DNA from: Planctomycetota bacterium
GTDB lineage: Bacteria; Planctomycetota; Planctomycetia; Pirellulales; Pirellulaceae
Direction: 5' to 3'
NCBI GenBank assembly: GCA_026692865.1
Contig: JAPLNI010000053.1
Coordinates: 62,001-126,000 of the forward strand
Length of the DNA stretch: 64,000 nt
Below, piece after piece: positions 1 to 64,000 of this stretch. Position 1 is the stretch's first letter, and each line of letters begins with the position of its first letter. Position numbers and translations under genes: made by a program. The notes beneath the pieces are model-generated. The model saw only the letters and a program-made list of their open reading frames with translations, ran no database searches and was not told where the DNA came from.

Positions 1-1
1 G

Positions 2-622
2 GGAATCGTGCCGGGAGTCACCGCGTGCTTTCGATGCCTGATGCCAGATCCTCCGCCAGCCGATCAAATGGCGACATGCGATTCGGCAGGAGTGCTGGGA
101 CCCGCCGTTTCGATCGTCGCATCATGGCAAGCAATGGAAGCAATTAAAATACTGACGCGTCCTCGCAGTCAGGAAACCAATTCTTCCAAAGCGGATGATC
201 GATGTGAGTTGATCACCTTTGATATGTGGTCTAACGAAGTCAGGAAAATTTTCCTGTCGCCAGTTCGACCAAGCGGAAATCAAACGTCTCCGAACACTCA
301 TGAGCCGCTTGCATTAGCTGCGGGTTGTCCGGCGTGCTACGAAGGGCGTCGTGACTTTCTTCACGGAGATCGCTCCAGTCTTGTTCAGGTTCTGTGTGGT
401 CGCAATGCGGTGCAAATCCAAAGTGCATCGCCAGGAAAAGTCGATCTCGGACGGCTTGCTGATCGATTGAGAGCCGATGGGAATCTGACTTTGAACCCGT
501 TTTTATTAAGGTTCGAAGCCCAAAATCTGACCATGTCTGTCTTTACAGACGGTCGAGCGATCGTGGCTGGAACCGAGGATCCAAGTGTCGCTCGAAGGTT
601 TTTAACGCATTGGTTAGGCTAA
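2..622 (+). CDS. ThiF/MoeB-family E1-like adenylyltransferase, C-terminal part (5' end outside window)
   Basis: The reading frame is open from the left edge, so the gene starts upstream. The first visible residues (GIVPGVTACFRC) lead into the C-terminal half of an E1-like enzyme of the ThiF/MoeB/HesA family, which adenylates the C-terminal glycine of a ubiquitin-like sulfur carrier. Two CxxC pairs (CFRC near the start and CPAC about 90 residues later) are the usual structural zinc ligands. The stretch CDSAGVLGPAVSIVASWQAM matches the family segment after the first pair. The nucleotide-binding and adenylation region lies outside the window. About 85 residues follow CPAC; they are not a recognisable rhodanese domain. 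Whether it serves thiamine, molybdopterin or another carrier cannot be decided. The GTG at 8 is only the first internal start-like codon, not the true start. Confidence 0.8.
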   Translation, partial: GIVPGVTACFRCLMPDPPPADQMATCDSAGVLGPAVSIVASWQAMEAIKILTRPRSQETNSSKADDRCELITFDMWSNEVRKIFLSPVRPSGNQTSPNTHEPLALAAGCPACYEGRRDFLHGDRSSLVQVLCGRNAVQIQSASPGKVDLGRLADRLRADGNLTLNPFLLRFEAQNLTMSVFTDGRAIVAGTEDPSVARRFLTHWLG

Positions 623-759
623 ACCAGCCAACGCAATCAACCGTTTGCCCAAAGGTCGGACTGAATTTCCCGGATGGCTTGTGAGTTGCACGTAGGGCGA
701 ACTACAATACGAAAGTTGTTTCAACCCTCCCCATTTGTTTGTCAAAGGCCCCACCTAAC

Positions 760-1716
760 ATGTCGCAATCAGAACACGCTCAATCTTTCAATTCACGTCG
801 TCAGTTCCTTTTTCAATCCGCTGTTGCTGCAAGTGCGATCGCTGTTGCCTCGCCGCGGTTCTTTCCTGTTTCTCAAGCCGCAGCCGCTGAGTTGCCGTTC
901 AAGATTTCACTCGCAGAATGGTCGCTGCACAAAGCTCTTAAGGCCGGTGAAATTGACAACCTCGATTTCGCAAAGATCGCTAAGCAAGAATTCGGGATCG
1001 ATGCGATTGAGTTCGTGAACCAATTCTTTAAGGACAAAGCCAACGATGCGGCTTATCTTGCAGAGCTGAACAAGCGTGCTGCCGAATATGGTGTAAAGCA
1101 TGTATTGATCATGATCGATGGTGAAGGCAACTTGGGCGACACTAACGAAGCTGCTCGAACCAAGGCCGTTGAAAATCATTACAAGTGGGTCGATGCAGCA
1201 AAGACTCTTGGCTGTCACAGCATCCGAGTCAACGCTGCGACTCAAGCGAAGTACGACGAAGGTAAGAAACTTGCTGCTGATGGACTTCGTCGTGTGAGTG
1301 AGTACGCTGCGAAAGCTGGTATCAACGTAATTGTCGAAAACCACGGTGGGCTTTCGTCCAATGGAAAGTGGCTCAGCGAAACGATCGCCTCAGTCAATCT
1401 TCCGAACTGCGGAACGTTACCTGACTTCGGTAATTTCATCATCGATCGAAAGACCGGCGAAGAGTACGATCGATATCAAGGTGTTACAGAACTGATGCCA
1501 TTTGCTAAATCAGTCAGTGCGAAGTCGCACGATTTCGATGCTGCAGGTAACGAAACGCATACTGACTACGCAAAGATGATGAAGATCGTACTAGCTGCTG
1601 GTTACAACGGGTACGTAGGTATCGAATACGAAGGAAAAGAGCTCAGCGAAAAGGACGGCATCAAAGCCACCAAGGCTCTGCTCGAGCGACTTCAAAAAGA
1701 ACTAGCAGCGAAGTAG
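760..1716 (+). CDS. Secreted sugar phosphate isomerase/epimerase-like TIM-barrel protein
   Basis: Predicted 318-residue protein of the xylose-isomerase-like TIM-barrel superfamily. The N-terminus has a Tat-like leader ([10 protein letters not shown] then a hydrophobic alanine-rich stretch ending SQAAAAE), so it is probably exported folded. Barrel motifs are clear: [10 protein letters not shown] at strand 1, IVENHGG (metal-ligand Glu), TLPDFGNF (Asp), SAKSHDF (His) and GYVGIEYEG (Glu), the E/D/H/E set expected for a divalent metal site. Substrate is unknown; relatives include sugar and inositol isomerases. A TTG at 739 would add seven residues (SKAPPNM); I prefer the ATG at 760 because it places the twin arginine normally. 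No convincing Shine-Dalgarno is visible. A palindromic repeat array begins 5 bases after the stop. Confidence 0.85.
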
Positions 1717-1720
1717 TGTT

Positions 1721-2060
1721 GGACTTTGGTGACTTGCCACCGCTTTTTTGAACGATTCTCTGGCCGTAAATTCCTCACTCCACAAGTGACCGCGTTTGCT
1801 TGTTGAGTGAAATCAATCTGTTAGGCAGATCGCTCAAGCCAGAAAATCGCTCGCCCCAAAGCTCCGGCGAGTCGGAGCACTTAAAAGCTTTGGACTGCGG
1901 TGACTTGTCACCGCTTTTCTAAAGCAACGTTCTGGCAGTGAATTCTCTCACTCCACCTGTGACCGCGTTCGCTTCTGTAGTTGCATCGAATTATTAAGCA
2001 GATCGCTCAAGCCAGAAAATCGCTCGCCCCAAAGCTCCGACAAGTCGGAGTACTCAAAAG
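1721..2060. repeat. Two-unit palindromic tandem repeat (~171 bp period)
   Basis: Two diverged direct copies, about 1721-1887 and 1888-2060, fill the gap between the convergent TIM-barrel gene and fliG. Each opens with a hairpin (GGTGAC-TT-GCCACC at 1728; the perfect GCGGTGAC-TT-GTCACCGC around 1897-1914) and closes with a second hairpin (GCTCCGGC-GA-GTCGGAGC; GCTCCGAC-AA-GTCGGAGT). Shared interior words include GCAGATCGCTCAAGCCAG and AAATCGCTCGCCCCAAAGC. The array stops 2 bases short of the fliG stop codon. The ends resemble the 51712-52304 array (CTTTGG start, AGCTCCGGC...CGGAGCACT end), so they may belong to one family. It may act as a bidirectional terminator; that is inference. Confidence 0.85.
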
Positions 2061-2062
2061 GG

Positions 2063-3064
2063 TTACGCCACAAACTCTTCTTCGCCTTCGGCACTTGGGC
2101 GAGCCAACTGGCCGGAGTCTTCTAGTCCACGCACGATGTCGACGATCTTTTGTTGAAGTCCTTCGACTTCGGCTAGTTTTACGCGACCCAAGAAGCTCAT
2201 TTCTTCTTTTAGCATTTCGGCAGCACGAGTCGACATGTTGCGCATGACCTTTTCTTGGAGCGCTTGGCTGGCTCCTTTGAGCGCCATCGCCCATTGTGCG
2301 GTTTCGACGTTCTTGAGCACCATTTGAATGTCTTTGTCTTGCAGTTTTGAAATGTCTTCAAAGACGAACATGAGACGTCGAATCTCGGAGACCAAGTCGG
2401 TACTTTCCTTGGCGAGCGAGTCGAGAATGGTTCGTTCGGTGGCTCGATCGGATACGTTGAGTATTTCTGCGACCGCGGGCACCCCGCCAGCTTTTTGGAA
2501 CGACTGACTCATGAACAAAGCCATTCTCATTTCGAGAGCTTTTTCAACTTCATCGATCGCTTCCGGGCTGGTCTGCCCCATCTCTGCTATTCGACGTACC
2601 ACTCCCAATTGTTTGTCCGGTGCGAGACCTGCAAGGATCGCTGCACCAGTCGCTGGCGGGACGTGCGAAATGACCAATGCGATCGTTTGGGGATGCTCAT
2701 CGGTGATGAACGTCAAGATGTTTTGTGGATCTGCCTTTTGAAGGAAACCAAACGGAAGCGACTCGATGGTCTGCTGAAGGAGTGTCAGCATGTCGCCGGC
2801 GTCTTTACCAAGCGCCTTTCGAACCAGCGCTTTAGCCTTCTCCAAACCACCGGTACTCGACGAAAGCGAGCTCGGTTGGCTATTGAAGAACTCGGTAAGA
2901 ACCGATTCTTGCTCCTTACCGCCAACCTCGTCAAGCTGGGCAATGGCCAGTGAAACTTGCTCCACATGGCGTGCCGGTAGCCGCGACAGAAGCGATGCTG
3001 CTTCGTCTTCTTCAAGTGCCATCAGCAAGACGGCCGCTTTTTGTACACCCGAGGTGATCGCCAA
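2063..3064 (-). CDS. fliG: Flagellar motor switch protein FliG
   Basis: A 333-residue protein of normal FliG length. FliG sits in the cytoplasmic C-ring of the flagellar basal body, binds FliF and FliM, and takes torque from the MotAB stator. The N-terminal domain starts at SGVQKAAVLLMALEEDEAAS; the middle domain has the diagnostic EHPQT (TDEHPQTIALVISHVP, near residue 120); the C-terminal domain carries the charged helix region SDRATERTILDSLAKES followed by RRLMFVFEDI. The tail is acidic (GEEEEFVA). No other flagellar gene is adjacent: the upstream gap is about 500 bases and the downstream neighbour is a convergent TIM-barrel gene, so fliG is isolated here. The family call is secure. Confidence 0.95.
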   Translation of the reverse strand: MAITSGVQKAAVLLMALEEDEAASLLSRLPARHVEQVSLAIAQLDEVGGKEQESVLTEFFNSQPSSLSSSTGGLEKAKALVRKALGKDAGDMLTLLQQTIESLPFGFLQKADPQNILTFITDEHPQTIALVISHVPPATGAAILAGLAPDKQLGVVRRIAEMGQTSPEAIDEVEKALEMRMALFMSQSFQKAGGVPAVAEILNVSDRATERTILDSLAKESTDLVSEIRRLMFVFEDISKLQDKDIQMVLKNVETAQWAMALKGASQALQEKVMRNMSTRAAEMLKEEMSFLGRVKLAEVEGLQQKIVDIVRGLEDSGQLARPSAEGEEEFVA

Positions 3065-3565
3065 GGTTACGGGCTCATGAAGGTTCGCGGAAAAACAGCT
3101 CTAGAAGTCGAGCTGATCTATCTTCTACATAGACGTTTGTATCGTCGCTTGCGTACCCTACGATCAAAGCCAAAGCGATCTTCGGCGGTCTCTCGCAAGC
3201 ACCACGGCGTCACAACAAGTACAGCCGGCGCTTTCGGTATGGAGATCAATACTGAAATAGACCGATCAAGTTACTAAGAATTTGGAGAACGGCATAATCG
3301 CACCAAATCGGGAAACGTGCTGAAATCAGTCATCAAACCTGAGCCGTGAGCGATAGCTCCGGGTTCCCCCCGGTAAACTTTCCAACAACACAAACCTTAA
3401 ATCGCCTCCGTCGCCGCGCGGCACCCGTGGCTAACGCCATCGGCTCAGTTATTAAACAATTGCGTATCGAAAGACTCCGACAATCGCACACCTATCAAAC
3501 GGCTACCCCACGGATCATGGACCAGTTCTTCGGTATTTATCGAGCTAGACATTTGCAAACATCCT
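3065..3565. other. Intergenic region with no supported gene
   Basis: Five hundred bases between the start of fliG and the stop of the FAD oxidoreductase gene, both on the minus strand. Open frames here on the plus strand show no protein-like composition or family motif. The only structure I see is the inverted-arm repeat at 3339-3448. The fliG promoter must lie near 3065-3150, but I could not pick convincing -35/-10 boxes. Confidence 0.6.
3339..3448. repeat. REP-like interspersed repeat with inverted arms
   Basis: The left arm starts CTGAGCCGTGAGCGATAGCT at 3339 and the right arm ends GTGGCTAACGCCATCGGCTC plus AG at 3448, so the outer CTGAGCC/GGCTCAG ends are perfect inverted repeats around about 60 bases of spacer. 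The right arm core (3422-3447) recurs at 54405-54430 with only two differences, which makes this an interspersed family and not a local hairpin. Confidence 0.7.
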
Positions 3566-5236
3566 CTAACCACGCAGTTGATTTTCGGGCCACTCGATAC
3601 GCACGCCGAGATCAACTAGCTTACTTTGGTAGTCTTTCAAGAGCGTATCGGTTTCGCGAATTTGGTTGGGTGTGACACCTTTGAAGCCACAGTAGGCTGC
3701 GAGGATACCTGCCGATTCGCCAATGTTCCATTCCGTTGGATGCAATCGGAAACAGCCGTTCGTTATGTGAGTCACGCCTAGATTCTTACATGCAGCCAAC
3801 AAATTGCCAACGCGTTGAGGAATCAACGCACCAAGTGGGATTTGGAATGGAAATACCTTTCCGCCGCCGCCGTTGCTGTAACCTTCGCAGGTCTTGTGAA
3901 TGTCGAAGTAAAGGTACAAACCAATCCCAACCGAGTCTTTATAAACTTCTGCTCTCGCTTTTTCGGCACCCATCTCAGCGACGCGAATGTCGTAGGCGAC
4001 ATGTTGTTGAAGGACGCGGAACTTCGGAACAATTCGACGGCTTTCACGAATGTATGCCGACATTGCAATCCCATCTTCGGTACCTGTCTGCTCCGGACAC
4101 AATCGTAATTCTGGCCAACCCGTTTTGCCATCGCTACGTGGACAAGCGGTTTGTAGCCAATAAAGAAACGACTTACTGAGTTCTTTCGCGCCTGAATTAT
4201 GCTTCGCACGATCTTCAAGGCTACCGTAATGAGACGGCCCCAATGCGTAATCGTTCTGATGATAGTTGACGACAGTGAGATCGCCTTTGTAACTCCCTGG
4301 GACAAACAGTTTGTTGTCAATGATTCGACGATAAGTCCAAAAGTTCATCAAGTCTGGCTTACCCGGATCGCGGGAACCTAGCGGATAAAACGCATAGGGA
4401 GTCGGCTTCTCCCATTGGAAGACGGGAGCCCCTTCTGCTGTCCGTTGCTTCATCCAAAAGTCATACTCCTTTGGCTTATCGATAACATGCGATTCACCAG
4501 CACAATGCTCCAGGACAAAGCAATAAGTAAACGACTGAATGTTTCCAGGACGAGGTTTGTCTGCCGCGTTTGGTTCTGTGGTTTGTTGTTGCGACTCGGA
4601 ACCGGTAACAAATTCAGTTTTCGTCAGCGGAAGTAAATCTCCTTCTTCCGTTGCATCCAAAAAGTAATCTGCCTCGATAACCGTCTTCTTACCGTCGATT
4701 GATTCCACTGTGACAGCTTCGACATTATCTCCATTGGTGTCGGCGCTAAGTGCTTTGGTTTGTCGTAAGATGACCAGTTGCCCGCTCGCGACAAAGGGCT
4801 TTAACATTTCTTCCATGACATCAAGCGCGACTTTGGGCTCGCAGCAAATTCGCGAGACCCATCCATTACCAGGATTTAAGTTTGCAATCTTTTTGCCTTC
4901 GGCTGTCAGTTGTTTGTCTGTGCGAGTTCGATATACCTTTCGAATATCGTTTCGCAGTTGCTGATACGATCCCGTGCTACCACCGCCTTCGATAAACTGG
5001 TGCTCGTCAGGTGGAACCAATTGGCTTGTCATCTGTCCACCGATCCAAATCGACTCTTCAGTCATTACGACTTTCTTCGCACCAGCTCGACAAGCACCTA
5101 ACGCTGCTGCCACACCACCCATGCCACCACCAATGATCGCAATGTCGGCTCTCAAATTTTGGTTCGCGAAAACAAGGCCCGATGAAAGAAGTCCGGCAGT
5201 TCCAGCCGAGGACAAGATGAAGGTACGACGGTACAT
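3566..5236 (-). CDS. Secreted FAD-dependent oxidoreductase
   Basis: A 556-residue flavoprotein. The N-terminus MYRRTFILSSAG has a twin-arginine-like motif before a hydrophobic stretch, consistent with export of a folded, cofactor-loaded enzyme. The dinucleotide-binding Rossmann motif GGGMGGVAAALGACRAG follows directly, then SIWIGGQMTSQLVPPDEH, typical of the FAD_oxidored family found in secreted planctomycete enzymes. The C-terminal FAD-domain segment THITNGCFRLHPTEWNIGES is conserved in the same family. The substrate is unknown; relatives are annotated only as FAD-dependent oxidoreductases. It is flanked by long non-coding gaps on both sides and appears monocistronic. Confidence 0.85.
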   Translation of the reverse strand: MYRRTFILSSAGTAGLLSSGLVFANQNLRADIAIIGGGMGGVAAALGACRAGAKKVVMTEESIWIGGQMTSQLVPPDEHQFIEGGGSTGSYQQLRNDIRKVYRTRTDKQLTAEGKKIANLNPGNGWVSRICCEPKVALDVMEEMLKPFVASGQLVILRQTKALSADTNGDNVEAVTVESIDGKKTVIEADYFLDATEEGDLLPLTKTEFVTGSESQQQTTEPNAADKPRPGNIQSFTYCFVLEHCAGESHVIDKPKEYDFWMKQRTAEGAPVFQWEKPTPYAFYPLGSRDPGKPDLMNFWTYRRIIDNKLFVPGSYKGDLTVVNYHQNDYALGPSHYGSLEDRAKHNSGAKELSKSFLYWLQTACPRSDGKTGWPELRLCPEQTGTEDGIAMSAYIRESRRIVPKFRVLQQHVAYDIRVAEMGAEKARAEVYKDSVGIGLYLYFDIHKTCEGYSNGGGGKVFPFQIPLGALIPQRVGNLLAACKNLGVTHITNGCFRLHPTEWNIGESAGILAAYCGFKGVTPNQIRETDTLLKDYQSKLVDLGVRIEWPENQLRG

Positions 5237-5652
5237 AGAGTTCCTAATTCTTATTTGAGTAACAGTTCGATTACTCGACTACGAGAATCGCCACGATTTG
5301 GTTTGTAGTCAACCAAGTATTCATTTGCACCCACCAGATGTTTAAGAATAGCTGGTTATCTTGCTGTCCGCAAATCGCACCAAACTAGAGCAGGAAAGGT
5401 CTGATATGGATCTCGAGCCGTAGTTAAGCCTATTCAAGCGGTTGCTTTTAAGCGAATGCTGAATGAAGAACCGTGGAAGTTGGCCAATGCTTTGTTTAAT
5501 CTCGATTTTGGGGTAGATAAATTGCTAAATATTCAGACATCGATGGAAACGATAGTAAGAGTCGCTCAGTTCAGATGTCTTATGACCTCTGCTACGAATA
5601 CACATCCCCGTTTTTAATCTGGACGAAACAGGAATGGAAAGAAGGCGGGGTA
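5237..5652. other. Intergenic region with no supported gene
   Basis: About 416 bases between the FtsK-like gene stop and the FAD oxidoreductase start, both on the minus strand. It should hold the oxidoreductase promoter. No open frame here is persuasive. The one notable element is the short motif at 5524-5595 that recurs at 14735-14813. Confidence 0.6.
5524..5595. repeat. Short dispersed intergenic motif, copy A
   Basis: It shares with 14735-14813 the ordered words GCTAAAT, ATTCAGAC, GATA, AAG, CGC, the identical 12-mer GATGTCTTATGA and the end word TCTGCTAC at nearly the same spacing. The copies differ by small indels near the left end. Both copies lie just beyond the stop codon of a minus-strand gene. 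Function unknown. Confidence 0.55.
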
Positions 5653-8600
5653 TTACGAGTCCATTCTGTAAGGTCGAATTTTCTGAATCTTGCCGTCGAT
5701 TTCGTCGTAGTAAATTACGGCGTGCGGTTCGAGGCGGTTGGCTGCCCCGGAATCAATGAGAGTATTGGAGTCGTTGTTGCTCATCTGGCAAAGTATTCGC
5801 ACTTCCAGGTCTCGCATTCCCTGTCTTGGAATCCAGCGCCCGAGATTTCCGGCGCTGTCGCTGCAAACGATTGTGTGCATTCCAAGCGGTGGCCCCTCGC
5901 GGAGCAGCTTTGTAAAGGTCGCTTCGGCAGTTGGCTTTGCGGCCATATCCATGCTACTTCCAAAAGAGAAGTCATCGTTGCGACGTAGCTCACGAAATCT
6001 GCCTAGATTGACAACAAAGAAGCAGAACGATCGGTGCGGTTGATCGGGACTTGCAAGACGACGCTCCAATTCACCGGCGAGCCACTCAAGCATGGCATCG
6101 CAATGACGATAATCAGAATACAAGTGTGCGTCGTCGATTGGTTTTGAAAGATCGCCGACTTGTTCAATCGAAGTTGGTGTAAAGTGCTTTTGAAAGTTTG
6201 GTCGAAGTTCGACAGCGAATCGATCTTCCGCGCGAGAGCCATCTAAGAAACAGATTTGCGGGACACGAGCAACATCGGTTTGCTCGTACCAACCTCGCCA
6301 AATGGAACTGACTAGATTTGCAACGATGGCGTCGTCGCTTCCCACAATGGCAACATTTCTTCCTGATTGACGTGCAAGCGTTTTTACGATCGTCGGCTCG
6401 ATAGAAAGGCTTTCACCAAGCACCATTGAAAGAGCCTGCGGGTCTTTGTTTTCTAGCGATTTCCAACCTCGATCGACATCGAACTTGTTCCACAACGCGG
6501 GGCGATGGCCTTCAAAGACAATCTGTCGTCCAAGTGTAGTGGTCGAAGGATCGGGTAGTCGTAGGCTTGAAGAGCGATTCGAAACTGATTCGTTAATGGA
6601 CTCTAAAACAGCTCCATGATTTTCCGCGGATAGATATGCGACTTGAAACGGTTGATTGGATTCTACGCGCCCGCCCGCATCGTTGTAGATCGCTTGTCCG
6701 GAATGTCTTAAACGACTCGCGGCCATGTTATCTTCACCCAGGATCAGCATCGCATCAGCCCCGTCACATTGCAGAGCAATACGAACTGCCATCTGAGCAA
6801 GCGTAGTTCGCGGTAACGAATAAGAACCGCCCAAGGTTTGTGAAGCCATCACCATATGAATTCCAAACGAGCGGCCCTGGCGAACGATACGATCCAAGAG
6901 CATCGCGGACTTTTGAGCGAGCTTATCATCCTCAACAAACATCTCTTGAAACTCGTCGATGACCACAAGAACTCGCGGCATCGCTTCGTTGGGTTTGATG
7001 CGGCACCAGCTTGGTACATCTTGAACACCACAATCGCGAAACATTTCGCCTCGCGTCGTCATCACGCGGTCGAGATACTCGAGGGCACTTAAGCCAAACT
7101 CGCGACGACTTTCGATTCCAATGATGTCCGCGTGGGGCATTGCAGCATGGGCGTAGACTTGAAACTCGACCCCTTTTTTAAAGTCCATCAAGACGAATCG
7201 AAGTTCATCCGGACCGTACTGAAGTGCAGCGCTCGTGATCAATGTGTGAAGCAATGAAGACTTGCCCGAACCAGTCTTGCCAGCAACCAAAACATGCTGA
7301 GCGGTACCCAGTCCCAGTCGCATCATCTGCGTTCGACCAACTCCAGCGATCCCCAATGGAACAATCAAGCCATCGCTACTCTTGCTTGATCCGATCTCCG
7401 ATTGCTTCATTGCAATTTGCGCGAAGGGTACCTCGATTCTTCCGGCCTTGAGAGCTCCTTCCTTACATGATTCGATGATTGTTGCTAGTCGATCGGAAGC
7501 TGGTGGAGTTTCAAGTTCGATCGGATACTTGCTTCGAACAGCATCAGACAAAAACCCAACAGCGTTTGGTGGCTTAGAAGATTCGTGTGTTGAATTGCGT
7601 GGTGTATCTTCGTTCTTGATCTCGATTGTTAAGCCCTGCCCAAAGACTTTCGATTTGTCTGCGAATGCTGGCCAAACTTGTGTTGGATCGATCGTAAGCA
7701 GCACCCCGATTCCGCTGCGTGGTCCCGAAACAAAGAGCGTGCAGAGCGACTTCCACGATTGCTCGTCGAGTCCGAATGGAAAGTTTACCCAAACGATCCA
7801 GCGAAATGGTTCTGCCATTGGGCCAGCGTCGGCGTTGTAATCAATAAGATCTACATAGCGGTCTCGAAGTCGCTGTTGAATGATCTCCTCATTTTGATAA
7901 GCGAGTAGCGAAAGCTGCTGTGCGATTTGAGAACTTTGTGTCCACACGCGATGAGTGACCAAACGCGGGTCCGCATCGGCAAGCGGCATTAGCCAACCAA
8001 AGTCGCGTCCAAGTCCCTCTGGATCGATAATCGTCATGTGCAACGATCCCATCGGAAGACTGGTTACACCTCGTGCAAGAAGTTGCTGAATAACCAGAGA
8101 AGCCTGTTCGCGATGATCGCGATTGGCAATGACCGACAGGGTACCATGTCGCATTAAGTCGTAACAAACAGGTATCGATAGATGAACCGAAGCATCGTGT
8201 TTCGCTCCGCCAGATATCGCTCCTTGCCCAAGTACATGGTGCGCATCATCGTGAACGGTAACTGAATCGAATTGTTCAGAGCTTTGAGTGTCGTGATCGC
8301 CATGCATCTCGCCATGCAACTCGACATGCATTTGGCCGATCGGAAAGGAAGTAGTATTCGCGTCGCGACTCCATGTACCGGCAATCCAGACTGGATCGTC
8401 CCATTTGGGAAAGGCGGTCGCAAAAGTAGCCCGATCTCGATCGATTCGTTGATGAGCCGCGATAGTTCCTTGACGTGCACGGAGGCTCAATCGGTCGATC
8501 TGACGTGTCTGCTCTTGGAGCGACTCTTGCAACGTGCTTTGGAATTCCGCTTCTCGTTGCTGTTTTGATATACGAACGGCATCTTGAAGCCGTCCGAAAA

Positions 8601-9711
8601 GTGGGGTTTGCACTCGATCAACATCGGACAACTTCTCATCAAGTGCAGTTGCTGCGGTAGTTCTAATCGCAGCCTGTTCTGTAGTGAGCGTTGAACGATC
8701 GGTCGCATAGGTTTGTTCCAGTTTTTGACAAAGCGATTGATAGTCGATCGCGAGTTGCTTTTGCTTGGAAAGATATTCCGAAAGCAATCGTGCTTGTTCG
8801 GCTTTGCAGTTTTTTTCTGCAAGGCTACGGACTTCGTCACTTTTCTTTTGAATCGACCAAAAGTTCTGCATCATTTCACGATAAGGCCCCAGCATGGTGC
8901 GTTTCATTCGCGACATCATTGCGAAGATCGTGATAAGAGGGAGCAGTATTGCGAGCCCCAGTCCCACCGACGGCCCCAACCAAAAAGGCTCGGGCTGATT
9001 TTTGAAGATGAACCAACCGATCAAAACCGCAGGAATTACTCCAATAAGCCACGGTGCGATCGAACCTGAGAAGCGAACAATCGATGTCTTTCGAACGCGC
9101 TCATCCAAATCCTTGATTCGGGTCGTGAGCGCTTGGATCGATTCCCATCCAGCAGTTGTCGTAGGAGACTTGGTTAGTTCGGTTGCGACGTCCGAATCGG
9201 AAAAAGTTGGAATGGATAAATTGCGGCTAAGAACGAGCGTTCGAAAATCATCCAAGACTTCATTCGCCTCGCGTTGCTTGCTTCCGAGAGCCAGCACAAG
9301 CTTTTCAAGTGATTGAGCCGGCTTGGGTTTTCGCTCTTCATATTGACGCGTAAGAGTCGCTTGTGATTCTTCATAAGCTTTCTTTTCTTGCGAAGTTCGA
9401 AGCTTAAATCGTTCGGCTAGTTCCTTTGATACACGTTCCTCCTTTTGAATCGAGCTCCAGGTTTGGCGATCGGCTGCCGCGAAGGATTGCTCGCGAGCAA
9501 CATCCCAACTTGTGGTGGCTTGCTGGATCTTGCGTCGCTGTTCCGCTTCAAAAATAATGGAGTTTTCTTGAAAACGACCGCGGATTTCACCGCGATGTTT
9601 CTCGAAGGTTGCGATCGTCGATTGGGTTAGCCCGCTGAGTCTCGAAATACGGCGAGAGAGACCGGAGATAAATTTTTGCTGTCGTGCGTCGCTCAGTGTT
9701 TTTTTTCGCAT
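5653..9711 (-). CDS. Membrane-anchored FtsK/SpoIIIE-type ATPase with three ATPase-like modules
   Basis: A 1352-residue protein. Residues 1-215 are helical and charged (coiled-coil-like); two membrane segments follow (about 217-236 and 245-265), then another coiled-coil region to about 430 and a histidine-rich patch near 450-500. A first RecA-like module (about 530-690) lacks a P-loop but keeps a strand like RWIVWVNFP and the GPRSGIGVLLTIDP segment. The central FtsK_SpoIIIE domain is intact: Walker A GKTGSGKSS at 811-819, Walker B VLVVIDEF with D919-E920, and MVMASQT as sensor. A third module (about 1110-1350) has a degenerate P-loop (AIVGSDDA) and Walker B (FFVVNLG). Two membrane helices followed by serial FtsK domains recall EccC/EssC of type VII secretion; no WXG100 partner is in the window. 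The gene follows purB and a HAD gene with a 75-base gap. Exact substrate (DNA or protein) is unknown. Confidence 0.85.
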   Translation of the reverse strand: MRKKTLSDARQQKFISGLSRRISRLSGLTQSTIATFEKHRGEIRGRFQENSIIFEAEQRRKIQQATTSWDVAREQSFAAADRQTWSSIQKEERVSKELAERFKLRTSQEKKAYEESQATLTRQYEERKPKPAQSLEKLVLALGSKQREANEVLDDFRTLVLSRNLSIPTFSDSDVATELTKSPTTTAGWESIQALTTRIKDLDERVRKTSIVRFSGSIAPWLIGVIPAVLIGWFIFKNQPEPFWLGPSVGLGLAILLPLITIFAMMSRMKRTMLGPYREMMQNFWSIQKKSDEVRSLAEKNCKAEQARLLSEYLSKQKQLAIDYQSLCQKLEQTYATDRSTLTTEQAAIRTTAATALDEKLSDVDRVQTPLFGRLQDAVRISKQQREAEFQSTLQESLQEQTRQIDRLSLRARQGTIAAHQRIDRDRATFATAFPKWDDPVWIAGTWSRDANTTSFPIGQMHVELHGEMHGDHDTQSSEQFDSVTVHDDAHHVLGQGAISGGAKHDASVHLSIPVCYDLMRHGTLSVIANRDHREQASLVIQQLLARGVTSLPMGSLHMTIIDPEGLGRDFGWLMPLADADPRLVTHRVWTQSSQIAQQLSLLAYQNEEIIQQRLRDRYVDLIDYNADAGPMAEPFRWIVWVNFPFGLDEQSWKSLCTLFVSGPRSGIGVLLTIDPTQVWPAFADKSKVFGQGLTIEIKNEDTPRNSTHESSKPPNAVGFLSDAVRSKYPIELETPPASDRLATIIESCKEGALKAGRIEVPFAQIAMKQSEIGSSKSSDGLIVPLGIAGVGRTQMMRLGLGTAQHVLVAGKTGSGKSSLLHTLITSAALQYGPDELRFVLMDFKKGVEFQVYAHAAMPHADIIGIESRREFGLSALEYLDRVMTTRGEMFRDCGVQDVPSWCRIKPNEAMPRVLVVIDEFQEMFVEDDKLAQKSAMLLDRIVRQGRSFGIHMVMASQTLGGSYSLPRTTLAQMAVRIALQCDGADAMLILGEDNMAASRLRHSGQAIYNDAGGRVESNQPFQVAYLSAENHGAVLESINESVSNRSSSLRLPDPSTTTLGRQIVFEGHRPALWNKFDVDRGWKSLENKDPQALSMVLGESLSIEPTIVKTLARQSGRNVAIVGSDDAIVANLVSSIWRGWYEQTDVARVPQICFLDGSRAEDRFAVELRPNFQKHFTPTSIEQVGDLSKPIDDAHLYSDYRHCDAMLEWLAGELERRLASPDQPHRSFCFFVVNLGRFRELRRNDDFSFGSSMDMAAKPTAEATFTKLLREGPPLGMHTIVCSDSAGNLGRWIPRQGMRDLEVRILCQMSNNDSNTLIDSGAANRLEPHAVIYYDEIDGKIQKIRPYRMDS

Positions 9712-9786
9712 AGGACCGGTTTGCCTTCGACGACGTCTAAATTCTTAGGAACTCCGCTACTCAAAAAATTCAACATGGAGACAGCT

Positions 9787-10395
9787 TTAGTTCCATTTTT
9801 CTATCGTTTGGAGCAGTGACGCTGCGTCGGTAAACAGATGCGTGTTCCAGCCGAACGCTTTGGCTGCTTCAATATTATCTGTTCGATCATCGGTAAAGAA
9901 TATATCGCTGGGAGCAAATTTTGCTTTTTCGGTCGATAGTCTGTAGATCTCACGATTAGGCTTCATCACCTTCTCCTCGTAGCTGAGAACAATTGGTTCG
10001 AAGGGATAGGTTAGCTGTGGATAATTTTGCCGGATGATCCAATCCCAATGAGCATCACAAGTGTTCGAAAGGATGCCTATCGGGATCTTCATCTGACAAA
10101 TCTTGTCGAGTACCGGCAAGATGTCGTGATTTGGCTGAAACATGTCGGAAGCGGCATACAGCATCTTCTCACACTCTAAACCCGAAAGACCAAGCTTATT
10201 GGCGATCTCGTTTACGAACTCTTGTCCGGTTACCAAGCCAGTTTCATAACGATGCTCCAAATCAGCTACGTAAACAATCTCGCGAATCGTCTTTGCGTCT
10301 GCACCTGTGATAGCGACCATGTTCTCGACTGATTTTTGATGATCGAAGAAACAAAGAACATTGCCAAGATCGAAATAGACGAATTGAGGAATCAT
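9787..10395 (-). CDS. HAD-superfamily hydrolase (phosphatase-like)
   Basis: A 202-residue haloacid dehalogenase-like hydrolase with all four motifs: I, YFDLGNVLCFFD near the N-terminus (nucleophile Asp); II, GILSNTCD (Ser/Thr); III, Lys in KVMKPNREIY; IV, IFFTDDRTDNIEAAKAFG (Asp pair). The cap region between motif I and II is helical, as in the YihX/epoxide-hydrolase-like subgroup of small phosphatases acting on sugar phosphates or nucleotides. It lies 43 bases downstream of purB and 75 bases upstream of the FtsK-like gene on the same strand, so it may be co-transcribed with purB. Substrate is not predictable from sequence alone. Confidence 0.85.
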   Translation of the reverse strand: MIPQFVYFDLGNVLCFFDHQKSVENMVAITGADAKTIREIVYVADLEHRYETGLVTGQEFVNEIANKLGLSGLECEKMLYAASDMFQPNHDILPVLDKICQMKIPIGILSNTCDAHWDWIIRQNYPQLTYPFEPIVLSYEEKVMKPNREIYRLSTEKAKFAPSDIFFTDDRTDNIEAAKAFGWNTHLFTDAASLLQTIEKWN

Positions 10396-10438
10396 CGGGA
10401 AGTGGGGGGTAAGTTGGCAGTTGGCAGTTGTTTGCGTT

Positions 10439-11911
10439 TTAGACTTTGACTTCGGTTGTCATTTGGGTGGATGACTTTGGGTTTTTATCGAAGATGGGTT
10501 GGAGGACTTCGGATAGGAACTCAGCAACCTGCTCAGGAGCTCGGCCAACGTAGGCTGAAGGGTCGGTCACGCTTTCCATTGGAACTTTCGCGAAGGCAGG
10601 GTCTTGTTTCAGACGGTCAAACAAGTCGTTCGGTTTTGCTTCTTGTTTGACTTGGAGTGCAGCCGCTTGCGAGTGAACGCGGATACGTTCATGTAAGTCT
10701 TGTCGATCGCCTCCTGCGGCGACTCCTGCCATCATGATCGATTCGGTTGCCATGAACGGAAGTTCGTCCATCAGGTTCTTGGTAATCGTCTTGGGGTAGA
10801 CGACCATTCCTTTGGCGACGTTTTCGAGCAACACAAGCGACGCATCGATTGCAAGGAAAGCTTGAGGGATCACCAACCTGCGATTGGCACTGTCGTCCAA
10901 CGTGCGTTCAAACCACTGCGTTGCGGCGGTCATCGCTGGACTGCTCTGAAGACTCATCACAAAACGCGTGAGGCTGCAAATGCGTTCGCATCGCATTGGA
11001 TTCCGCTTGTATGCCATCGCAGAGGAACCGATCTGTTGCTTCTCAAAAGGCTCTTCCAGTTCTTTCCGCGAGGCGAGTAGCCGAATATCGGTTCCAATCT
11101 TGTGGAGTGTTGTGGCGATTCCAGATAAGCAGTCCAGCAACTGCGAGTCGACTTTACGCGAGTACGTTTGACCGGTGACAGCGTAGCTTGAGCGAAAACC
11201 GATTCGCTCGGCGATGCATTGTTCGAGAAGTCTCACTTTTGCGTGATCACCGTCGAAGAGTTGTAAGAAGCTGGCTTGAGTTCCGGTGGTTCCCTTAGCA
11301 CTTCGCGCGAGAAGCGATTCCAATCGATGGTCGATCTCGGCTAGATCCAAAACGAGATCATAAGCCCAAAGTGTACATCGCTTTCCAACGGTCGTCGGTT
11401 GTGCGGGTTGAAGATGAGTGAATGCGAGGCAGGGTAGGGCGGCGTGACTTTCTGCAAACACGGCAAGAGCGCGAAGGCAGGCAACGACTCGCTGCTTTAC
11501 CAGATGGAGACCTTCCCGAATCAAAATCAAATCGGAGTTGTCCGTCACGTAGCAACTTGTTGCACCCAGGTGGATGATACCTCGAGCGTCCGGGCATTGA
11601 TCTCCATAAGCGTGAACTTGGGCCATCACGTCATGACGAAGTTCTCGTTCATAGTTATCGGCAGCCTCTAAATTCAGAGTTCCGCGATATTTTCGAAGTT
11701 CCTCGATCTGATTTTCTGTGATCGGTAAACCGAGTTCACGTTCGGTTTCCGCCAGAATGATCCAGAGTTCACGCCAGAGCTGGATTCGACGTGGATGGCT
11801 CCAAAGCTCCGCCATTTCTCGCGACGCATAGCGAGAAATCAAGGGATTTTCATAGACTGCGTCTGATTTGAAATCGGATGCGCCTGGCGATTGAGAAGTG
11901 GAGTCAGTCAT
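10439..11911 (-). CDS. purB: Adenylosuccinate lyase
   Basis: A 490-residue member of the fumarase/aspartase superfamily. It catalyses two steps of purine synthesis: SAICAR to AICAR plus fumarate, and adenylosuccinate to AMP plus fumarate. The superfamily signature [17 protein letters not shown] lies at about residues 292-308. Other active-site blocks are visible: [15 protein letters not shown] (the T-S-x-x-x-x-D type) and [20 protein letters not shown] (catalytic-site His). The KRNPM form and the ~480-residue length fit the animal-type/long PurB group. Start ATG at 11909-11911; the upstream 300 bases are divergent with a secreted-protein gene. Confidence 0.95.
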
Positions 11912-12214
11912 GTATTAGGGATGTTTTGAGTCTTGGAAGCAAACGTTTAGCCGTGTTTCATACCAATAATTGCTTACCCAAGCGACTGGGGCAGCTTCAT
12001 TTAGGTTAAAACCGGGTTTCCGCTAACGGCTTAAAGACATTAAGATACGCATCTTCGGTGATTTGCCCAAGAACCGGCTGATGATGCGTTGAAGCATTCA
12101 AATAACCCGAAATCGCCCCGTAGGATATCAATCGGACAAGGAATTGAAGTGTTATTAACGACAACTGAGACAGCGAAAATCGTGCATCCGCATACCCAGG
12201 CGAACTGCAAAACG
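11912..12214. other. Divergent intergenic region, purB / secreted protein
   Basis: About 300 bases between the divergent starts of purB and the 12215 gene. It must contain promoters for both, but I could not identify convincing -35/-10 pairs or an operator. The frame of the downstream gene stays open back to a TTG at 12089; the 42 residues this would add lack any signal-peptide character and would bury the real one. Confidence 0.5.
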
Positions 12215-14179
12215 ATGTCCCAATTTTTTATTGCACTGTCTGCAGTCTGTGTTTTATCGGGATTTTTAATTGCCCAGGAACCAGCGGTGCCGAACGTAGC
12301 AAAACCTGCCGCCGCAGCAAAGCAGCTTGTTTCGGCACCCGATCTACTTCCACAGACCACCCAGGGATACCTGCGAATCGTCAATCTGCCTTTGTTTGTA
12401 AAGCGTTGGAACGGGACTCAGTTTGGGTTGCTCGGGAACGACTCAAGGCTAAAGGAGTTCTGGGAAGAGCAAAGAGTTGAGATTGAAAAACGATTCTCAA
12501 ACGCTGGTTGGCAGCTCAATTTCCATGCGGAAGATATTTACAACGTCGCTAGCGGTCAGGCTGCGATTGCTTGGATTGCAAAGCCACAAGACGCTCAAAA
12601 ACCCTATACGGTGGCCTTAATATTAGATGTCGCCGGAAATGTTGTCGGCACGCAAAAACTGCTTGACCGGATCGATAAAGAACTAAAGGATCGTAAGGCA
12701 ACGAGCCAAGATTTGGAGTATCAAGGAGTAAAAATAACTCAGTACACGTTGCCTCGTGGTGCAGGGGAAATTGTCGTTCGTGAATCGCTCTATGCTTTAG
12801 TTGGCGACCAACTATTCGCGGCAGACGAGCTGGTAACCATCCAAGGGATGATCAACGCAAGCCAAGGCAAGGCGGAAGCGAGTCTATCGAAACTTCCACT
12901 GTATATCGCCAGCACGGCAAGGCTGTCTGAGAATCAACAAGCCGCGAATGAAAGCGACGTCGAGTATTTTGTACAGCCAACAGGCCTCGCGAAAATCCTT
13001 CGTGCTATTGGCGGCAAGCCGATTGCTGCACAGACAGATGCGCTAAAGGTTTTGGAAAACCAAGGGTTTGCTAAGGTGACGGCGGCTCGAGGTCGCGTGC
13101 ATTTTGGCTCCGATGAATTCGATGTGTTCCACGACTCATTTATTCTCACGGATCCGCCGTTACCAAGACCCGTCCAGGTCTTGGACTTCCCAAATGTCGC
13201 TGGCGAAAAGATTCCCACGTGGATTGGATCTGACGCGTCGACATTCCTGTCGATGGCTTGGAACGCAAAAGATGCGTTTTGGAAAGTCGACACAATCGTT
13301 GATGAAATGGCGGGTCAAAAGGGAGTTTTTGAATCAGTCATCGATGGAATCAAGAATGACCCTGTAGGACCTCAGATCGACATCAAAACTCAAGTACTCC
13401 CGTTCCTAACGCCAGAGATTTATAGCGTCGGCGATACGGTCGACCCAATTACAACCGAGTCGCGAAGGTCGCTGATTGCGATACGAGTAAACGATCCTAA
13501 TGGACGGTTGGCTTCGGTTCTCGAACGAGCAATGACAAATGAGCCTGATGCGAAGCCAGAAGACTTTAAGAACATTCGGATTTGGAAGGTCAGTCGCTCT
13601 GAAAATGAAGACGATGCCGCGTTTGAATCGGACGACTTCGGATTCGGCAACAAAGCAGTAAAGCCGCCGTCCCAAGTTGAAGAAGAAAAGCCCCTTCTCA
13701 GCAACTGGGCAATTACCGTGTACCACCACTCAACCCAGAATCCAGCTGACGGTTTTTTGATATTCGCCTCGCACGCCGATATGATCAAAGAAGCAATCGA
13801 TCGAAATCTTCTTAAAAAGGACAGCGAATTTGCATCCGAAAAAGATGTGAAGCGTGTCATCGATGCAATTGGAAAGCTCAATAAGGGCAATAATCCATGC
13901 TTATGGCAGGTGAGCCGAACTGACAGGGCATTCAAGATGCAGTACGAACTCTTTCGCCAAGATAAACTTCCGCAATCGAAAAGCATGATCGCGACCATTC
14001 TTGACCGCCTGCTCCGACCAAAAGATGAAGTCAAGCAGACAGACCAAAAAGTCAAAGGTGATAAGCTGCCGACCTTTGAGACAATCCAGGAATTTTTGAT
14101 GCCTGGTGGAGCTCGAGCTCACTCGGTTGTGGACGGTTGGTCTTTTTCGGGATTTATCTTGGCTAAGCCTAAAGGCTGA
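12215..14179 (+). CDS. Secreted protein of unknown function
   Basis: Predicted 654 residues from the ATG at 12215, chosen because it begins a clean signal peptide (MSQFFIALSAVCVLSGFLIAQ, cleavage expected near AQEPA). An in-frame TTG at 12089 is rejected. I do not recognise a family. The mature part is soluble-looking and mixed alpha/beta with no second membrane segment, so it is probably periplasmic. It contains an acidic, low-complexity patch around ENEDDAAFESDDFGFGNK, and no cysteines or catalytic motifs stand out. An 86-base gap precedes the ferritin-like gene on the same strand. Confidence 0.75.
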   Translation: MSQFFIALSAVCVLSGFLIAQEPAVPNVAKPAAAAKQLVSAPDLLPQTTQGYLRIVNLPLFVKRWNGTQFGLLGNDSRLKEFWEEQRVEIEKRFSNAGWQLNFHAEDIYNVASGQAAIAWIAKPQDAQKPYTVALILDVAGNVVGTQKLLDRIDKELKDRKATSQDLEYQGVKITQYTLPRGAGEIVVRESLYALVGDQLFAADELVTIQGMINASQGKAEASLSKLPLYIASTARLSENQQAANESDVEYFVQPTGLAKILRAIGGKPIAAQTDALKVLENQGFAKVTAARGRVHFGSDEFDVFHDSFILTDPPLPRPVQVLDFPNVAGEKIPTWIGSDASTFLSMAWNAKDAFWKVDTIVDEMAGQKGVFESVIDGIKNDPVGPQIDIKTQVLPFLTPEIYSVGDTVDPITTESRRSLIAIRVNDPNGRLASVLERAMTNEPDAKPEDFKNIRIWKVSRSENEDDAAFESDDFGFGNKAVKPPSQVEEEKPLLSNWAITVYHHSTQNPADGFLIFASHADMIKEAIDRNLLKKDSEFASEKDVKRVIDAIGKLNKGNNPCLWQVSRTDRAFKMQYELFRQDKLPQSKSMIATILDRLLRPKDEVKQTDQKVKGDKLPTFETIQEFLMPGGARAHSVVDGWSFSGFILAKPKG

Positions 14180-14265
14180 TAGTCAAAGTAAAGTTCGACC
14201 AAAAAGTTGCCGCGTTTACGAACTGTGTCAATTTATCAATTCAACATGCTCTCAAGGAAATAGAT

Positions 14266-14718
14266 ATGAATCTCCCCAAAGTAATCGATCTTTTAAACGA
14301 TGTTCTCCGCCACGAATGGACTGGGGTTGCTCAGTACTCGCAAGCTGGATTCGTTGTCCAAGGAATATGGCGGGAAGTGTATGCTTCCAAGTTCTTCAAG
14401 AGCGCGGAAGAGTCGTTTGGCCACGCTAAGCTCATTGGCGACAAAATTGTTGCCCTAGGTGGTGTACCCGTCGCAGAACGAAATCCTGTTAAGCAGTCCA
14501 GCGACGTTCAGCAACTCCTCGAGTACGGCCTTGAATTCGAATCGAAAGCAGTCGAGCTTTACACGAAGGTTCTTGAGGCATGCTCCGATGATCGCCCTCT
14601 TGTGATCTTCTTGGAGGGCATCTTGCTAGAGGAGCAAGATGGCGTTGATGATCTCACAAAGATTATTCGCGAGTACCGAACAATCCAAACAACCAGCCGA
14701 GCTGCTCAGGCAAGCTAG
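14266..14718 (+). CDS. Ferritin-like di-iron protein (bacterioferritin-type)
   Basis: A 150-residue four-helix-bundle protein of the ferritin-like superfamily, which oxidises and stores ferrous iron. The ligand pattern fits: a first Glu in LRHEWTGVAQY, ExxxH in AEESFGHAKL, a Glu pair in GLEFESKAVELY and a final Glu in LLEEQDGVDDL. The length is close to bacterioferritin (about 155-160), but I cannot confirm a heme-ligand methionine. A Shine-Dalgarno-like AAGGA at 14252-14256 precedes the ATG by a normal distance. Confidence 0.85.
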   Translation: MNLPKVIDLLNDVLRHEWTGVAQYSQAGFVVQGIWREVYASKFFKSAEESFGHAKLIGDKIVALGGVPVAERNPVKQSSDVQQLLEYGLEFESKAVELYTKVLEACSDDRPLVIFLEGILLEEQDGVDDLTKIIREYRTIQTTSRAAQAS

Positions 14719-14734
14719 AGCTGAATGATTGGTA

Positions 14735-14813
14735 GCTAAATTCGTAAGAATTCAGACTTCGGTGTTATTTTGATAAAAAGCCGCATTCGTCGATGTCTTA
14801 TGAAATCTGCTAC
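14735..14813. repeat. Short dispersed intergenic motif, copy B
   Basis: Second copy of the 5524-5595 motif. It occupies most of the 104-base gap between the ferritin-like gene and the convergent small gene. Shared blocks: ATTCAGAC at 14750-14757, GATGTCTTATGA at 14792-14803, TCTGCTAC at 14806-14813. Confidence 0.55.
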
Positions 14814-14822
14814 TGGCACACG

Positions 14823-15197
14823 CTAAGCTGAGTGTTGTGCTGGAAATCTAAGTATCGACTCGCACTCGATGTCACTAACTGCAGTTCGATTCTTCGCAGT
14901 CGATACACTGCCGAGTGCGGATCTTAAAAAGTTGATCTCCTCTTTCGCGATTCGAACGCGGCTCTGTGTGAACCAACCTACGGAATCGCTCCATGATTGT
15001 CGCTGTAGCTCAACGCATTGACCTTCGACATCGCATGAGACTCGACAGAGTACTAGTCGCTGCGTTTTATCACTTCCCTCGATGGTCGATATGACATTCG
15101 CATGGCAAGCAGCTTGCGAAGTAGGCAGTGGCCAGGACTGGCACTTGTTGCAGTCCCGCGAAGAAGAAATTTGCAGTTCGGAAAGCGGAAGTTTCAT
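14823..15197 (-). CDS. Small cysteine-containing hypothetical protein
   Basis: A 124-residue protein of unknown family. The N-terminal third has DCNKCQSW and a further QAACH, a possible metal-binding or redox set; three more cysteines lie in LCRVSCDVEGQC. The middle (VELQRQSWSDSVGWFTQSRV) alternates like beta strands and is followed by a short helix (AKEEINFLRSALG), a strand-strand-helix order like PC4-type nucleic-acid-binding proteins; this likeness is weak. Residue composition is protein-like and the frame is the best in a stretch with no competing gene. It lies 127 bases downstream of the universal stress gene on the same strand. Confidence 0.5.
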   Translation of the reverse strand: MKLPLSELQISSSRDCNKCQSWPLPTSQAACHANVISTIEGSDKTQRLVLCRVSCDVEGQCVELQRQSWSDSVGWFTQSRVRIAKEEINFLRSALGSVSTAKNRTAVSDIECESILRFPAQHSA

Positions 15198-15324
15198 AAG
15201 AAATCAACTCTTGCCAGGCGGGGTCGGTTCTAACTTGATGAGACTTTGTCTCATTAGATAATAGCCGGTTAGCCCCCGACGGCAAGATAGGTTTTTGCGA
15301 AATGCGTCTAGAATCTGCCTATTC

Positions 15325-16209
15325 TCAGGCCTCGTCTGTGTCCGCGGATTCGTCAAATCGCTCGACGGGAATGACTGCGACCGGGCAATGTGCCTTTCGA
15401 AGCACTCGTTCCGAAGTCGTTCCTCGGAGGCCGTCCAGGAATCTGTCCGGTCCATCGGTCGTCATGACAATCAAGTCCGCATCGAGATCCCGGGCAACTT
15501 GAACGATGGTTTCCGATTTGTCACCTGGTTGAGTAAGCTGGTTCCAGGCCCAGCCAGTCGATTCAGGCAGGTCCAACACGGGCGTCGATTCAAAGGTGCC
15601 AACGTGCAGTAACGTCACGGTTCCGGTCGGAAGAGCGAGGCTGTGAATCAATCGGAGTGTAGTTTCAACCGCAGTTTCGGGGCGTGGTTTGTTGACCATA
15701 GGAATCAGTATATTTTTAAGTCGCACTGAACCGTCAGCGACCGACACGAAGCCATCCAATCCGTTAGGAATAAAAAGCGTCATCTGACCGGATCCTTGCG
15801 CGATTTTCTCTCCAACCATATTACCGAGCCATCGCATAATTCCTTCGCGTTGTTGGACCGAAAGAACAATTAAATCAGCATCGTTGATTTCTAGGAAATT
15901 AAGGCACGCTTTCACCGGTTCATCGCTTGAAGCGATCACTTTGTGAATTTCAATCCCAAGCTGCCCAACATCACGATGAGAGCTTCCAGGCGGTAATAGC
16001 TTCCATCGCTCGAGAGTTTCTCGGACTCGAGGAAAGTCCTCGTCTTCCTTATCGGCACCCGTTTCAACATGCATCATTTGGAGAAGAGCGCGGCTTGCTA
16101 ACGTGAGCTTGAGCGCATGGGCAAAGGCAACCTCGCTCGCGTCAGAAAAATCCGACGGGTGGAAAATAGACCGAATGGTAGGTTTTGGCTGCATTTCTGC
16201 TCGATTCAC
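15325..16209 (-). CDS. Tandem-domain universal stress protein
   Basis: A 294-residue protein with two UspA-like domains. Domain 1 starts at SIFHPSDFSDASEVAFAHAL (the usual IL.P.DFS...A..A start) and ends near VGEKIAQGSGQMTLFI. Domain 2 starts at NILIPMVNKPRPETAVETTL and ends GTTSERVLRKAHCPVAVIPV, the canonical C-terminal block. Tandem Usp proteins bind ATP or other nucleotides and are induced by stress; the nucleotide-binding glycines look complete only in domain 2. Translation could also begin at the second Met (MQPKPTIRS). It is divergent from gatA. Confidence 0.9.
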   Translation of the reverse strand: MNRAEMQPKPTIRSIFHPSDFSDASEVAFAHALKLTLASRALLQMMHVETGADKEDEDFPRVRETLERWKLLPPGSSHRDVGQLGIEIHKVIASSDEPVKACLNFLEINDADLIVLSVQQREGIMRWLGNMVGEKIAQGSGQMTLFIPNGLDGFVSVADGSVRLKNILIPMVNKPRPETAVETTLRLIHSLALPTGTVTLLHVGTFESTPVLDLPESTGWAWNQLTQPGDKSETIVQVARDLDADLIVMTTDGPDRFLDGLRGTTSERVLRKAHCPVAVIPVERFDESADTDEA

Positions 16210-16417
16210 GATGGAGGATTGGCGGAGTCATTGGGGTGAAATGTGTTACGCCCTCTCGTTTCTATTGTATTTCACAGCTACAAGCTGCGATATACAAAAC
16301 CTTGCACGGATGGTCTCCGTCAAATCAAGCTGTTTGAAGTGGAAAAGTAGGTGTTATCCGTGTTAAATCCGTTCCAGTCCTGTTCACAGTTTTGGCCTGC
16401 TGGCTTATTCTTCGTCT

Positions 16418-17911
16418 ATGAACCTAATCTATCTTACCGCAACACAAATCGCCCAGCTTATTCACTCGCGACAGGTCACTAGCGAGCAAGCTACACAAGC
16501 GTTCCTAGACCGAATCTCTGCCACCGATTCGCGAGTTGGTGCTTTTCTGAGTGTCGCAGGCGATCGAGCCATCGATCAAGCGAGAAAAGTTGATCAAAAG
16601 ATCGCAAAAGGTCAAATCGACTCGCCGTTTGCCGGTGTTCCTGTCGCAATCAAGGACGTACTTTGCACGACTGATGAACCGACCACGGCCGCATCGAAAA
16701 TTTTGAAGGGATATGTTTCGCCCTATAAAGCAACCGTCGTTGAAAAACTTGAGTCTGCCGGGATAGTCATTCTGGGCAAGACGAACTTGGACGAATTTGC
16801 GATGGGCGGATCGACCGAGAACAGCGGTTATCAGCTTACGAAAAACCCGTGGGATCTGACACGGACTCCCGGTGGTAGTAGTGGAGGTTCGGCTGCCTGT
16901 ATTGCTGCAGCTCAAGCACCCATTTCGCTCGGGACGGACACAGGTGGTTCGATCCGGCAACCTGCGTCGTTCTGCGGTATCTGCGGACTCAAGCCGACTT
17001 ATGGTCGTGTCAGTCGATATGGCTTGCTCGCTTTCGCAAGCTCATTGGATCAAATCGGTCCGATGGCTCATTCGGTTGAAGACCTGGCATCTTTATTGGA
17101 AGTGATTGGCGGTCACGATCCCCGCGACTCGACCAGCATACCGCAACCAGTCACCGGACTCGCGGCTAAATTCGGGACTTCAATCGCTGGTTTGAAAATC
17201 GGAATTGTTCGTGAGCAGATAGAAAGCGAAGGCCTCGATCCGGAGATTCGCCAGAACCTGCTCAATGCTATCGAAGTCTATCAAAGCGAAGGTGCCAAGA
17301 TCGTCGATATAGAACTTCCAAACTCGCAGTACTCCATCGCAACCTACTACATCATTGCACCCGGCGAAGCAAGCAGTAACTTATCTCGCTACTCCGGTGC
17401 ACACTTTGGTTATAGATCATCAACGGTCACCGAGAAATCTGGATCGGCAACTGCTTCATCGTTGGTCGACATGTACTGTAACACTCGCGGTGAAGGATTC
17501 GGACCAGAAGTAAAACGCCGAGTCATGCTAGGCACTTATACATTAAGTGCTGGGTACTACGACGCTTATTATTTAAAGGCATTGAAAGTACGCCGCTTGA
17601 TTCGACAAGACTTCGATAAAGCTTTCGAACAAGTCGACTTGATCCTTGGACCGACAACACCAACTGCGGCATTTCCGATAGGTGAAAAAACTGACGACCC
17701 AGTACAGATGTACTTAGTCGATTTGTTTACTGTCGGAGCAAACCTTGCTGGCATCCCCGCACTTGCGATTCCCAATGGACAGTCCAAGAGTGGACTCCCA
17801 ATCGGCATGCAATTACAAGCCGCTCCACTTCGCGAAGACCTTCTGCTTCACGCTGGTCATGCCTACCAATCTACTACCCAATATCAGCCGACTTGGCCAA
17901 CGCTCTCATGA
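16418..17911 (+). CDS. gatA: Asp-tRNA(Asn)/Glu-tRNA(Gln) amidotransferase subunit A
   Basis: A 497-residue amidase-signature enzyme, the glutaminase subunit of GatCAB, which releases ammonia from glutamine for transamidation of mischarged Glu-tRNA(Gln) or Asp-tRNA(Asn). The catalytic triad sits at canonical numbers: Lys79 (VAIKDV), Ser154 (in GGSSGGS) and Ser178 (in DTGGSIRQP). The segment FCGICGLKPTYGRVSRYGL is typical GatA. The stop codon overlaps the gatB start as ATGA, so the two subunits are translationally coupled. No gatC gene lies beside it in this window. Confidence 0.96.
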   Translation: MNLIYLTATQIAQLIHSRQVTSEQATQAFLDRISATDSRVGAFLSVAGDRAIDQARKVDQKIAKGQIDSPFAGVPVAIKDVLCTTDEPTTAASKILKGYVSPYKATVVEKLESAGIVILGKTNLDEFAMGGSTENSGYQLTKNPWDLTRTPGGSSGGSAACIAAAQAPISLGTDTGGSIRQPASFCGICGLKPTYGRVSRYGLLAFASSLDQIGPMAHSVEDLASLLEVIGGHDPRDSTSIPQPVTGLAAKFGTSIAGLKIGIVREQIESEGLDPEIRQNLLNAIEVYQSEGAKIVDIELPNSQYSIATYYIIAPGEASSNLSRYSGAHFGYRSSTVTEKSGSATASSLVDMYCNTRGEGFGPEVKRRVMLGTYTLSAGYYDAYYLKALKVRRLIRQDFDKAFEQVDLILGPTTPTAAFPIGEKTDDPVQMYLVDLFTVGANLAGIPALAIPNGQSKSGLPIGMQLQAAPLREDLLLHAGHAYQSTTQYQPTWPTLS

Positions 17912-19407
17912 ACGCACCCGAATACACCACCATTGTTGGTCTTGAAGTCCACGTGCAACTGAAGACCGCTAGCAAGCTCTTCTGCCGATGCTCGACACAA
18001 TTCGGTGCACCACCGAACACTCAAGTTTGCCCGGTATGTTTGGGCCTTCCTGGAAGCCTTCCCGTCTTGAACGCCCAGGCAGTTCAGCTAGCCATGCGGA
18101 CCGGATTGGCTTTGCAATGTCGTATCGCAAATTTTACCAAATGGGATCGCAAGAATTATTTTTATCCAGACTTGCCCAAAGGCTATCAGATCAGCCAATT
18201 TGATTTACCAATTTGTGCAGAAGGTTTTTTAGAAATTGAAATAGGCAGCGAAGCAACCGCCACGAGAAAAAAAATTCGACTCGTTCGGGCTCACTTAGAG
18301 GAAGATGCAGGGAAAAGTCTCCACGACGAATCGGCAACACGAGACAGAAAGAAATCCGATACTCGTATCGACCTGAATCGGACGGGAACGCCTTTGCTTG
18401 AGATCGTAAGCGAACCTGATATTCGCTCGGCGGAAGAAGCAAAATCTTATCTAACTGAATTAAAGTTGCTCTTGGAGTATCTGGACGTATCCGACTGCAA
18501 TATGCAGGAAGGCTCGCTTCGAGTTGATGCAAACGTGAACGTCCATATTCCCAACAAGGACCCGAACGGCAAGCCGATTGCAACTCCGATTGTTGAAGTC
18601 AAGAACCTCAATAGCTTTCGAGCCGTTGAACGTGCCATCCAATACGAATCGGCGCGTCAGTATCAACTGTGGCAACAAAACGGTCTTTCGATTGGGCAAG
18701 CTCCTAAGCAAACACGCGGTTGGGATGATCAAGATGGAATCACAACGCTTCAACGTGAGAAAGAAGAGTCAGCGGATTACCGATACTTTCCAGACCCTGA
18801 TTTAGTGCCTGTGTTAATCGAAGAGTCCGAGATCGATCATGTGCTTCAATCACTTTGTGAGCTCCCTCAAACAAAGCGGCAACGCTTCGTAAGCGAATAT
18901 CAAATCAAACCGTACGATGCTGAAGTGATCGTTTCGCAAGGACTAGCAATCGCAACCTACTTTGAATCGCTGATCAAACTGGGTTCGACTCCCAAACGTG
19001 CGGCAGCTTGGATGCAACAGGACGTTCTGCGAACTCTCAGGGATCAAGATATTGCAATCGATCAATTTGCTGTAACTCCGTGTAAACTCGCAGGATTGTT
19101 AGTAGCGATCGAATCGGGAAAACTAGACACGACCCGCGGACGTGAAGTCTTCAACCAATTGGTTCAGAATCCGCAAATCGAGGTCGAGGCCGCCATTGAT
19201 TCTTTGGGAATTGTGCAAGTCGACAATCAAGCCATGGAACAGCTTTGCGCGGAACTTCTAGCCGCAAATCCGGATGTTGTCGAAAAGGTGAAATCGGGTA
19301 ACGCGAAAGCTATTGGAAGTCTTGTCGGACAAGCAAAGAAGAAAAACCCCAACGCCGATCCAAGAGTAGTTCAAGAGCTCTGCTTAACAATCATCAATGC
19401 ATCCTAG
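17908..19407 (+). CDS. gatB: Asp-tRNA(Asn)/Glu-tRNA(Gln) amidotransferase subunit B
   Basis: A 499-residue kinase-like subunit of GatCAB; it binds the tRNA, activates the acyl side chain with ATP and completes transamidation. N-terminal hallmark TTIVGLEVHVQLKTASKLFC and the motifs CPVCLGLPGSLPVLN, WDRKNYFYPDLPKGYQISQ and ADYRYFPDPDL are diagnostic. The C-terminal helical and YqeY-like tRNA-binding tail runs to NPNADPRVVQELCLTII. I use the ATG at 17908, which overlaps the gatA stop (ATGA), instead of the TTG five codons upstream. A cysteine pair in the N-terminal zinc region (CRCS... CPVC) is present. Confidence 0.96.
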   Translation: MNAPEYTTIVGLEVHVQLKTASKLFCRCSTQFGAPPNTQVCPVCLGLPGSLPVLNAQAVQLAMRTGLALQCRIANFTKWDRKNYFYPDLPKGYQISQFDLPICAEGFLEIEIGSEATATRKKIRLVRAHLEEDAGKSLHDESATRDRKKSDTRIDLNRTGTPLLEIVSEPDIRSAEEAKSYLTELKLLLEYLDVSDCNMQEGSLRVDANVNVHIPNKDPNGKPIATPIVEVKNLNSFRAVERAIQYESARQYQLWQQNGLSIGQAPKQTRGWDDQDGITTLQREKEESADYRYFPDPDLVPVLIEESEIDHVLQSLCELPQTKRQRFVSEYQIKPYDAEVIVSQGLAIATYFESLIKLGSTPKRAAAWMQQDVLRTLRDQDIAIDQFAVTPCKLAGLLVAIESGKLDTTRGREVFNQLVQNPQIEVEAAIDSLGIVQVDNQAMEQLCAELLAANPDVVEKVKSGNAKAIGSLVGQAKKKNPNADPRVVQELCLTIINAS

Positions 19408-20092
19408 AACTGGATGAAACGAATGCCACGACCGTTTGTTTGAAACGCGCCTGAGTCGTAACGGAAAAGATTCCCGGCGCTAAGCCAAAAAGGTCACGAA
19501 AACTATCGTCGATACACCTGCGAAATCGGGATTTTGCAATCGCGCGCGATTGGTTTGGATGAGTCTTTAGTAGCTGCTTCCCGTATCATTTAGCGAGCCA
19601 AGCCGTACACACAAAGCTCCGTAAAATCTGTGTCCAACCCGCTTATGGATAAGTCAAGTCGCAGTGTGCTTTAAAAGCTAATCCATCAACGATCTTCAGC
19701 AACACCAAAGTATCGACCTTAGAGGTTCCGCATACGCGTATCAAACCGACCCGCTGTAAGCCTTACATTGGACACGGACGGAGCGGAAGATACGGACCAA
19801 AAGCTCAATCGCACACAGGCCCGCATCGTCTGTGAAATCCGTCTCCTACGCGCGATCACAGATCAATTACGCTGTTATTTGAGATTAATCAACAGCCAAG
19901 CAATCAATGATCTTCAATAAAGTTAAAAGCATCGACAATAGAGGCCCTCTACACACGCGGTCAAAACCCTTCGCACAAAAGAGAGTAGGTCAATACGATT
20001 CGATCAAAAGTGTATTCAACGATCAACATTCAACTGAATACAGATGACTGCAAACTGCCTACCCTCATAAAAATTCGTTGGGAAGTTAAGAA
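19408..20092. other. Long convergent intergenic region with a decayed duplication
   Basis: About 685 bases between gatB and the convergent prenyltransferase-repeat gene without a persuasive open frame. Two related blocks, about 19684-19746 and 19904-19968, share the order ATCAAC/ATCAAT, GATCTTCA, ATCGAC, TAGAGG, CACACGCG-like and TCAAAACC-like words, and looser similarity (CTGTG..ATC, GCTGT, CAACAG) extends leftward, so the region seems to be an old tandem duplication of about 220 bases. No tRNA-like cloverleaf was seen. Confidence 0.45.
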
Positions 20093-21223
20093 TTATCTTT
20101 GATAGATCGGGAGATAGTGGTACTTCACCGACAAACTGAGTACGGCCATGGTGGTGGTGTAGACACTGCCGATGCCAGATTCTTCTCCACCTGGAGGCGC
20201 CCAACTGCCTTCGCTTTTCTGACGTTCCAGCAGGATTCTGCGGACATTTTCGTTGGCGGTTTGGGCGTATTTTGAACCTCGTTGATGCATCCCTTGTGCG
20301 TAGTAATACGTTCCGTAAAAGAAAAACCGGTCGCCCCATTTGGGAGGGTTTTCCATCAGCCAGTCGCTTGCCGAACTCACTAATGGCGAATCATAGGCAC
20401 CGCATACTTGATAAGCTAGAAGTCCCGCGCTGGTCATCGTGTAGGTTGCTCGGCGATCCCCAGCCGTGTAGGCGAACCCGCCGAGCGGTTCTTTAGGTGC
20501 CCCAGTTGAGTCCAGCGGTACCGTGAATGATTTGTTTAAGTACTCGAGTGCATCATCGATTGCGCCACCGGGGACTTCCATCCCGTCGTTCTTCGCCGAT
20601 CGAAGGGCCATCAACTGCCAGACCGACACCGACAAATCAGAATCAGTCGAATCGGGCGTGTAACGCCAACCGCCTTGATGCATCGGTTGTTTGGCTACTT
20701 GTTGTGAACGCAAGATCAAATCAATTCCACTACGACACTTTTCATGAATCTTTCGGTCTTGTTCTTCGCTGGCTCCCATTCCGATCAACTCTGTCAGCAT
20801 GAGCGTTATGATTCCATGTCCGTACATGCGTGATTCGTCCTTCTTACCGAAGTAGCCTTGTGCATCTTGCTTGTCGTCTCGCAGGCAGAACTCCACGGCC
20901 CTACGCATCGAATCTCCTCGGGGCGTCGGGTCGCTCGTTGTTGTTCCGGTAGAAGCCATTGCCATAATTGAAAGCGCGGTCATGGCAGTCGAGTATCCGC
21001 CATCGGAAATCGCTCCATCGTCGCGTTGCTTGGTAACCAGAAAATCGATCGCCTTTTCAACGCATCGATCGACTTCGTCTGTTGTCACGCTGTTCAATGT
21101 GGATGAGTTCGAGTTTACGTCGCCGGAGGTAGCCACTGGCGTCTGAGCAACCAAGTCGGTAGCCATAGCGATAATCACTATCGCAGCAACAGAATTTGTA
21201 ATTCGAATGATCGATTTTTTCAT
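20093..21223 (-). CDS. Secreted prenyltransferase/squalene-cyclase-repeat protein
   Basis: A 376-residue protein with an N-terminal signal (hydrophobic NSVAAIVIIAMATDL then VAQ) and an alpha/alpha-toroid built from repeats like DFLVTKQRDDGAISDGGYST, SQQVAKQPMHQGGWRY, GGFAYTAGDRRATYTMTSAG and LLERQKSEGSWAPP. These QxxDGxW-like repeats define the prenyltransferase/squalene oxidase fold. The acidic catalytic DXDD of true squalene-hopene cyclases is not evident, so it is probably a structural or binding toroid and not a terpene cyclase. It follows the giant coiled-coil gene by 92 bases on the same strand and likely ends that operon. Confidence 0.8.
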   Translation of the reverse strand: MKKSIIRITNSVAAIVIIAMATDLVAQTPVATSGDVNSNSSTLNSVTTDEVDRCVEKAIDFLVTKQRDDGAISDGGYSTAMTALSIMAMASTGTTTSDPTPRGDSMRRAVEFCLRDDKQDAQGYFGKKDESRMYGHGIITLMLTELIGMGASEEQDRKIHEKCRSGIDLILRSQQVAKQPMHQGGWRYTPDSTDSDLSVSVWQLMALRSAKNDGMEVPGGAIDDALEYLNKSFTVPLDSTGAPKEPLGGFAYTAGDRRATYTMTSAGLLAYQVCGAYDSPLVSSASDWLMENPPKWGDRFFFYGTYYYAQGMHQRGSKYAQTANENVRRILLERQKSEGSWAPPGGEESGIGSVYTTTMAVLSLSVKYHYLPIYQR

Positions 21224-21315
21224 GTGGAAATAATTTGCCGAAATCAGATGCTCGTCATAACACTATGATGCACATAAGCAAGCTACATCTTGTGTTTTTC
21301 AGCCTGCGACTCATT

Positions 21316-24300
21316 TTAATCTTTTGTGGACAAAATTTTGAAGTACTCTTCAACTTGTTTTCGATAAACGGGTGCGATACCTTCGCGTACTGTTTCTGCA
21401 GATTCTTCAGCAGATTGTTCTTGCAGCCTGCCCCAGTCGCCATCACTTTTTACTTCCGTTCCCAGCACAACTGTATCGGAAGAGTCGCCTGGTCGTGAGA
21501 CGGCTCGAGAGTCGGATGCTTTTGCCGAGGCAAGTGACGATTGCTTCTTAGTTGATTCTGATTCGCCACGTTGTTGATTCATTGATGCGGCTAATCGTCT
21601 AGTCGCTTCTGCGAGCGTGGCTGCCCGTTCGGACGCGTCTGACATCGACTCCCCAGAGGACTCGCTCGCACTTGACGAACGGCCCTTGGCTGAGCCGTTG
21701 GCTGCCGATTGCTCAGCCGATTTTTCTTGCGAGGCTTTCTCTTTTGCTAACTGTTGGTCCAATTCATCCAGCATGCGAGCCATCTCCTGGGGTGAAAGAA
21801 GGCTCTTTTGAGGTTTCTTGGTGCTGCCCGAGTCTGGTTGGGAGGATGGACTTTCGCCAGAGCTTGCCGCCGGTGCTTTCTTCGTTGCCGATTGTTCACC
21901 GAAGGTTGACTGTAAATCTTGAGCCGCCTTTTCAATAGCCTCTTTGGCGGTAAGAAGCGATTGCATACTTTGAACTGTCGCTTCCGTTGAGACTTTCGCA
22001 GGTTTGTACGGTTCGGCTGCGACAGGGGCTTCTTGCGAGGCTTGCATAAGGCTCTCTTGCGACTGACGCATCTCGCCGCTTGCTAGGTCGCCTATCGCTT
22101 GGGATTGTTGCATGAGTGCGTCACCGATGGCTGCGTTTTGCATTCGCGACTCATGCCGTGCTGCACGCGCGATTGATTCTGAAGCTTCTACGACACCTTG
22201 CACAAGTGCTTCTTGTTGATCGGCAGCACTTGCAACTTTATCTCGGCTCGCCTTCGGGCCATGTAAGGCCTCTAAAGCAGGGCTCGGTTCCGACGGTTGG
22301 TCTTTGCTCGCACGGCTTGCCTCGGCAAGTGCTTGCTGGAGGACGTCAGATGCATTCTTAGCTTGTTCAGCGGCGGAAGCAGCAACCTTTGATCCAAGTT
22401 GCAAGTGCGGGTTGTTTGCTGCAAGCTCATCTAGCTGTTGACTCTGTTGGCCTTCTCGGCGACTTTTGGCTTCATCTAATCGCTTCACAGCTTCTTGAAC
22501 TTGTTCAGCAACTTGAGCTTCAATACGCTCTGCCTTATGAAGTTCTTGATTCTTTTGCTCAAGGCGTGCGACTCGAGCCGCATCTTCCGGTTTTTCTTCA
22601 GCTTGACGTTTTGCGTCATTCGCTTCTTTACGACGTTGCTCCACAGACTTGCGTGTTTCCTTCAGCTTTTGCTCCGAACGAAGCAGCGATTGTTTGCTTT
22701 GATTCTCGATCTGTTGCGTGTAATTAATATCCTGATTTCGAAAGTTGCGTTGCCAATCTTCGGACTCGCGTCGACGGCTCTTGAGCTGGCTCTCGTCAGC
22801 AGCAACACTACTGGAGGAACCCTTCTCGAGTTTTTGCGTTTGTTGTGTAAGTTCTAGTTTGGACTGCTCAATTGCTCTCCCCAGTGATTTCGCTGAGTTT
22901 TTTATCGTATCCATCGATTGATTGGAGCTGCTCCGTTTCGAAGCATCGGCAGCCGATCGCAAGTCCTTTCGCATACGGTCGACATCCGTTGAAACAGCTG
23001 GGAGTTGACCTTTTTCTGTTGTAGATCGAATACGAGGCAGCACGGTCTCGGTCAAACGCGAGACCATTTCGGCGGACTCGTGAATTGCTCGTTGGAGGCT
23101 TTCTTTTTGCTCACGGTAATCTTGATCCGAGTTCTCGATCTCCACTTCTAAAGACTCTTCCTTCTTCGCGGAATAGTCGAGCGTCTTCATCGAATCATCG
23201 ACCGCATTTCGAGCGATTTTCGAAAGCTCTTGCTGCATCTGCGAATTTCGCGGAAGCTCTTTTTCTAACTGAGCAAGCACGCGCTCCGGATTCGAGCTCG
23301 ATAACTTTCGAAGCTTGTCTGCTTCATCATAAGTCATGTCCAGCGATTTTTTATCATCTGGAGCTAACGGGTTATTCTCGGGCATTTGTTTGACGGCCTC
23401 AGCAAGCGTACCTGCGAGCTTGCCTTCCTCGGACTCTCCTGCAAGTGCGGCTGCCTTTTGAGCTTGAGCGAGTCCATCAAAGTGTTCAGCAATCATTGTC
23501 ATCGCTTCGGCTGCATCGCGTTGAACCCCTGCAGATTCTTCAAGAGCGTCTTGAGCATCTCGATCGTCGGTCGCGTCGCGTGATGCGGTAATTGAGTCTT
23601 GGACACGCTGCTGAGCTTGTTGGACAATACCAGACGCAGCATCTGCATCGCGCGCAACTCGAGAAGCTTCTGCCTTCATAAGATCTTGTCGACTTGCCAT
23701 ATCCGACAGGGCTTCACGTAGCATTTGAACTGGGAGCTTGGACTGACTAATCTTATCGTCAACCTGGTCGATTCTTATATTTCGATCGGGAACGGTCCCT
23801 TCGCTGATGGATTTTGCAAGAGCTTCCGTTGGGGCGATGGTTTCTTCTAACGACTTGGATGCATCTCGGGCCAGCTTGGAAACCGTTGGCGCTAATTCAG
23901 TAAGACTCAATCTTGATTCATGAGCTGCCTGTTCAATCTTCTTTGTTTCTTCTCGCAATGATTTTTGCATCGATCGTAAGTCTTCCGAAGCATTAACCCA
24001 CGGTTCGTTCGACCAACGACGAGGACCAATTTTTTGATCAACTCGATTTGCAACATCGTTCCATTTGATCTTGTCAATATTCTCAACGATCTCCTTAGGA
24101 AAACCCGCCTCTCGCAGCGCGGTTACCGACCTTTCCAAGCGTTGCTTCATTGCATCCCATTGCCGCGGTTGCTCAAGTTTTGCCTCGGCAGAAAGTCCCT
24201 TCCATCGCTCTGTAGCTTGCAATTCGTCTAAGGTTCTTGCCGCCTGATGAAGCTCGTGAACTGCTTCAAGTTTCTTAATTGACGAGGCAACGGCCTTCAG

Positions 24301-27249
24301 TTTCTCGACTTTCTCTGAAGCACTAAGCCCTGACTTGTTCGCGGTCTCTTCGGTAGCTTTCGCATTCGTTTCGGTCGAGACAGATTCAAGATCTGGTTGA
24401 TTGGTAATCGCATGGGCCGCACGATGGGCATCGCCCAAGTCGGCGATCCATTGACTATCACTATCATTGCGAGCTTGTTGTGTTGCACGCTGATGCGATA
24501 TCTGGTTGAGGGCAGACAGAAGCAGTTGATCAGAGGGTTCGTTTGGGGTTTTCGTGTTGTCTTTCGATTCGGCCCGATCGCCAGTCGACTTTGCAATCGA
24601 GTCTGCGAGCTTTTCAATGAGTTTCGATGGTCTTGAAGCTTTATCGCGGAGTTCCTTTCGACCGTTTCGGTTTTCGTCGTGAAGCCCACCGTCAATGCTA
24701 CCCGGTTGTTGATGGTCGCGTAGTTCTGATTCAATCCGATTGGCAAGCTTCTTTCGATCAACGTCGGAATCGGTCGCAATTTTTGGGCGATCATCTGATC
24801 CAGTAAACGCGAGTATCGAGCTCGCTTGGCCATCCATCCAATCAGCCCACTGAGAGGCTGGTCGCTGTGCGTTATCGCGCAGAAGAGGCGAGTGCTCGCG
24901 AGTCATATCGGCAAGCTCCTTCAATTGCCTCGCTATAATCGCCTGTTTACGACGATACTGCTCAGGCAAAATACTATCGACGGATGCTTTCAGGTCCTGC
25001 TGATACTTCAGCATGGTCGATAAATCGTGTCCAATCTGCGATAACACATCGTGCCCTGTGAATTCTTTTGCGCGACGCGTTGCGATCTTGAGATCTGCGT
25101 TCGCTTTATTCAACAATTCGACCATCTTTTCGGTCGATTTTCGCGGATCTTGAGTCTTCGAGCCCTGCGATGAAAGACTTTCAATTTCGGCAATTTGTTC
25201 AGTGCGCACCTTATTGACCACTTGCGACAACCGATCGAATTCTTCCGCGCTGACGGAATCTTTCAACTTGGGCATCGTCTCTAAGATCGTTGATTCTAAT
25301 TGATTGATTGTTTGCTTGGATTCTTCAACAAAGTCCTTTGCTAAGGTAGCTATTTCTTGGTGTCTTTCGGGATTGTCGCGATCCGATTCGAAGGCTTGTT
25401 GCTTCGATTTCAATGCTTCTATTTGTTTCTCAACAACCGCACGCACCTTTTCTGATTCGCGAGTCACTGTCAATCGATCCACCATTCGCTCACGTCGCGA
25501 AGGATCGAGCGAAGCACTCGCAACGAACATTTCCAGGATAGGCGAAGTCGTTGATTGTCCCTTTCGATCCGTTGCAACCCATCGAATCTGGAGCGTATCG
25601 CCGATTTGAACACGATTCATCGCTAAATCGAAAACACTATCCAGGCTTTGTCGAAGCGACAAAGATCTTATGGATGACGCAGTGGAAGGATCATCCATCG
25701 CACTGTCTTTAATCTCTTGCAGTTGCGACGCGAAGTCCGATTGATCTTCCCACTCATGAGTTCCCTCGCGGATTTGCTGGACCAGTCGGGCAATTGGCAA
25801 TTCATCTTCGGTCTGAATCGACAGAGCTATAATCGATTCGGGAGTTACGGATATTGAAGGCTCGCGTGGAGTTTTCCAAGCTATCTTTGGAGCACGATCG
25901 GGTATCGCTCGAATAATATAGTTTGGTGCAAATGAGTTGGTAAACCCTGTATCGGTCGCAGTCAGACTAATTCGATATGTTCCATTTTCTTGGATAGGAA
26001 CCTCTGCGACCAGCACCTCACTTCCACCGGTCCGCTGGAAATCAATCGTTGTTTCGATTGGAGTACGATCGTTGGCTGTACGTGCGTTACTCGAGAGCTT
26101 CGGGGTGATCCGCACTCCACGAGACTTCGGTGCAACGCGGAGAAACGCGATGGCGATCGGCTGATTCACTCGGGTGGAAACCTTCGCGGTGGAGCCTTCG
26201 AGCGCTTCGAGATTCCCATTGGCAGCAGTGTGTTTTTCTGGTTCTAGCAGAGTGTAGCTTGGGTAGCGATACTCCACTTCGAACGATTCAACCGTTGGTC
26301 TTGCAACTCCGTTAATGGAATACCAGCCAGTAGCAGAATCATCTGCAACGACTCGGTATTGGCTAATCCCCTGACCCACATTCCAATTCGTTTGGTAGGT
26401 TTCGCCATTCGATTTCAAAGCGTCACCATCGGTTGCGTTTTCATAACTATTCTCAGTGTTATTTGCACCTACACTGCCGTCGAGCCGCATTGCAATTCGT
26501 TCCGTTTTTGTGTCTGAACTTTTCGTTCCGCTACGTACCTCGAGAAAGACGTTACGGGGAGATTTCTGAAATCCACTGCTTCGAACATCGGCACGAATCT
26601 CAATCAACTCATCTTCTGGGACAGTTGTTGAACTAGGGCTAGGATTGGTAACCGAAACCAAAAATTGTGAAACTCGTCCCACGTTTGCCATAGGAAAAAG
26701 GACGCGCGTCAATCTTGTCGGCAAGTGAAGACTTTGGAACGAGCAAAGGATGGCCACAGACACCATTACTGCACCAGATAGAAAGAGCCATCGACCAACA
26801 AGCCGCCAGGGCAGGGCTCTCGCAATCGGGACGGTCTCTAGAATTTTCGCAACATCTCGTTGCACCGACTCACGGAAGGCTGCTGAGTCAAGCACTGGTT
26901 TGTCCGGCGCACCTACGTCGGATAGTTCTACTGCTGCCAAAAGGCGATTTTCAAGTCGTGGATCGGTCTTCTCAAGCAAGCTTGCAAGCCAAGTAATCGA
27001 TCGTCCTTGCAACCACGGCTGTACAGCAAGAAAAAAGATTACCGCAGCTGTCGCGATGTAAATCATGGCAGCGAAAACATATCGAGTCGAATCGGGAAGC
27101 GTCCACACGGCATCGATCGGTACAAAGAACAAAGCCATACCGATTAGAACGAGTAGCCCTGCTGATAAACCGCGTGCGGTTAGCAACGTGTTGCGACGAC
27201 GGCGAAACTCATTGAGTCGCCGGGTTGTGATTGGTGCCAGTCTAGTCAT
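21316..27249 (-). CDS. Giant coiled-coil membrane protein (DUF4175-like)
   Basis: Predicted 1977 residues. The start is set at the ATG overlapping the upstream gene stop (ATGA at 27246-27249); an upstream in-frame ATG would add 27 residues lying inside the previous gene. Membrane segments lie near 28-44 and 58-76, with a third near WLFLSGAVMVSVAILCSF. About 300 residues of beta-rich extracytoplasmic sequence follow (VTNPSPSSTTVPEDELIEIR to DRAPKIAWKTPREPSISV), then more than 1300 residues of Gln/Glu/Ala/Ser-rich helix (such as QSKQSLLRSEQKLKETRKSV). The layout, N-terminal helices then a long helical ectodomain, resembles DUF4175 proteins. It probably spans or organises the periplasm together with the VWA proteins of the same operon. 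Function unproven. Confidence 0.8.
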   Translation of the reverse strand: MTRLAPITTRRLNEFRRRRNTLLTARGLSAGLLVLIGMALFFVPIDAVWTLPDSTRYVFAAMIYIATAAVIFFLAVQPWLQGRSITWLASLLEKTDPRLENRLLAAVELSDVGAPDKPVLDSAAFRESVQRDVAKILETVPIARALPWRLVGRWLFLSGAVMVSVAILCSFQSLHLPTRLTRVLFPMANVGRVSQFLVSVTNPSPSSTTVPEDELIEIRADVRSSGFQKSPRNVFLEVRSGTKSSDTKTERIAMRLDGSVGANNTENSYENATDGDALKSNGETYQTNWNVGQGISQYRVVADDSATGWYSINGVARPTVESFEVEYRYPSYTLLEPEKHTAANGNLEALEGSTAKVSTRVNQPIAIAFLRVAPKSRGVRITPKLSSNARTANDRTPIETTIDFQRTGGSEVLVAEVPIQENGTYRISLTATDTGFTNSFAPNYIIRAIPDRAPKIAWKTPREPSISVTPESIIALSIQTEDELPIARLVQQIREGTHEWEDQSDFASQLQEIKDSAMDDPSTASSIRSLSLRQSLDSVFDLAMNRVQIGDTLQIRWVATDRKGQSTTSPILEMFVASASLDPSRRERMVDRLTVTRESEKVRAVVEKQIEALKSKQQAFESDRDNPERHQEIATLAKDFVEESKQTINQLESTILETMPKLKDSVSAEEFDRLSQVVNKVRTEQIAEIESLSSQGSKTQDPRKSTEKMVELLNKANADLKIATRRAKEFTGHDVLSQIGHDLSTMLKYQQDLKASVDSILPEQYRRKQAIIARQLKELADMTREHSPLLRDNAQRPASQWADWMDGQASSILAFTGSDDRPKIATDSDVDRKKLANRIESELRDHQQPGSIDGGLHDENRNGRKELRDKASRPSKLIEKLADSIAKSTGDRAESKDNTKTPNEPSDQLLLSALNQISHQRATQQARNDSDSQWIADLGDAHRAAHAITNQPDLESVSTETNAKATEETANKSGLSASEKVEKLKAVASSIKKLEAVHELHQAARTLDELQATERWKGLSAEAKLEQPRQWDAMKQRLERSVTALREAGFPKEIVENIDKIKWNDVANRVDQKIGPRRWSNEPWVNASEDLRSMQKSLREETKKIEQAAHESRLSLTELAPTVSKLARDASKSLEETIAPTEALAKSISEGTVPDRNIRIDQVDDKISQSKLPVQMLREALSDMASRQDLMKAEASRVARDADAASGIVQQAQQRVQDSITASRDATDDRDAQDALEESAGVQRDAAEAMTMIAEHFDGLAQAQKAAALAGESEEGKLAGTLAEAVKQMPENNPLAPDDKKSLDMTYDEADKLRKLSSSNPERVLAQLEKELPRNSQMQQELSKIARNAVDDSMKTLDYSAKKEESLEVEIENSDQDYREQKESLQRAIHESAEMVSRLTETVLPRIRSTTEKGQLPAVSTDVDRMRKDLRSAADASKRSSSNQSMDTIKNSAKSLGRAIEQSKLELTQQTQKLEKGSSSSVAADESQLKSRRRESEDWQRNFRNQDINYTQQIENQSKQSLLRSEQKLKETRKSVEQRRKEANDAKRQAEEKPEDAARVARLEQKNQELHKAERIEAQVAEQVQEAVKRLDEAKSRREGQQSQQLDELAANNPHLQLGSKVAASAAEQAKNASDVLQQALAEASRASKDQPSEPSPALEALHGPKASRDKVASAADQQEALVQGVVEASESIARAARHESRMQNAAIGDALMQQSQAIGDLASGEMRQSQESLMQASQEAPVAAEPYKPAKVSTEATVQSMQSLLTAKEAIEKAAQDLQSTFGEQSATKKAPAASSGESPSSQPDSGSTKKPQKSLLSPQEMARMLDELDQQLAKEKASQEKSAEQSAANGSAKGRSSSASESSGESMSDASERAATLAEATRRLAASMNQQRGESESTKKQSSLASAKASDSRAVSRPGDSSDTVVLGTEVKSDGDWGRLQEQSAEESAETVREGIAPVYRKQVEEYFKILSTKD

Positions 27250-29543
27250 AGCAATCCTGCTTTTTTTCGTAACCACCATTCGATTGACAGAACACTTACG
27301 ATCGGTAGAAACCACCAGTAGCTTTGCCATAACGAAAGTTCGGTCTGAACAATTCTTCCCTGGCTTAGCGGTTTCAAAACGTCAACCAGTGTATCCATTT
27401 GATTCTCGGGGATGTACCGACCGCCGCTTATTTCGGCGGTTTTGCGTAGCACCGTTGCGTTGATCGATGTCTCCTGCATCTCAATCGATCCGGATGCTTG
27501 TACGACAAATCGAGTCGATATCTTCATCGCTTCTTTCGGTAGACCGGTGGTAGATACGCGAACCGAGTACTCGCCATCGGTCAGTGCAGTTGCAAGACAG
27601 CGATAAACACCAGGCAGTAACGGATCTGCATCCATCGAGACGACCGTGTCTGAGCGATCGGGGTTGCTTAGGATCGCCTCGACGTTGCTGGACAACAAAG
27701 GTCCACCATCTGCGTCTCGAAGCTTGCATCGAATCTCAACGTCTTGCCCTTGGCGATAATTCATTTTTCCTGCATCTAAACTGATATAGTCGTTTTGCAC
27801 TGTATATGGAGTCCGCATCACCCATCGACTGATCTGATTCCAGAAACGTTGATGGAACTCGTCTCCGACTTTATATCGCCATCGCCATGTTTCATCCGTT
27901 GCGGTGTAAAGAACGCGGCCCGACCCGCTCAGTCGTGTGACCAAGACTGGAACTGCATTTTGCAAGTTGCCGCTACTTTGGCTATCAAGAGTTGCAAGAA
28001 CTTCGCTTCCAGGCAGGGGTTGAGCGTTCGCGGTGAGGGCTACCTTTGGAAGGTTTGCCCATGCGGAGCCAATCTGAAATGCAGCGAGTCGGTTGCCGGA
28101 AGGAGTTGGATTGAAATGGTCTAATCGGACTTCTTGTCCATTCGATCCTCCGCTGTTCGAGAGAGACTGGCGGCTGACAGGAAGCAAATCCGACAGTGTC
28201 GTCAAGGACTCTTCTGACCAATGATTTCTATTTCCGTCGATGAAAACTAGCCCGCCGCCTGACTCGGAAACAAAACGTTGCACCCAAGTCTGTTCCTCGA
28301 GCGTCAGGGATTCTGCCGGGAACTCGCCGAGGATGATCAGGTCGAATTCCAAAAGAGCTTCCTCGGACTCCGGAAATCTATCTCGACCGACGCCTCGCTT
28401 TAAGATAGGCCTTCCCTCTTCGATCGCTTCCGGATCGGCAATTACTGTTGTTAGCTCCCAAAACGAATCACGATCAAAAAGATTCTTGAGATAACGAGTT
28501 TCCCATCGGCTACGACCATCTAGAATCAGCACCTTGGCCCGACTCATCGACGCCCAGAACTGGATCTCGCGACTTTTGCTCGTCGATTCCTCATTTGATC
28601 CCAGCAACACTTCACCTCGAAGCTGGATTGCAATCGTGGGTTGGTCGTCTCCCGTGGTCGTTGAGTTGGCGGATGCCCGTTTAACTGTGGAATCGATTGG
28701 GAACTTGAAAGCAATCGTTCGTTGCCCCCGGCCCATGCTTGTCAACGATTCGTTCCAAACGATAATCTCTTGATCCATTATTCTTAGTGTGTATGGCGTT
28801 CCTTCGGGAAGTGTCTCGCGAACGATAAACGAACCGCTAAGAGCATCCTTGCGAAAAAGCCTGTCCGGGTGCTGGATGTCGATAATGGTGACATCTTCAG
28901 GCGAAATACTCTTACCCATCCCGAGTGTGAAGATTGGTCGATTGCTATCGAGGTATTGCTTCGCAATCTGTTCAAGTGCAGTTCCGCCATTCATTTGACC
29001 ATCGGTGATGACAACAACAGCCGATGAATCTTCCTTAGCGAGCAAGTTTCCGAGGCTAGTACTGGATTCAAAACGTGCTGGTCGCCAAGTATCGACGTTT
29101 GATGGGATATCAGTGGACTGAGTAAGATTCGACTCCCAAAGAGAGTTTGTTACCGATTGACTTCCGCGAACCACATTGATTTCGTGCGATTCTGCGAGTC
29201 GCTTAAGAAGTTGCTGATCCGGACTTGTGAGAGCTCGTGTCGCTCGATCAAATCGATCTGAAGATTCACCGTCGTTGAGCGTCATGCTTTGCGAATCGTC
29301 AATTAGGATTGTCAGTTTCCCTGGTGTACCCTCACGATAGCGATGCTGAATGGTTGGTCCGGTTAGCATCAGAACTACTAGTGCTACAGCGATACAACGC
29401 AGCATCGGAAGCGTGCGTCCCCAAGGACAACCTGTACGCAAGGTTTCTTGCCGGTAAAGCCAATAGCATGCCCCGCCGGCGATGATTGCGAGGCCTAACC
29501 CAGACCAAATCGAAAGCCATCCCGCAAATTGAAGAGTAGTCAT
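27246..29543 (-). CDS. VWA-like/GATase-like membrane protein
   Basis: Predicted 765 residues, starting at the ATG that overlaps the previous stop (29540-29543). Two N-terminal membrane segments (LQFAGWLSIWSGLGLAII and LRCIAVALVVLMLTG) precede a von Willebrand A-like domain with a MIDAS DxSxS (LIDDSQSMTLND) and VVVITDGQMNGG. A second alpha/beta domain resembles a class I glutamine amidotransferase fold without catalytic Cys (AKVLILDGRSRWETRYLKNL, LIILGEFPAESL, GGGLVFIDGN). A C-terminal helix (SYWWFLPIVSVLSIEWWL) re-enters the membrane, so the bulk is extracytoplasmic or cytoplasmic between anchors. It is the fourth gene of the moxR operon. Confidence 0.8.
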   Translation of the reverse strand: MTTLQFAGWLSIWSGLGLAIIAGGACYWLYRQETLRTGCPWGRTLPMLRCIAVALVVLMLTGPTIQHRYREGTPGKLTILIDDSQSMTLNDGESSDRFDRATRALTSPDQQLLKRLAESHEINVVRGSQSVTNSLWESNLTQSTDIPSNVDTWRPARFESSTSLGNLLAKEDSSAVVVITDGQMNGGTALEQIAKQYLDSNRPIFTLGMGKSISPEDVTIIDIQHPDRLFRKDALSGSFIVRETLPEGTPYTLRIMDQEIIVWNESLTSMGRGQRTIAFKFPIDSTVKRASANSTTTGDDQPTIAIQLRGEVLLGSNEESTSKSREIQFWASMSRAKVLILDGRSRWETRYLKNLFDRDSFWELTTVIADPEAIEEGRPILKRGVGRDRFPESEEALLEFDLIILGEFPAESLTLEEQTWVQRFVSESGGGLVFIDGNRNHWSEESLTTLSDLLPVSRQSLSNSGGSNGQEVRLDHFNPTPSGNRLAAFQIGSAWANLPKVALTANAQPLPGSEVLATLDSQSSGNLQNAVPVLVTRLSGSGRVLYTATDETWRWRYKVGDEFHQRFWNQISRWVMRTPYTVQNDYISLDAGKMNYRQGQDVEIRCKLRDADGGPLLSSNVEAILSNPDRSDTVVSMDADPLLPGVYRCLATALTDGEYSVRVSTTGLPKEAMKISTRFVVQASGSIEMQETSINATVLRKTAEISGGRYIPENQMDTLVDVLKPLSQGRIVQTELSLWQSYWWFLPIVSVLSIEWWLRKKAGLL

Positions 29544-32179
29544 CGGATGCCTCCTAGACTTAGATAACGCTGCAAGAGGACTTCGGCAAAAAGCAAAACC
29601 AGCAACGCTATTAAAAACCAACGCCAAAGTTCCAAGCTCTCACCACTCTCAATAGACACGTATTCATCGACGCTGCGAATAACTCGAGCATTTAGCTGTG
29701 AAGCAAAAGACTCCAAACCCTCGCTCGATTCGAGCCGCAAATCCGATTCGCCGGGTGGCAATTGTGCGCACATGGAAATGGGCGTCGACGGCTGGGCGTT
29801 TCGAATTGCGGATTTGCTTTGCCGAATCATCGAATCGGCTTGTGGGGTTGCGGTGTAGACGCCAGGCTGACGTGCTACGATCGCCGGTTGCCCAGTTTCT
29901 CCTTCGGTTCGGTCGCGATTCGTGAACTGATCTGTTGACTGCAGTGTAGGCGACTGCTGCGGTGATGTCTGTTGCGTTGCTGCTTGCTGAGCTGATGCCT
30001 CTTGGAGATTGGCTGCTGGCAGAGTCCAACTCATCACGCATGTTGAAGACTCCGCGTTCTTTTCTTTCTCCTTTGTCGACAAATCATCATTGCTCTGCCA
30101 GTCTGATTTGATCCAACGTAGCACATCTTCCGTGGGCAGCGTGAGCGTTTCGCCTATTTGAACATTGCAAACCCAACGGCCTGGAGGTATCGAACCAACC
30201 AAAAGCTGCTGAATCATGGGGAGGTAGACTGGACGCATAGGCCAATTGCTCCACTGATCGCCCGCCGAGGTCGCGCATTGAATGACTGACCCAAGTCCTA
30301 CTTGTTTGATCGCGAGAAACGGATCGCCGCTGGTGAGCGATAAAACCTGATGCGAAACAAGTTCTTTGCCGCTAAGTTTGTTTACGTCTTCTGCCGAATT
30401 TGAATCACGAGAAGCCAATGCTTTTGAATCAGAATCTACTGCAATGAATCGAGTGCTGGCTCTGCGAAGCTTCATTGAGGTCGAGATTTTGTGAGGAGTC
30501 ATTACAAGCCACTTTCGAACGTTCAAGCTATCGACCGAACTCCATCTCGGGTCGTTGAGGAAGCGAACGCTAGGATGCGAGTAAACCTCGCGACGAATCG
30601 ATACTCCAGATTGATTCTCTTCGACTTCGTTCAACTTCTTTTCATAGGCGTACGGAAACAGGTGTTGCCTGGATAACGCAGAATCGCCAGTCGCACTCGA
30701 TGACACAACAAGCGACTCAGTCGTTGGTTCTAGCAAGCTGTTGTACCAGTTGATTTTTGTTTCTTCGCCAGGAAAAGCGATGAGGGTTCCTCCTTGGGCA
30801 ATCCAAGTTCCAAGATACTGCGAACACTCGCGGGACAGTTCGGAAACGTTCGCCAATAACAGTAATTTATGCCGCTTTAACTCCGCAAGTGAGCATTGAC
30901 TGGAAGCCAAACGCGTGACTGAAAACAGACCGTCTTTTTTGTTCGAAGTATTTCTTTTTCTTGGCGAGTAACCAAGCGCAGCGGTTAGGTAGTCCGAATC
31001 GCTCCATGATTTTTCGTCTCCGCGATTGTTTGGTAGGCCTTGTTGGTCATCCGAAAAATCATCACTAACTAGAAGCGTTGGAATTGCTCCAACGGCAAGC
31101 ACCGCCCAAGACGCTCGGTTATCACTGGAGACCGCCTCGTCATGCTCAATGGAAGCCGTGACTACGTGGGAACCGTGGCTTGGAAATTCGAGTGTGACTG
31201 CCAGTTGCGATTCCGCATCGCCTGGTAAATCAATACGACGGGTGGTCAGCGATCGACCATCCACTTGTATGAGAATGGGCACATTGACAACTGCTGTCGG
31301 GGAATGGTTTTTGATTCTAGCCCTCAGTTCCCATGCTTGTTTTACTCCGACGAGCGACTGTGTGTTACGATCGATTGCAATCGAAAGATTCTCAGGTGCA
31401 ACATTTTGTTTTGGTTCCGGAGATAATTGTTTTCCGGCTGCGCGATTGCCAATAGGCATGAGTGCGATTATGGGTTTAATCGGTAACCGTTCGATCTTCT
31501 CGCGAAGAGTTGCTAAGCCAGGGGAGTCTAAGACTCGGATATCATTGGTTTGAAAATCAGAAAGTACGATGACTCTTTGCGATGGGTCGGGCGACTTTGC
31601 GAGCGTATCTAGCGCGGAACTGAGTTGATCGAGCAGCGGGAACGAACCACTTTGGCTGTCGATTTTGTTTGTGCGTTCTTTGATGACGTTTTGATCTCGT
31701 GAAAATCCAAACTGCGTTTCTTTGTTCGTGTCATCCCACGTGGATATCGACCATCGCGTATTGCTTCCGGTTCGAGCAACCAATTCATCAGCGACATGAA
31801 GCGATTGTTTTGCTAGAGTGTTCAATGGCTTCTGATCTGAATCATTGGCATCGGCCTGCATTGAGATGCTATTATCAACAATGAGAACGGTTGCCGTTTG
31901 GTCACCGCTTGAAGGAACAAAACCATTCGGAAAGAAGTAGCTTTTCAACATTGGCCGGGCCATACAAATGGCGAGAACGATTGGGATCAAGCATCGCAAC
32001 AGCAACAGCAGCCACGTTTGCCAGCGCAATCGACGTGAATTAACCTTGGCGGCATCTTCCAAGAAAATCATTGCCCCCCAATCGATCGTTTGAAACTTGC
32101 TTCGATTCAATAGATGGATGATTAAGGGGATCGAAAAAGCCGCCGCACCAAACAGCAGAAGTGCATTGAGAAAAATCAT
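29540..32179 (-). CDS. BatA-like VWA domain membrane protein
   Basis: An 879-residue protein. The N-terminus is the aerotolerance-regulator/BatA N-terminal membrane domain: two hydrophobic helices (ALLLFGAAAFSIPLIIHLLN and WQTWLLLLLRCLIPIVLAICMAR) joined by FQTIDWGAMIFLEDA. The VWA domain follows with MIDAS VLIVDNSISMQAD and VIVLSDFQTND. A long variable region with repeated beta strands leads to a C-terminal membrane helix (WRWFLIALLVLLFAEVLLQRY). Residues around QEASAQQAATQQTSPQQS are low complexity. BatA-type proteins work with MoxR ATPases and DUF58 proteins in envelope maturation. Both ends overlap neighbouring genes by four bases. Confidence 0.85.
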   Translation of the reverse strand: MIFLNALLLFGAAAFSIPLIIHLLNRSKFQTIDWGAMIFLEDAAKVNSRRLRWQTWLLLLLRCLIPIVLAICMARPMLKSYFFPNGFVPSSGDQTATVLIVDNSISMQADANDSDQKPLNTLAKQSLHVADELVARTGSNTRWSISTWDDTNKETQFGFSRDQNVIKERTNKIDSQSGSFPLLDQLSSALDTLAKSPDPSQRVIVLSDFQTNDIRVLDSPGLATLREKIERLPIKPIIALMPIGNRAAGKQLSPEPKQNVAPENLSIAIDRNTQSLVGVKQAWELRARIKNHSPTAVVNVPILIQVDGRSLTTRRIDLPGDAESQLAVTLEFPSHGSHVVTASIEHDEAVSSDNRASWAVLAVGAIPTLLVSDDFSDDQQGLPNNRGDEKSWSDSDYLTAALGYSPRKRNTSNKKDGLFSVTRLASSQCSLAELKRHKLLLLANVSELSRECSQYLGTWIAQGGTLIAFPGEETKINWYNSLLEPTTESLVVSSSATGDSALSRQHLFPYAYEKKLNEVEENQSGVSIRREVYSHPSVRFLNDPRWSSVDSLNVRKWLVMTPHKISTSMKLRRASTRFIAVDSDSKALASRDSNSAEDVNKLSGKELVSHQVLSLTSGDPFLAIKQVGLGSVIQCATSAGDQWSNWPMRPVYLPMIQQLLVGSIPPGRWVCNVQIGETLTLPTEDVLRWIKSDWQSNDDLSTKEKEKNAESSTCVMSWTLPAANLQEASAQQAATQQTSPQQSPTLQSTDQFTNRDRTEGETGQPAIVARQPGVYTATPQADSMIRQSKSAIRNAQPSTPISMCAQLPPGESDLRLESSEGLESFASQLNARVIRSVDEYVSIESGESLELWRWFLIALLVLLFAEVLLQRYLSLGGIR

Positions 32180-33153
32180 CGTAGTCCACCTCGTGATGCG
32201 AGATAACTTGCGAGCACTTCAGAATGAGGCATGTCCGTGACGCAGGGGACTAAATCAATTCGATTCTTGGAACAACCATCGGCGAGGGTTTTCCTAAACG
32301 CTGAAACTTTTTCCAGGTAGGCTTTTCGGAGCGCGGCTGGATCGATCATCTTGCGCTGGTCGGTTGCTTCGAGATTCCGAAACTCGGTTCGCTTTCGAAA
32401 CGGAAATTCGAGTTCGTCACGATCGAAGACTTGAAACAAGATAACTTCGTTATTGGCGAGTCGAAAGAAACTGAGCGCTTTGATCAACGTTGGCAAATCA
32501 TCAAAGCAATCGGAGATCAGAACCAAGACACCTCGGCCTCGAAGTCGTGGTGCTGCTTGTTGAATCACGCTGCCGAGGCTTGTTTCACCTTCGCACTGAG
32601 ATTTTGCGAGGGTTTGCATGAGGACCTGCAAGTGATTTGGTCGACCGCGCGGCGGGATGTAGGATCGCAGTTCCGTATCGATTAGACCAAGGCCTACTGC
32701 GTCTTGTTGGCTAATCAAAAAGTACGCAATTGCGGCCGCCATCCGAATCGCGTATTCATGCTTTGAAAGTTTGATAGAGTCTTTGAGCCCGCCGTCTTTG
32801 AGCCCGCCGCCGTAAGCCATCGATTTACTTTGATCGACAAGGATCGTACATCGCAGGTTGGTCTCTTCCTCGTATTGACGTATAAAAAGCCGGTCGGTCT
32901 TTCCGTAGAGCTTCCAGTCGATCGAACGAATCTCATCACCGAGAACATATGGACGATGTTCTTTGAACTCCGCACTAAAGCCCTTATGTGGTGATTGATG
33001 CCTACCAACGGTGATTCCATCAACAACGCTGCGAGCGAAAAGTTGCAGCGATGCAACGCGAGCACGGTCCTGCGGGCTGAGTAGATCAGAACCCGAGTTA
33101 GCGAGCTTCACGTTCGCCTCTGATGAAGATTTTTTGGATCCAGAAATCTGCAT
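32176..33153 (-). CDS. DUF58 domain protein
   Basis: A 325-residue DUF58 protein (VWA-like fold) of the MoxR-associated type. Diagnostic segments: RSVVDGITVGRHQSPHKGFS, then EFKEHRPYVLGDEIRSIDWK (the DUF58 core), LFIRQYEEETNLRCTILVDQ and SKSMAYGG (MIDAS-like). Inside the loop after the MIDAS an exact 15-bp tandem duplication (32780-32809) gives LKDGG twice. DUF58 proteins interact with MoxR ATPases and are thought to prepare client proteins for metal loading or folding. The start lies 18 bases after the moxR stop and the stop overlaps the next start as ATGA. Confidence 0.9.
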   Translation of the reverse strand: MQISGSKKSSSEANVKLANSGSDLLSPQDRARVASLQLFARSVVDGITVGRHQSPHKGFSAEFKEHRPYVLGDEIRSIDWKLYGKTDRLFIRQYEEETNLRCTILVDQSKSMAYGGGLKDGGLKDSIKLSKHEYAIRMAAAIAYFLISQQDAVGLGLIDTELRSYIPPRGRPNHLQVLMQTLAKSQCEGETSLGSVIQQAAPRLRGRGVLVLISDCFDDLPTLIKALSFFRLANNEVILFQVFDRDELEFPFRKRTEFRNLEATDQRKMIDPAALRKAYLEKVSAFRKTLADGCSKNRIDLVPCVTDMPHSEVLASYLASRGGLR

Positions 33154-33171
33154 GAACGGGATCGACTTTTG

Positions 33172-34224
33172 CTAGAGAACGCGAGAAGTGGACCGTGAAT
33201 TTTGAGCTGCATTCGGGTGCGGTAGTTCCTCGATCGCGCGTCGAATAATATCGTCACTGGAAAGTCCCTCGGCCTGCGCGGCAAAGCTGGGAACGATTCG
33301 GTGTCGAAGGACTGGCAAAGCAAGTGTTGTGACGTCTTCGAGCGTGACATGATGTCGACCATGCAGTAGGGCTCGTGCTTTCGCAGCAAGCACAAGTTGC
33401 TGGGACGCGCGTGGACCAGGCCCCCAATCGACTTTGTCTGCGATCCATTTCAAAGGGGACAGTTCGGCAGGTCTTAACGAACGAACAAGATTGAGAATGA
33501 ACTCCTTTACATGCTCGGGAAGAGGCACCAAGCGAACCGTTTGCTGGAACTCGATGATCTCTTCACCTTTGAGTACCGCTTCGATTTTACTTGAATAGTT
33601 TGAGGTGGTTCGATCAATGATCTCGGATTCCTGATCGAATGTCGGATACTCCACTACGACTTGAAATAGAAATCGATCTCGCTGGGCCTCGGGAAGCGGA
33701 TACGTCCCTTCTTGCTCAATAGGATTTTGGGTTGCTAGGACAAAGAAGGGCTCTGAAAGCTTATAGGTCTTACCGCCGACGGTGACTTCATGCTCTTGCA
33801 TCGCTTCGAGTAATGCAGCTTGCGTCTTCGGAGGTGTGCGGTTGATTTCGTCAGCCAACAGCATCTGCGTAAAGACGGGGCCTTTTTGAAACACAAGCTC
33901 ACGATGACCAGTTTGTGGCGACTCCTGGATGATATCGGTACCTGTGATATCGGCTGGCATCAAATCAGGCGTGAACTGTATTCGATGAAACGCAAGCTCC
34001 ATCGCATCGGCTAGCGACTTCACCATCAGAGTCTTCGCGAGCCCCGGGACGCCTTGCAAAAGGCAATGGCCTCGCGCGAGGATTGCGATCATCAACTGCT
34101 CGATCGTTTCATCCTGGCCGACCACCACCTTCGCGATCTGTTGACGAACGCTTTTGCAAGCTTCACGAAGCCTTTCGGCGCGGGCCAAATCGTGATTCTC
34201 AATTGGAACGACGGAAGCACTCAT
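33172..34224 (-). CDS. MoxR-family AAA+ ATPase
   Basis: A 350-residue AAA+ ATPase, first gene of a six-gene minus-strand operon. Walker A-like segment [18 protein letters not shown] (MoxR proteins use GxPGxxKT), Walker [21 protein letters not shown], and sensor/arginine-finger region [20 protein letters not shown] are all canonical. The C-terminal lid contains [20 protein letters not shown]. MoxR ATPases act as chaperones with DUF58 and VWA proteins, which are the next genes here. A G-rich tract lies about 40 bases upstream of the start. Confidence 0.95.
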
Positions 34225-34527
34225 TAGAAAACAACCTTTGGTATCGATAAGCAGTGGAAGGATTGGTGGGTGGTGGGTGGTGGGTGGTGGGGCAGCGTGG
34301 GGGCGGAAGTTGAGCGGTTACGGTCATTCATGCCCCGAACTGTACCATCCTAACCGATTTTGATACAAATTACGACAATTCTCACCGGCAGATCGAACGA
34401 ATTTCCGAGTCGATCGCAACCTGTATACAGAAGTGGCAGCAGTTTTTGATGCTTTGAATTTCGGTAGAGCTAACGGCTTCGGCATTGAAGCGATCTTTTT
34501 GATTATTGGTTTGGCTACAATCCCTGT
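34225..34527. other. Divergent promoter region of moxR operon and ABC permease
   Basis: Three hundred bases between divergent starts. It contains the G-tract at 34264-34292 near moxR. On the permease side TACAAT (34516-34521) ends only six bases before its ATG at 34528, which would imply a leaderless message, but no good -35 is found at the usual distance. No gene is supported. Confidence 0.45.
34264..34292 (+). repeat. Heptad G-rich tract (GGGTGGT)n
   Basis: Four runs of three or four G spaced exactly seven bases apart on the plus strand (34268, 34275, 34282, 34289), each separated by TGGT; a further GGGGG follows about ten bases later. This is a strong G-quadruplex-type sequence. It sits 40-70 bases upstream of the moxR start codon, on the strand opposite to moxR coding, so the leader of moxR mRNA would be C-rich. 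Confidence 0.7.
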
Positions 34528-36168
34528 ATGTATATTTTTAACAATCCGGTACTCCAACGCGAACTGCTGACCAATCTTCGTGCCCCACGAGCATTTGTTC
34601 TGCTGTTGGTTTATCAAGTCATTTTGGCCGGCGTTGTCTTAATCGCGTATCCTCGTGATATCCGGATCGATCTGACGAACGAGTTTACGAAGGTCCAAGG
34701 TTTAGTCGACTTTTTCTTCCTTGGACAGTTCGCGATTGCGTCCTTGATGGCTCCGAGTTTTGCGGCAAGCGCAATCACCGGGGAGAAGGAGCGTAAGACT
34801 TATGAAATGCTTCTCGCCAGCCCGATTCGTCCGTGGTCGATCGTTCTTGGGAAGCTCATCGCGTCGTTGACTCACCTGACTGTCCTCATGGTTGCTTCAT
34901 TGCCGATCATCATGTTGTGTCTGCCTTTGGGTGGGGTTTCTATTCAGGAAGTTGTCGCGGCTTATGTGGGACTGCTGGCCTCCGTTTTTCTGTTCGGTTC
35001 GATATCGATTGCTTGTTCGAGCTATTTCAAGCGAACGAGTTCTTCGCTGGTCGTTTCTTACTCCATCATTTTGCCAATGGTTGTTTTGGGATGCGTGTTT
35101 TGGCGCGGACTTGAGAACCAGGGTTTCGTGCGACTTGCTTTGACCACGTTCGTTCTGCCGATCGCAGCGCTTTCAATCGGCGGAGCGTTGCTTCACAAGA
35201 CCGCGTTGCGTTTGCTTTATCCGCCGGATGTTGGGAGCGGGGGCAACGAGGTGACTGATTTGGAGAAGGAGCAAGACGAAGCGATTGGATTGGTAATACA
35301 ACGCGATGCTTTTCCAGATCGACTCTTCGCTCCGCCGCGACGGAGAACACTCCTGGCCGACGGTGCAAACCCAGTCTTTGATAAAGAGATTCATGCAGAG
35401 CTCTTTAGTCAAGGAACGCTCATGCTAAGGCTGGTCGTGCAGTTGAGTATCTTGCTAGCTCTTCCACTGATGGCGATCTTGCTGTTCTATGCTCCGAATT
35501 ACGCGGGCTGGTATATCGGCTACGTGATTTTGTTTAACGTCTTGGTATCGCCCGTTTTTACAGCCGGAAGCGTCTGTAGCGAGCGCGAGCGACAGACGCT
35601 GGATCTATTGCTAACAACGACATTGACTCCATGGCAAGTTTTGTGGGGCAAGTTTGCGGCTGGATTTCGCGTGTCGTTTGTGTTGACGATGTTTTTAATG
35701 TGGCCAGTCGTTTTGGCGTGCGTTCTAAATCCTGACTTGGCGAAAAATTGGTTGTCGATGTTAGTCTTTTTGGCGATGGTTGTGATTGCCTCGCTCTTCA
35801 ATGCCTTGCTTGGGCTGTTTTGTTCGACGTTATTTAACAAGACCAGCAGCGCGATGATGGGAACGTACTGTATTTTGATATTTCTTTACTTCGCTCCGAT
35901 TGCAGTGTTTGTTCTCGCAACGACTTTTTCAGAAGATTCAAATCAAGTCGAACCGCTACGTTGGTTGGGGGTTGCTAGCCCACTTCTGACACTTGATAGC
36001 GTTCCGTTCTCAGATCTTCGAGCTCAGCGAGATGTTGTTGAAGCGAAAAAGGGTTCGTGGGTGCTTATAGGAGCCTATTTCTTGGTCACTCTGTCTTTAA
36101 TAATCATCCTTGCGGGTACAGTAATTCTTTTGTTCAGGGATCGGTGGCGACTGGCGGGCAAAAGCTAG
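34528..36168 (+). CDS. ABC-2-type transporter permease, internally duplicated
   Basis: A 546-residue integral membrane protein with about twelve hydrophobic segments in two homologous halves. Each half carries the ABC-2 permease coupling signature: GEKERKTYEMLLASPIRPWS...GK in the first and SERERQTLDLLLTTTLTPWQ...GK in the second. Such fused permeases normally need a separate ATP-binding subunit; none is adjacent, as the flanking genes are divergent moxR and a CPBP protease. Substrate unknown. No clear Shine-Dalgarno precedes the ATG. Confidence 0.85.
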   Translation: MYIFNNPVLQRELLTNLRAPRAFVLLLVYQVILAGVVLIAYPRDIRIDLTNEFTKVQGLVDFFFLGQFAIASLMAPSFAASAITGEKERKTYEMLLASPIRPWSIVLGKLIASLTHLTVLMVASLPIIMLCLPLGGVSIQEVVAAYVGLLASVFLFGSISIACSSYFKRTSSSLVVSYSIILPMVVLGCVFWRGLENQGFVRLALTTFVLPIAALSIGGALLHKTALRLLYPPDVGSGGNEVTDLEKEQDEAIGLVIQRDAFPDRLFAPPRRRTLLADGANPVFDKEIHAELFSQGTLMLRLVVQLSILLALPLMAILLFYAPNYAGWYIGYVILFNVLVSPVFTAGSVCSERERQTLDLLLTTTLTPWQVLWGKFAAGFRVSFVLTMFLMWPVVLACVLNPDLAKNWLSMLVFLAMVVIASLFNALLGLFCSTLFNKTSSAMMGTYCILIFLYFAPIAVFVLATTFSEDSNQVEPLRWLGVASPLLTLDSVPFSDLRAQRDVVEAKKGSWVLIGAYFLVTLSLIIILAGTVILLFRDRWRLAGKS

Positions 36169-36266
36169 TAAAAAAGTTCTCACTAACTGGTAGGTTCATC
36201 GTTTAATTACGCGCATATCTATTTTATCGTTTTGTGATTTATCCCTTAATTATCTGAGAGTTCAAT

Positions 36267-37022
36267 TTGAGCGATTCTCCTTCGGCCACTCTCGTACAAA
36301 ATGATCGCCGCCTTTTGCGAATTGCAGTCATGATGCTTGCGATCTGTTTGCCAACGTTGGTAACTTGGGTTTATTTTACGTTGCTTGCGAGTAGCTCCGC
36401 CTCGGTTCAAAAAACAGCATTTTCGATAGGCAAATCCCTTCAGTTTTCGCTCCCTTTGATTGGTTTGATGTTGCTCGGATTTTGGCAAGTACGTTTTTCC
36501 GCTGGTGCAAGTCAAATCCAATGGAAAGCAAGTATTTTACTGGGACTGGTTTCAGGTTTGGCGATTGGATTGTCTATTTACTGCGTGAATCGATTTGTTT
36601 TAATGCCTTATGGTTTGATGGACGCTCCGGCTGTCGAGATCGGTGAAAAGCTAAACGAGTTTGGTTTGAATTCTTTATCGCTCTTTATCTTCATGGGGGT
36701 TGGGTATGCCACGGTGCATAGCTTGATGGAGGAGTACTACTGGCGGTGGTTCGTCTTTGGGAACCTTGCGAATATCTTGTCGATTCGGAATGCGGTATTA
36801 CTTTCAGCAGTTGGGTTTATGCTGCATCATGTGCTTGTGTTAGCAAGATACTTTGGATGGGGAAGTCCGCTCACCTACCTAGGGTCTGCCGGGGTCGCAG
36901 TAGGCGGAGTCATATGGGCTTTGATCTACTACCGGACTGGCACGCTCCTTGGTTGTTGGATCAGCCATGCGATCGTCGACGCGGCGATTTTTATCGTTGG
37001 ATATGAGTTGGCCTTTCGTTGA
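36267..37022 (+). CDS. CPBP-family intramembrane protease (CAAX-like)
   Basis: A 251-residue multi-spanning protein of the CPBP/ABI family of intramembrane glutamic proteases. Motif 1 is EEYYWRWFVFGN (EExxxR), motif 2 has the His in FMLHHVLVLARYFG, and motif 3 is GCWISHAIVDAAIF (His in HA). Members are linked to protein or peptide processing and bacteriocin immunity; the target here is unknown. The frame has only a TTG start at 36267: a TGA precedes it in frame, and GAGAG at 36256-36260 gives a fitting ribosome-binding site. The gene begins about 98 bases after the permease gene. Confidence 0.8.
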   Translation: MSDSPSATLVQNDRRLLRIAVMMLAICLPTLVTWVYFTLLASSSASVQKTAFSIGKSLQFSLPLIGLMLLGFWQVRFSAGASQIQWKASILLGLVSGLAIGLSIYCVNRFVLMPYGLMDAPAVEIGEKLNEFGLNSLSLFIFMGVGYATVHSLMEEYYWRWFVFGNLANILSIRNAVLLSAVGFMLHHVLVLARYFGWGSPLTYLGSAGVAVGGVIWALIYYRTGTLLGCWISHAIVDAAIFIVGYELAFR

Positions 37023-37029
37023 AGTTGGT

Positions 37030-37435
37030 CAGTCGACACAGATTGTAGAACAGCTGTCTCAGCTGTTGTTCGAGGCGTTTACGCCGAGCCCGCAAAAACC
37101 CCAAGCAACGAAATCTAGCTCTGATTGAGGATGATAGAGACACTATTAGGCCATGACGTCTACTTTGACGGAAACGCAACCAGTGCGCTAATCAGCTGGG
37201 GACAGCTGATCTACATTGTAGAACAGCTGTCTCAGCTGTTGTTCGAGGCGTTTACGCCGAGCCCGCAAAACCTATAGACACGGAATCCAGATTTTATAGA
37301 GGATGACAGAGACTCAGTTATGCCATGTCTTCAACTTTGATGGGAACTCAATTTGTGCGCTAATCAGCTGGGGACAGCTGATCTACATTGTAGAACAGCT
37401 GTCTCAGCTGTTGCCCGAGGCGTCTAAGGCGTAAG
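37030..37435. repeat. Three-copy palindromic tandem repeat (172-173 bp period)
   Basis: The word ATTGTAGAACAGCTGTCTCA recurs at 37042, 37215 and 37387. Units 1 and 2 are complete; unit 3 is truncated and diverged after about 40 bases. Each unit carries several hairpins: AACAGCTG-TCT-CAGCTGTT, GGCG-TTTA-CGCC, CTACA-T-TGTAG, and at the unit junction ATCAGCTG-GGGA-CAGCTGAT. No open frame is meaningful here. The palindrome-with-short-loop design resembles the other two arrays, though the sequence differs. Confidence 0.85.
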
Positions 37436-37760
37436 ATGAGGCTTCGTGGACAAGGGTTTGGGCTCAGGCAAAAGTGCTTGTTGCGCGGCTCCGAGCTTTG
37501 GATGGAGGTGACCTACTCTCCGCCTCCCAAAAGGGAAGATTATTTCTCAAGGGACTTTCCCAGCACAAAACAAATTTCCAATACAAAATTCAAACTTAAA
37601 CGAAATCGATCTGCGTACGGAAATCCGTAGGGGCGTTGAAAAAGAGTTGCCAAGCAGTTAGTCTTGGTTGGATAGCCATGTCACGAGATGTTAAGGTATT
37701 AGATTTGGCTTATACATTTTTGTTGCACGGATGCATCCTTGTCCTCTATGGGAGACTACT
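37436..37760. other. Intergenic region upstream of the secreted-protein cluster
   Basis: About 325 bases without a supported gene. A small hairpin TACGGA-AA-TCCGTA lies at 37616-37629. The promoter of the 37761 gene is expected here; TATACAT at about 37711-37717 is a possible -10 but no matching -35 convinces me. Confidence 0.4.
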
Positions 37761-38711
37761 GTGCGACGAAGACTTCTGGTTTTCACGTTTTGTTGGCTGT
37801 GCATTGTTGCACCGAATGTTGCGGTCTATTCTCAGACACAACCGACTGCCCAACCTTCTGTAAAAAGTCCAGCAGCGACGCTGCCCGCAAATCCCAATGT
37901 GGATGCGATTCAGAAGGAGATTGCTGCTTTTGTTGTTGCGTTTAATAGTCGCGACGCAAAGACGGTTGCTGCGTTTTGGGCTGCCGATGGGGAGTATGTG
38001 GATGAAGCTGGGCGTGCCTTTGTCGGCCGCGGTGCCATCGAAGCGTACTACACCGAACTTTTGAAAGGGGCTCCCGAGGGCAAGCTTGCATTGATGTCGG
38101 ATTCCATAAGACTCCTCAGCGATAGCGTGGCTGTCGAGGATGGGCACGCCGTGTTGGAACCTAGTCCAGCAGGGGCCAGCGGCATAAACAAGTACACTGC
38201 TATTTACACGAAGATCGGAGGGCGTTGGTTGCTCGCTTCGGTTCGTGACTCCTACGTCGATACTTCCTCTTCGTCTGCGGACCTCGCTGACCTAGAGTGG
38301 TTGATCGGCGATTGGACTGCCGAAGAAAATGGAGCAACGACTGACTCGACATGTAGTTGGGTCGCTAATAAAAAATTCGTCGAGCGCAGCTACACAACGA
38401 TTATGGTTGATGGTTCCGTGACAACCGGTTTGCAAATCATTGGTTGGAACTCGCAATCAAATCATGTTCAGTCTTGGAATTTTTCCGCCGATGGTGGTAA
38501 TGCAATCGGAGTTTGGTCCGGGATCGAAGGAGGATGGATTGCAAAGGTCAGTGGAACCACCGGCAATGGACTTTCGACAACCGCCGTAAACATGCTTAAG
38601 CGACTTGATGACAATGCTTACGTTTGGCAATCGATGGACAGAACCATCGGAGAAGTGCGTCTTCCTGATACGAATGAAGTCGTTATCCGACGCGTCAAGT
38701 CGAAGAAGTGA
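37761..38711 (+). CDS. Secreted NTF2-like (DUF4440-type) protein
   Basis: Predicted 316 residues from the GTG at 37761. I choose it over the ATG at 37731 because GGGAG at 37750-37754 is a good ribosome-binding site and the resulting N-terminus (MRRRLLVFTFCWLCIVAPN then AVYSQ) is a classical signal peptide. The first half is an NTF2-like/SnoaL-like cone: EIAAFVVAFNSRDAKTVAAF, then ADGEYVDEAGRAFVGRGAI and YTAIYTKIGGRWLLASVRDS. The second half (DLEWLIGDWTAEE onward) resembles the DUF1579-type lipocalin-like domain. Ligand or substrate unknown. It is the first gene of the surface-protein/sulfatase cluster. Confidence 0.8.
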   Translation: MRRRLLVFTFCWLCIVAPNVAVYSQTQPTAQPSVKSPAATLPANPNVDAIQKEIAAFVVAFNSRDAKTVAAFWAADGEYVDEAGRAFVGRGAIEAYYTELLKGAPEGKLALMSDSIRLLSDSVAVEDGHAVLEPSPAGASGINKYTAIYTKIGGRWLLASVRDSYVDTSSSSADLADLEWLIGDWTAEENGATTDSTCSWVANKKFVERSYTTIMVDGSVTTGLQIIGWNSQSNHVQSWNFSADGGNAIGVWSGIEGGWIAKVSGTTGNGLSTTAVNMLKRLDDNAYVWQSMDRTIGEVRLPDTNEVVIRRVKSKK

Positions 38712-38795
38712 TCTGACCACTCAATCGGTAGGCTTAAGAATCATTATAAAAGATTCACGAATAACAACATAAATATTTATGCGCGGAGTTTGAAA

Positions 38796-40298
38796 ATGAC
38801 AAAGAAGTTTTTATTTGCGGCACTCGTAACCGTAGTGATTGTGGCGCCCATCTCGGATTGCTTTGCCAGAGGTGGCGGAGGCGGTGGGCGTGGGGGCGGA
38901 GGGCGTGGGGGCGGAGGCGGAGGCGGCTTTAGTGGAGGAGCTTCCAGAGGAGGTGGGGGATATGGTGGAGGTGGAGGATTTAGCGGCGGTGGCGGTGGCT
39001 ATGGCGGAGGAGGCGGTTTTGCAGGTGGCGACCGATCCGGTGGTTACGGTGGCGGAGCGTTCAATGCTGGAGGATACGGCGGCGGCGGTGCACGCGCTGG
39101 CGGGGCCGGAGGATTTGACCGCGGAGCTGCTGGTGGAGGAGCTGGAGGTTTCGGTCAAGCTGGTGGTGGCGATCGTTCAGGTGCTGCTGCCGGACGCGTT
39201 GATGGCTCGCAATCCGGAGCAGCGAACAGGTTTAATTCACCAAGCCAAAGTCAGCTCAGTGGGTTTCTTGGAATGCCGTCGGATGAAGGGATGACGCATG
39301 CAAGTAGCATGAGTCAATCGTCGTCACGGAACAACAATGTAAACGTCAACCATGGAGCGCAAGAAGGACCTCGCGGCGGGGAAGTTGCTGGCGTAACGGC
39401 AACTGGGCCAAAAGGAAACACCGTGGGTCGAGCTGCGGCTGAAGGCCCCAACGGCGGCGCTGCTGTTGTTGGCGGCGTTCAAGGTGCCAATGGAGGTACC
39501 GCGGCTCGCGGTGCTGCGGTGGGCCCGAACGGTCAAGTTGTTGCTGGACGAGGTGCTGTTGGACCAGCTGGCTATGGTGGCGGTAGCATGGTTACCGCTG
39601 GACCGGCTGGTGTTGGAGCCGGATTCACCCGAGTGAGCCCTGCGGGGCGATACACTTCCGCAGCGGCCGTGCGAGGCAACTACAACGATTGGGGCGTGTA
39701 TGGCCGCGACTGGTACGCACAGTATCCTGGGGCGTGGTTCGCTGCCGGGATGGCCACCAACGCCATTTGGAACGCTGCAAACTGGGGAACCGCTGCTGCC
39801 TATGTCGGATATAGCCAACAACCCCCAGTCTACTATGACTACGGCACAAGCGTCGTCTACGATGACAGCAACGTTTACGTTGACGGCCAAAACGTGGGTA
39901 CTTCGCAACAGTACTACGATCAAGCGGCAACCTTGGCAACAACAGGCGCTCAGGCTAACGCGAGTCCGGATGGAGATTGGTTGCCGTTAGGTGTATTCGC
40001 ACTTACCAAACAGGACGCGACGAAGTCGGACGTCACTATCCAGCTCGCGGTCAACAAGGCGGGTGTCATCCGTGGCAACTACACCGATAAGGCTCTGAAC
40101 AAGAATCAGGTCGTACAAGGTTCGGTGGATAAGCAAACTCAACGAGTCGCGTTCACGGTTGGGGACAACACAACGAACGTCGTTGAAACAGGTTTGTACA
40201 ACCTCACCAAAAGCGAGGCACCGGCTCTGATTCACTTCGGAAAAGATCGTACCGAGCAATGGTTGCTCGTGCGGCTACAGAATCCAGAAGCGAGTTAG
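38796..40298 (+). CDS. Secreted glycine-rich surface protein, paralogue 1
   Basis: Predicted 500 residues; the ATG at 38796 has GGAG at 38784-38787. A signal peptide (FLFAALVTVVIVAPISDCFA) is followed by about 100 residues of almost pure Gly with Arg, Phe, Tyr and Ala (GGGRGGGG, GYGGGGGFSGG), then Gly/Ala-Asn spacer repeats (AAEGPNGGAAVVGG) and a conserved C-terminal domain of about 200 residues (YGRDWYAQYPGAWF, GDWLPLGVFALT, IRGNYTD, APALIHFGKDRTEQW). The same domain ends the 44580 protein. In planctomycete genomes such proteins are often given the uninformative name mu-protocadherin-like cell-surface protein. Probably extracellular matrix or envelope; role unproven. Confidence 0.8.
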   Translation: MTKKFLFAALVTVVIVAPISDCFARGGGGGGRGGGGRGGGGGGGFSGGASRGGGGYGGGGGFSGGGGGYGGGGGFAGGDRSGGYGGGAFNAGGYGGGGARAGGAGGFDRGAAGGGAGGFGQAGGGDRSGAAAGRVDGSQSGAANRFNSPSQSQLSGFLGMPSDEGMTHASSMSQSSSRNNNVNVNHGAQEGPRGGEVAGVTATGPKGNTVGRAAAEGPNGGAAVVGGVQGANGGTAARGAAVGPNGQVVAGRGAVGPAGYGGGSMVTAGPAGVGAGFTRVSPAGRYTSAAAVRGNYNDWGVYGRDWYAQYPGAWFAAGMATNAIWNAANWGTAAAYVGYSQQPPVYYDYGTSVVYDDSNVYVDGQNVGTSQQYYDQAATLATTGAQANASPDGDWLPLGVFALTKQDATKSDVTIQLAVNKAGVIRGNYTDKALNKNQVVQGSVDKQTQRVAFTVGDNTTNVVETGLYNLTKSEAPALIHFGKDRTEQWLLVRLQNPEAS

Positions 40299-40372
40299 AA
40301 TAGAATGCATGATGTACGGTTGAGGAACGAATTCTCAACCTCGTCATCCTTCAAATTCTTTAGGCTATATCG

Positions 40373-41851
40373 ATGAACTTGATCCAATATGGTGTTTTAT
40401 TGTTCGCGCTGACGATGAGTATGCTCGCGTTGAACGGTTGCACTAGCAAAAATGATGCTATCGCTATAGCCCAGAAGACTGACAAGAAGGCAGGTATTGT
40501 CGTTCCTGGTATCGCCGAAACGAAAGCCATTGCCCAAGAAGCGTTCATTTATGGACTGCCCATTGTGATGAACTATGCGGTAATGAATGAGTTCTGTGTA
40601 GATAAAAACGCTGGACAATACAAAGGACCGTTCAACACGATCGCCAATGAAGGTCGGGTGTTTACTTATAAGGACACGGCCGTTGTCACGCCCAACAGCG
40701 ACACTCCGTATTCGATGCTTTGGTTGGATCTACGGGCTGAGCCGATAGTGATTTCGGTGCCGGCGATTGAGAAAGAGCGATACTACTAAGTGCAGTTGAT
40801 CGAAGGGAATGCTTACAATTATGGTTACATCGGAACTCGTGCGACGGGCGTTGAGACGGGCAACTATCTAGTGGTTGGCCCCGAGTGGGCTGGCGAGACA
40901 CCAACTGGGGTAAAGCAGGTCTTCACGTCATCGACTCCATTTGGGTTGACTATTTTTCGAACGCAACTCTTTAACGAAAACGACATGCCAAATGTCAAAG
41001 AAATTCAGGCAGGATACAAAGCACAACCGCTATCTGCATTTTTAAAGCAGCCCGCGCAAACTGATGCACCGAAGATTGAGTTTTTACCTGCGACCACCGC
41101 CGGTATCAAAGAGAACTTCTTCGAGTACCCGGATGCAGCTTTGCAATTCGTTCCTGAAACAGCGGACACGAAAGAAATCCGCAGTCGTCTTGCTAGTATC
41201 GGGATTGGACCTGGAAAGGCTTTTGCAATGAAGGATCTTTCGGTCGCTCACAAAGCGGCGATCTTGATTGCCATGAAGGAAGGAGCAAGCAAGGTCGATG
41301 CGTTTTTGGCTAATGGAACGAAGAAAGTGAATGGCTGGAACATCGGGGCTGTTTTTGGTAACCAAGGTTTCTACAACGGGGATTGGCTCAAACGTGCCGC
41401 GGCAGCTAAAGGAGGCATCTATGGCAATGATGCAGTTGAAGCGGTCTATCCAATGACTCGCATTGACACTGATGAAGCGATACTGGACGGCAGCAAGCAC
41501 AAGTACACGATAACCTTCTCCGCAAATCAAATGCCTCCGGTGAATGCATTCTGGTCGATAACGATGTAAGACGGTAAAAGCCAGTTACTAATTGAAAATC
41601 CAATTAATCGTTATCTGATTAATTCTCCGATGCTTCCGAACATGAAAAAGAATGAAGATGGTTCGATTGCCATCTACATCCAAAAAGACAGCCCTGGATC
41701 TGAGAAGGATGCCAACTGGCTACCGGCTCCCAACGGTCCGATTTACCTTGTCATGCGACTCTACTGGCCGAAGACGGAGAGCTCTTCTGTGCTGCCCGCC
41801 GGCGAAGGAACATGGAACCCGCCTGGCGTCACAAAAGTGAACGAGATGTAG
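40373..41851 (+). pseudogene. DUF1254/DUF1214 lipoprotein gene interrupted by two in-frame TAA codons
   Basis: One continuous frame of 493 codons broken only by TAA at 40787-40789 and 41567-41569. The N-terminus has a lipoprotein signal (LALNGC lipobox). The first piece (to 40789) ends ...KERYY and the second resumes VQLIEGNAYNYGYIGTRATG exactly where the DUF1254 core continues. The second stop falls inside FWSITM-stop-DGKSQLL, where the family normally has a Tyr. The third piece keeps the DUF1214 end IYIQKDSPGSEKDANWLPAP and PIYLVMRLYWPK. Nothing is frameshifted. Recent pseudogenisation, a sequencing error or suppression are the alternatives. Family function is unknown; it often neighbours sulfatases. 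Confidence 0.85.
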
Positions 41852-42034
41852 TTGTAATAGGCATCCAGTCATGATTCGTGATGCTGTGGATTTCCGAATT
41901 GATTGCAGCAAATGTTCGAGGGATAAAGATTACGTTAAGATACGAGATAAACTGCTAATTCCTCGTTTTATGTTGGTTTACATTTTTTCATTCTTTTTCA
42001 TCAATGCGAAAGTCACCTTAGGATTGAATCTACT

Positions 42035-44533
42035 ATGAAGTTTATTGCCTCTGCTTGGTTTGCAGTGTTGGTCGTATTCTCTACAGCCGGTTTACAAGCT
42101 CAGGAAGTCAGAGGAGTGATTGGCACTCCAGGTGCAACATCAACCATCGATGGTCGACAACTTCCAGCACCCGATCCGAAGTTTGGTGGCGTGATCAAAA
42201 ATGATGCCCTTCAATCCAAACCGTGGTGGGCTCCGCGAACTGTTCCTCCCAAGAAAGCGCCTAACGTTCTGCTGATTATCACTGATGATGCAGGCTTCGG
42301 AGTCCCCAGCACGTTCGGCGGTATCATACCAACCCCTACTATGGATCGCGTTGCGAAGAATGGACTTCGCTACAACAACATTCATTCGACCGCGCTTTGT
42401 TCACCAACTCGGGCAGCCTTGATTACCGGTCGTAATCACCACTCGGTGGGATTCGGAGTTATCTCCGAACAATCGACCGGTTTCCCTGGTTACAACAGCA
42501 TCATCGGTAAAGACAAAGCAACTATTGGCCGCATCTTAAAGGACAATGGATACGCGACCTCTTGGTTTGGAAAGAACCATAACACGCCCTCCTTCGCAGC
42601 AAGTCAAGCAGGCCCCTTCGATCAGTGGCCAATTGGGATGGGGTTCGAGTACTTCTATGGCTTTGTCGGTGGTGACGCGAACCAGTGGCAGCCAAATCTC
42701 TTCCGTGGCACTACGCAGATCTTCCCGTTCCAAGATAAACCTGAGTGGAACCTCACCACGGCGATGGCCGATGATGCGATCGACTACATAAATCGCATGA
42801 ACCAAATCGAACCCAGTAAACCTTTCTTCGTTAAGTACGCTCCCGGTGCGACGCACGCGCCACATCATCCGACAAAAGAGTGGGTGAAAAAGATCAGCGA
42901 CATGCACTTATTTGATAAGGGTTGGAATAAGGTTCGTGAGGAGATTTTTGCAAACCAGAAGAGACTTGGCGTTATTCCTGCAAATACCAAGTTAGAGCCA
43001 TGGCCAAAGGATGTTATCAAGAACTGGGATGATTGCTCGGCAGTCGAGAAGAAACTGTTCATCAAACAAGCAGAAGTCTTTGCGGCCTACGCTTCGTATA
43101 ACGACCATGAGATCGGTCGAGTGATTCAAGCAGTCGAGGACATGGGCAAGCTCGACGACACGCTTGTTATCTATATCAACGGCGATAATGGAACAAGCGC
43201 CGAAGGCGGACCGATGGGAACACCCAACGAGGTTGCTTTTTTTAACGGCATGCCTGTTCCAGTCGAGCTTCAGATGAAGTGGTATGATGTTTGGGGGACC
43301 GAGCAAACGTACAATCATATGTCTGCAGGTTGGTCTTGGGCCTTCGATACTCCGTTTAGTTGGTTTAAGCAAAACGCGTCGAAGCTCGGTGGCATTCGCC
43401 AGTGTATGGCGATTTCTTGGCCGGCTCAGATCAAAGATAAAGGGGCTCTACGTGAGCAGTTCTGCCATGTTATCGATATCGTCCCCACGATCCTTGAGGC
43501 GAGTGGAATTCAGCAACCAGAATACGTAGATGGGATCAAGCAAAGTCCGATCGAAGGGACGAGTTTGGCTTATACTTTTGCTTCTGAGAACGCCAAGGCA
43601 ACTTCACAGCACAAGACTCAGTATTTCGAGATGATGGGGCAATGGGCTTTGTATCACGAAGGGTGGCTACTCAGTACAAAAGTAAACCGAGCACCGTGGG
43701 AGGCCTTCGGTGCAGCCAACCCAGATCCTCTCAACAATCAGACGCTTGAGTTATATGACTTGAATACTGACTTCAGCCAGTCGCAAAACATCGCTGATAA
43801 GTTCCCCGAGAAATTGGTCGAGATGAAGAAGATGTTCATTGTCGAGGCGAATAAATATCAGGTCTTCCCGATGGATGCATCGGTAGCAGCGCGGATCGTT
43901 GCCCCTCGACCCAATATTACTGCCGGCCGAACGGAGTTTGTTTACACAACGCCCATGATAGGCCTGCCTCAAGGTGACTCGCCAGGCATTCTTAATAGCT
44001 CCTACACGATTACTGCTGACATCGATGTACCAACAAGTGGTGCGGAAGGAATGATGTTAACTTCGGGCGGTCGATTTGCTGGGTATGGGTTTTACTTACT
44101 TAAGGGCAAGCCGGTATTCCTTTGGAACTTGCTCAATTTGAATTGGGTCAAATGGGAAGGATCCGATGCACTCACGCCAGGTAAGCACATTGTCGAATTC
44201 GACTTCAAGTATGAGGGGCTTGGTGTGGGAACACTCTTGTTCAACAACATGAGCGGGCTAGGTCGATCGGGGACGGGAGCGCTCAAGGTAGACGGTAAGG
44301 TTGTTGCTACAGAGACGATGCCGCATACATTGCCAATGACTTTGCAATGGGATGAGAGCTTTGATGTTGGATCCGATACTCTCACCGGAGTCAATGATGA
44401 AGACTACAAGCCACCGTTTGCATTGACTGCCAAGCTGAACAAACTGACGATCAAAGTTGACCGTCCACAACTTTCGCCCGAGGATATCAAGAAGCTTGAA
44501 TCTGCAATGCGGAATAACAAATCGAGTGAGTAG
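42035..44533 (+). CDS. Secreted arylsulfatase
   Basis: An 832-residue type I sulfatase with a signal peptide (FIASAWFAVLVVFSTAGLQA). The catalytic signature C122-S-P-T-R126 is present; the cysteine becomes formylglycine after modification by a sulfatase-maturating enzyme. Metal-site residues appear in LLIITDDAGFG (Asp pair) and INGDNGTS (Asp-Asn), with a typical His in GRNHHSVGFG. The C-terminal ~200 residues form a beta-rich domain (GMMLTSGGRFAGYGFYLLKG). Length and layout match the long AtsA-like arylsulfatases. It hydrolyses sulfate esters, probably on polysaccharides or small aryl sulfates; the substrate is unknown. It follows the broken DUF1254 gene by about 180 bases. Confidence 0.93.
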   Translation: MKFIASAWFAVLVVFSTAGLQAQEVRGVIGTPGATSTIDGRQLPAPDPKFGGVIKNDALQSKPWWAPRTVPPKKAPNVLLIITDDAGFGVPSTFGGIIPTPTMDRVAKNGLRYNNIHSTALCSPTRAALITGRNHHSVGFGVISEQSTGFPGYNSIIGKDKATIGRILKDNGYATSWFGKNHNTPSFAASQAGPFDQWPIGMGFEYFYGFVGGDANQWQPNLFRGTTQIFPFQDKPEWNLTTAMADDAIDYINRMNQIEPSKPFFVKYAPGATHAPHHPTKEWVKKISDMHLFDKGWNKVREEIFANQKRLGVIPANTKLEPWPKDVIKNWDDCSAVEKKLFIKQAEVFAAYASYNDHEIGRVIQAVEDMGKLDDTLVIYINGDNGTSAEGGPMGTPNEVAFFNGMPVPVELQMKWYDVWGTEQTYNHMSAGWSWAFDTPFSWFKQNASKLGGIRQCMAISWPAQIKDKGALREQFCHVIDIVPTILEASGIQQPEYVDGIKQSPIEGTSLAYTFASENAKATSQHKTQYFEMMGQWALYHEGWLLSTKVNRAPWEAFGAANPDPLNNQTLELYDLNTDFSQSQNIADKFPEKLVEMKKMFIVEANKYQVFPMDASVAARIVAPRPNITAGRTEFVYTTPMIGLPQGDSPGILNSSYTITADIDVPTSGAEGMMLTSGGRFAGYGFYLLKGKPVFLWNLLNLNWVKWEGSDALTPGKHIVEFDFKYEGLGVGTLLFNNMSGLGRSGTGALKVDGKVVATETMPHTLPMTLQWDESFDVGSDTLTGVNDEDYKPPFALTAKLNKLTIKVDRPQLSPEDIKKLESAMRNNKSSE

Positions 44534-44579
44534 ATAAACGTATTGCTTCGCTTTCCTTTTTCCTAGGGTTTAAAAAATT

Positions 44580-45824
44580 ATGTCCATGACACGTTTTGGT
44601 TTCGCATTCGCAGTCGCATTTTGTGTATCGGTCCCTTTTGCTCAAGCGTTAGAGCGAGGGAAGGGCGGGGGAGGGGGTAGACCTGGCGGATCGGCTGGTG
44701 GTAAGCCACCAGGTGGAAACTGGTCTGAAAGCAGACAGCAGCCTCAAGGCGGACATTCTGAAGCCGGGCATGGAGCTGCTGGCGCCGAGGCACACAGACA
44801 GACGCAACCTTCGGGTGGAAATGCAGCTGCAGGAGCTGCGGCCGAGCGAAACAATCAATCGAACGCTTCAGGCAAGCAAGGTGCAGCAGCGGGTGCTGCC
44901 GCAATGAATCGCAATCAGCCAAATGTTTCTGGTGCCCAAGGTGCTGCTGCAGGGGCTGCCTACGAAAATCGAAACCAACCGAAAGCATCTGGAGCCGAAG
45001 GCGCTGCGGCCGGAGCTGCTGCGATGAATCGTAATCAACCGAACGCTTCGGGCGCTCAAGGTGCAGCAGCAGGGGCTGCTTACGCCAATCGTAATCAACC
45101 GAGTATGTCAGGAGCGGAAGGTGCAGCGGCTGGTGCTGCGGTCGCGAATCGCAATCAACCGGCGATGTCTGGGATGGCCGGTGCAGCTGCTGGTTATGCC
45201 GCCGTCCGGAGTTCTTTCGATCATTCGGGTCTCTACGGGCAAGATTGGTATGGGGCGCATCCTGGAACTTGGGCTGGAGCGGGGTGGGCGGCGGGGACTG
45301 CCTGGAACCAAACAGGATGGAACGCTGTTGCGAGTTATTGCGGGTACGTAAACAGTACTCCAGTGACTTACAACTACGGTCAAAACGTAACGTGCTTAAA
45401 TGGTAACGTTCTCGTAAACGGGCAAACTGTTGGGACTGCAGAAGAGTTCTCGCAGCAAGCTTCCGAAATCGCGGATTCAGGTGCTTCCGCAGAGTCAACG
45501 GATTCCGAGAAGTGGCTACCAATTGGCGTCTTTGCAATGGTGCAAAATGACCAGCAACATCCACACTTGATCATGCAATTAGCAGTAAATCAAGCCGGAA
45601 ATCTTCGTGGAAACTACACTGACAATGCAACCGATAACACATTGCCGATCCAAGGAGGTGTCGACCCCAATACGCAGCGAGCATGCTGGACCGTTGGAGC
45701 CAATTCCGCTGCAGTCATTGAAGCTGGGTTAACCAACCTGACGCAGGGGGACGCTCCGGCTTTGATTCATAAGAACGGCAAGACAGAACGTTGGACCCTC
45801 GTCCGTTTGGCACAACCTCAATAG
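44580..45824 (+). CDS. Secreted repeat-rich surface protein, paralogue 2
   Basis: A 414-residue protein with a signal peptide (FGFAFAVAFCVSVPFAQA) and a short Gly/Lys-rich start. It then has six 20-residue repeats of the form NRNQPxxSGAxGAAAGAA, one degenerate and five clean. The C-terminal 200 residues are homologous to those of the 38796 protein (GQDWYGAHPGTWAGAGW, KWLPIGVFAM, LRGNYTD, DAPALIHKNGKTERW). The two proteins therefore share an anchoring or binding module with different stalks. It ends the cluster and is followed by a terminator at 45853-45881. ATG codons at 44580 and 44586 are both possible starts. Confidence 0.8.
   Translation: MSMTRFGFAFAVAFCVSVPFAQALERGKGGGGGRPGGSAGGKPPGGNWSESRQQPQGGHSEAGHGAAGAEAHRQTQPSGGNAAAGAAAERNNQSNASGKQGAAAGAAAMNRNQPNVSGAQGAAAGAAYENRNQPKASGAEGAAAGAAAMNRNQPNASGAQGAAAGAAYANRNQPSMSGAEGAAAGAAVANRNQPAMSGMAGAAAGYAAVRSSFDHSGLYGQDWYGAHPGTWAGAGWAAGTAWNQTGWNAVASYCGYVNSTPVTYNYGQNVTCLNGNVLVNGQTVGTAEEFSQQASEIADSGASAESTDSEKWLPIGVFAMVQNDQQHPHLIMQLAVNQAGNLRGNYTDNATDNTLPIQGGVDPNTQRACWTVGANSAAVIEAGLTNLTQGDAPALIHKNGKTERWTLVRLAQPQ
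44847..45206 (+). repeat. Six tandem 60-bp coding repeats
   Basis: Exact 60-bp period with no indel: units start at 44847 (degenerate), 44907, 44967, 45027, 45087 and 45147. Each encodes 20 residues of the form NRNQP-xx-SGA-x-GAAAGAA-xx. The third base positions vary more than the first two, indicating selection on the protein and not fresh duplication. Confidence 0.85.
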
Positions 45825-45852
45825 CATCCAATGATTAAGTTCGTCTTTCTCT

Positions 45853-45881
45853 AAGCATTCCGAGACACTCGGATGCTTTTT
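45853..45881 (+). terminator. Rho-independent terminator
   Basis: Stem AAGCATTCCGAG / CTCGGATGCTT with a short ACA loop and one bulged T, followed by five T. It lies 28 bases after the stop of the 44580 gene and closes the sulfatase cluster. Confidence 0.75.
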
Positions 45882-45965
45882 GTAAGGTTTTTTCTTGCAC
45901 TCGATCGCAGAGGAGAATGAACTTTTTCGACGACGCGAACCCAATAAGAATACGATATATCAACA

Positions 45966-46706
45966 ATGAGTCCATTTTTTACGGCGGCTATCGTATTCGC
46001 GGGCGTTTTTGCTGCGGCGATTTGTGCAATGCGATTGAAGGTCGCCTTACCTGAAGCGCACCTGAGCAAAGAGTCTGAGGAGACAGTGAAGCTTGCGATG
46101 GGACTGATCGCTACTTTGACAGCGCTGGTGCTTGGACTCATGATTGCATCTGCAAAGGGATCCTACGATGCTAATCAGAGCAACGTTACGATGATGGCTT
46201 CCAAGATTGCATTGCTGGACAGGCTACTTGAACTTTATGGTCCCGAATCCGTATCGGCTCGCGAGTCTTTGCGTCAATCTGTTAAGCATTTGACTTCGCG
46301 CGTTTGGCCAAGCAGTCCGTCGTCAGATGCAGACTTAACGCCTGACAAGACGTCAGCGGATACGCTCTACCAGGATATTCATCGTTTATCACCCAAAGAC
46401 GATGATCAGCGTGTTTTAAAGACACAAGCATTCACTATCCTGACCGACATAGGTCAGCTGCGATGGCTTCTTTTCGAGCAGAGTGGTCCGTCAACCTCGC
46501 CGATTATCACGTTGGTCGTCGTCTCTTGGATCGCTATCTTGTTTTTCAGTTTTGGACTGTTTGCCCCCTCCAACAGCACGGTTGTGGTGGCACTTTTGGC
46601 GGCTGCAGTGTCGGTTGCCGCTTCTGTATTCCTGGTACTGGAGCTCGACCAACCCTTTGGCGGCTTGATGCAAATCCCTAGCCCTCGAATGCTAAGCAAC
46701 TTGTAG
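45966..46706 (+). CDS. DUF4239 (bestrophin-like) membrane protein
   Basis: A 246-residue protein with the DUF4239 layout: an N-terminal helix (FTAAIVFAGVFAAAICAMRL), a second helix (LAMGLIATLTALVLGLMIASA) followed by the signature AKGSYDANQSNVTMMASKIA, a soluble helical middle, and two C-terminal helices (ITLVVVSWIAILFFSFGLFA and VVALLAAAVSVAASVFLVLEL). The domain is sometimes called bestrophin-like; function unknown. It sits between the terminator at 45853 and the GntR operon, with separate intergenic spaces on both sides. Confidence 0.8.
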   Translation: MSPFFTAAIVFAGVFAAAICAMRLKVALPEAHLSKESEETVKLAMGLIATLTALVLGLMIASAKGSYDANQSNVTMMASKIALLDRLLELYGPESVSARESLRQSVKHLTSRVWPSSPSSDADLTPDKTSADTLYQDIHRLSPKDDDQRVLKTQAFTILTDIGQLRWLLFEQSGPSTSPIITLVVVSWIAILFFSFGLFAPSNSTVVVALLAAAVSVAASVFLVLELDQPFGGLMQIPSPRMLSNL

Positions 46707-46801
46707 TTCGGCGAATAATAAGCTTTGTCTCGAAGCAAGCTTCACTTAGCTTCGCCACTCCGAGGTACGAGGCATTCGGCCTGCATTTTCGAAAACACTT
46801 C

Positions 46802-46830
46802 TTGCTCCAGAGTTGGTGTATTGCTATAGT
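46802..46830 (+). promoter_or_regulatory. Predicted leaderless promoter of the GntR-ABC operon
   Basis: TTGCTC at 46802-46807 and TATAGT at 46825-46830 are separated by 17 bases. The ATG of the regulator at 46839 lies eight bases after the -10 box, so transcription would start at or next to the start codon, giving an mRNA without a leader. No Shine-Dalgarno is available in that space, which fits. Confidence 0.55.
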
Positions 46831-46837
46831 AATGCAC
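46816..46837. promoter_or_regulatory. Palindromic operator of the GntR (YtrA-type) regulator
   Basis: A 22-bp inverted repeat, left arm GTGTATTGCTA and right arm TAGTAATGCAC, with 9 of 11 pairs matching, centred on the TATA of the -10 box. Size, AT-rich core and GTGTAT/ATGCAC ends agree with operators of the YtrA/YhcF subfamily of GntR repressors. Its position over the -10 box and against the start codon predicts autorepression of the operon. Confidence 0.7.
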
Positions 46838-46838
46838 T

Positions 46839-47231
46839 ATGTCGATTTCGCCCAGCTTTTTTCAAGTGAATCCCTCTTCGGGAGTGCCCATCTTTCGTCA
46901 AATAATCGATCAGGTGAAGGCCTTAGTCGCGGCGGGGAAGCTACGCTCTGGGGATATGTTGCCTAGTACCCGCGATGTTGCCAAGACGCTTGAAGTCAAC
47001 ATGATGACCGTATCAAAGGCCTATTCGCGGCTGGAGAGCGATGGGGTTGCGGAACGAGTTCGGGGATTGGGCATGCGAATTTGTGCAGTGCCAATTTCCG
47101 GGGCGGTGGCGGAGCGAAAACAAAAGTTTAAGGAAATTGTGAGTCCGGCAATTCATCACGCTCGGCAACTCGGGCTCACCGACGATCAGGTTCTTGCTGT
47201 TGTTAACAAAATTTTGAAGGATAACGTCTAA
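46839..47231 (+). CDS. GntR-family transcriptional regulator, YtrA subfamily
   Basis: A 130-residue short GntR regulator of the YtrA/YhcF type: a winged-helix DNA-binding domain (IFRQIIDQVKALVAAGKLRS, GDMLPSTRDVAKTLEVNMMT, VSKAYSRLESDGVAERVRGL) followed by only about 45 helical residues, too short for a large ligand-binding domain. Such regulators repress the ABC transporter operon in which they lie, as seems true here: the stop overlaps the ATPase start (TAATG at 47229-47233). An operator-like palindrome overlaps its own promoter. The inducer, often envelope stress or an antimicrobial, is unknown. Confidence 0.92.
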   Translation: MSISPSFFQVNPSSGVPIFRQIIDQVKALVAAGKLRSGDMLPSTRDVAKTLEVNMMTVSKAYSRLESDGVAERVRGLGMRICAVPISGAVAERKQKFKEIVSPAIHHARQLGLTDDQVLAVVNKILKDNV

Positions 47232-48112
47232 TGAACGGTCCGATTATCAAGTGTGAGCAACTGGGCAAACGATTCGGCAAATTGGAGGTCTTGAGATCTG
47301 TCGACCTTACCATCCCACAGGGGGCAATCGTTGGGTTGCTAGGTAGTAACGGTTCGGGAAAGTCGACATTGATAAAGTGCTTGCTCGGCTTGTTGCGAAT
47401 TTCTTCGGGAACTGCGTCGGTCCTGGATGAAAACCCGTGGGACTTGTCGGCGGCGGGCAAAAACCGACTGGGTTATGTGCCACAAGTCGTTCATCTCTAT
47501 CCGTGGATGAAGGTTCAGCAAGTCGTTGACTACACGTCTGCATTCTACGAGCGTTGGGATTTCAAATGGACATTGGAGGTAATGCAAATGCTGGAAGTCG
47601 ACGGTTCGAAATGGATCAAGACGCTTTCGACTGGCCAGCTTCAGCGGCTGGCGATCATCTTGGCTTTCGGGCATCGCCCCGATCTACTTGTGCTCGACGA
47701 GCCCGCAGCGAGTCTCGATCCAGGAGGCCGCCGAGCATTGATGCGATCGCTGCTGGAGATGAACCGCGATCAAGGCCAAACCGTTCTTTTTTCAACGCAC
47801 ATCACTTCAGATCTCGAGCGAGTCGCTTCTCACGTTGCAATTCTCGGCAATGGTTTAGTCGAGTATTTTGGAGAAATCGATGAATTGAAGGAAAGTGTCA
47901 AGCGAATTCGGATCCAGAGCGACCAAGACTTACCGACGCAATTCACGATCCCGGGAATACTGCATTCAAACGTCACCGGAAGCACCGCTGTGGTGTCGCT
48001 TGCGAAATGTAGCGATTCGCTAATCAGCGATATCGAAAAACAATGGTCCGCGACCGTCACAGTGGAAGATCTGAATCTCGAGGAAATCTTCTTGGAGATG
48101 AGTGATGTTTAA
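47231..48112 (+). CDS. ABC transporter ATP-binding protein
   Basis: A 293-residue nucleotide-binding subunit. Walker A GSNGSGKST at residues 38-46, Q-loop near LGYVPQVVHLYPWM, signature LSTGQLQRL (a variant with T in place of the usual G in LSGGQ) and Walker B DLLVLDEPAASLDP, then the H-loop His in LFSTHITSDLERV. The extra C-terminal ~75 residues are typical of ABC-2/antimicrobial-export subunits. The start overlaps the regulator stop by one base and the 3' end overlaps the permease start, so all three genes are coupled. Confidence 0.93.
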   Translation: MNGPIIKCEQLGKRFGKLEVLRSVDLTIPQGAIVGLLGSNGSGKSTLIKCLLGLLRISSGTASVLDENPWDLSAAGKNRLGYVPQVVHLYPWMKVQQVVDYTSAFYERWDFKWTLEVMQMLEVDGSKWIKTLSTGQLQRLAIILAFGHRPDLLVLDEPAASLDPGGRRALMRSLLEMNRDQGQTVLFSTHITSDLERVASHVAILGNGLVEYFGEIDELKESVKRIRIQSDQDLPTQFTIPGILHSNVTGSTAVVSLAKCSDSLISDIEKQWSATVTVEDLNLEEIFLEMSDV

Positions 48113-50432
48113 GACGTTTCGAAAGTACTACGGTATTTCAATTGTTTGGATACAAAGACCTCTGAACTGGTGGATGGTTGCCGTGCTGGCTGTCATCGCA
48201 CTGGGTGGGCCTGGGCTGGGAGGTAAACGTTACGAAACAAGGAATGGTTATCCTGAGGCTCCGTCTCCATTGGCCAAACATTTTATCAAAAACCATAAGG
48301 TATTCCGGCAGGCAATTGATCGCGGCGAAGTCGATAAAACGATTGAAGGTATGGACCTTTCGTCGATTGAATCTCCCGATTCGGGGGACATGAAATTAGA
48401 CGCGTCTAACGCATGGCAACCTAGGGTTTTGCCAATTTTTGACATAAAAAAAGCGGTCGCATTGTTTCCGAACTTGCGATGGCTACGAATTCCATCCAAT
48501 CATTTTTCGATGCTTCAAACAGGTGCCTTCGACGATTTATCAAGTCTAGAAACAATTCATATTGAGGCTGGCTCTGTTTCTGACGCCGATTTGAAAGCCG
48601 TTTCGAGATTAAAGTCGATTGTATTCCTCCAAATTGATACGCTAGATTTGAATGGTTCGCTTACGCACCTTGCTTCGTTACCGAAGTTGAAAACGTTAGT
48701 AATAAGTAAGGGGTCGTTCATGATGACGGACACTCCGCGTGAAAGTCCGTTTCGTCGTGAGGTCTTAAATGATATTCAGCGACTGAAAAGCCTGGAGCAA
48801 CTTGTTCTGCATCCGCAGTGGCTTCCTGGAATCGGTTACTTTGCGGGAAGTACCACGCCAGACCCATCTTGCGATTCGATCCTCAAACAAAATGCCGCCG
48901 AACTATTGGCTGATCACCCGTCCCTGAGACATTTGTGGATTGGATCGCAACAGCTACCGGAGGAACGCAGCGGCCTGCGAGCCGTTGCGAAAAAGCTTCC
49001 AGGAGTAAACATCAACGCCGCCTGGTTTGATTTGCAAAAATTTAGAACGAGCAATGCCTTCTTGCTTTTTTTAGGATTGACATCTGTGGGCATCGGATTC
49101 AACTTGACAAGCCATTTTTCGGCTCCTCAGGCAATACTCGTTCCAGGTTATCAAGCGTCCCATCAATTGTTTTCGATGGCAATATTTTATCTTTTCGCCG
49201 TTGTTGCCTCGGTAACGATCCCGCTGTGGACTAACATCAGCCTTTCCGCATCCATCGCAATTGTTACATACGTGCTGGGTACGTCCTTGCTGTTTCATTA
49301 TTGCGTGATGCTGCTCTGGCAACAGGGATCGCGGATTGCTTCGAGAGCCGTTCTCCCTGTTGCTGCGGCTTTGTACTTCTACGCTTTCCTCGGTACGTCG
49401 CAGCCTTCTTGGGGGCTGCTTGTGGATCGGTTTCTCATAGGAGATTTCCCAATCATCGCGACATCGGTAGCGGTCACTTCGCTTGCGGTATCATTCTATT
49501 GCATCCGAGCGTTTCGAAATCAACATCGTGTCTATGCACAAGCGTCTATTTCACCGGCAATTGCGGTAGATCAGTTTAGGCAGAACGGAGCGGACAATGC
49601 GTGGAAGGAGAAGCTTACTTCGATAGATAAAAAGGCAGCTAAAAACTGTTTTGCTCAGAATCGACGTTGGTACAAAAGCCTAGATAATTTTCGGAGTCAC
49701 AATGCCGCGAGCCGTTCATGTTTACAGATGAATCGGTTGTGGCAGCTAGGCGGAAACGCGTTTGTTTCGCAAGTTCGATTCGGGTTAGTTTATTCTGTGA
49801 TCGTTTTGTTTATGGGGATTGCTTATTCCCAGAACGATTTACGCGATGGAGGGGTGCTTTGGGGGGTGGGATTGATGCATTTTATAGTGACCGCGAATGC
49901 GATTCCCTTGGTCGATAATTACTCGAGACGAAAATCACATAGCTTTGAGCTTTTGCTTCCATCGAAGCGAAGCGATTTCATTCTTCATCGATTTGCCAGT
50001 ACATTCTTTCAGGTTGGCATTTCGGTATTGGTGTCATTGGCAATTGCAATGACAATTAAGCAGCTGGTATTCAGTCCGGTAACAGGATTGCTGATACTAC
50101 GTTCAATCATCATGTCCCTATTCGTAACAGGAATACTTACTGGCATATCACTCATCTTCGTGATAATGCCCGTTCATCGGTTCAATTGGTTTTTAAACGG
50201 AGTCATAAGTTTATTTATCGTAGGCGTTGGAGTTTTTCTCGCGATAACAAGCGTAGCTTTGCTCGTCTATATCTACTTTAATGGCGAGTTTATCCCGCAA
50301 TTGATAGACCTGCAGCAAGCGAAGATTATCGCCTTTGCAAGCCATCTGGCGATTATTCCGTGCACGGCGATCGTTACGAGCGTCGTCCTGGCGGGTGCTT
50401 TTCGGCTATGGATGCGTGAGGAGTTTGCGTAG
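48105..50432 (+). CDS. ABC transporter permease with leucine-rich-repeat-like ectodomain
   Basis: Predicted 775 residues from the ATG at 48105, with GGAG at 48094-48097 as ribosome-binding site inside the ATPase gene. One membrane helix near 22-38 (WWMVAVLAVIALGGPGLGG) precedes about 290 residues containing irregular leucine-rich repeats: FPNLRWLRIPSNHF, LSSLETIHIEAGSV, LKSIVFLQIDTLDL, LPKLKTLVISKGSF, LKSLEQLVLHPQWL and HPSLRHLWIGSQQL. About ten further helices follow, including two clusters split by a soluble loop (residues near 480-560). Placing an LRR domain between helix 1 and helix 2 would put it outside the membrane. Such a domain in a permease is unusual and may bind a ligand that signals through the GntR operon. 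Confidence 0.85.
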   Translation: MFKTFRKYYGISIVWIQRPLNWWMVAVLAVIALGGPGLGGKRYETRNGYPEAPSPLAKHFIKNHKVFRQAIDRGEVDKTIEGMDLSSIESPDSGDMKLDASNAWQPRVLPIFDIKKAVALFPNLRWLRIPSNHFSMLQTGAFDDLSSLETIHIEAGSVSDADLKAVSRLKSIVFLQIDTLDLNGSLTHLASLPKLKTLVISKGSFMMTDTPRESPFRREVLNDIQRLKSLEQLVLHPQWLPGIGYFAGSTTPDPSCDSILKQNAAELLADHPSLRHLWIGSQQLPEERSGLRAVAKKLPGVNINAAWFDLQKFRTSNAFLLFLGLTSVGIGFNLTSHFSAPQAILVPGYQASHQLFSMAIFYLFAVVASVTIPLWTNISLSASIAIVTYVLGTSLLFHYCVMLLWQQGSRIASRAVLPVAAALYFYAFLGTSQPSWGLLVDRFLIGDFPIIATSVAVTSLAVSFYCIRAFRNQHRVYAQASISPAIAVDQFRQNGADNAWKEKLTSIDKKAAKNCFAQNRRWYKSLDNFRSHNAASRSCLQMNRLWQLGGNAFVSQVRFGLVYSVIVLFMGIAYSQNDLRDGGVLWGVGLMHFIVTANAIPLVDNYSRRKSHSFELLLPSKRSDFILHRFASTFFQVGISVLVSLAIAMTIKQLVFSPVTGLLILRSIIMSLFVTGILTGISLIFVIMPVHRFNWFLNGVISLFIVGVGVFLAITSVALLVYIYFNGEFIPQLIDLQQAKIIAFASHLAIIPCTAIVTSVVLAGAFRLWMREEFA

Positions 50433-50498
50433 AATCGTTTTGCACTGGTCTCTACGTTATATTGAATTCCTTGCCGCTCTACCCAACGGAGATCTTTC

Positions 50499-51704
50499 AT
50501 GTGCCAGCGTCTTTGGTTTCTTGTATACGTCGTCGTTTCTGTTCAAGCATTCGGAGCCACGCCGGATGCGGATGTTATTCTTTCCTCGGGGCGATTGGAT
50601 GCGGGGATCGTCGAACTACAATCGCATCTCAAAGTTCAGCCGAAAGATGATGTGGCTCGTTTTGGGTTGGGTGTTACGCAGTTCGTGCGGGCGGTTCAGC
50701 AGTTGGGGCAGAAGCTGGCGGTTTTTGGGCCTCGACCTCGCTTCGCGTTGGCGGATTCAATAGATGTTGCTGATGTGCCAGTGCCGGCCGAGTTACTCAC
50801 GTATGCGAAACTGAGGACGATCAACCAGGAGTGGCTGGACGATTTGGCAAAGGTTGAGGCAACTTTGTCCAAAGTTCAGTCGGAAGAAGTAAAGCTGCCT
50901 CTGCATGTTGGGCGAGTTGCACTCAATTTGGGGACAGCCGAGACGCGATCGCTCACTCTGATACCCATTCTTCGGAACTTCCGTTTAACGCCTGATAATC
51001 GCGAGGGCGATTTTACGATTGTGTTTGATCGAGCGGATGTCGATTGGCTTCGAGGCTATTGCCATTTATTGGCCGCTGTGAGTGAGCTTGCCTTGGCTTA
51101 TGATGCGGAAGGGTTATTTGATGTAGCATCGCATCGCTTGTTTCAGCACGCACAGACTCGGCATACTTTTCTTCTGGAGTCACCGCGTTCCCCAAATCGT
51201 GGCTGGTTTGGATCGGTGGAGGAGATATCGGATTTAATTGCAATTATCCATATGATCCGATTTCCAGTGATTGAACCGAGTCGTACCTCGGTCGCGCTCA
51301 AACATATTGAGGATGCAGTAGGGTTGAGCCGTCAGATGTGGAAACGAATCCTTGCAGAGACGGACGATGATCGCGAGTGGATACCAAGCCCCAAGCAGTC
51401 GGGCGCGATCAACGTGAAGGTGACTCAGGAAATGGTGGACAATTGGACGAAGGCACTTGATGAGGCGGAATCAGTTCTTCAAGGAAAGAAACTGATCCCA
51501 TTTTGGCGAGGCAAACCAAATCGAGGCGTCAACGTGCGAAAGATATTCCTTGAGCCATTGCCGTTCGACCTCGTGCTTTGGGGGCAAGGCACAGCCGCAA
51601 CACCTTACCTTGAAGAGGGAATACTAACTGCACCTGAAACGTGGCAGCAAATCAACCGGGCTTTTGGTGGTCAATTTTTTGGGTTTGGACTCTGGTTTAA
51701 TTAG
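50499..51704 (+). CDS. Secreted protein of unknown function
   Basis: A 401-residue protein beginning with a signal peptide (LWFLVYVVVSVQAFG then ATPDA). GGAG at 50488-50491 supports the ATG at 50499. The first 60 mature residues (GRLDAGIVELQSHLKVQPKD followed by GVTQFVRAVQQL) look like one tetratricopeptide-type helix pair. The rest is helical with Trp-rich turns and no recognised motif; the C-terminal part ends PETWQQINRAFGGQFFGFG. Family and function unknown. It follows the ABC operon by 66 bases but need not belong to it. An inverted-repeat array starts 8 bases after the stop. Confidence 0.7.
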   Translation: MCQRLWFLVYVVVSVQAFGATPDADVILSSGRLDAGIVELQSHLKVQPKDDVARFGLGVTQFVRAVQQLGQKLAVFGPRPRFALADSIDVADVPVPAELLTYAKLRTINQEWLDDLAKVEATLSKVQSEEVKLPLHVGRVALNLGTAETRSLTLIPILRNFRLTPDNREGDFTIVFDRADVDWLRGYCHLLAAVSELALAYDAEGLFDVASHRLFQHAQTRHTFLLESPRSPNRGWFGSVEEISDLIAIIHMIRFPVIEPSRTSVALKHIEDAVGLSRQMWKRILAETDDDREWIPSPKQSGAINVKVTQEMVDNWTKALDEAESVLQGKKLIPFWRGKPNRGVNVRKIFLEPLPFDLVLWGQGTAATPYLEEGILTAPETWQQINRAFGGQFFGFGLWFN

Positions 51705-51711
51705 TCGACGA

Positions 51712-52304
51712 CTTTGGAGTGCTGAGACTTGTCTCAGCTTTTGGGAATTCGTTTTTGGTTTGAGAGGGACTCGCGAGCGATCGAGCGTTTTTGGTTTGCT
51801 TGAATTGACTGGATTGAGAGACGACTGATTTGCCTTAAAGCTCCGGCAAGCCGGAGCACTCCAAAGATACTTTGGAGTGCTGAGACTTGTCTCAGCTTTT
51901 GGGATAGCGTTGTTGGTTGGAGAGGGACTCGCGAGCGATCGAGCGTTTTTGGTTTGCTTGAATTGCCTGGATTGAGATACGATTGATTTACCTTAAAGCT
52001 CCGGCGAGCCGGAGCACTCCAAAGTAACTTTGGAGTGCTGAGACTTGTCTCAGCTTTTTGGGTAGCGATACTGGTTGGAGAGGGTCTCGCGAGCGATCGA
52101 GCGTTTTTAGAGTCTGAAAGCTCCGGCGATCCGGAGCACTCCAAAGATACTTTGGAGTGCTGAGACTTGGCTCAGCTTTTGGGATAGCGATATTGGTTGG
52201 AGAGGGTCTCGCGAGCGATCGAGCGTTTTTGGTTTGCTTGAATTGCCTGGATTGAGACACGATTGATTTACCTTAAAGCTCCGGCAAGCCGGAGCACTCC
52301 AAAG
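51712..52304. repeat. Four-unit inverted-repeat-bounded tandem array
   Basis: Units start at 51712, 51870, 52028 and 52150, three of 158 bp and one of 122 bp (unit 3 has lost about 36 bp between TTTTTAGAG and AAAGCTCC). Each unit begins CTTTGGAGTGCT and ends AGCACTCCAAAG, a perfect 12-bp terminal inverted repeat. Just inside are two hairpins with 2-base loops: GCTGAGAC-TT-GTCTCAGC and GCTCCGGC-AA-GCCGGAGC. The interior holds CTCGCGAGCGATCGAGCG, itself palindromic. Units are nearly identical in the ends. The array fills the convergent gap from 8 bases after one stop to 4 bases before the next stop. Confidence 0.9.
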
Positions 52305-52307
52305 TTG

Positions 52308-53288
52308 CTATACGATTGCGTCGGCGACGGATGCTTTCATCTTCGCGAGGCCTGTTGCTGCGACGATATTTGGATCTTGATTCCAATAATCCCGGTTGAA
52401 CAGTTCAAGTGATAGAACTCCTGCGAAGCCGTTTCGCATCATGGCTTGGAGAGCGTATCGAATGGGGGCAACGCCGTCGCCGGGATAGACGCGGTGTTGA
52501 TCGGAAATGGTTTCGCGCGGTGGGTCGGCAGGGTAGTCATTCATGTGCAGCACATGGACTCGCGAACCCGGTAGTAAGTGGGCGTCTGAAAAATCGGAGC
52601 CGCCTTTGAACAGGTGGTAGATATCGGGCAAGATGCAAGCGTCGGGATGTTGAGCGGCCGCGCAAACATAGAGAACTTGGCTAAGACGATGCAAGTTTTT
52701 CGAGAAGCCCCACACTTCTAATTGAGGCACGACGTCACGCGCTCGGCCTACTTCGATCAACTCGCGATATCGTTCTCCAGCTCGATCAAGATCTAAGCCA
52801 GCTTGCTTCGTTGCACCGGTGGGTGGAGCCGCAATTCTGCGCCCACCAAGCTCACGAATGGTTTCCATGTCCTTACCGCATTGCTCAAGTCCCTTCTTCC
52901 TCGCAGCTTCGTCATCGACAATCCATTCGCCGAATGCAATTGCGCTTTGCACTTGCAAGCCAGCATCTGCTATTTGCCGACGAAGCACTGAGAGTTTATT
53001 TCCACTAGTGATGTATTTCTCAACATCACGAACCCAGAGTTCGATACCTGTGTAGCCGGCCTTGGAAGCAATTTTTATTTGTTCCGTGACGGGAATGTTT
53101 TCGCCATGAATGGTGCTTGTATTCAAGCAAAACGAGATTGATTTGGCGGCTTCTGTGAAAGTGAACTCCACGCTTTTTTCCTGGGGTGTGGTCGATTCCA
53201 CGGCAAGGGTGATGTTGTTTGCTGCAGAGGATGTAAGTCCCATGGCAAGCGATCCGGCTGCGAGTTGTAACGAGGTTCTTCGGTTCAT
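52308..53288 (-). CDS. Secreted sugar phosphate isomerase/epimerase-like TIM-barrel protein
   Basis: Predicted 326 residues from ATG at 53288 (MNRRTSLQLAAGSLAMGLTS, a twin-arginine-type leader); an upstream in-frame ATG at 53345 would add 19 proline-rich residues ahead of the leader. The barrel shows the usual metal ligands: Glu in PQLEVWGFS, Asp in LPDIYHLF, His in VHVLHMNDYPAD and Glu in LSLELFNRDYW. The family interconverts sugar or inositol derivatives. It is only distantly similar to the 760-1716 protein, but both are exported TIM barrels with a palindromic array directly beyond their 3' end. Substrate unknown. Confidence 0.85.
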   Translation of the reverse strand: MNRRTSLQLAAGSLAMGLTSSAANNITLAVESTTPQEKSVEFTFTEAAKSISFCLNTSTIHGENIPVTEQIKIASKAGYTGIELWVRDVEKYITSGNKLSVLRRQIADAGLQVQSAIAFGEWIVDDEAARKKGLEQCGKDMETIRELGGRRIAAPPTGATKQAGLDLDRAGERYRELIEVGRARDVVPQLEVWGFSKNLHRLSQVLYVCAAAQHPDACILPDIYHLFKGGSDFSDAHLLPGSRVHVLHMNDYPADPPRETISDQHRVYPGDGVAPIRYALQAMMRNGFAGVLSLELFNRDYWNQDPNIVAATGLAKMKASVADAIV

Positions 53289-53449
53289 GTTTAGTGTCAG
53301 AGAGGAAATGGTTTGCGGGGGAAAGGGGTATGGAAACGGCAGCACATCCTAATGGTAGATGATACACCGTAAGCGAACGATTCGCGATCGGATGGGTAAC
53401 TTACTGATGCTTACACTTCGACAGGCCGTCTCATGCGGCAAATCTAATT

Positions 53450-54253
53450 TTAAAACTTTTTGGAATCGTTCGGTTTTTGGCTTTTCTTGGTGGGCTCTAG
53501 CTTTGGCTTGTTCCAATGCGCGATGGCGGCTTGCCTTCGATTTGGTGGTAAAGCTTTCCAAGCAAGGCCATAATATACTTCAACCGCTGACCAATGTCCT
53601 TTGTTCTTCGCTTGTCTAGCCTGTTCAAGATAGTAGGCGGCGTCTTCGAGTGAAGTTGATGAAATCTCTTGCTGTGCCGGGATATGTGAAAGGGTAGCTA
53701 GGTAGTCATACTTTGGTTGTTCGTTCACAGTCAATCGTGACGCGAAGTTTAAATCGGGGGCTCGAGTCGCGATTTTTGCTTTGTCGAGAGAGTCTCTTGC
53801 TTTTTCGGTGTCGCTTTTTGAGTCCGCGTTATCTTTGCCGGGCATGTTATCTCCATGCTCTTCATCACCGGGTTCTCGCGATCGATCGAAACCGTATGTT
53901 GCTCGCTGGGGTGGAGTTGTTTGAATGCGAAGCTCTCGGTCGAGTTCGTCCAGATCAATAATCCTCGCGCTGACATTTGCTGTGCCTTGCGTTGAGCTTT
54001 GCCCATAAGCACGACTGGTTGATAGTGGGCCGCGGCGACTGGTAGATGTTGATGAACGACCGATTCCACCTAGGTAAGCAGATCCCTGATCCGGCACAGC
54101 AACAGTCGTGTCGAGAGAGAAGACTCGAGTCGTTGGCAATTGCACCGTTTGAGCTGTCAGTTCACGGTGAGAAAAAATGCTTGCCAGCAAGCACGCAACA
54201 GTGCATGTCAGAGCGCGATACTCGTGACGCAAATTTAACATTGGTCTTCTCAT
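53450..54253 (-). CDS. Secreted protein of unknown function with a helical-repeat-like tail
   Basis: Predicted 267 residues if translation starts at the ATG at 54253, which overlaps the stop of a short upstream frame as ATGA. The N-terminus (EYRALTCTVACLLASIFSHR then ELTAQ) is a signal peptide. A Ser/Thr/Arg-rich linker (GRSSTSTSRRGPLSTSRAYG) is followed by an acidic stretch (GDEEHGDNMPGKDNADSKSD) and one tetratricopeptide-like helix pair (EDAAYYLEQARQAKNKGHWS). The C-terminus is lysine-rich. No family is recognised. Downstream lies a 160-base gap to the TIM-barrel gene. Confidence 0.6.
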   Translation of the reverse strand: MRRPMLNLRHEYRALTCTVACLLASIFSHRELTAQTVQLPTTRVFSLDTTVAVPDQGSAYLGGIGRSSTSTSRRGPLSTSRAYGQSSTQGTANVSARIIDLDELDRELRIQTTPPQRATYGFDRSREPGDEEHGDNMPGKDNADSKSDTEKARDSLDKAKIATRAPDLNFASRLTVNEQPKYDYLATLSHIPAQQEISSTSLEDAAYYLEQARQAKNKGHWSAVEVYYGLAWKALPPNRRQAAIAHWNKPKLEPTKKSQKPNDSKKF

Positions 54254-54438
54254 AAGTCTTTCAACGATTCCGGTAACTTTTCGATTCGCATAATGTAGCG
54301 ACCTGGTTTGCAATAAAGGATTGCTCGATAACTGGTAGGACGTAAATCCATTTTTTTCTGAGCCATTGTCTTGGATGTCATCTGCCAAAACGTCGCAACG
54401 TCAACACCCGTGGCTAGCGCCAGCGGCTCAATTTTCAT
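54250..54438 (-). CDS. Possible small leader protein
   Basis: A frame of up to 62 residues whose stop overlaps the next start codon (ATGA at 54250-54253), the same coupling seen between real operon genes in this window. The first 13 or so codons (MKIEPLALATGVD) are read from the interspersed repeat at 54405-54430, so the true start would be a later Met (54378, 54363 or 54348 region), giving about 33-43 residues ending in RAILYCKPGRYIMRIEKLPE. Composition is protein-like, but with no homologue in view this is tentative. Confidence 0.3.
   Translation of the reverse strand: MKIEPLALATGVDVATFWQMTSKTMAQKKMDLRPTSYRAILYCKPGRYIMRIEKLPESLKDL
54405..54430. repeat. Interspersed REP-like repeat, single arm
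   Basis: Reads CACCCGTGGCTAGCGCCAGC then GGCTCA; 24 of 26 bases match 3422-3447. Only one arm is present here. It lies upstream of the 53450-54253 gene and between it and the M61 peptidase gene. Confidence 0.7.
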
Positions 54439-54463
54439 TGGGCTCGCTCGTTGGTTTGATTCA

Positions 54464-56398
54464 TCACGCGAACTTTGCCAAGTTCAACGTTCCGTTCCCA
54501 AGCCATCGGCGACGATTATCAAGTTGAATTTGCGATGGGTTTAAAATGGATTGAAGGGAAATTGATTCTTTGATTTTACAAATCATCGACAATTCTTGAA
54601 TCTTTCCTCGACGCGCTATTGTAGTCGAAAGTTTTTGAGTGACACGAAACTCATTGACTCGTTCTCGCCAATTTGCGACCGGGATGCGGTAGCCACCGAT
54701 AGCAATCAGTTCGTCATCCACTTGCAATCCCGCTTCCCATGCCGCGCCACCGCGAATGACTTTGGTAAGAATCCATCGGCCATCGCGAGCGGTAAGATCG
54801 AATCCTAAGTCAATCTCCTGGGTTACAGGAGCCCGTAAAGGCTGAGACGGAGTCCAAGCACCGAATGGTTGCGAATTTCCGTCGACATTGGCGTCTGGGA
54901 GACGCCGCATCGTTAAGCCTAACCGGTTGAGAGCTGGTTCGTAATTTATTTTTTGGGGAGTATAAACGTGTTCTTGAAACCAATCGTGAAGCGATTCTCC
55001 GATGAGATCCGATGCGATTCTTTCAAAGTCGGCCAGTTCATACCCGGACTTTTCATGCTCTCGCCAAAGTCTTCGCATGACGTCGTCGAGTGATTGTCGG
55101 TTGTCTGTTCGGTCTCGCAGCAATTGATCAAGGACGAATGCAACGGCGGCCCCTTTGGTGTAGTAGCTTACGCGGGCGTTGGGGGTGTTTTCGTCTGGGC
55201 GATAGTGCTTGATCCAGGTGTCGTAGCTGGAGTCTTTCAACGATTGAATCAATTGGCCGGGTGCATCTTCGACGACACGAATTGTCTTTGTAAGTTGTTC
55301 GAGGTACTCCAATTCGGAAATCAAACCAGCATGGATAAGGATTAAGTCGTCGTAGTAGCTTGTTACTCCTTCAGCGATCCAAAGTTCATTCATGTATTGC
55401 TCGCGATGGTAGTCATATTTAACCAAGGACTTCGGTCGAAGTCGCCTCACGTTCCAAGTATGGAAGAATTCATGACTAGCTAGGCCCAGCCATTCCATGT
55501 ACGTATCGCGTTGCTTCATTGCGTTTCGCTTGGCCATCAGAACGGTGCATTCATCGTGTTCTAGGCCACCGTAGGCATCGACAGCAATGTTCATAAACCA
55601 ATATTGCTTGTAGGGAATATCTCCCCAAAACCGATGCTCCTGTGCAACGATTTGTTCTAGATCTTTTACCGCTTGGTCGGTGTCCCATACTCCAGCGGTT
55701 CCGTAGCTTGCAAGGAAGTGAGGATAGCCATTGACCTCGAATGGTCGAATGACAAGATCTCCCATCAGTATGGGGCTGTCGACTAATTCATCGAACGATT
55801 TTGCGTACCGTTCAAAGCACTTAGTAATCGGAAGTATATCATCAAGGTTTCCTTCGCTGTCGAGAATCGCTGGTGTCGCATCGAGGCACGTTTGAGTTTT
55901 AGCCAATGGATCAGTTGGGAGGGGATCAGGTTGGAGGCTACATGCAATGGCGGGCCATGAGTCGGGAGGCGTGATGTGGAGCCGATGAGGTCGGTCACGA
56001 TTGTCATCGATCGTGATAAACGTCGCTGCGCCGGTTAGAAAGCCATAATCGTTCTCAATCCAATTGGTTCGGACGCTTTGTTCGCGGCAGTAAAGTTGGT
56101 ATCGAACTGTGATTGAGTTGCAACCGTTGGTCGAAACAGCCCACTGATTCTTGCTTGCTTTTGTGAGCCCCAGTTTCTGATTGGTTTCCGTGTTGATGAC
56201 TTCGATTCGCTCGACCTGGCGTGCATATTCACGAACCATATAGCTTCCTGGGGTCCAAACCGGCATCATGAGTTTTACGGGTGGACTATCCTGTGTCGTC
56301 GCGATGATTGGAATAACGGCTTCTATGTCGACCAGATGGCTTCGGAGATTTTCAAAGCTAAGGCGGTAATAGATCGCTTCTTGACTCGGGGTTTCCAT
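54464..56398 (-). CDS. M61-family metallopeptidase with PDZ domain
   Basis: A 644-residue member of the M61 (glycyl aminopeptidase) family. The zinc site is LASHEFFHTWNVRRLRP (HEFFH near residue 309, HExxH type) with the third ligand Glu in ELWIAEGVTSYYDDL about 25 residues on. The N-terminal beta-rich domain (MPVWTPGSYMVREYARQVE) and the C-terminal PDZ domain (LTARDGRWILTKVIRGGAAW and DDELIAIGGYRI) are as expected for the family. No signal peptide is seen, so it is probably cytoplasmic. It is divergent from the MMPL gene with a 105-base spacer. Confidence 0.92.
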   Translation of the reverse strand: METPSQEAIYYRLSFENLRSHLVDIEAVIPIIATTQDSPPVKLMMPVWTPGSYMVREYARQVERIEVINTETNQKLGLTKASKNQWAVSTNGCNSITVRYQLYCREQSVRTNWIENDYGFLTGAATFITIDDNRDRPHRLHITPPDSWPAIACSLQPDPLPTDPLAKTQTCLDATPAILDSEGNLDDILPITKCFERYAKSFDELVDSPILMGDLVIRPFEVNGYPHFLASYGTAGVWDTDQAVKDLEQIVAQEHRFWGDIPYKQYWFMNIAVDAYGGLEHDECTVLMAKRNAMKQRDTYMEWLGLASHEFFHTWNVRRLRPKSLVKYDYHREQYMNELWIAEGVTSYYDDLILIHAGLISELEYLEQLTKTIRVVEDAPGQLIQSLKDSSYDTWIKHYRPDENTPNARVSYYTKGAAVAFVLDQLLRDRTDNRQSLDDVMRRLWREHEKSGYELADFERIASDLIGESLHDWFQEHVYTPQKINYEPALNRLGLTMRRLPDANVDGNSQPFGAWTPSQPLRAPVTQEIDLGFDLTARDGRWILTKVIRGGAAWEAGLQVDDELIAIGGYRIPVANWRERVNEFRVTQKLSTTIARRGKIQELSMICKIKESISLQSILNPSQIQLDNRRRWLGNGTLNLAKFA

Positions 56399-56503
56399 GG
56401 GTTTTTGCTTAAATTTGTTCCAGAGATGCTTGCACCGGAAGGTCTAAATATATTCCAGATGCTTCGAGAGCTTGCTTACAGGTTGTCATAATAGCGGTAC
56501 TAT

Positions 56504-59218
56504 ATGGAGGCCGTATACTCAGGGTTCGAATGCTTGCGGTTCCATGCTTTTGGATTTTTCCTTTTCCCAAAAAGTATTTTTGGCGTGTCGCAGTATCACC
56601 TAAGAAAACAGTTTGCAGCCTTGTGGGTCACCCGCAACTGGGTTGGCATCCTCGTATTCTGGATTCTTTCAGCCGTCGCACTTAGATGGTTAACACCTTC
56701 ATTGGAGTCTGTAAGTCAAGATGGCGATTTGCAGTTTTTACCATCGAGTCTACCGAGTCGAGTCGGGCAGCAGTTGCTAGAGGAGTCTTTCCCAGGGCAG
56801 CAATCTAAGAGTCGGATGGTGTTGATCGTCGCTCGTGAGAATGGGCCACTCTTGAATGAGGATCTTGCGGTCGCCTTTGACCTCGGTCGACGGCTCAATT
56901 ATTTCGTAGCTGCCAACATTTTGTATCAAGCTCAGCGACTTGAACCGAGCGAGGCTCGAAAAAGCTCCCTCGAAATCGCCAAAGGGCTTTTGGACATTTC
57001 CATCCAGATGGACTCCAACTGGTTCGACGCAGTGAAGGCCGTTTCACCTGAGAGCACAACTCTTCTTGAGAACCGATGGCTGTCTGCATTCGACGCGCGA
57101 GCTGATACGATTGAATTGCTGCTGAGCGATTATGCAACTGAGACCGCTATAAGTGCGACCGATGCAAATGCGACTAATTCAAGTATTCTCGCAGGGGCTT
57201 TGGATGACGAGACCGCTGCCGCTCGGAAGTTAATGGTTGAGAAGCTTCGAGAGCAAGTTCAGAGCGATCGAAAGACGGCGACTTTGATTCGCCAGACGCA
57301 ACCGGAAAAGCCATGGTCGCAATCCCTAACGCGAGACTCGCTAGAAGCTTGGCGTGCGATCTTTGATGTTTGGACTTGGGAAGATTCGCTACTTGGAAAC
57401 AAGCTAGGTGCAAGTCATCCAAGCGGACGAATGATTGTGTTGCAACTGAGCAACGAGTTTATGGCCGTCGATAATGTTCGGCTTGTTCAGTCGCTCGAAA
57501 TGCTCATAAGCGATATTCGCAAGATGCATGAGTCTATCGAGCGTGAGGGCCTTGAGGTTGGTGTCAGTGGGCCTGCGGCAATTGGAGCTGACATGCTTCG
57601 AGCGGCCAGTGCAAGTGTCCGGCAGACCGAAATCATAAGCATTACGATGGTCCTTGGCATACTCATTCTGATATACCGGGCACCGCTGTTGGTCATGATA
57701 CCGTTGTTGACCATTATGCTTAGTCTTTCAGTTGCCATTTCAGTCGTTACGTTGCTGTCGATTCAAGGTAGCTCGTGGAGAGCGGTACTTCCGGGGCTGA
57801 AAGTTTTTTCAACGACGAAAATCTTTTTAGTCGTTCTGCTGTTTGGAATGGGAACTGACTTTTGTTTGTTTTTGATTTCACGCTGTCGCGAAGAGATCTT
57901 GGCGAAAGCAGAGTCGTCGAAACCGATTGCAAATCGCAAGGCGTTTCAAAAAGTGGTTGCAGTAGGTTGGGTAGGTGTCTTTGATGCGCTGGTAGGAAGC
58001 GCATTAACTACGGCGACCGGGTTAGCGATGATGTACTTTTCAGCATTCGAAAAGTTTCGGTACAACGGAATTGTTATAGCAATATCCATTTTGATTACGC
58101 TCTTGGTATGTTTGACCTTCACTCCGGCTCTTCTGTGTGCGTTTGGCCGCCTTGCGTTTTGGCCTATGAATTTGTCTGGTTCCAATGCCAGAAACCAAAA
58201 AAATGCTCAGCTAAAATCATCCTCTACAGACAGCAAGAAAAATGTTGCGATTGGTCTTTGGGGGTGGCTGGCAACGACGGTAATCTACGCGCCTGTGACA
58301 ACGCTTGTGGTCACGGTTGCCCTGCTGTGTGTTCCTGCCTATCAGGGTTGGTTTCATGGGGGAGATGTGACTTACGATTTCCTGACCGAGCTCAATGAGA
58401 CTGCACCAAGTCGTCGTGGAACGGAGCTTATCGAACGCTTTTTTACAACTCGCGACAATAGCCCTTTGACGCTCGTTGTTGTTGCGGAGAATCCATTCAA
58501 TGATGTTGATCAGCTCACGAAAGCGGTTGAGAAATTGGGCAACCAGCTCTATTTAGATGGAGTCACTTCGGTTCGATCTATTTCGGATCCGCTTGGTGAT
58601 TACCCACCAGACAAGCGGATGGGTTTGTTTGATCCGAACGCTTGGCGACGTCGACTGCTTAAAAATCACAGAATCACGACAACTCATTTCGCATCACCCC
58701 AAAAAGATCAAACACTGAAAACGGCACGTATGGACGTCTTGCTCAAACCGAATCCATTTTCGGCTGAAGCGGAAGCGATTCTAACAAACGTTCGCGATAT
58801 GATTACCAAAGAGGTATCCGATTCCAATTCGCCATGGTTTCAAGCGACGTTCGCTTACACCGGCACGACGGCTGGGATTGCTGATTTGAAAAGGGTGACT
58901 CAAGCAGACCAAGTTCGAATTCAGTGGATGGTGACGCTGGGAGTGGGAGCTATTCTTTTTGGGCTTTTGCGGAGGCCTGTGCTGAGTGTGTACTTGATGT
59001 TGACGGTGCTTCTAAGCTACTTCTCTACGTTGGGCCTAACGCAGTGGTTTTTCGCGTCGGTTTATGGAGCAGAGTTCGTAGGTTTGGATTGGAAGGTTCC
59101 GCTATTTCTGTTTGTAATCTTGGTTGCCGTTGGGCAGGATTACAATGTTTATTTGGTGACTCGCGTTTTCGAGGAGCAAGCCAAACATGGTATGGTTGCC
59201 GGACGAGTTGCGGATTAG
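56504..59218 (+). CDS. MMPL/RND-family transporter, prematurely terminated
   Basis: A 904-residue RND-type exporter of the MMPL/HpnN group, which moves lipids across or out of the membrane. First helix [18 protein letters not shown], then a large periplasmic loop and a helix cluster beginning [20 protein letters not shown]; the second half repeats this after [19 protein letters not shown]. The mid-protein motif [17 protein letters not shown] and its counterpart [18 protein letters not shown] are the conserved Asp-containing transmembrane segments. The frame then stops early (GMVAGRVAD-stop), while the expected last two helices continue in another frame from about 59205. First gene of the carotenoid cluster. 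A GTG at 56585 is an alternative start. Confidence 0.85.
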
Positions 59219-59442
59219 TCATGGCTGCGACGTTCTTTTCGATGACTACGGCCGGGGTTATTCCTTGGTTCTCGGAGAATGCGCTAGGTGTTGTTGGAGA
59301 GGATTGGGAGCAACCGCTACTGCTGCGAGGGATTTTAGAATTGGGTTTCGCCTTGGGACTTGGGGTCTTGATCGATACATTCTTGGTGAGGACTATTCTC
59401 GTTCCTGCGATGATGTCATGGATGATTCGGTTTCAGAAGTAG
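59219..59442 (+). pseudogene. Out-of-frame 3' end of the MMPL transporter gene
   Basis: In the frame one base earlier than the 56504 gene, the sequence [18 protein letters not shown] then [19 protein letters not shown] and [12 protein letters not shown] is the standard MMPL/RND C-terminal end, joined to the upstream frame between about 59190 and 59205. Comparison with family spacing suggests that some 37 bases (about 12 codons plus one base) are missing between HG and TSCG, so the cause is probably a small out-of-frame deletion instead of a one-base slip. The piece ends 17 bases before the aldehyde dehydrogenase gene. Confidence 0.75.
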
Positions 59443-59458
59443 AGATATCAATTTAGTA

Positions 59459-60940
59459 ATGATGAATAATGACACTCAAGTGGTTCGAGCGGCTCAGCAG
59501 ACTTGGGTGAAGTCGCGAAGCCTGAAACAGCGATGCGAAGTAGCAAGAAATTTTGCTCGAGAGCTTTCTGCAAATTTGCACGCTTTGCACGACGCGCTTA
59601 CGGCACCGCAACGAAGTGGCTTTCGAGAAACGGTTTCTGCAGAGCTGATGCCGTTGGCGGACGCCGCAAAGTGGCTTTCCAGGTCGGCAATCAAGATCCT
59701 TTCGGACAGGAAGGTAACAGGGCCGGGTAGACCGCTGTTTCAAAGAGGCATTCGATCGACGGTTTGTCGAGAACCGCTGGGAGTTGTGCTGGTTATTGGC
59801 ACATGGAACTACCCGATTTTTTTGGTCGGCGTTCAGATTCTGCAAGCGATCGTAGCGGGTAACGCGGTGCTTGTAAAACCGGCCAAGGGATGTGAGAGAG
59901 TAACTCGTTTGATGGTCGAGTTGCTTATTCGATCGGGGATGCCTGAAGATCTATGTTTGGTGTTAGGAGAAGAGCCTGAATATGCGACTTTGGCGATTTC
60001 GCAGGGTGTTGATTTGATTGTCCTGACAGGATCGAGTGCGACAGGTCGGCGAGTACTTCGGCAGGCGGCAGAGACACTCACGCCGTCGATTATGGAGCTG
60101 AGTGGTTGCGATGCGGTGATCGTTTTGGAATCAGCTAATCTGAAGCGAGTCATTGATGGATTGCTTTTTGGACTTCGGCTTAATGGTAGTGCAACGTGTA
60201 TGGCTCCTCGCCGGGTATATATTCCCGAGTCGATGAAGGATAGCTTTCACGAGTCGCTTTCGGCTCGATTGTCGGAAGTGCCTGATACGGTGGTCGATTC
60301 GGTAACGATCGAGCGTGTCAATTCATTAGTTTCAGGCCACCACTATCGAATTCTCGCTGAGAACGGCAAAAACAATTTTTCACCGGAGTCGCAAGACGCA
60401 GTGGCGAAGTTGCTCGCGGGGCGGCCGCTGGTGTTTTTTGACGTTGCAAGCGATTTTCCTCTCAGTGAATCTGATCTCTTCGCGCCGGTGTTACTTTCTT
60501 CGGGATATCGCAACTTGGAAGAAGCGATTTCAGCGTGTAATCTTTGCAAATATGGGTTAACCGCGACGGTTTTCGGCAATGAAACGTTAGCCAAGCAGGT
60601 CGCTTCGCAGTTATCGGTCGGGACGGTCATGGTTAATGACTTGATAGCCCCGACCGTAGATCCGCGACTTCCCTTTGGTGGTGTTCGGGAAAGTGGGTTT
60701 GGCGTTACTCGAGGAGTTGAAGGATTGCTGCAAATGACTCGTCCGAAGGTAATTGCGGTAAATAGGGCAGAGTGGTTGCCTCATTTGGACCCACCACAAG
60801 ATAGAGATGCCGCACTTCTTGAAGGAATACTACAATGGTGTCACGCTGGAAGTTTTCGGAAGGCTTTCGGCGGATTGATTCAGGCTTTTAAAGCTGTTTC
60901 GAATCAATCAAAAACTCGGTCAGGTAAGAAAGATTTGTAG
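59459..60940 (+). CDS. Aldehyde dehydrogenase, carotenoid-cluster (AldH-like)
   Basis: A 493-residue NAD(P)-dependent aldehyde dehydrogenase. Cofactor-binding blocks VLVIGTWNYPIFL and VLTGSSATGRRVL are present; the general base Glu213 is in MELSGCDAVIVL and the nucleophile Cys247 in NGSATCMAPRRVY. The C-terminal PFGGVRESGFG segment is canonical. In the staphyloxanthin pathway an aldehyde dehydrogenase oxidises the terminal carotenal to the carboxylic acid; the flanking desaturase, acyltransferase and glycosyltransferase genes suggest this role here. It starts 17 bases after the MMPL end. ATG codons at 59459 and 59462 are both possible. Confidence 0.9.
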   Translation: MMNNDTQVVRAAQQTWVKSRSLKQRCEVARNFARELSANLHALHDALTAPQRSGFRETVSAELMPLADAAKWLSRSAIKILSDRKVTGPGRPLFQRGIRSTVCREPLGVVLVIGTWNYPIFLVGVQILQAIVAGNAVLVKPAKGCERVTRLMVELLIRSGMPEDLCLVLGEEPEYATLAISQGVDLIVLTGSSATGRRVLRQAAETLTPSIMELSGCDAVIVLESANLKRVIDGLLFGLRLNGSATCMAPRRVYIPESMKDSFHESLSARLSEVPDTVVDSVTIERVNSLVSGHHYRILAENGKNNFSPESQDAVAKLLAGRPLVFFDVASDFPLSESDLFAPVLLSSGYRNLEEAISACNLCKYGLTATVFGNETLAKQVASQLSVGTVMVNDLIAPTVDPRLPFGGVRESGFGVTRGVEGLLQMTRPKVIAVNRAEWLPHLDPPQDRDAALLEGILQWCHAGSFRKAFGGLIQAFKAVSNQSKTRSGKKDL

Positions 60941-60955
60941 AAAACTCAATAAATT

Positions 60956-62509
60956 ATGATTCAACAATCGTCGCGAAGCCTTAAGGTTGGAGTAATAGGT
61001 AGCGGTTTGGCTGGACTTGCGGCGGCGTGTACGCTGGCTGCTCGTGGGCACCGCGTGACGCTGCTGGAGAAAAATTCCTGGGTAGGCGGCAAAGCAGCCC
61101 AGTTGCAACAGGATGGGTTTCGGTTTGATATGGGGCCGACCATCCTCACGATTCCGTCTGTGCTTCACCGGATTTTTAACGAAGCTGGTAAAAAGTTAAA
61201 CGACTACATGGAGCTTGTTTGCCTGGACCCGCAGTGGCGATGTTTCTTTCAGGACAACACGGTCCTCGATCTAGTTGCCGACACGGAGAAGATGAAGGCG
61301 ACTCTGAAGAAGTTTTCCAGCGCTGCGAATCTTGCTGAAGGTTATGAGCGATTCATGAACATCAGTCAGCAGCTTCATTCGGTGTCAGACAAGTTTTTCT
61401 TTTGGAAGAGTGTCGGCGGCATTATCGACACGATGGAGATCGGAGGCGCCTTTCAAGCGAGTGTTCTCAAGGACGTCTTGAGCCTGCGAATGGGAAGAAG
61501 CGTGGCTGGGTTGGTAAGAAGCTGTGTTCCAGACGAGCGAGTCGCTCAAATGATCGATCACTTCACACAATATGTTGGGTCGTCTCCAGAGGCTTCGCCA
61601 GCGGTCTTGTGCGGGATTGCTCATATGCAAACCGAAGAAGGAGTTTGGTATCCGATGGGTGGAACGCGAGCTGTTCCCGAAGCGTTGCTGAAGCTAGCCC
61701 AGGACATTGGGGTTGAAGTTCATACTGATGCTGATGTGGAATCGATTCGTCAAGATGGTAAGAAGATCGAAGGCTTGAGGTTAAAGGACGGACGGACGTT
61801 CGCCTTTGATGCAATAGTTTCCAACTGTGATTCGGTTAGAACCCACCGAGAGCTTTTGGAAGGGTCTTCCGCGAAGCAAAAGTTCGACTCACGCCGCTCC
61901 TATGAACCGGCTTGCTCGGGTGTTGTGCTGTATCTTGGATTAAGCCAAAAGTACGATCACCTCCTTCACCATAATTTTGTCTTCTCGCGAGATCCGCATG
62001 AAGAGTTTGACTACATTTACAAGCGAGGCGAACCGGCTCCGGACCCGACAGCCTACGTTTGTGCTCCGGCAGCGACAGAACCAACCGTTGCACCGGAAGG
62101 TGGAGAGGCTTTGTATGTTCTTGTGCATACTCCCTATCTTCGCGAGAACCATGATTGGAGCGTCATGCTTCCGAAGTATCGCGAGGTCATTCTTGATAAG
62201 CTGGAATCTACTGGAGGAATGACTGGTATTCGAGATCGCATTGTCTCGGAAAACTCGCTTACCCCGGAAGGAATCCACAAGCGATATCGCGTGCTCAACG
62301 GTGCGATCTATGGTTTGGCAAGCCACGGGAAATTCCTTGGTGCGTTCAAGCCTGCCAATCGTAGTCGCGATCTTCGCGGTTTGTATCTTGCCGGCGGTGC
62401 AGCGCATCCTGGTCCTGGGATGCCGATGGTGATGATGAGCGGTTGGATCGCCGGTGACTCTGTTGATCAAGATGCATTGAATGGAAAGCTTGTCGCACTT
62501 GCTATATGA
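60956..62509 (+). CDS. Phytoene desaturase-family carotenoid oxidoreductase (CrtI/CrtN/CrtP type)
   Basis: A 517-residue FAD-dependent amine-oxidase-like enzyme. The N-terminal FAD motif GSGLAGLAAACTLAARGHRV with LLEKNSWVGGKA, the FDMGPTILTIP block and the C-terminal GLYLAGGAAHPGPGMPMVMM are the CrtI-family hallmarks. The family includes desaturases (CrtI, CrtN) and terminal-methyl oxidases (CrtP); sequence alone does not separate these, but the adjacent aldehyde dehydrogenase and glycosyltransferase favour a C30-type CrtN or CrtP role. Gap to the aldehyde dehydrogenase is 15 bases; the stop overlaps the next start as ATGA. Confidence 0.9.
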   Translation: MIQQSSRSLKVGVIGSGLAGLAAACTLAARGHRVTLLEKNSWVGGKAAQLQQDGFRFDMGPTILTIPSVLHRIFNEAGKKLNDYMELVCLDPQWRCFFQDNTVLDLVADTEKMKATLKKFSSAANLAEGYERFMNISQQLHSVSDKFFFWKSVGGIIDTMEIGGAFQASVLKDVLSLRMGRSVAGLVRSCVPDERVAQMIDHFTQYVGSSPEASPAVLCGIAHMQTEEGVWYPMGGTRAVPEALLKLAQDIGVEVHTDADVESIRQDGKKIEGLRLKDGRTFAFDAIVSNCDSVRTHRELLEGSSAKQKFDSRRSYEPACSGVVLYLGLSQKYDHLLHHNFVFSRDPHEEFDYIYKRGEPAPDPTAYVCAPAATEPTVAPEGGEALYVLVHTPYLRENHDWSVMLPKYREVILDKLESTGGMTGIRDRIVSENSLTPEGIHKRYRVLNGAIYGLASHGKFLGAFKPANRSRDLRGLYLAGGAAHPGPGMPMVMMSGWIAGDSVDQDALNGKLVALAI

Positions 62510-63324
62510 CGGATCGTAGTAACGATTTCAACGGTGACTTGCCCAAGTCCCAGGCGAGGCTTGTAAGCGGATTTTGTTGGTACACGCGGCGAATGATTCG
62601 AAAGCATTTTTTGGTCTTCGCCATGGACATCAGCGAGTGCGACTACGATGGGCTTACTGCCGAGACACCGATAATTTTTTATCTCAATCATCCCGGTTGG
62701 TGGGATCCGATCGTTGCAATGCAAGTTTGCCAGAAATATTTTCCTGGCCGAGTCTTCTATGCACCGATCGACCAAGTAGCCATCGAAAAGTATGCTGTGT
62801 TCAAGAAGCTGGGTTTCTTTGGGGTCGCTTTGGAGCATCGCAGTGGCTCGATCGCTTTTTTAAGGCAGACGAGTGCAATCTTGAACGCCCCGAACAGTTC
62901 GTTGTGGATTACTCCTGAAGGGCGTTTTGCAGATCCTCGAGATAAAAATGCTGAATGGATGCCTGGGCTTGCACACTTAGTAGCAAAGCACCCTCAAGCG
63001 GTTTGCATCCCGATGGCGATCGAGTATCCATTCATCGATGAAGTAAAGCCTCTTATGCTTTGCAAACTTGGCCCGATGGTACACGGTCGCGACTTGGTGG
63101 GCGTTTCTAAGGCGGAGTGCTCGGTCCTCCTGGAAAGCAAGTTGCGTCTAACTCAGGAGTCGCTCGCGGAATCGGTAGTAACGCGTTCATTCAATGGCTT
63201 TAAGGTTCTTGTACGAACGGCCCAAACTCCCAAAAGCGTCTACGATTGGGGGCGGTTGTTGGTTTGTAAAGTCTCTGGACGACCATTTGAATTGAACCAC
63301 GGAAAGACTTTTCGCTCGTCATGA
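62506..63324 (+). CDS. PlsC-type lysophospholipid/glycolipid acyltransferase
   Basis: A 272-residue acyltransferase. The catalytic HX4D motif is NHPGWWDPI, followed by the usual substrate-site blocks GFFGVALEHRSGSIAFLRQT and WITPEGRFADPRD (the EGTR-like motif). It has no long N-terminal membrane segment but is likely membrane-associated. In the context of the carotenoid cluster it probably acylates the sugar of a glycosyl carotenoate, a role played by a different fold (CrtO) in Staphylococcus. Start and stop both overlap neighbours by four bases (ATGA at 62506-62509 and 63321-63324), so it is translationally coupled. Confidence 0.85.
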   Translation: MTDRSNDFNGDLPKSQARLVSGFCWYTRRMIRKHFLVFAMDISECDYDGLTAETPIIFYLNHPGWWDPIVAMQVCQKYFPGRVFYAPIDQVAIEKYAVFKKLGFFGVALEHRSGSIAFLRQTSAILNAPNSSLWITPEGRFADPRDKNAEWMPGLAHLVAKHPQAVCIPMAIEYPFIDEVKPLMLCKLGPMVHGRDLVGVSKAECSVLLESKLRLTQESLAESVVTRSFNGFKVLVRTAQTPKSVYDWGRLLVCKVSGRPFELNHGKTFRSS

Positions 63325-64000
63325 TCATCACGATTTACGCTCTCTCACTAGTGGTTCTTTCAGGGCTTCCGGTCGTGATGATGATTAAGAACCTTGGTTT
63401 GTTTACAAAAGCAACCAAGGATCCAGAACTCGTTCAGCTTGGATCGCAGGAGCAGGTGAGCGTCTTGATTCCTGCACGGAACGAAGAAGGTTCCATTCGT
63501 GCAGCGCTAGAGAGTGTCCTTCGATATGATAATCCAGGGCTTGAAGTGATCGTGCAGGATGACTGTTCCGAAGACGCCACGGCAGCGATTGTCCGCGAAG
63601 TTGCAGTAACCGATTCACGAGTTCGATTAATCGACGCGATTCCGCTGCCTGAGGGATGGAATGGAAAGCAGCATGCGTGCTGGCGACTTGCAAAAGCGGC
63701 CAACCATTCGTGGTTCTTGTTTGTTGATGCAGATGTTCGGTTTTCCGAAGACGCGATTCCTCGGATGATTGCCGAGGCGAAAAAGCAGGAAGTCGAGCTG
63801 CTGAGTGGCTTTCCATTGCAGGAGGCAAAAACACTGGCGGAAAAAATGCTAATTCCGTTGATGCATTTTGTGTTGCTAGGATATCTGCCCATTGAGCAAA
63901 TGCGAAAGAGTAGATCCAAAGGGTTTTCTGCGGGATGTGGGCAGTTGATGTTAGCCCAAAGCGAAGCTTATTGGCGTTGTGAAGGGCATCGAGCAATTCG
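63321..64000 (+). CDS. Family 2 glycosyltransferase (CrtQ-like), 3' end outside window
   Basis: At least 226 residues, no stop before the edge. It begins with a membrane helix (IITIYALSLVVLSGLPVVMM), then the GT-A core: VSVLIPARNEEGSIRAALES, a QDDCSED nucleotide-diphosphate site, PLPEGWNGKQHACWRLAKA, LFVDADVRFS (the DxD motif) and FSAGCGQLMLAQ. This order and the PEGWNGK and DADV words match membrane glycosyltransferases of the CrtQ group, which attach a sugar to the carotenoid carboxylate. The start overlaps the acyltransferase stop (ATGA). Confidence 0.85.
   Translation, partial: MIITIYALSLVVLSGLPVVMMIKNLGLFTKATKDPELVQLGSQEQVSVLIPARNEEGSIRAALESVLRYDNPGLEVIVQDDCSEDATAAIVREVAVTDSRVRLIDAIPLPEGWNGKQHACWRLAKAANHSWFLFVDADVRFSEDAIPRMIAEAKKQEVELLSGFPLQEAKTLAEKMLIPLMHFVLLGYLPIEQMRKSRSKGFSAGCGQLMLAQSEAYWRCEGHRAI

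What the first reader, a model, noticed from the sequence alone, without database searches (positions are those of the whole stretch)
5653..9711. Three-module FtsK-like ATPase with two degenerate ATPase domains, membrane anchor and coiled coils
Seen: one intact Walker A/B module (811-819, D919-E920) between two RecA-like modules that have lost their P-loops, behind two membrane helices and about 200 residues of coiled coil on each side. Known: EccC/EssC of type VII secretion have two membrane helices followed by serial FtsK domains, and the dead or weak modules there regulate the active one. Inference: this may be the motor of an undescribed secretion or translocation system in planctomycetes; no WXG100 or other classical partner lies nearby, so partners would be elsewhere.
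Basis: partly seen in the sequence, partly recalled or inferred. Interest (0 to 1): 0.75.

Follow-up and report, generated by a model that had tools for sequence, protein, structure and literature searches.

The report
Membrane-anchored type VII-like motor module
The gene encodes the membrane-anchored motor of a small type VII-like protein-handling system whose WXG100 partner is kept elsewhere in the same genome; motor and partner are kept together across planctomycetes, but export itself has not been shown.

Summary
In detail: a 1352-aa ORF with a predicted membrane hairpin and three RecA-like modules, only the middle one with Walker motifs (50 of 50 aligned family members). Module 1 folds like the inactive DUF domain of EccC (VIA Z 16.7), modules 2-3 like an EccC/EssC tandem. 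The missing partners exist. Relatives carry an operon: WXG100 protein A, helical protein X of no known family, WXG100-like protein B, motor. In the window's genome A and X lie 86 kb away on the same contig, a candidate B on another contig. Motor and A occur together in 38 of the 41 genomes with either among 294 Planctomycetota, and in 118 of 123 among 199 of the window's family, although the operon is often broken up. By sequence the motor groups with plasmid 'WXG100-FtsK' cassettes rather than classical EccC or FtsK. That kind was noted in a 2012 table footnote and is called a minimal T7SS. The membrane-anchored planctomycete form, X, and the dispersed yet jointly kept genes were not found described. 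Against plain T7SS membership: W-x-D not W-x-G, no YxxxD/E tail, no EssB. Export is inferred, not shown; a non-exporting conflict role remains open.

The parts
5653..9711 (-). Whole gene: three-module FtsK/EccC-like motor, 1352 aa (stop included)
9061..9711 (-). Residues 1-217: N-terminal charged helical (coiled-coil-like) region, predicted cytosolic
   Evidence: composition only; CoCoNuT-associated relatives are described with a coiled coil here (PMC11090510)
8911..9060 (-). Residues 218-267: two hydrophobic segments (218-236, 249-267) with a short loop, predicted inner-membrane hairpin
   Evidence: hydropathy; basic flanks on both outer sides
8425..8910 (-). Residues 268-429: second charged helical stalk region
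   Evidence: composition only
7447..8424 (-). Residues 430-755: module 1, no P-loop, fold of the EccC DUF domain
   Evidence: (8rin Z 16.7; 7np7 Z 16.4; YukB 9qks Z 14.6)
6565..7443 (-). Residues 757-1049: module 2, the only one with Walker A and B
7258..7281 (-). Walker A GKTGSGKS, residues 811-818
   Evidence: intact in 50 of 50
6952..6972 (-). Walker B VLVVIDE, residues 914-920
   Evidence: DE in 50 of 50
5656..6564 (-). Residues 1050-1352: module 3, RecA-like, no P-loop. (Partners lie outside the window: A at G000:C53:158077-158343 +, X at C53:158339-158818 +, candidate B at C26:221963-222157 -)
   Evidence: module 3; partners:

Best explanation
It is the membrane-anchored motor of a minimal type VII-like (WXG100-FtsK) translocation module made of four conserved proteins: A (90-aa WXG100 hairpin), X (about 165-210 aa, helical, no known family), B (about 70-90-aa WXG100-like hairpin) and the motor. 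Shown here by sequence and prediction: the anatomy of the motor, the A-X-B-motor operon in relatives, and joint retention of motor, A and X. Inferred: the motor hexamerises on the inner membrane through its hairpin; modules 1 and 3 are inactive ATPase folds that gate module 2 and receive substrate; A and B pair as an Esx-like dimer; X is the client or adaptor that the pair presents; ATP hydrolysis by module 2 then drives export of A/B, with X, across the inner membrane.
For: Module 1 matches EccC/YukB DUF domains and modules 2-3 the EccC/EssC tandem. WXG100 Pfam matches 15 of 15 A proteins at E<=0.1; the own A scores 28.2 bits against a cut-off of 27.3. Nearest solved structures to A are HP0062 (3fx7, E 5.9e-13) and then EsxB/EsxA. 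Motor and A together in 38 of the 41 genomes with either among 294 and in 118 of 123 among 199; X in 39 of 294, always with A. A, X and B all beside the motor in 32 of 49 loci phylum-wide and in 20 of 20 loci chosen because A lay near. At least one predicted membrane segment in 45 of 50 motors, two in 30 of 50 (one of these not a hairpin).
Against: No YxxxD/E in the last 30 residues of A (0 of 33; 6.4 expected from shuffles) or B (0 of 34; 0.7 expected); W-x-D replaces W-x-G. No EssB over cut-off in 26 genomes; YukD in 4 of 26, on other contigs than the motor. The four plasmid relatives scanned have no predicted membrane segment in their motors, and several sit in conflict-type neighbourhoods. 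Only one WXG100 match over cut-off in the window's genome, so no sign of an arsenal of substrates. The curated EccC model is matched far below its cut-off (111 of 509 bits). Nothing shows export.
Confidence: 0.6

Rival explanations
1. A membrane-tethered intracellular conflict (defence or stress) complex: the WXG100-like pair and X are subunits or sensors of the motor, which remodels or loads something inside the cell, with no export.
For: The motor groups with WXG100-FtsK proteins whose loci carry VWA, CARF, PP2C and kinase genes (Caballeronia), HNH nuclease + SMI1/KNR4 (Helicobacter), TerD (Rhodococcus) or Hsp70/GrpE (Rhodococcus). The motors of the four loci scanned have no predicted membrane segment. 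The CoCoNuT paper says that a mechanism other than classical secretion is likely for such TM-less motors (PMC11090510). A Ser/Thr kinase gene lies in 4 of the 66 planctomycete stretches clustered.
Against: Most planctomycete motors do have membrane segments (45 of 50). Apart from A, X, B and the motor (with opposite-strand frames of them), the neighbour families found in 4 or more of 66 stretches were sulfatase (6), PQQ propeller (5), and, with 4 each, Ser/Thr kinase, DegT-type aminotransferase, DUF1549/1553, DUF1501, DUF1559 and histidine kinase: no nuclease, CARF or VWA among them; rarer neighbours were not annotated. One A match in 115 of the 119 A-positive family genomes looks more like a resident gene than a defence island.
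Confidence: 0.27
2. A DNA translocase, an FtsK paralogue used in chromosome or plasmid movement.
For: FtsK motors score Z 25.0 (267 aligned) on the whole model, tied with EccC (Z 23.9); module 3 alone is best matched by FtsK, Z 19.5.
Against: The FtsK match covers about one module, while module 1 matches EccC/YukB DUF domains; the sequence group is split from FtsK (99/94, with a long-branch warning); the genome has a separate FtsK (C25, 205 bits); retention tracks WXG100 proteins.
Confidence: 0.06
3. A decayed or non-functional motor left behind after loss of its operon in the window's lineage.
For: Two of three modules lack P-loops; the operon is split; B is only a candidate.
Against: The same state is shared by the aligned family with the middle module intact in 50 of 50; A and X have open frames in the same genome; relatives in the family such as G303 hold full-length motors at a split place too.
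Confidence: 0.03

Closest known systems
WXG100-FtsK 'minimal/mobile T7SS' cassette (HP0062/HP0066-type, TerY-P- and CoCoNuT-associated; PMC3482391 footnote, PMC4978471, PMC11090510)
   Same: Three FtsK-type modules with only the middle one active; two WXG100-type proteins, HP0062 also with WRD in place of WXG (PMC3397514); sequence group 99/94 with the planctomycete motors for 5 of 6 plasmid rows tried
   Different: The four plasmid motors scanned lack membrane segments (the CoCoNuT paper says the same of its own) and sit beside nuclease, CARF, VWA, kinase or TerD genes; most planctomycete motors have a membrane segment, and the operon has component X
EccC/EssC of type VII secretion (T7SSa/b)
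   Same: Two membrane helices, inactive DUF module, active FtsK module, further degenerate module; WXG100 partner
   Different: One ATPase fold fewer than DUF plus three (EccC layout recalled); long charged helical regions where EssC has FHA domains (PMC11090510); EccC model at 111 of 509 bits; no EssB over cut-off; W-x-D and no YxxxD/E
FtsK/SpoIIIE chromosome translocase
   Same: Fold of the active module (Z 25.0)
   Different: Module 1, partners and sequence group differ; a separate FtsK is present
T7SSc-T7SSj variants of Gram-positive bacteria (PMC11217815; abstract and passages)
   Same: EccC-type ATPase plus WXG100, lineage-specific further parts
   Different: Described for Actinomycetota and Bacillota; their components were not compared here

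Membership tests
Type VII secretion system (EccC/EssC type) | Motor with membrane hairpin, inactive DUF module and serial FtsK modules | tested here: met
   (predictions)
Type VII secretion system (EccC/EssC type) | Motor reaches the curated EccC/EssC model score | tested here: not met
   TIGR03924 111.1 of 509.15 bits; TIGR03928 82.3 of 778.4 bits; TIGR03925 65.7 of 346.55
Type VII secretion system (EccC/EssC type) | WXG100-family partner in the genome | tested here: met
   own A 28.2 bits over Pfam cut-off 27.3, but 27.1 against 44.85 for NCBIfam TIGR03930; A in 38 of 39 motor-positive genomes
Type VII secretion system (EccC/EssC type) | W-x-G motif in the hairpin turn | tested here: not met
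   W-x-D in 33 of 33 A and 33 of 34 B (the other is a fragment), W-x-G in none
Type VII secretion system (EccC/EssC type) | YxxxD/E C-terminal signal on a WXG100 partner | tested here: not met
   last 30 residues: A 0 of 33, B 0 of 34; X 1 of 33
Type VII secretion system (EccC/EssC type) | EssB/YukC membrane component (T7SSb) | tested here: not met
   0 of 26 genomes over cut-off, one weak match below it (G107, E 9.3e-4); B. subtilis control rang
Type VII secretion system (EccC/EssC type) | EccB membrane component (T7SSa) | tested here: inconclusive
   0 of 26, but no control genome rang
Type VII secretion system (EccC/EssC type) | YukD/EsaB ubiquitin-like component | tested here: inconclusive
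   4 of 26 genomes, on other contigs than the motor; none in the window's genome
Type VII secretion system (EccC/EssC type) | Motor-dependent export of the WXG100 protein | not testable with these tools
   needs fractionation of a deletion strain
WXG100-FtsK minimal/mobile cassette | Three FtsK modules, only the middle one active | tested here: met
   Walker A: middle 50 of 50, first 0 of 50, third 0 of 47
WXG100-FtsK minimal/mobile cassette | WXG100 gene and a second small helical gene beside the motor | tested here: met
   32 of 49 loci have A, X and B; 20 of 20 loci chosen for a nearby A; not beside the motor in the window's own genome
WXG100-FtsK minimal/mobile cassette | Motor groups by sequence with those cassettes | tested here: met
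   13 planctomycete and 5 plasmid rows against 5 EccC-type and 3 FtsK rows, 99/94; a sixth plasmid row (Hymenobacter) fell with FtsK; the tool warns of long branches
WXG100-FtsK minimal/mobile cassette | No membrane segment (as described for CoCoNuT-associated motors) | tested here: not met
   window motor has two; 45 of 50 have at least one
FtsK chromosome translocase | Groups by sequence with FtsK | tested here: not met
   separate FtsK in the genome

The most novel reading that the evidence does not exclude
Planctomycetota, which are diderm bacteria, carry a genuine four-part type VII-like protein exporter (A, X, B and a membrane-anchored motor). It is mostly a single chromosomal set, inherited mainly by descent and kept as a functional unit even after its operon has fallen apart. 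It uses a W-x-D hairpin pair without the classical YxxxD/E signal, and X is its own dedicated client. The plasmid and Helicobacter cassettes would then be soluble, conflict-adapted relatives of it.
Probability: 0.35. Interest if true: 0.8.

Novelty: new variant of a known kind. Interest (0 to 1): 0.62.

Why it matters
[quoted passage not shown] Here a motor-WXG100 pair is kept in 118 of 199 sampled species of the window's planctomycete family; that planctomycetes are diderm is recalled. If the pair exports protein, that is type VII-like export in a diderm lineage with a very small parts list. If it does not, the EccC/WXG100 pairing has a non-secretory use. Deleting single genes would tell which.

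Tried and rejected
Rejected: chromosome translocase (the FtsK fold tie spans about one module). Rejected: that the partner is lost in this genome. The Tad pilus link: CpaF-TadB-TadC genes lie directly upstream of the motor in L004, L005 and L006 (L143 covers the same stretch as L005), but were not found near the motor in L145, L147, L149, L151, L153, L136-L138 or in the window; kept as a lineage note only. X was compared with Pfam, NCBIfam and PDB sequences without a credible match; the best PDB row (Pyrin, E 0.0015) and the MHC class I rows, which cover about 35 residues, are taken as chance. B against the PDB gives EsxA at E 0.0016, below two unrelated helical rows, so B's WXG100 nature rests on Pfam (5 of 18 at E<=1; the one printed is below cut-off), position, and cross-matches between the A and B profiles. 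Candidate B of the window's genome: E 3.2e-4 with the phylum model and 30.5 bits with a model of three B proteins from L136-L138 (on a small set of loci); likely, not certain.

Limits of the counts: Fisher p-values ignore relatedness and are not used as probabilities. Component searches used 26 of the 39 motor-positive genomes. Motor fragments G124:C505, G079:C311 and the two of G219 were left out of the fetches. Some of the 17 loci without a full A-X-B set begin at or near the motor's own start and cannot show it; four pairs among the 49 are near-copies (over 85% identical motors). Three of the five EccC-type rows were so labelled by me (one annotated only as FtsK domain protein, two unannotated). 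Neighbour families were called on ORFs of 90 aa or more by a simple script and only those in 4 or more loci were looked at.

Papers: PMC3482391, PMC4978471, PMC3397514, PMC11090510, PMC3796261, PMC3935865 and PMC11217815 were seen as passages only; Anantharaman 2012 (Ter systems) and Sutcliffe 2011 are not held and were not read. No paper held all of 'type VII secretion', 'Planctomycetes' and 'WXG100', yet the 2012 footnote exists in other words; subscription journals were not searched.
Full report
1. Observation. The ORF at 5653-9711 (minus) is a 1352-aa protein. Pfam sees one FtsK_SpoIIIE stretch at residues 782-960. The best NCBIfam model is the T7SS EccCa domain (E 6.3e-32, 111 bits against a cut-off of 509). 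The best PDB sequence match is EccC 4nh0 (E 3.9e-31), ahead of FtsK (2.4e-10). In an alignment of 50 family proteins the middle module keeps Walker A and DE in 50 of 50, the first module has no P-loop in any of 50, and the third in none of 47. So the pattern 'dead, live, dead' is a family trait, not decay.

2. Fold. Residues 430-1352 were folded with an alignment of 15 rows (mean pLDDT 73.5). Residues 430-755 match the EccC DUF domain (8rin Z 16.7, rmsd 3.9, 223 aligned; the ESX-5 and ESX-3 complexes Z 14.9-16.4; B. subtilis YukB Z 14.6). The rest matches the EccC ATPase 2-3 tandem (4n1a Z 23.8, rmsd 6.8, 485 aligned); the whole matches 4nh0 (Z 23.9, 731 aligned, rmsd 12.7, so domain positions differ). 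FtsK scores Z 25.0 over 267 residues (all). Residues 1050-1352 folded alone (pLDDT 77.3) match FtsK (Z 19.5, rmsd 3.0, 237 aligned) and EccCb1-D2 (Z 18.3).

3. Membrane anchor. Two hydrophobic segments lie at 218-236 and 249-267. In the family 45 of 50 motors show at least one such segment and 30 of 50 two (in L053 the second is far from the first); 5 show none by this simple threshold, among them L079, which also falls outside the other planctomycetes in the tree.

4. Partners. The search for related loci gave 15 planctomycete loci. Reading their upstream DNA showed a 90-aa protein (A), a helical protein of about 165-210 aa (X) and a 70-90-aa protein (B) before the motor. A is WXG100: Pfam PF06013 in 15 of 15 at E<=0.1 and NCBIfam TIGR03930 in 15 of 15 at E<=0.01, the own A below the latter's cut-off. 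Its nearest solved structure is Helicobacter pylori HP0062, which also has WRD where others have WXG and lies in a cluster with an FtsK gene (PMC3397514). B matches WXG100 in 5 of 18 at E<=1. X has no family. Phylum-wide, 32 of 49 motor loci carry A, X and B, 15 none, one A only and one B only.

5. The window's own genome. A is at C53:158077-158343, 51% identical to the query A, and X follows it (C53:158339-158818); the motor is at C53:67656-71711. A candidate B is at C26:221963-222157 (strengthened). In six other genomes with split genes whose loci I fetched, A-X stay together in 6 of 6, and B-motor in 3 of 6.

6. Co-occurrence. Of 294 sampled planctomycete genomes 39 have the motor (E<=1e-30), 40 A and 39 X (E<=1e-6). 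Motor and A are together in 38; motor only G219; A only G271 and G279. X is in 39 of the 40 A genomes and in no other. In 199 genomes of the window's family: motor 122, A 119, both 118; motor only G379, G384, G409, G467; A only G479. Joint keeping without linkage argues for a shared function. Relatedness was not corrected for, and some different-contig cases are due to draft assembly.

7. Marks of classical T7SS that fail. W-x-D replaces W-x-G in all 33 A and 33 of 34 B (the other is a fragment). The YxxxD/E tail is absent from A and B (0 of 33, 0 of 34), where shuffling A's tails would give 6.4. EssB: none over cut-off in 26 genomes, one weak match below it. YukD: 4 of 26, on other contigs than the motor. 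EccB: none, but the control was silent.

8. Nearest kin. tblastn on plasmids found 130 records. Four of the closest were read: Caballeronia pSBC2-5 (VWA, WXG100, 436-aa and 113-aa proteins, 76-aa protein, FtsK, CARF, VWA, PP2C, kinase, AAA), Rhodococcus AH-ZY2 (FtsK, 314-aa protein, two small proteins, TerD), a Helicobacter sp. plasmid (89-aa protein, HNH nuclease, SMI1/KNR4, 77-aa protein, FtsK) and Deinococcus. Scored against 27 proteins of these loci, the A profile matches a small protein in all four (85, 39, 55 and 34 bits); the X profile weakly matches the 314-aa Rhodococcus protein (20 bits), but as well the A-like protein of that locus (21 bits), so this is a hint only; the small genes just before the Caballeronia and Helicobacter FtsK are not matched by the B profile (1-3 bits). 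In those two loci the A-like gene and the last small gene before FtsK flank other proteins, as A and B flank X; from position alone I infer that X holds a client or adaptor place. A tree of the active module puts 13 planctomycete rows and 5 plasmid rows on one side (99/94), with 5 EccC-type and 3 FtsK rows, plus Hymenobacter, on the other. Planctomycete rows do not form one clade (L079 lies apart), several branches are long, and the tool warns that long branches meet.

9. Neighbours. In 66 stretches around motor and A genes the only families shared by many loci are the motor, A and X, plus opposite-strand frames of them; B is under the length limit. Others in 4-6 loci are sulfatase, PQQ propeller, Ser/Thr kinase, aminotransferase, DUF1549/1553, DUF1501, DUF1559 and histidine kinase.

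10. What is known. [quoted passage not shown] H. pylori WXG and FtsK genes are called a minimal set of T7SS (PMC4978471). CoCoNuT-associated relatives have the same three-module pattern, an N-terminal coiled coil, two WXG100 proteins and no membrane segment (PMC11090510). I found no text in the passages seen on X, on a membrane-anchored planctomycete form, or on the split operon; the searches were made, in open-licence papers only.

11. Mechanism. Most likely a membrane-seated, ATP-driven translocation module with A-B as an Esx-like pair and X as its client. That the parts belong together is well supported; that they export protein is inference (0.6). A non-exporting conflict complex is the main rival (0.27).

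Noticed in passing
G313:C3:4884-9394, G443:C83:17275-22169, G428:C837:8632-13159 (places only, not fetched): Three genomes of the window's family hold a second, divergent motor match with a second A match on the same contig, perhaps a conflict-type cassette beside the usual one.
   Followed up: no
L004:6447-9858, L005, L006:1-2174: In some Pirellula-type MAGs the motor follows CpaF-TadB-TadC-like genes of a Tad pilus system and precedes a LuxR-type response regulator; not found near the motors of L145, L147, L149, L151 and L153.
   Followed up: partly
window 2063-3064: A complete FliG (flagellar switch) gene two genes downstream of the motor; no link to the motor is suggested.
   Followed up: no
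L161:2619-8607 (Rhodococcus pseudokoreensis plasmid): Hsp70, TPR and GrpE genes directly before a cassette-type FtsK, recalling the H. pylori gene cluster listed as 'DnaK homolog, WxG100 family' in PMC4978471.
   Followed up: no
L079 (G107:C1:7872000-7887000): A planctomycete locus with A but no recognised X or B; its motor has no predicted membrane segment and branches outside the others.
   Followed up: partly
L007, L047, L075, L080: A Ser/Thr protein kinase gene lies within the fetched stretch of four motor loci; WXG-FtsK cassettes elsewhere also carry kinases, so this may be chance or a trace.
   Followed up: no
L043:9128-10000: A 290-aa ORF directly before A in the window's genome with weak TPR matches, all below Pfam cut-offs.
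   Followed up: no
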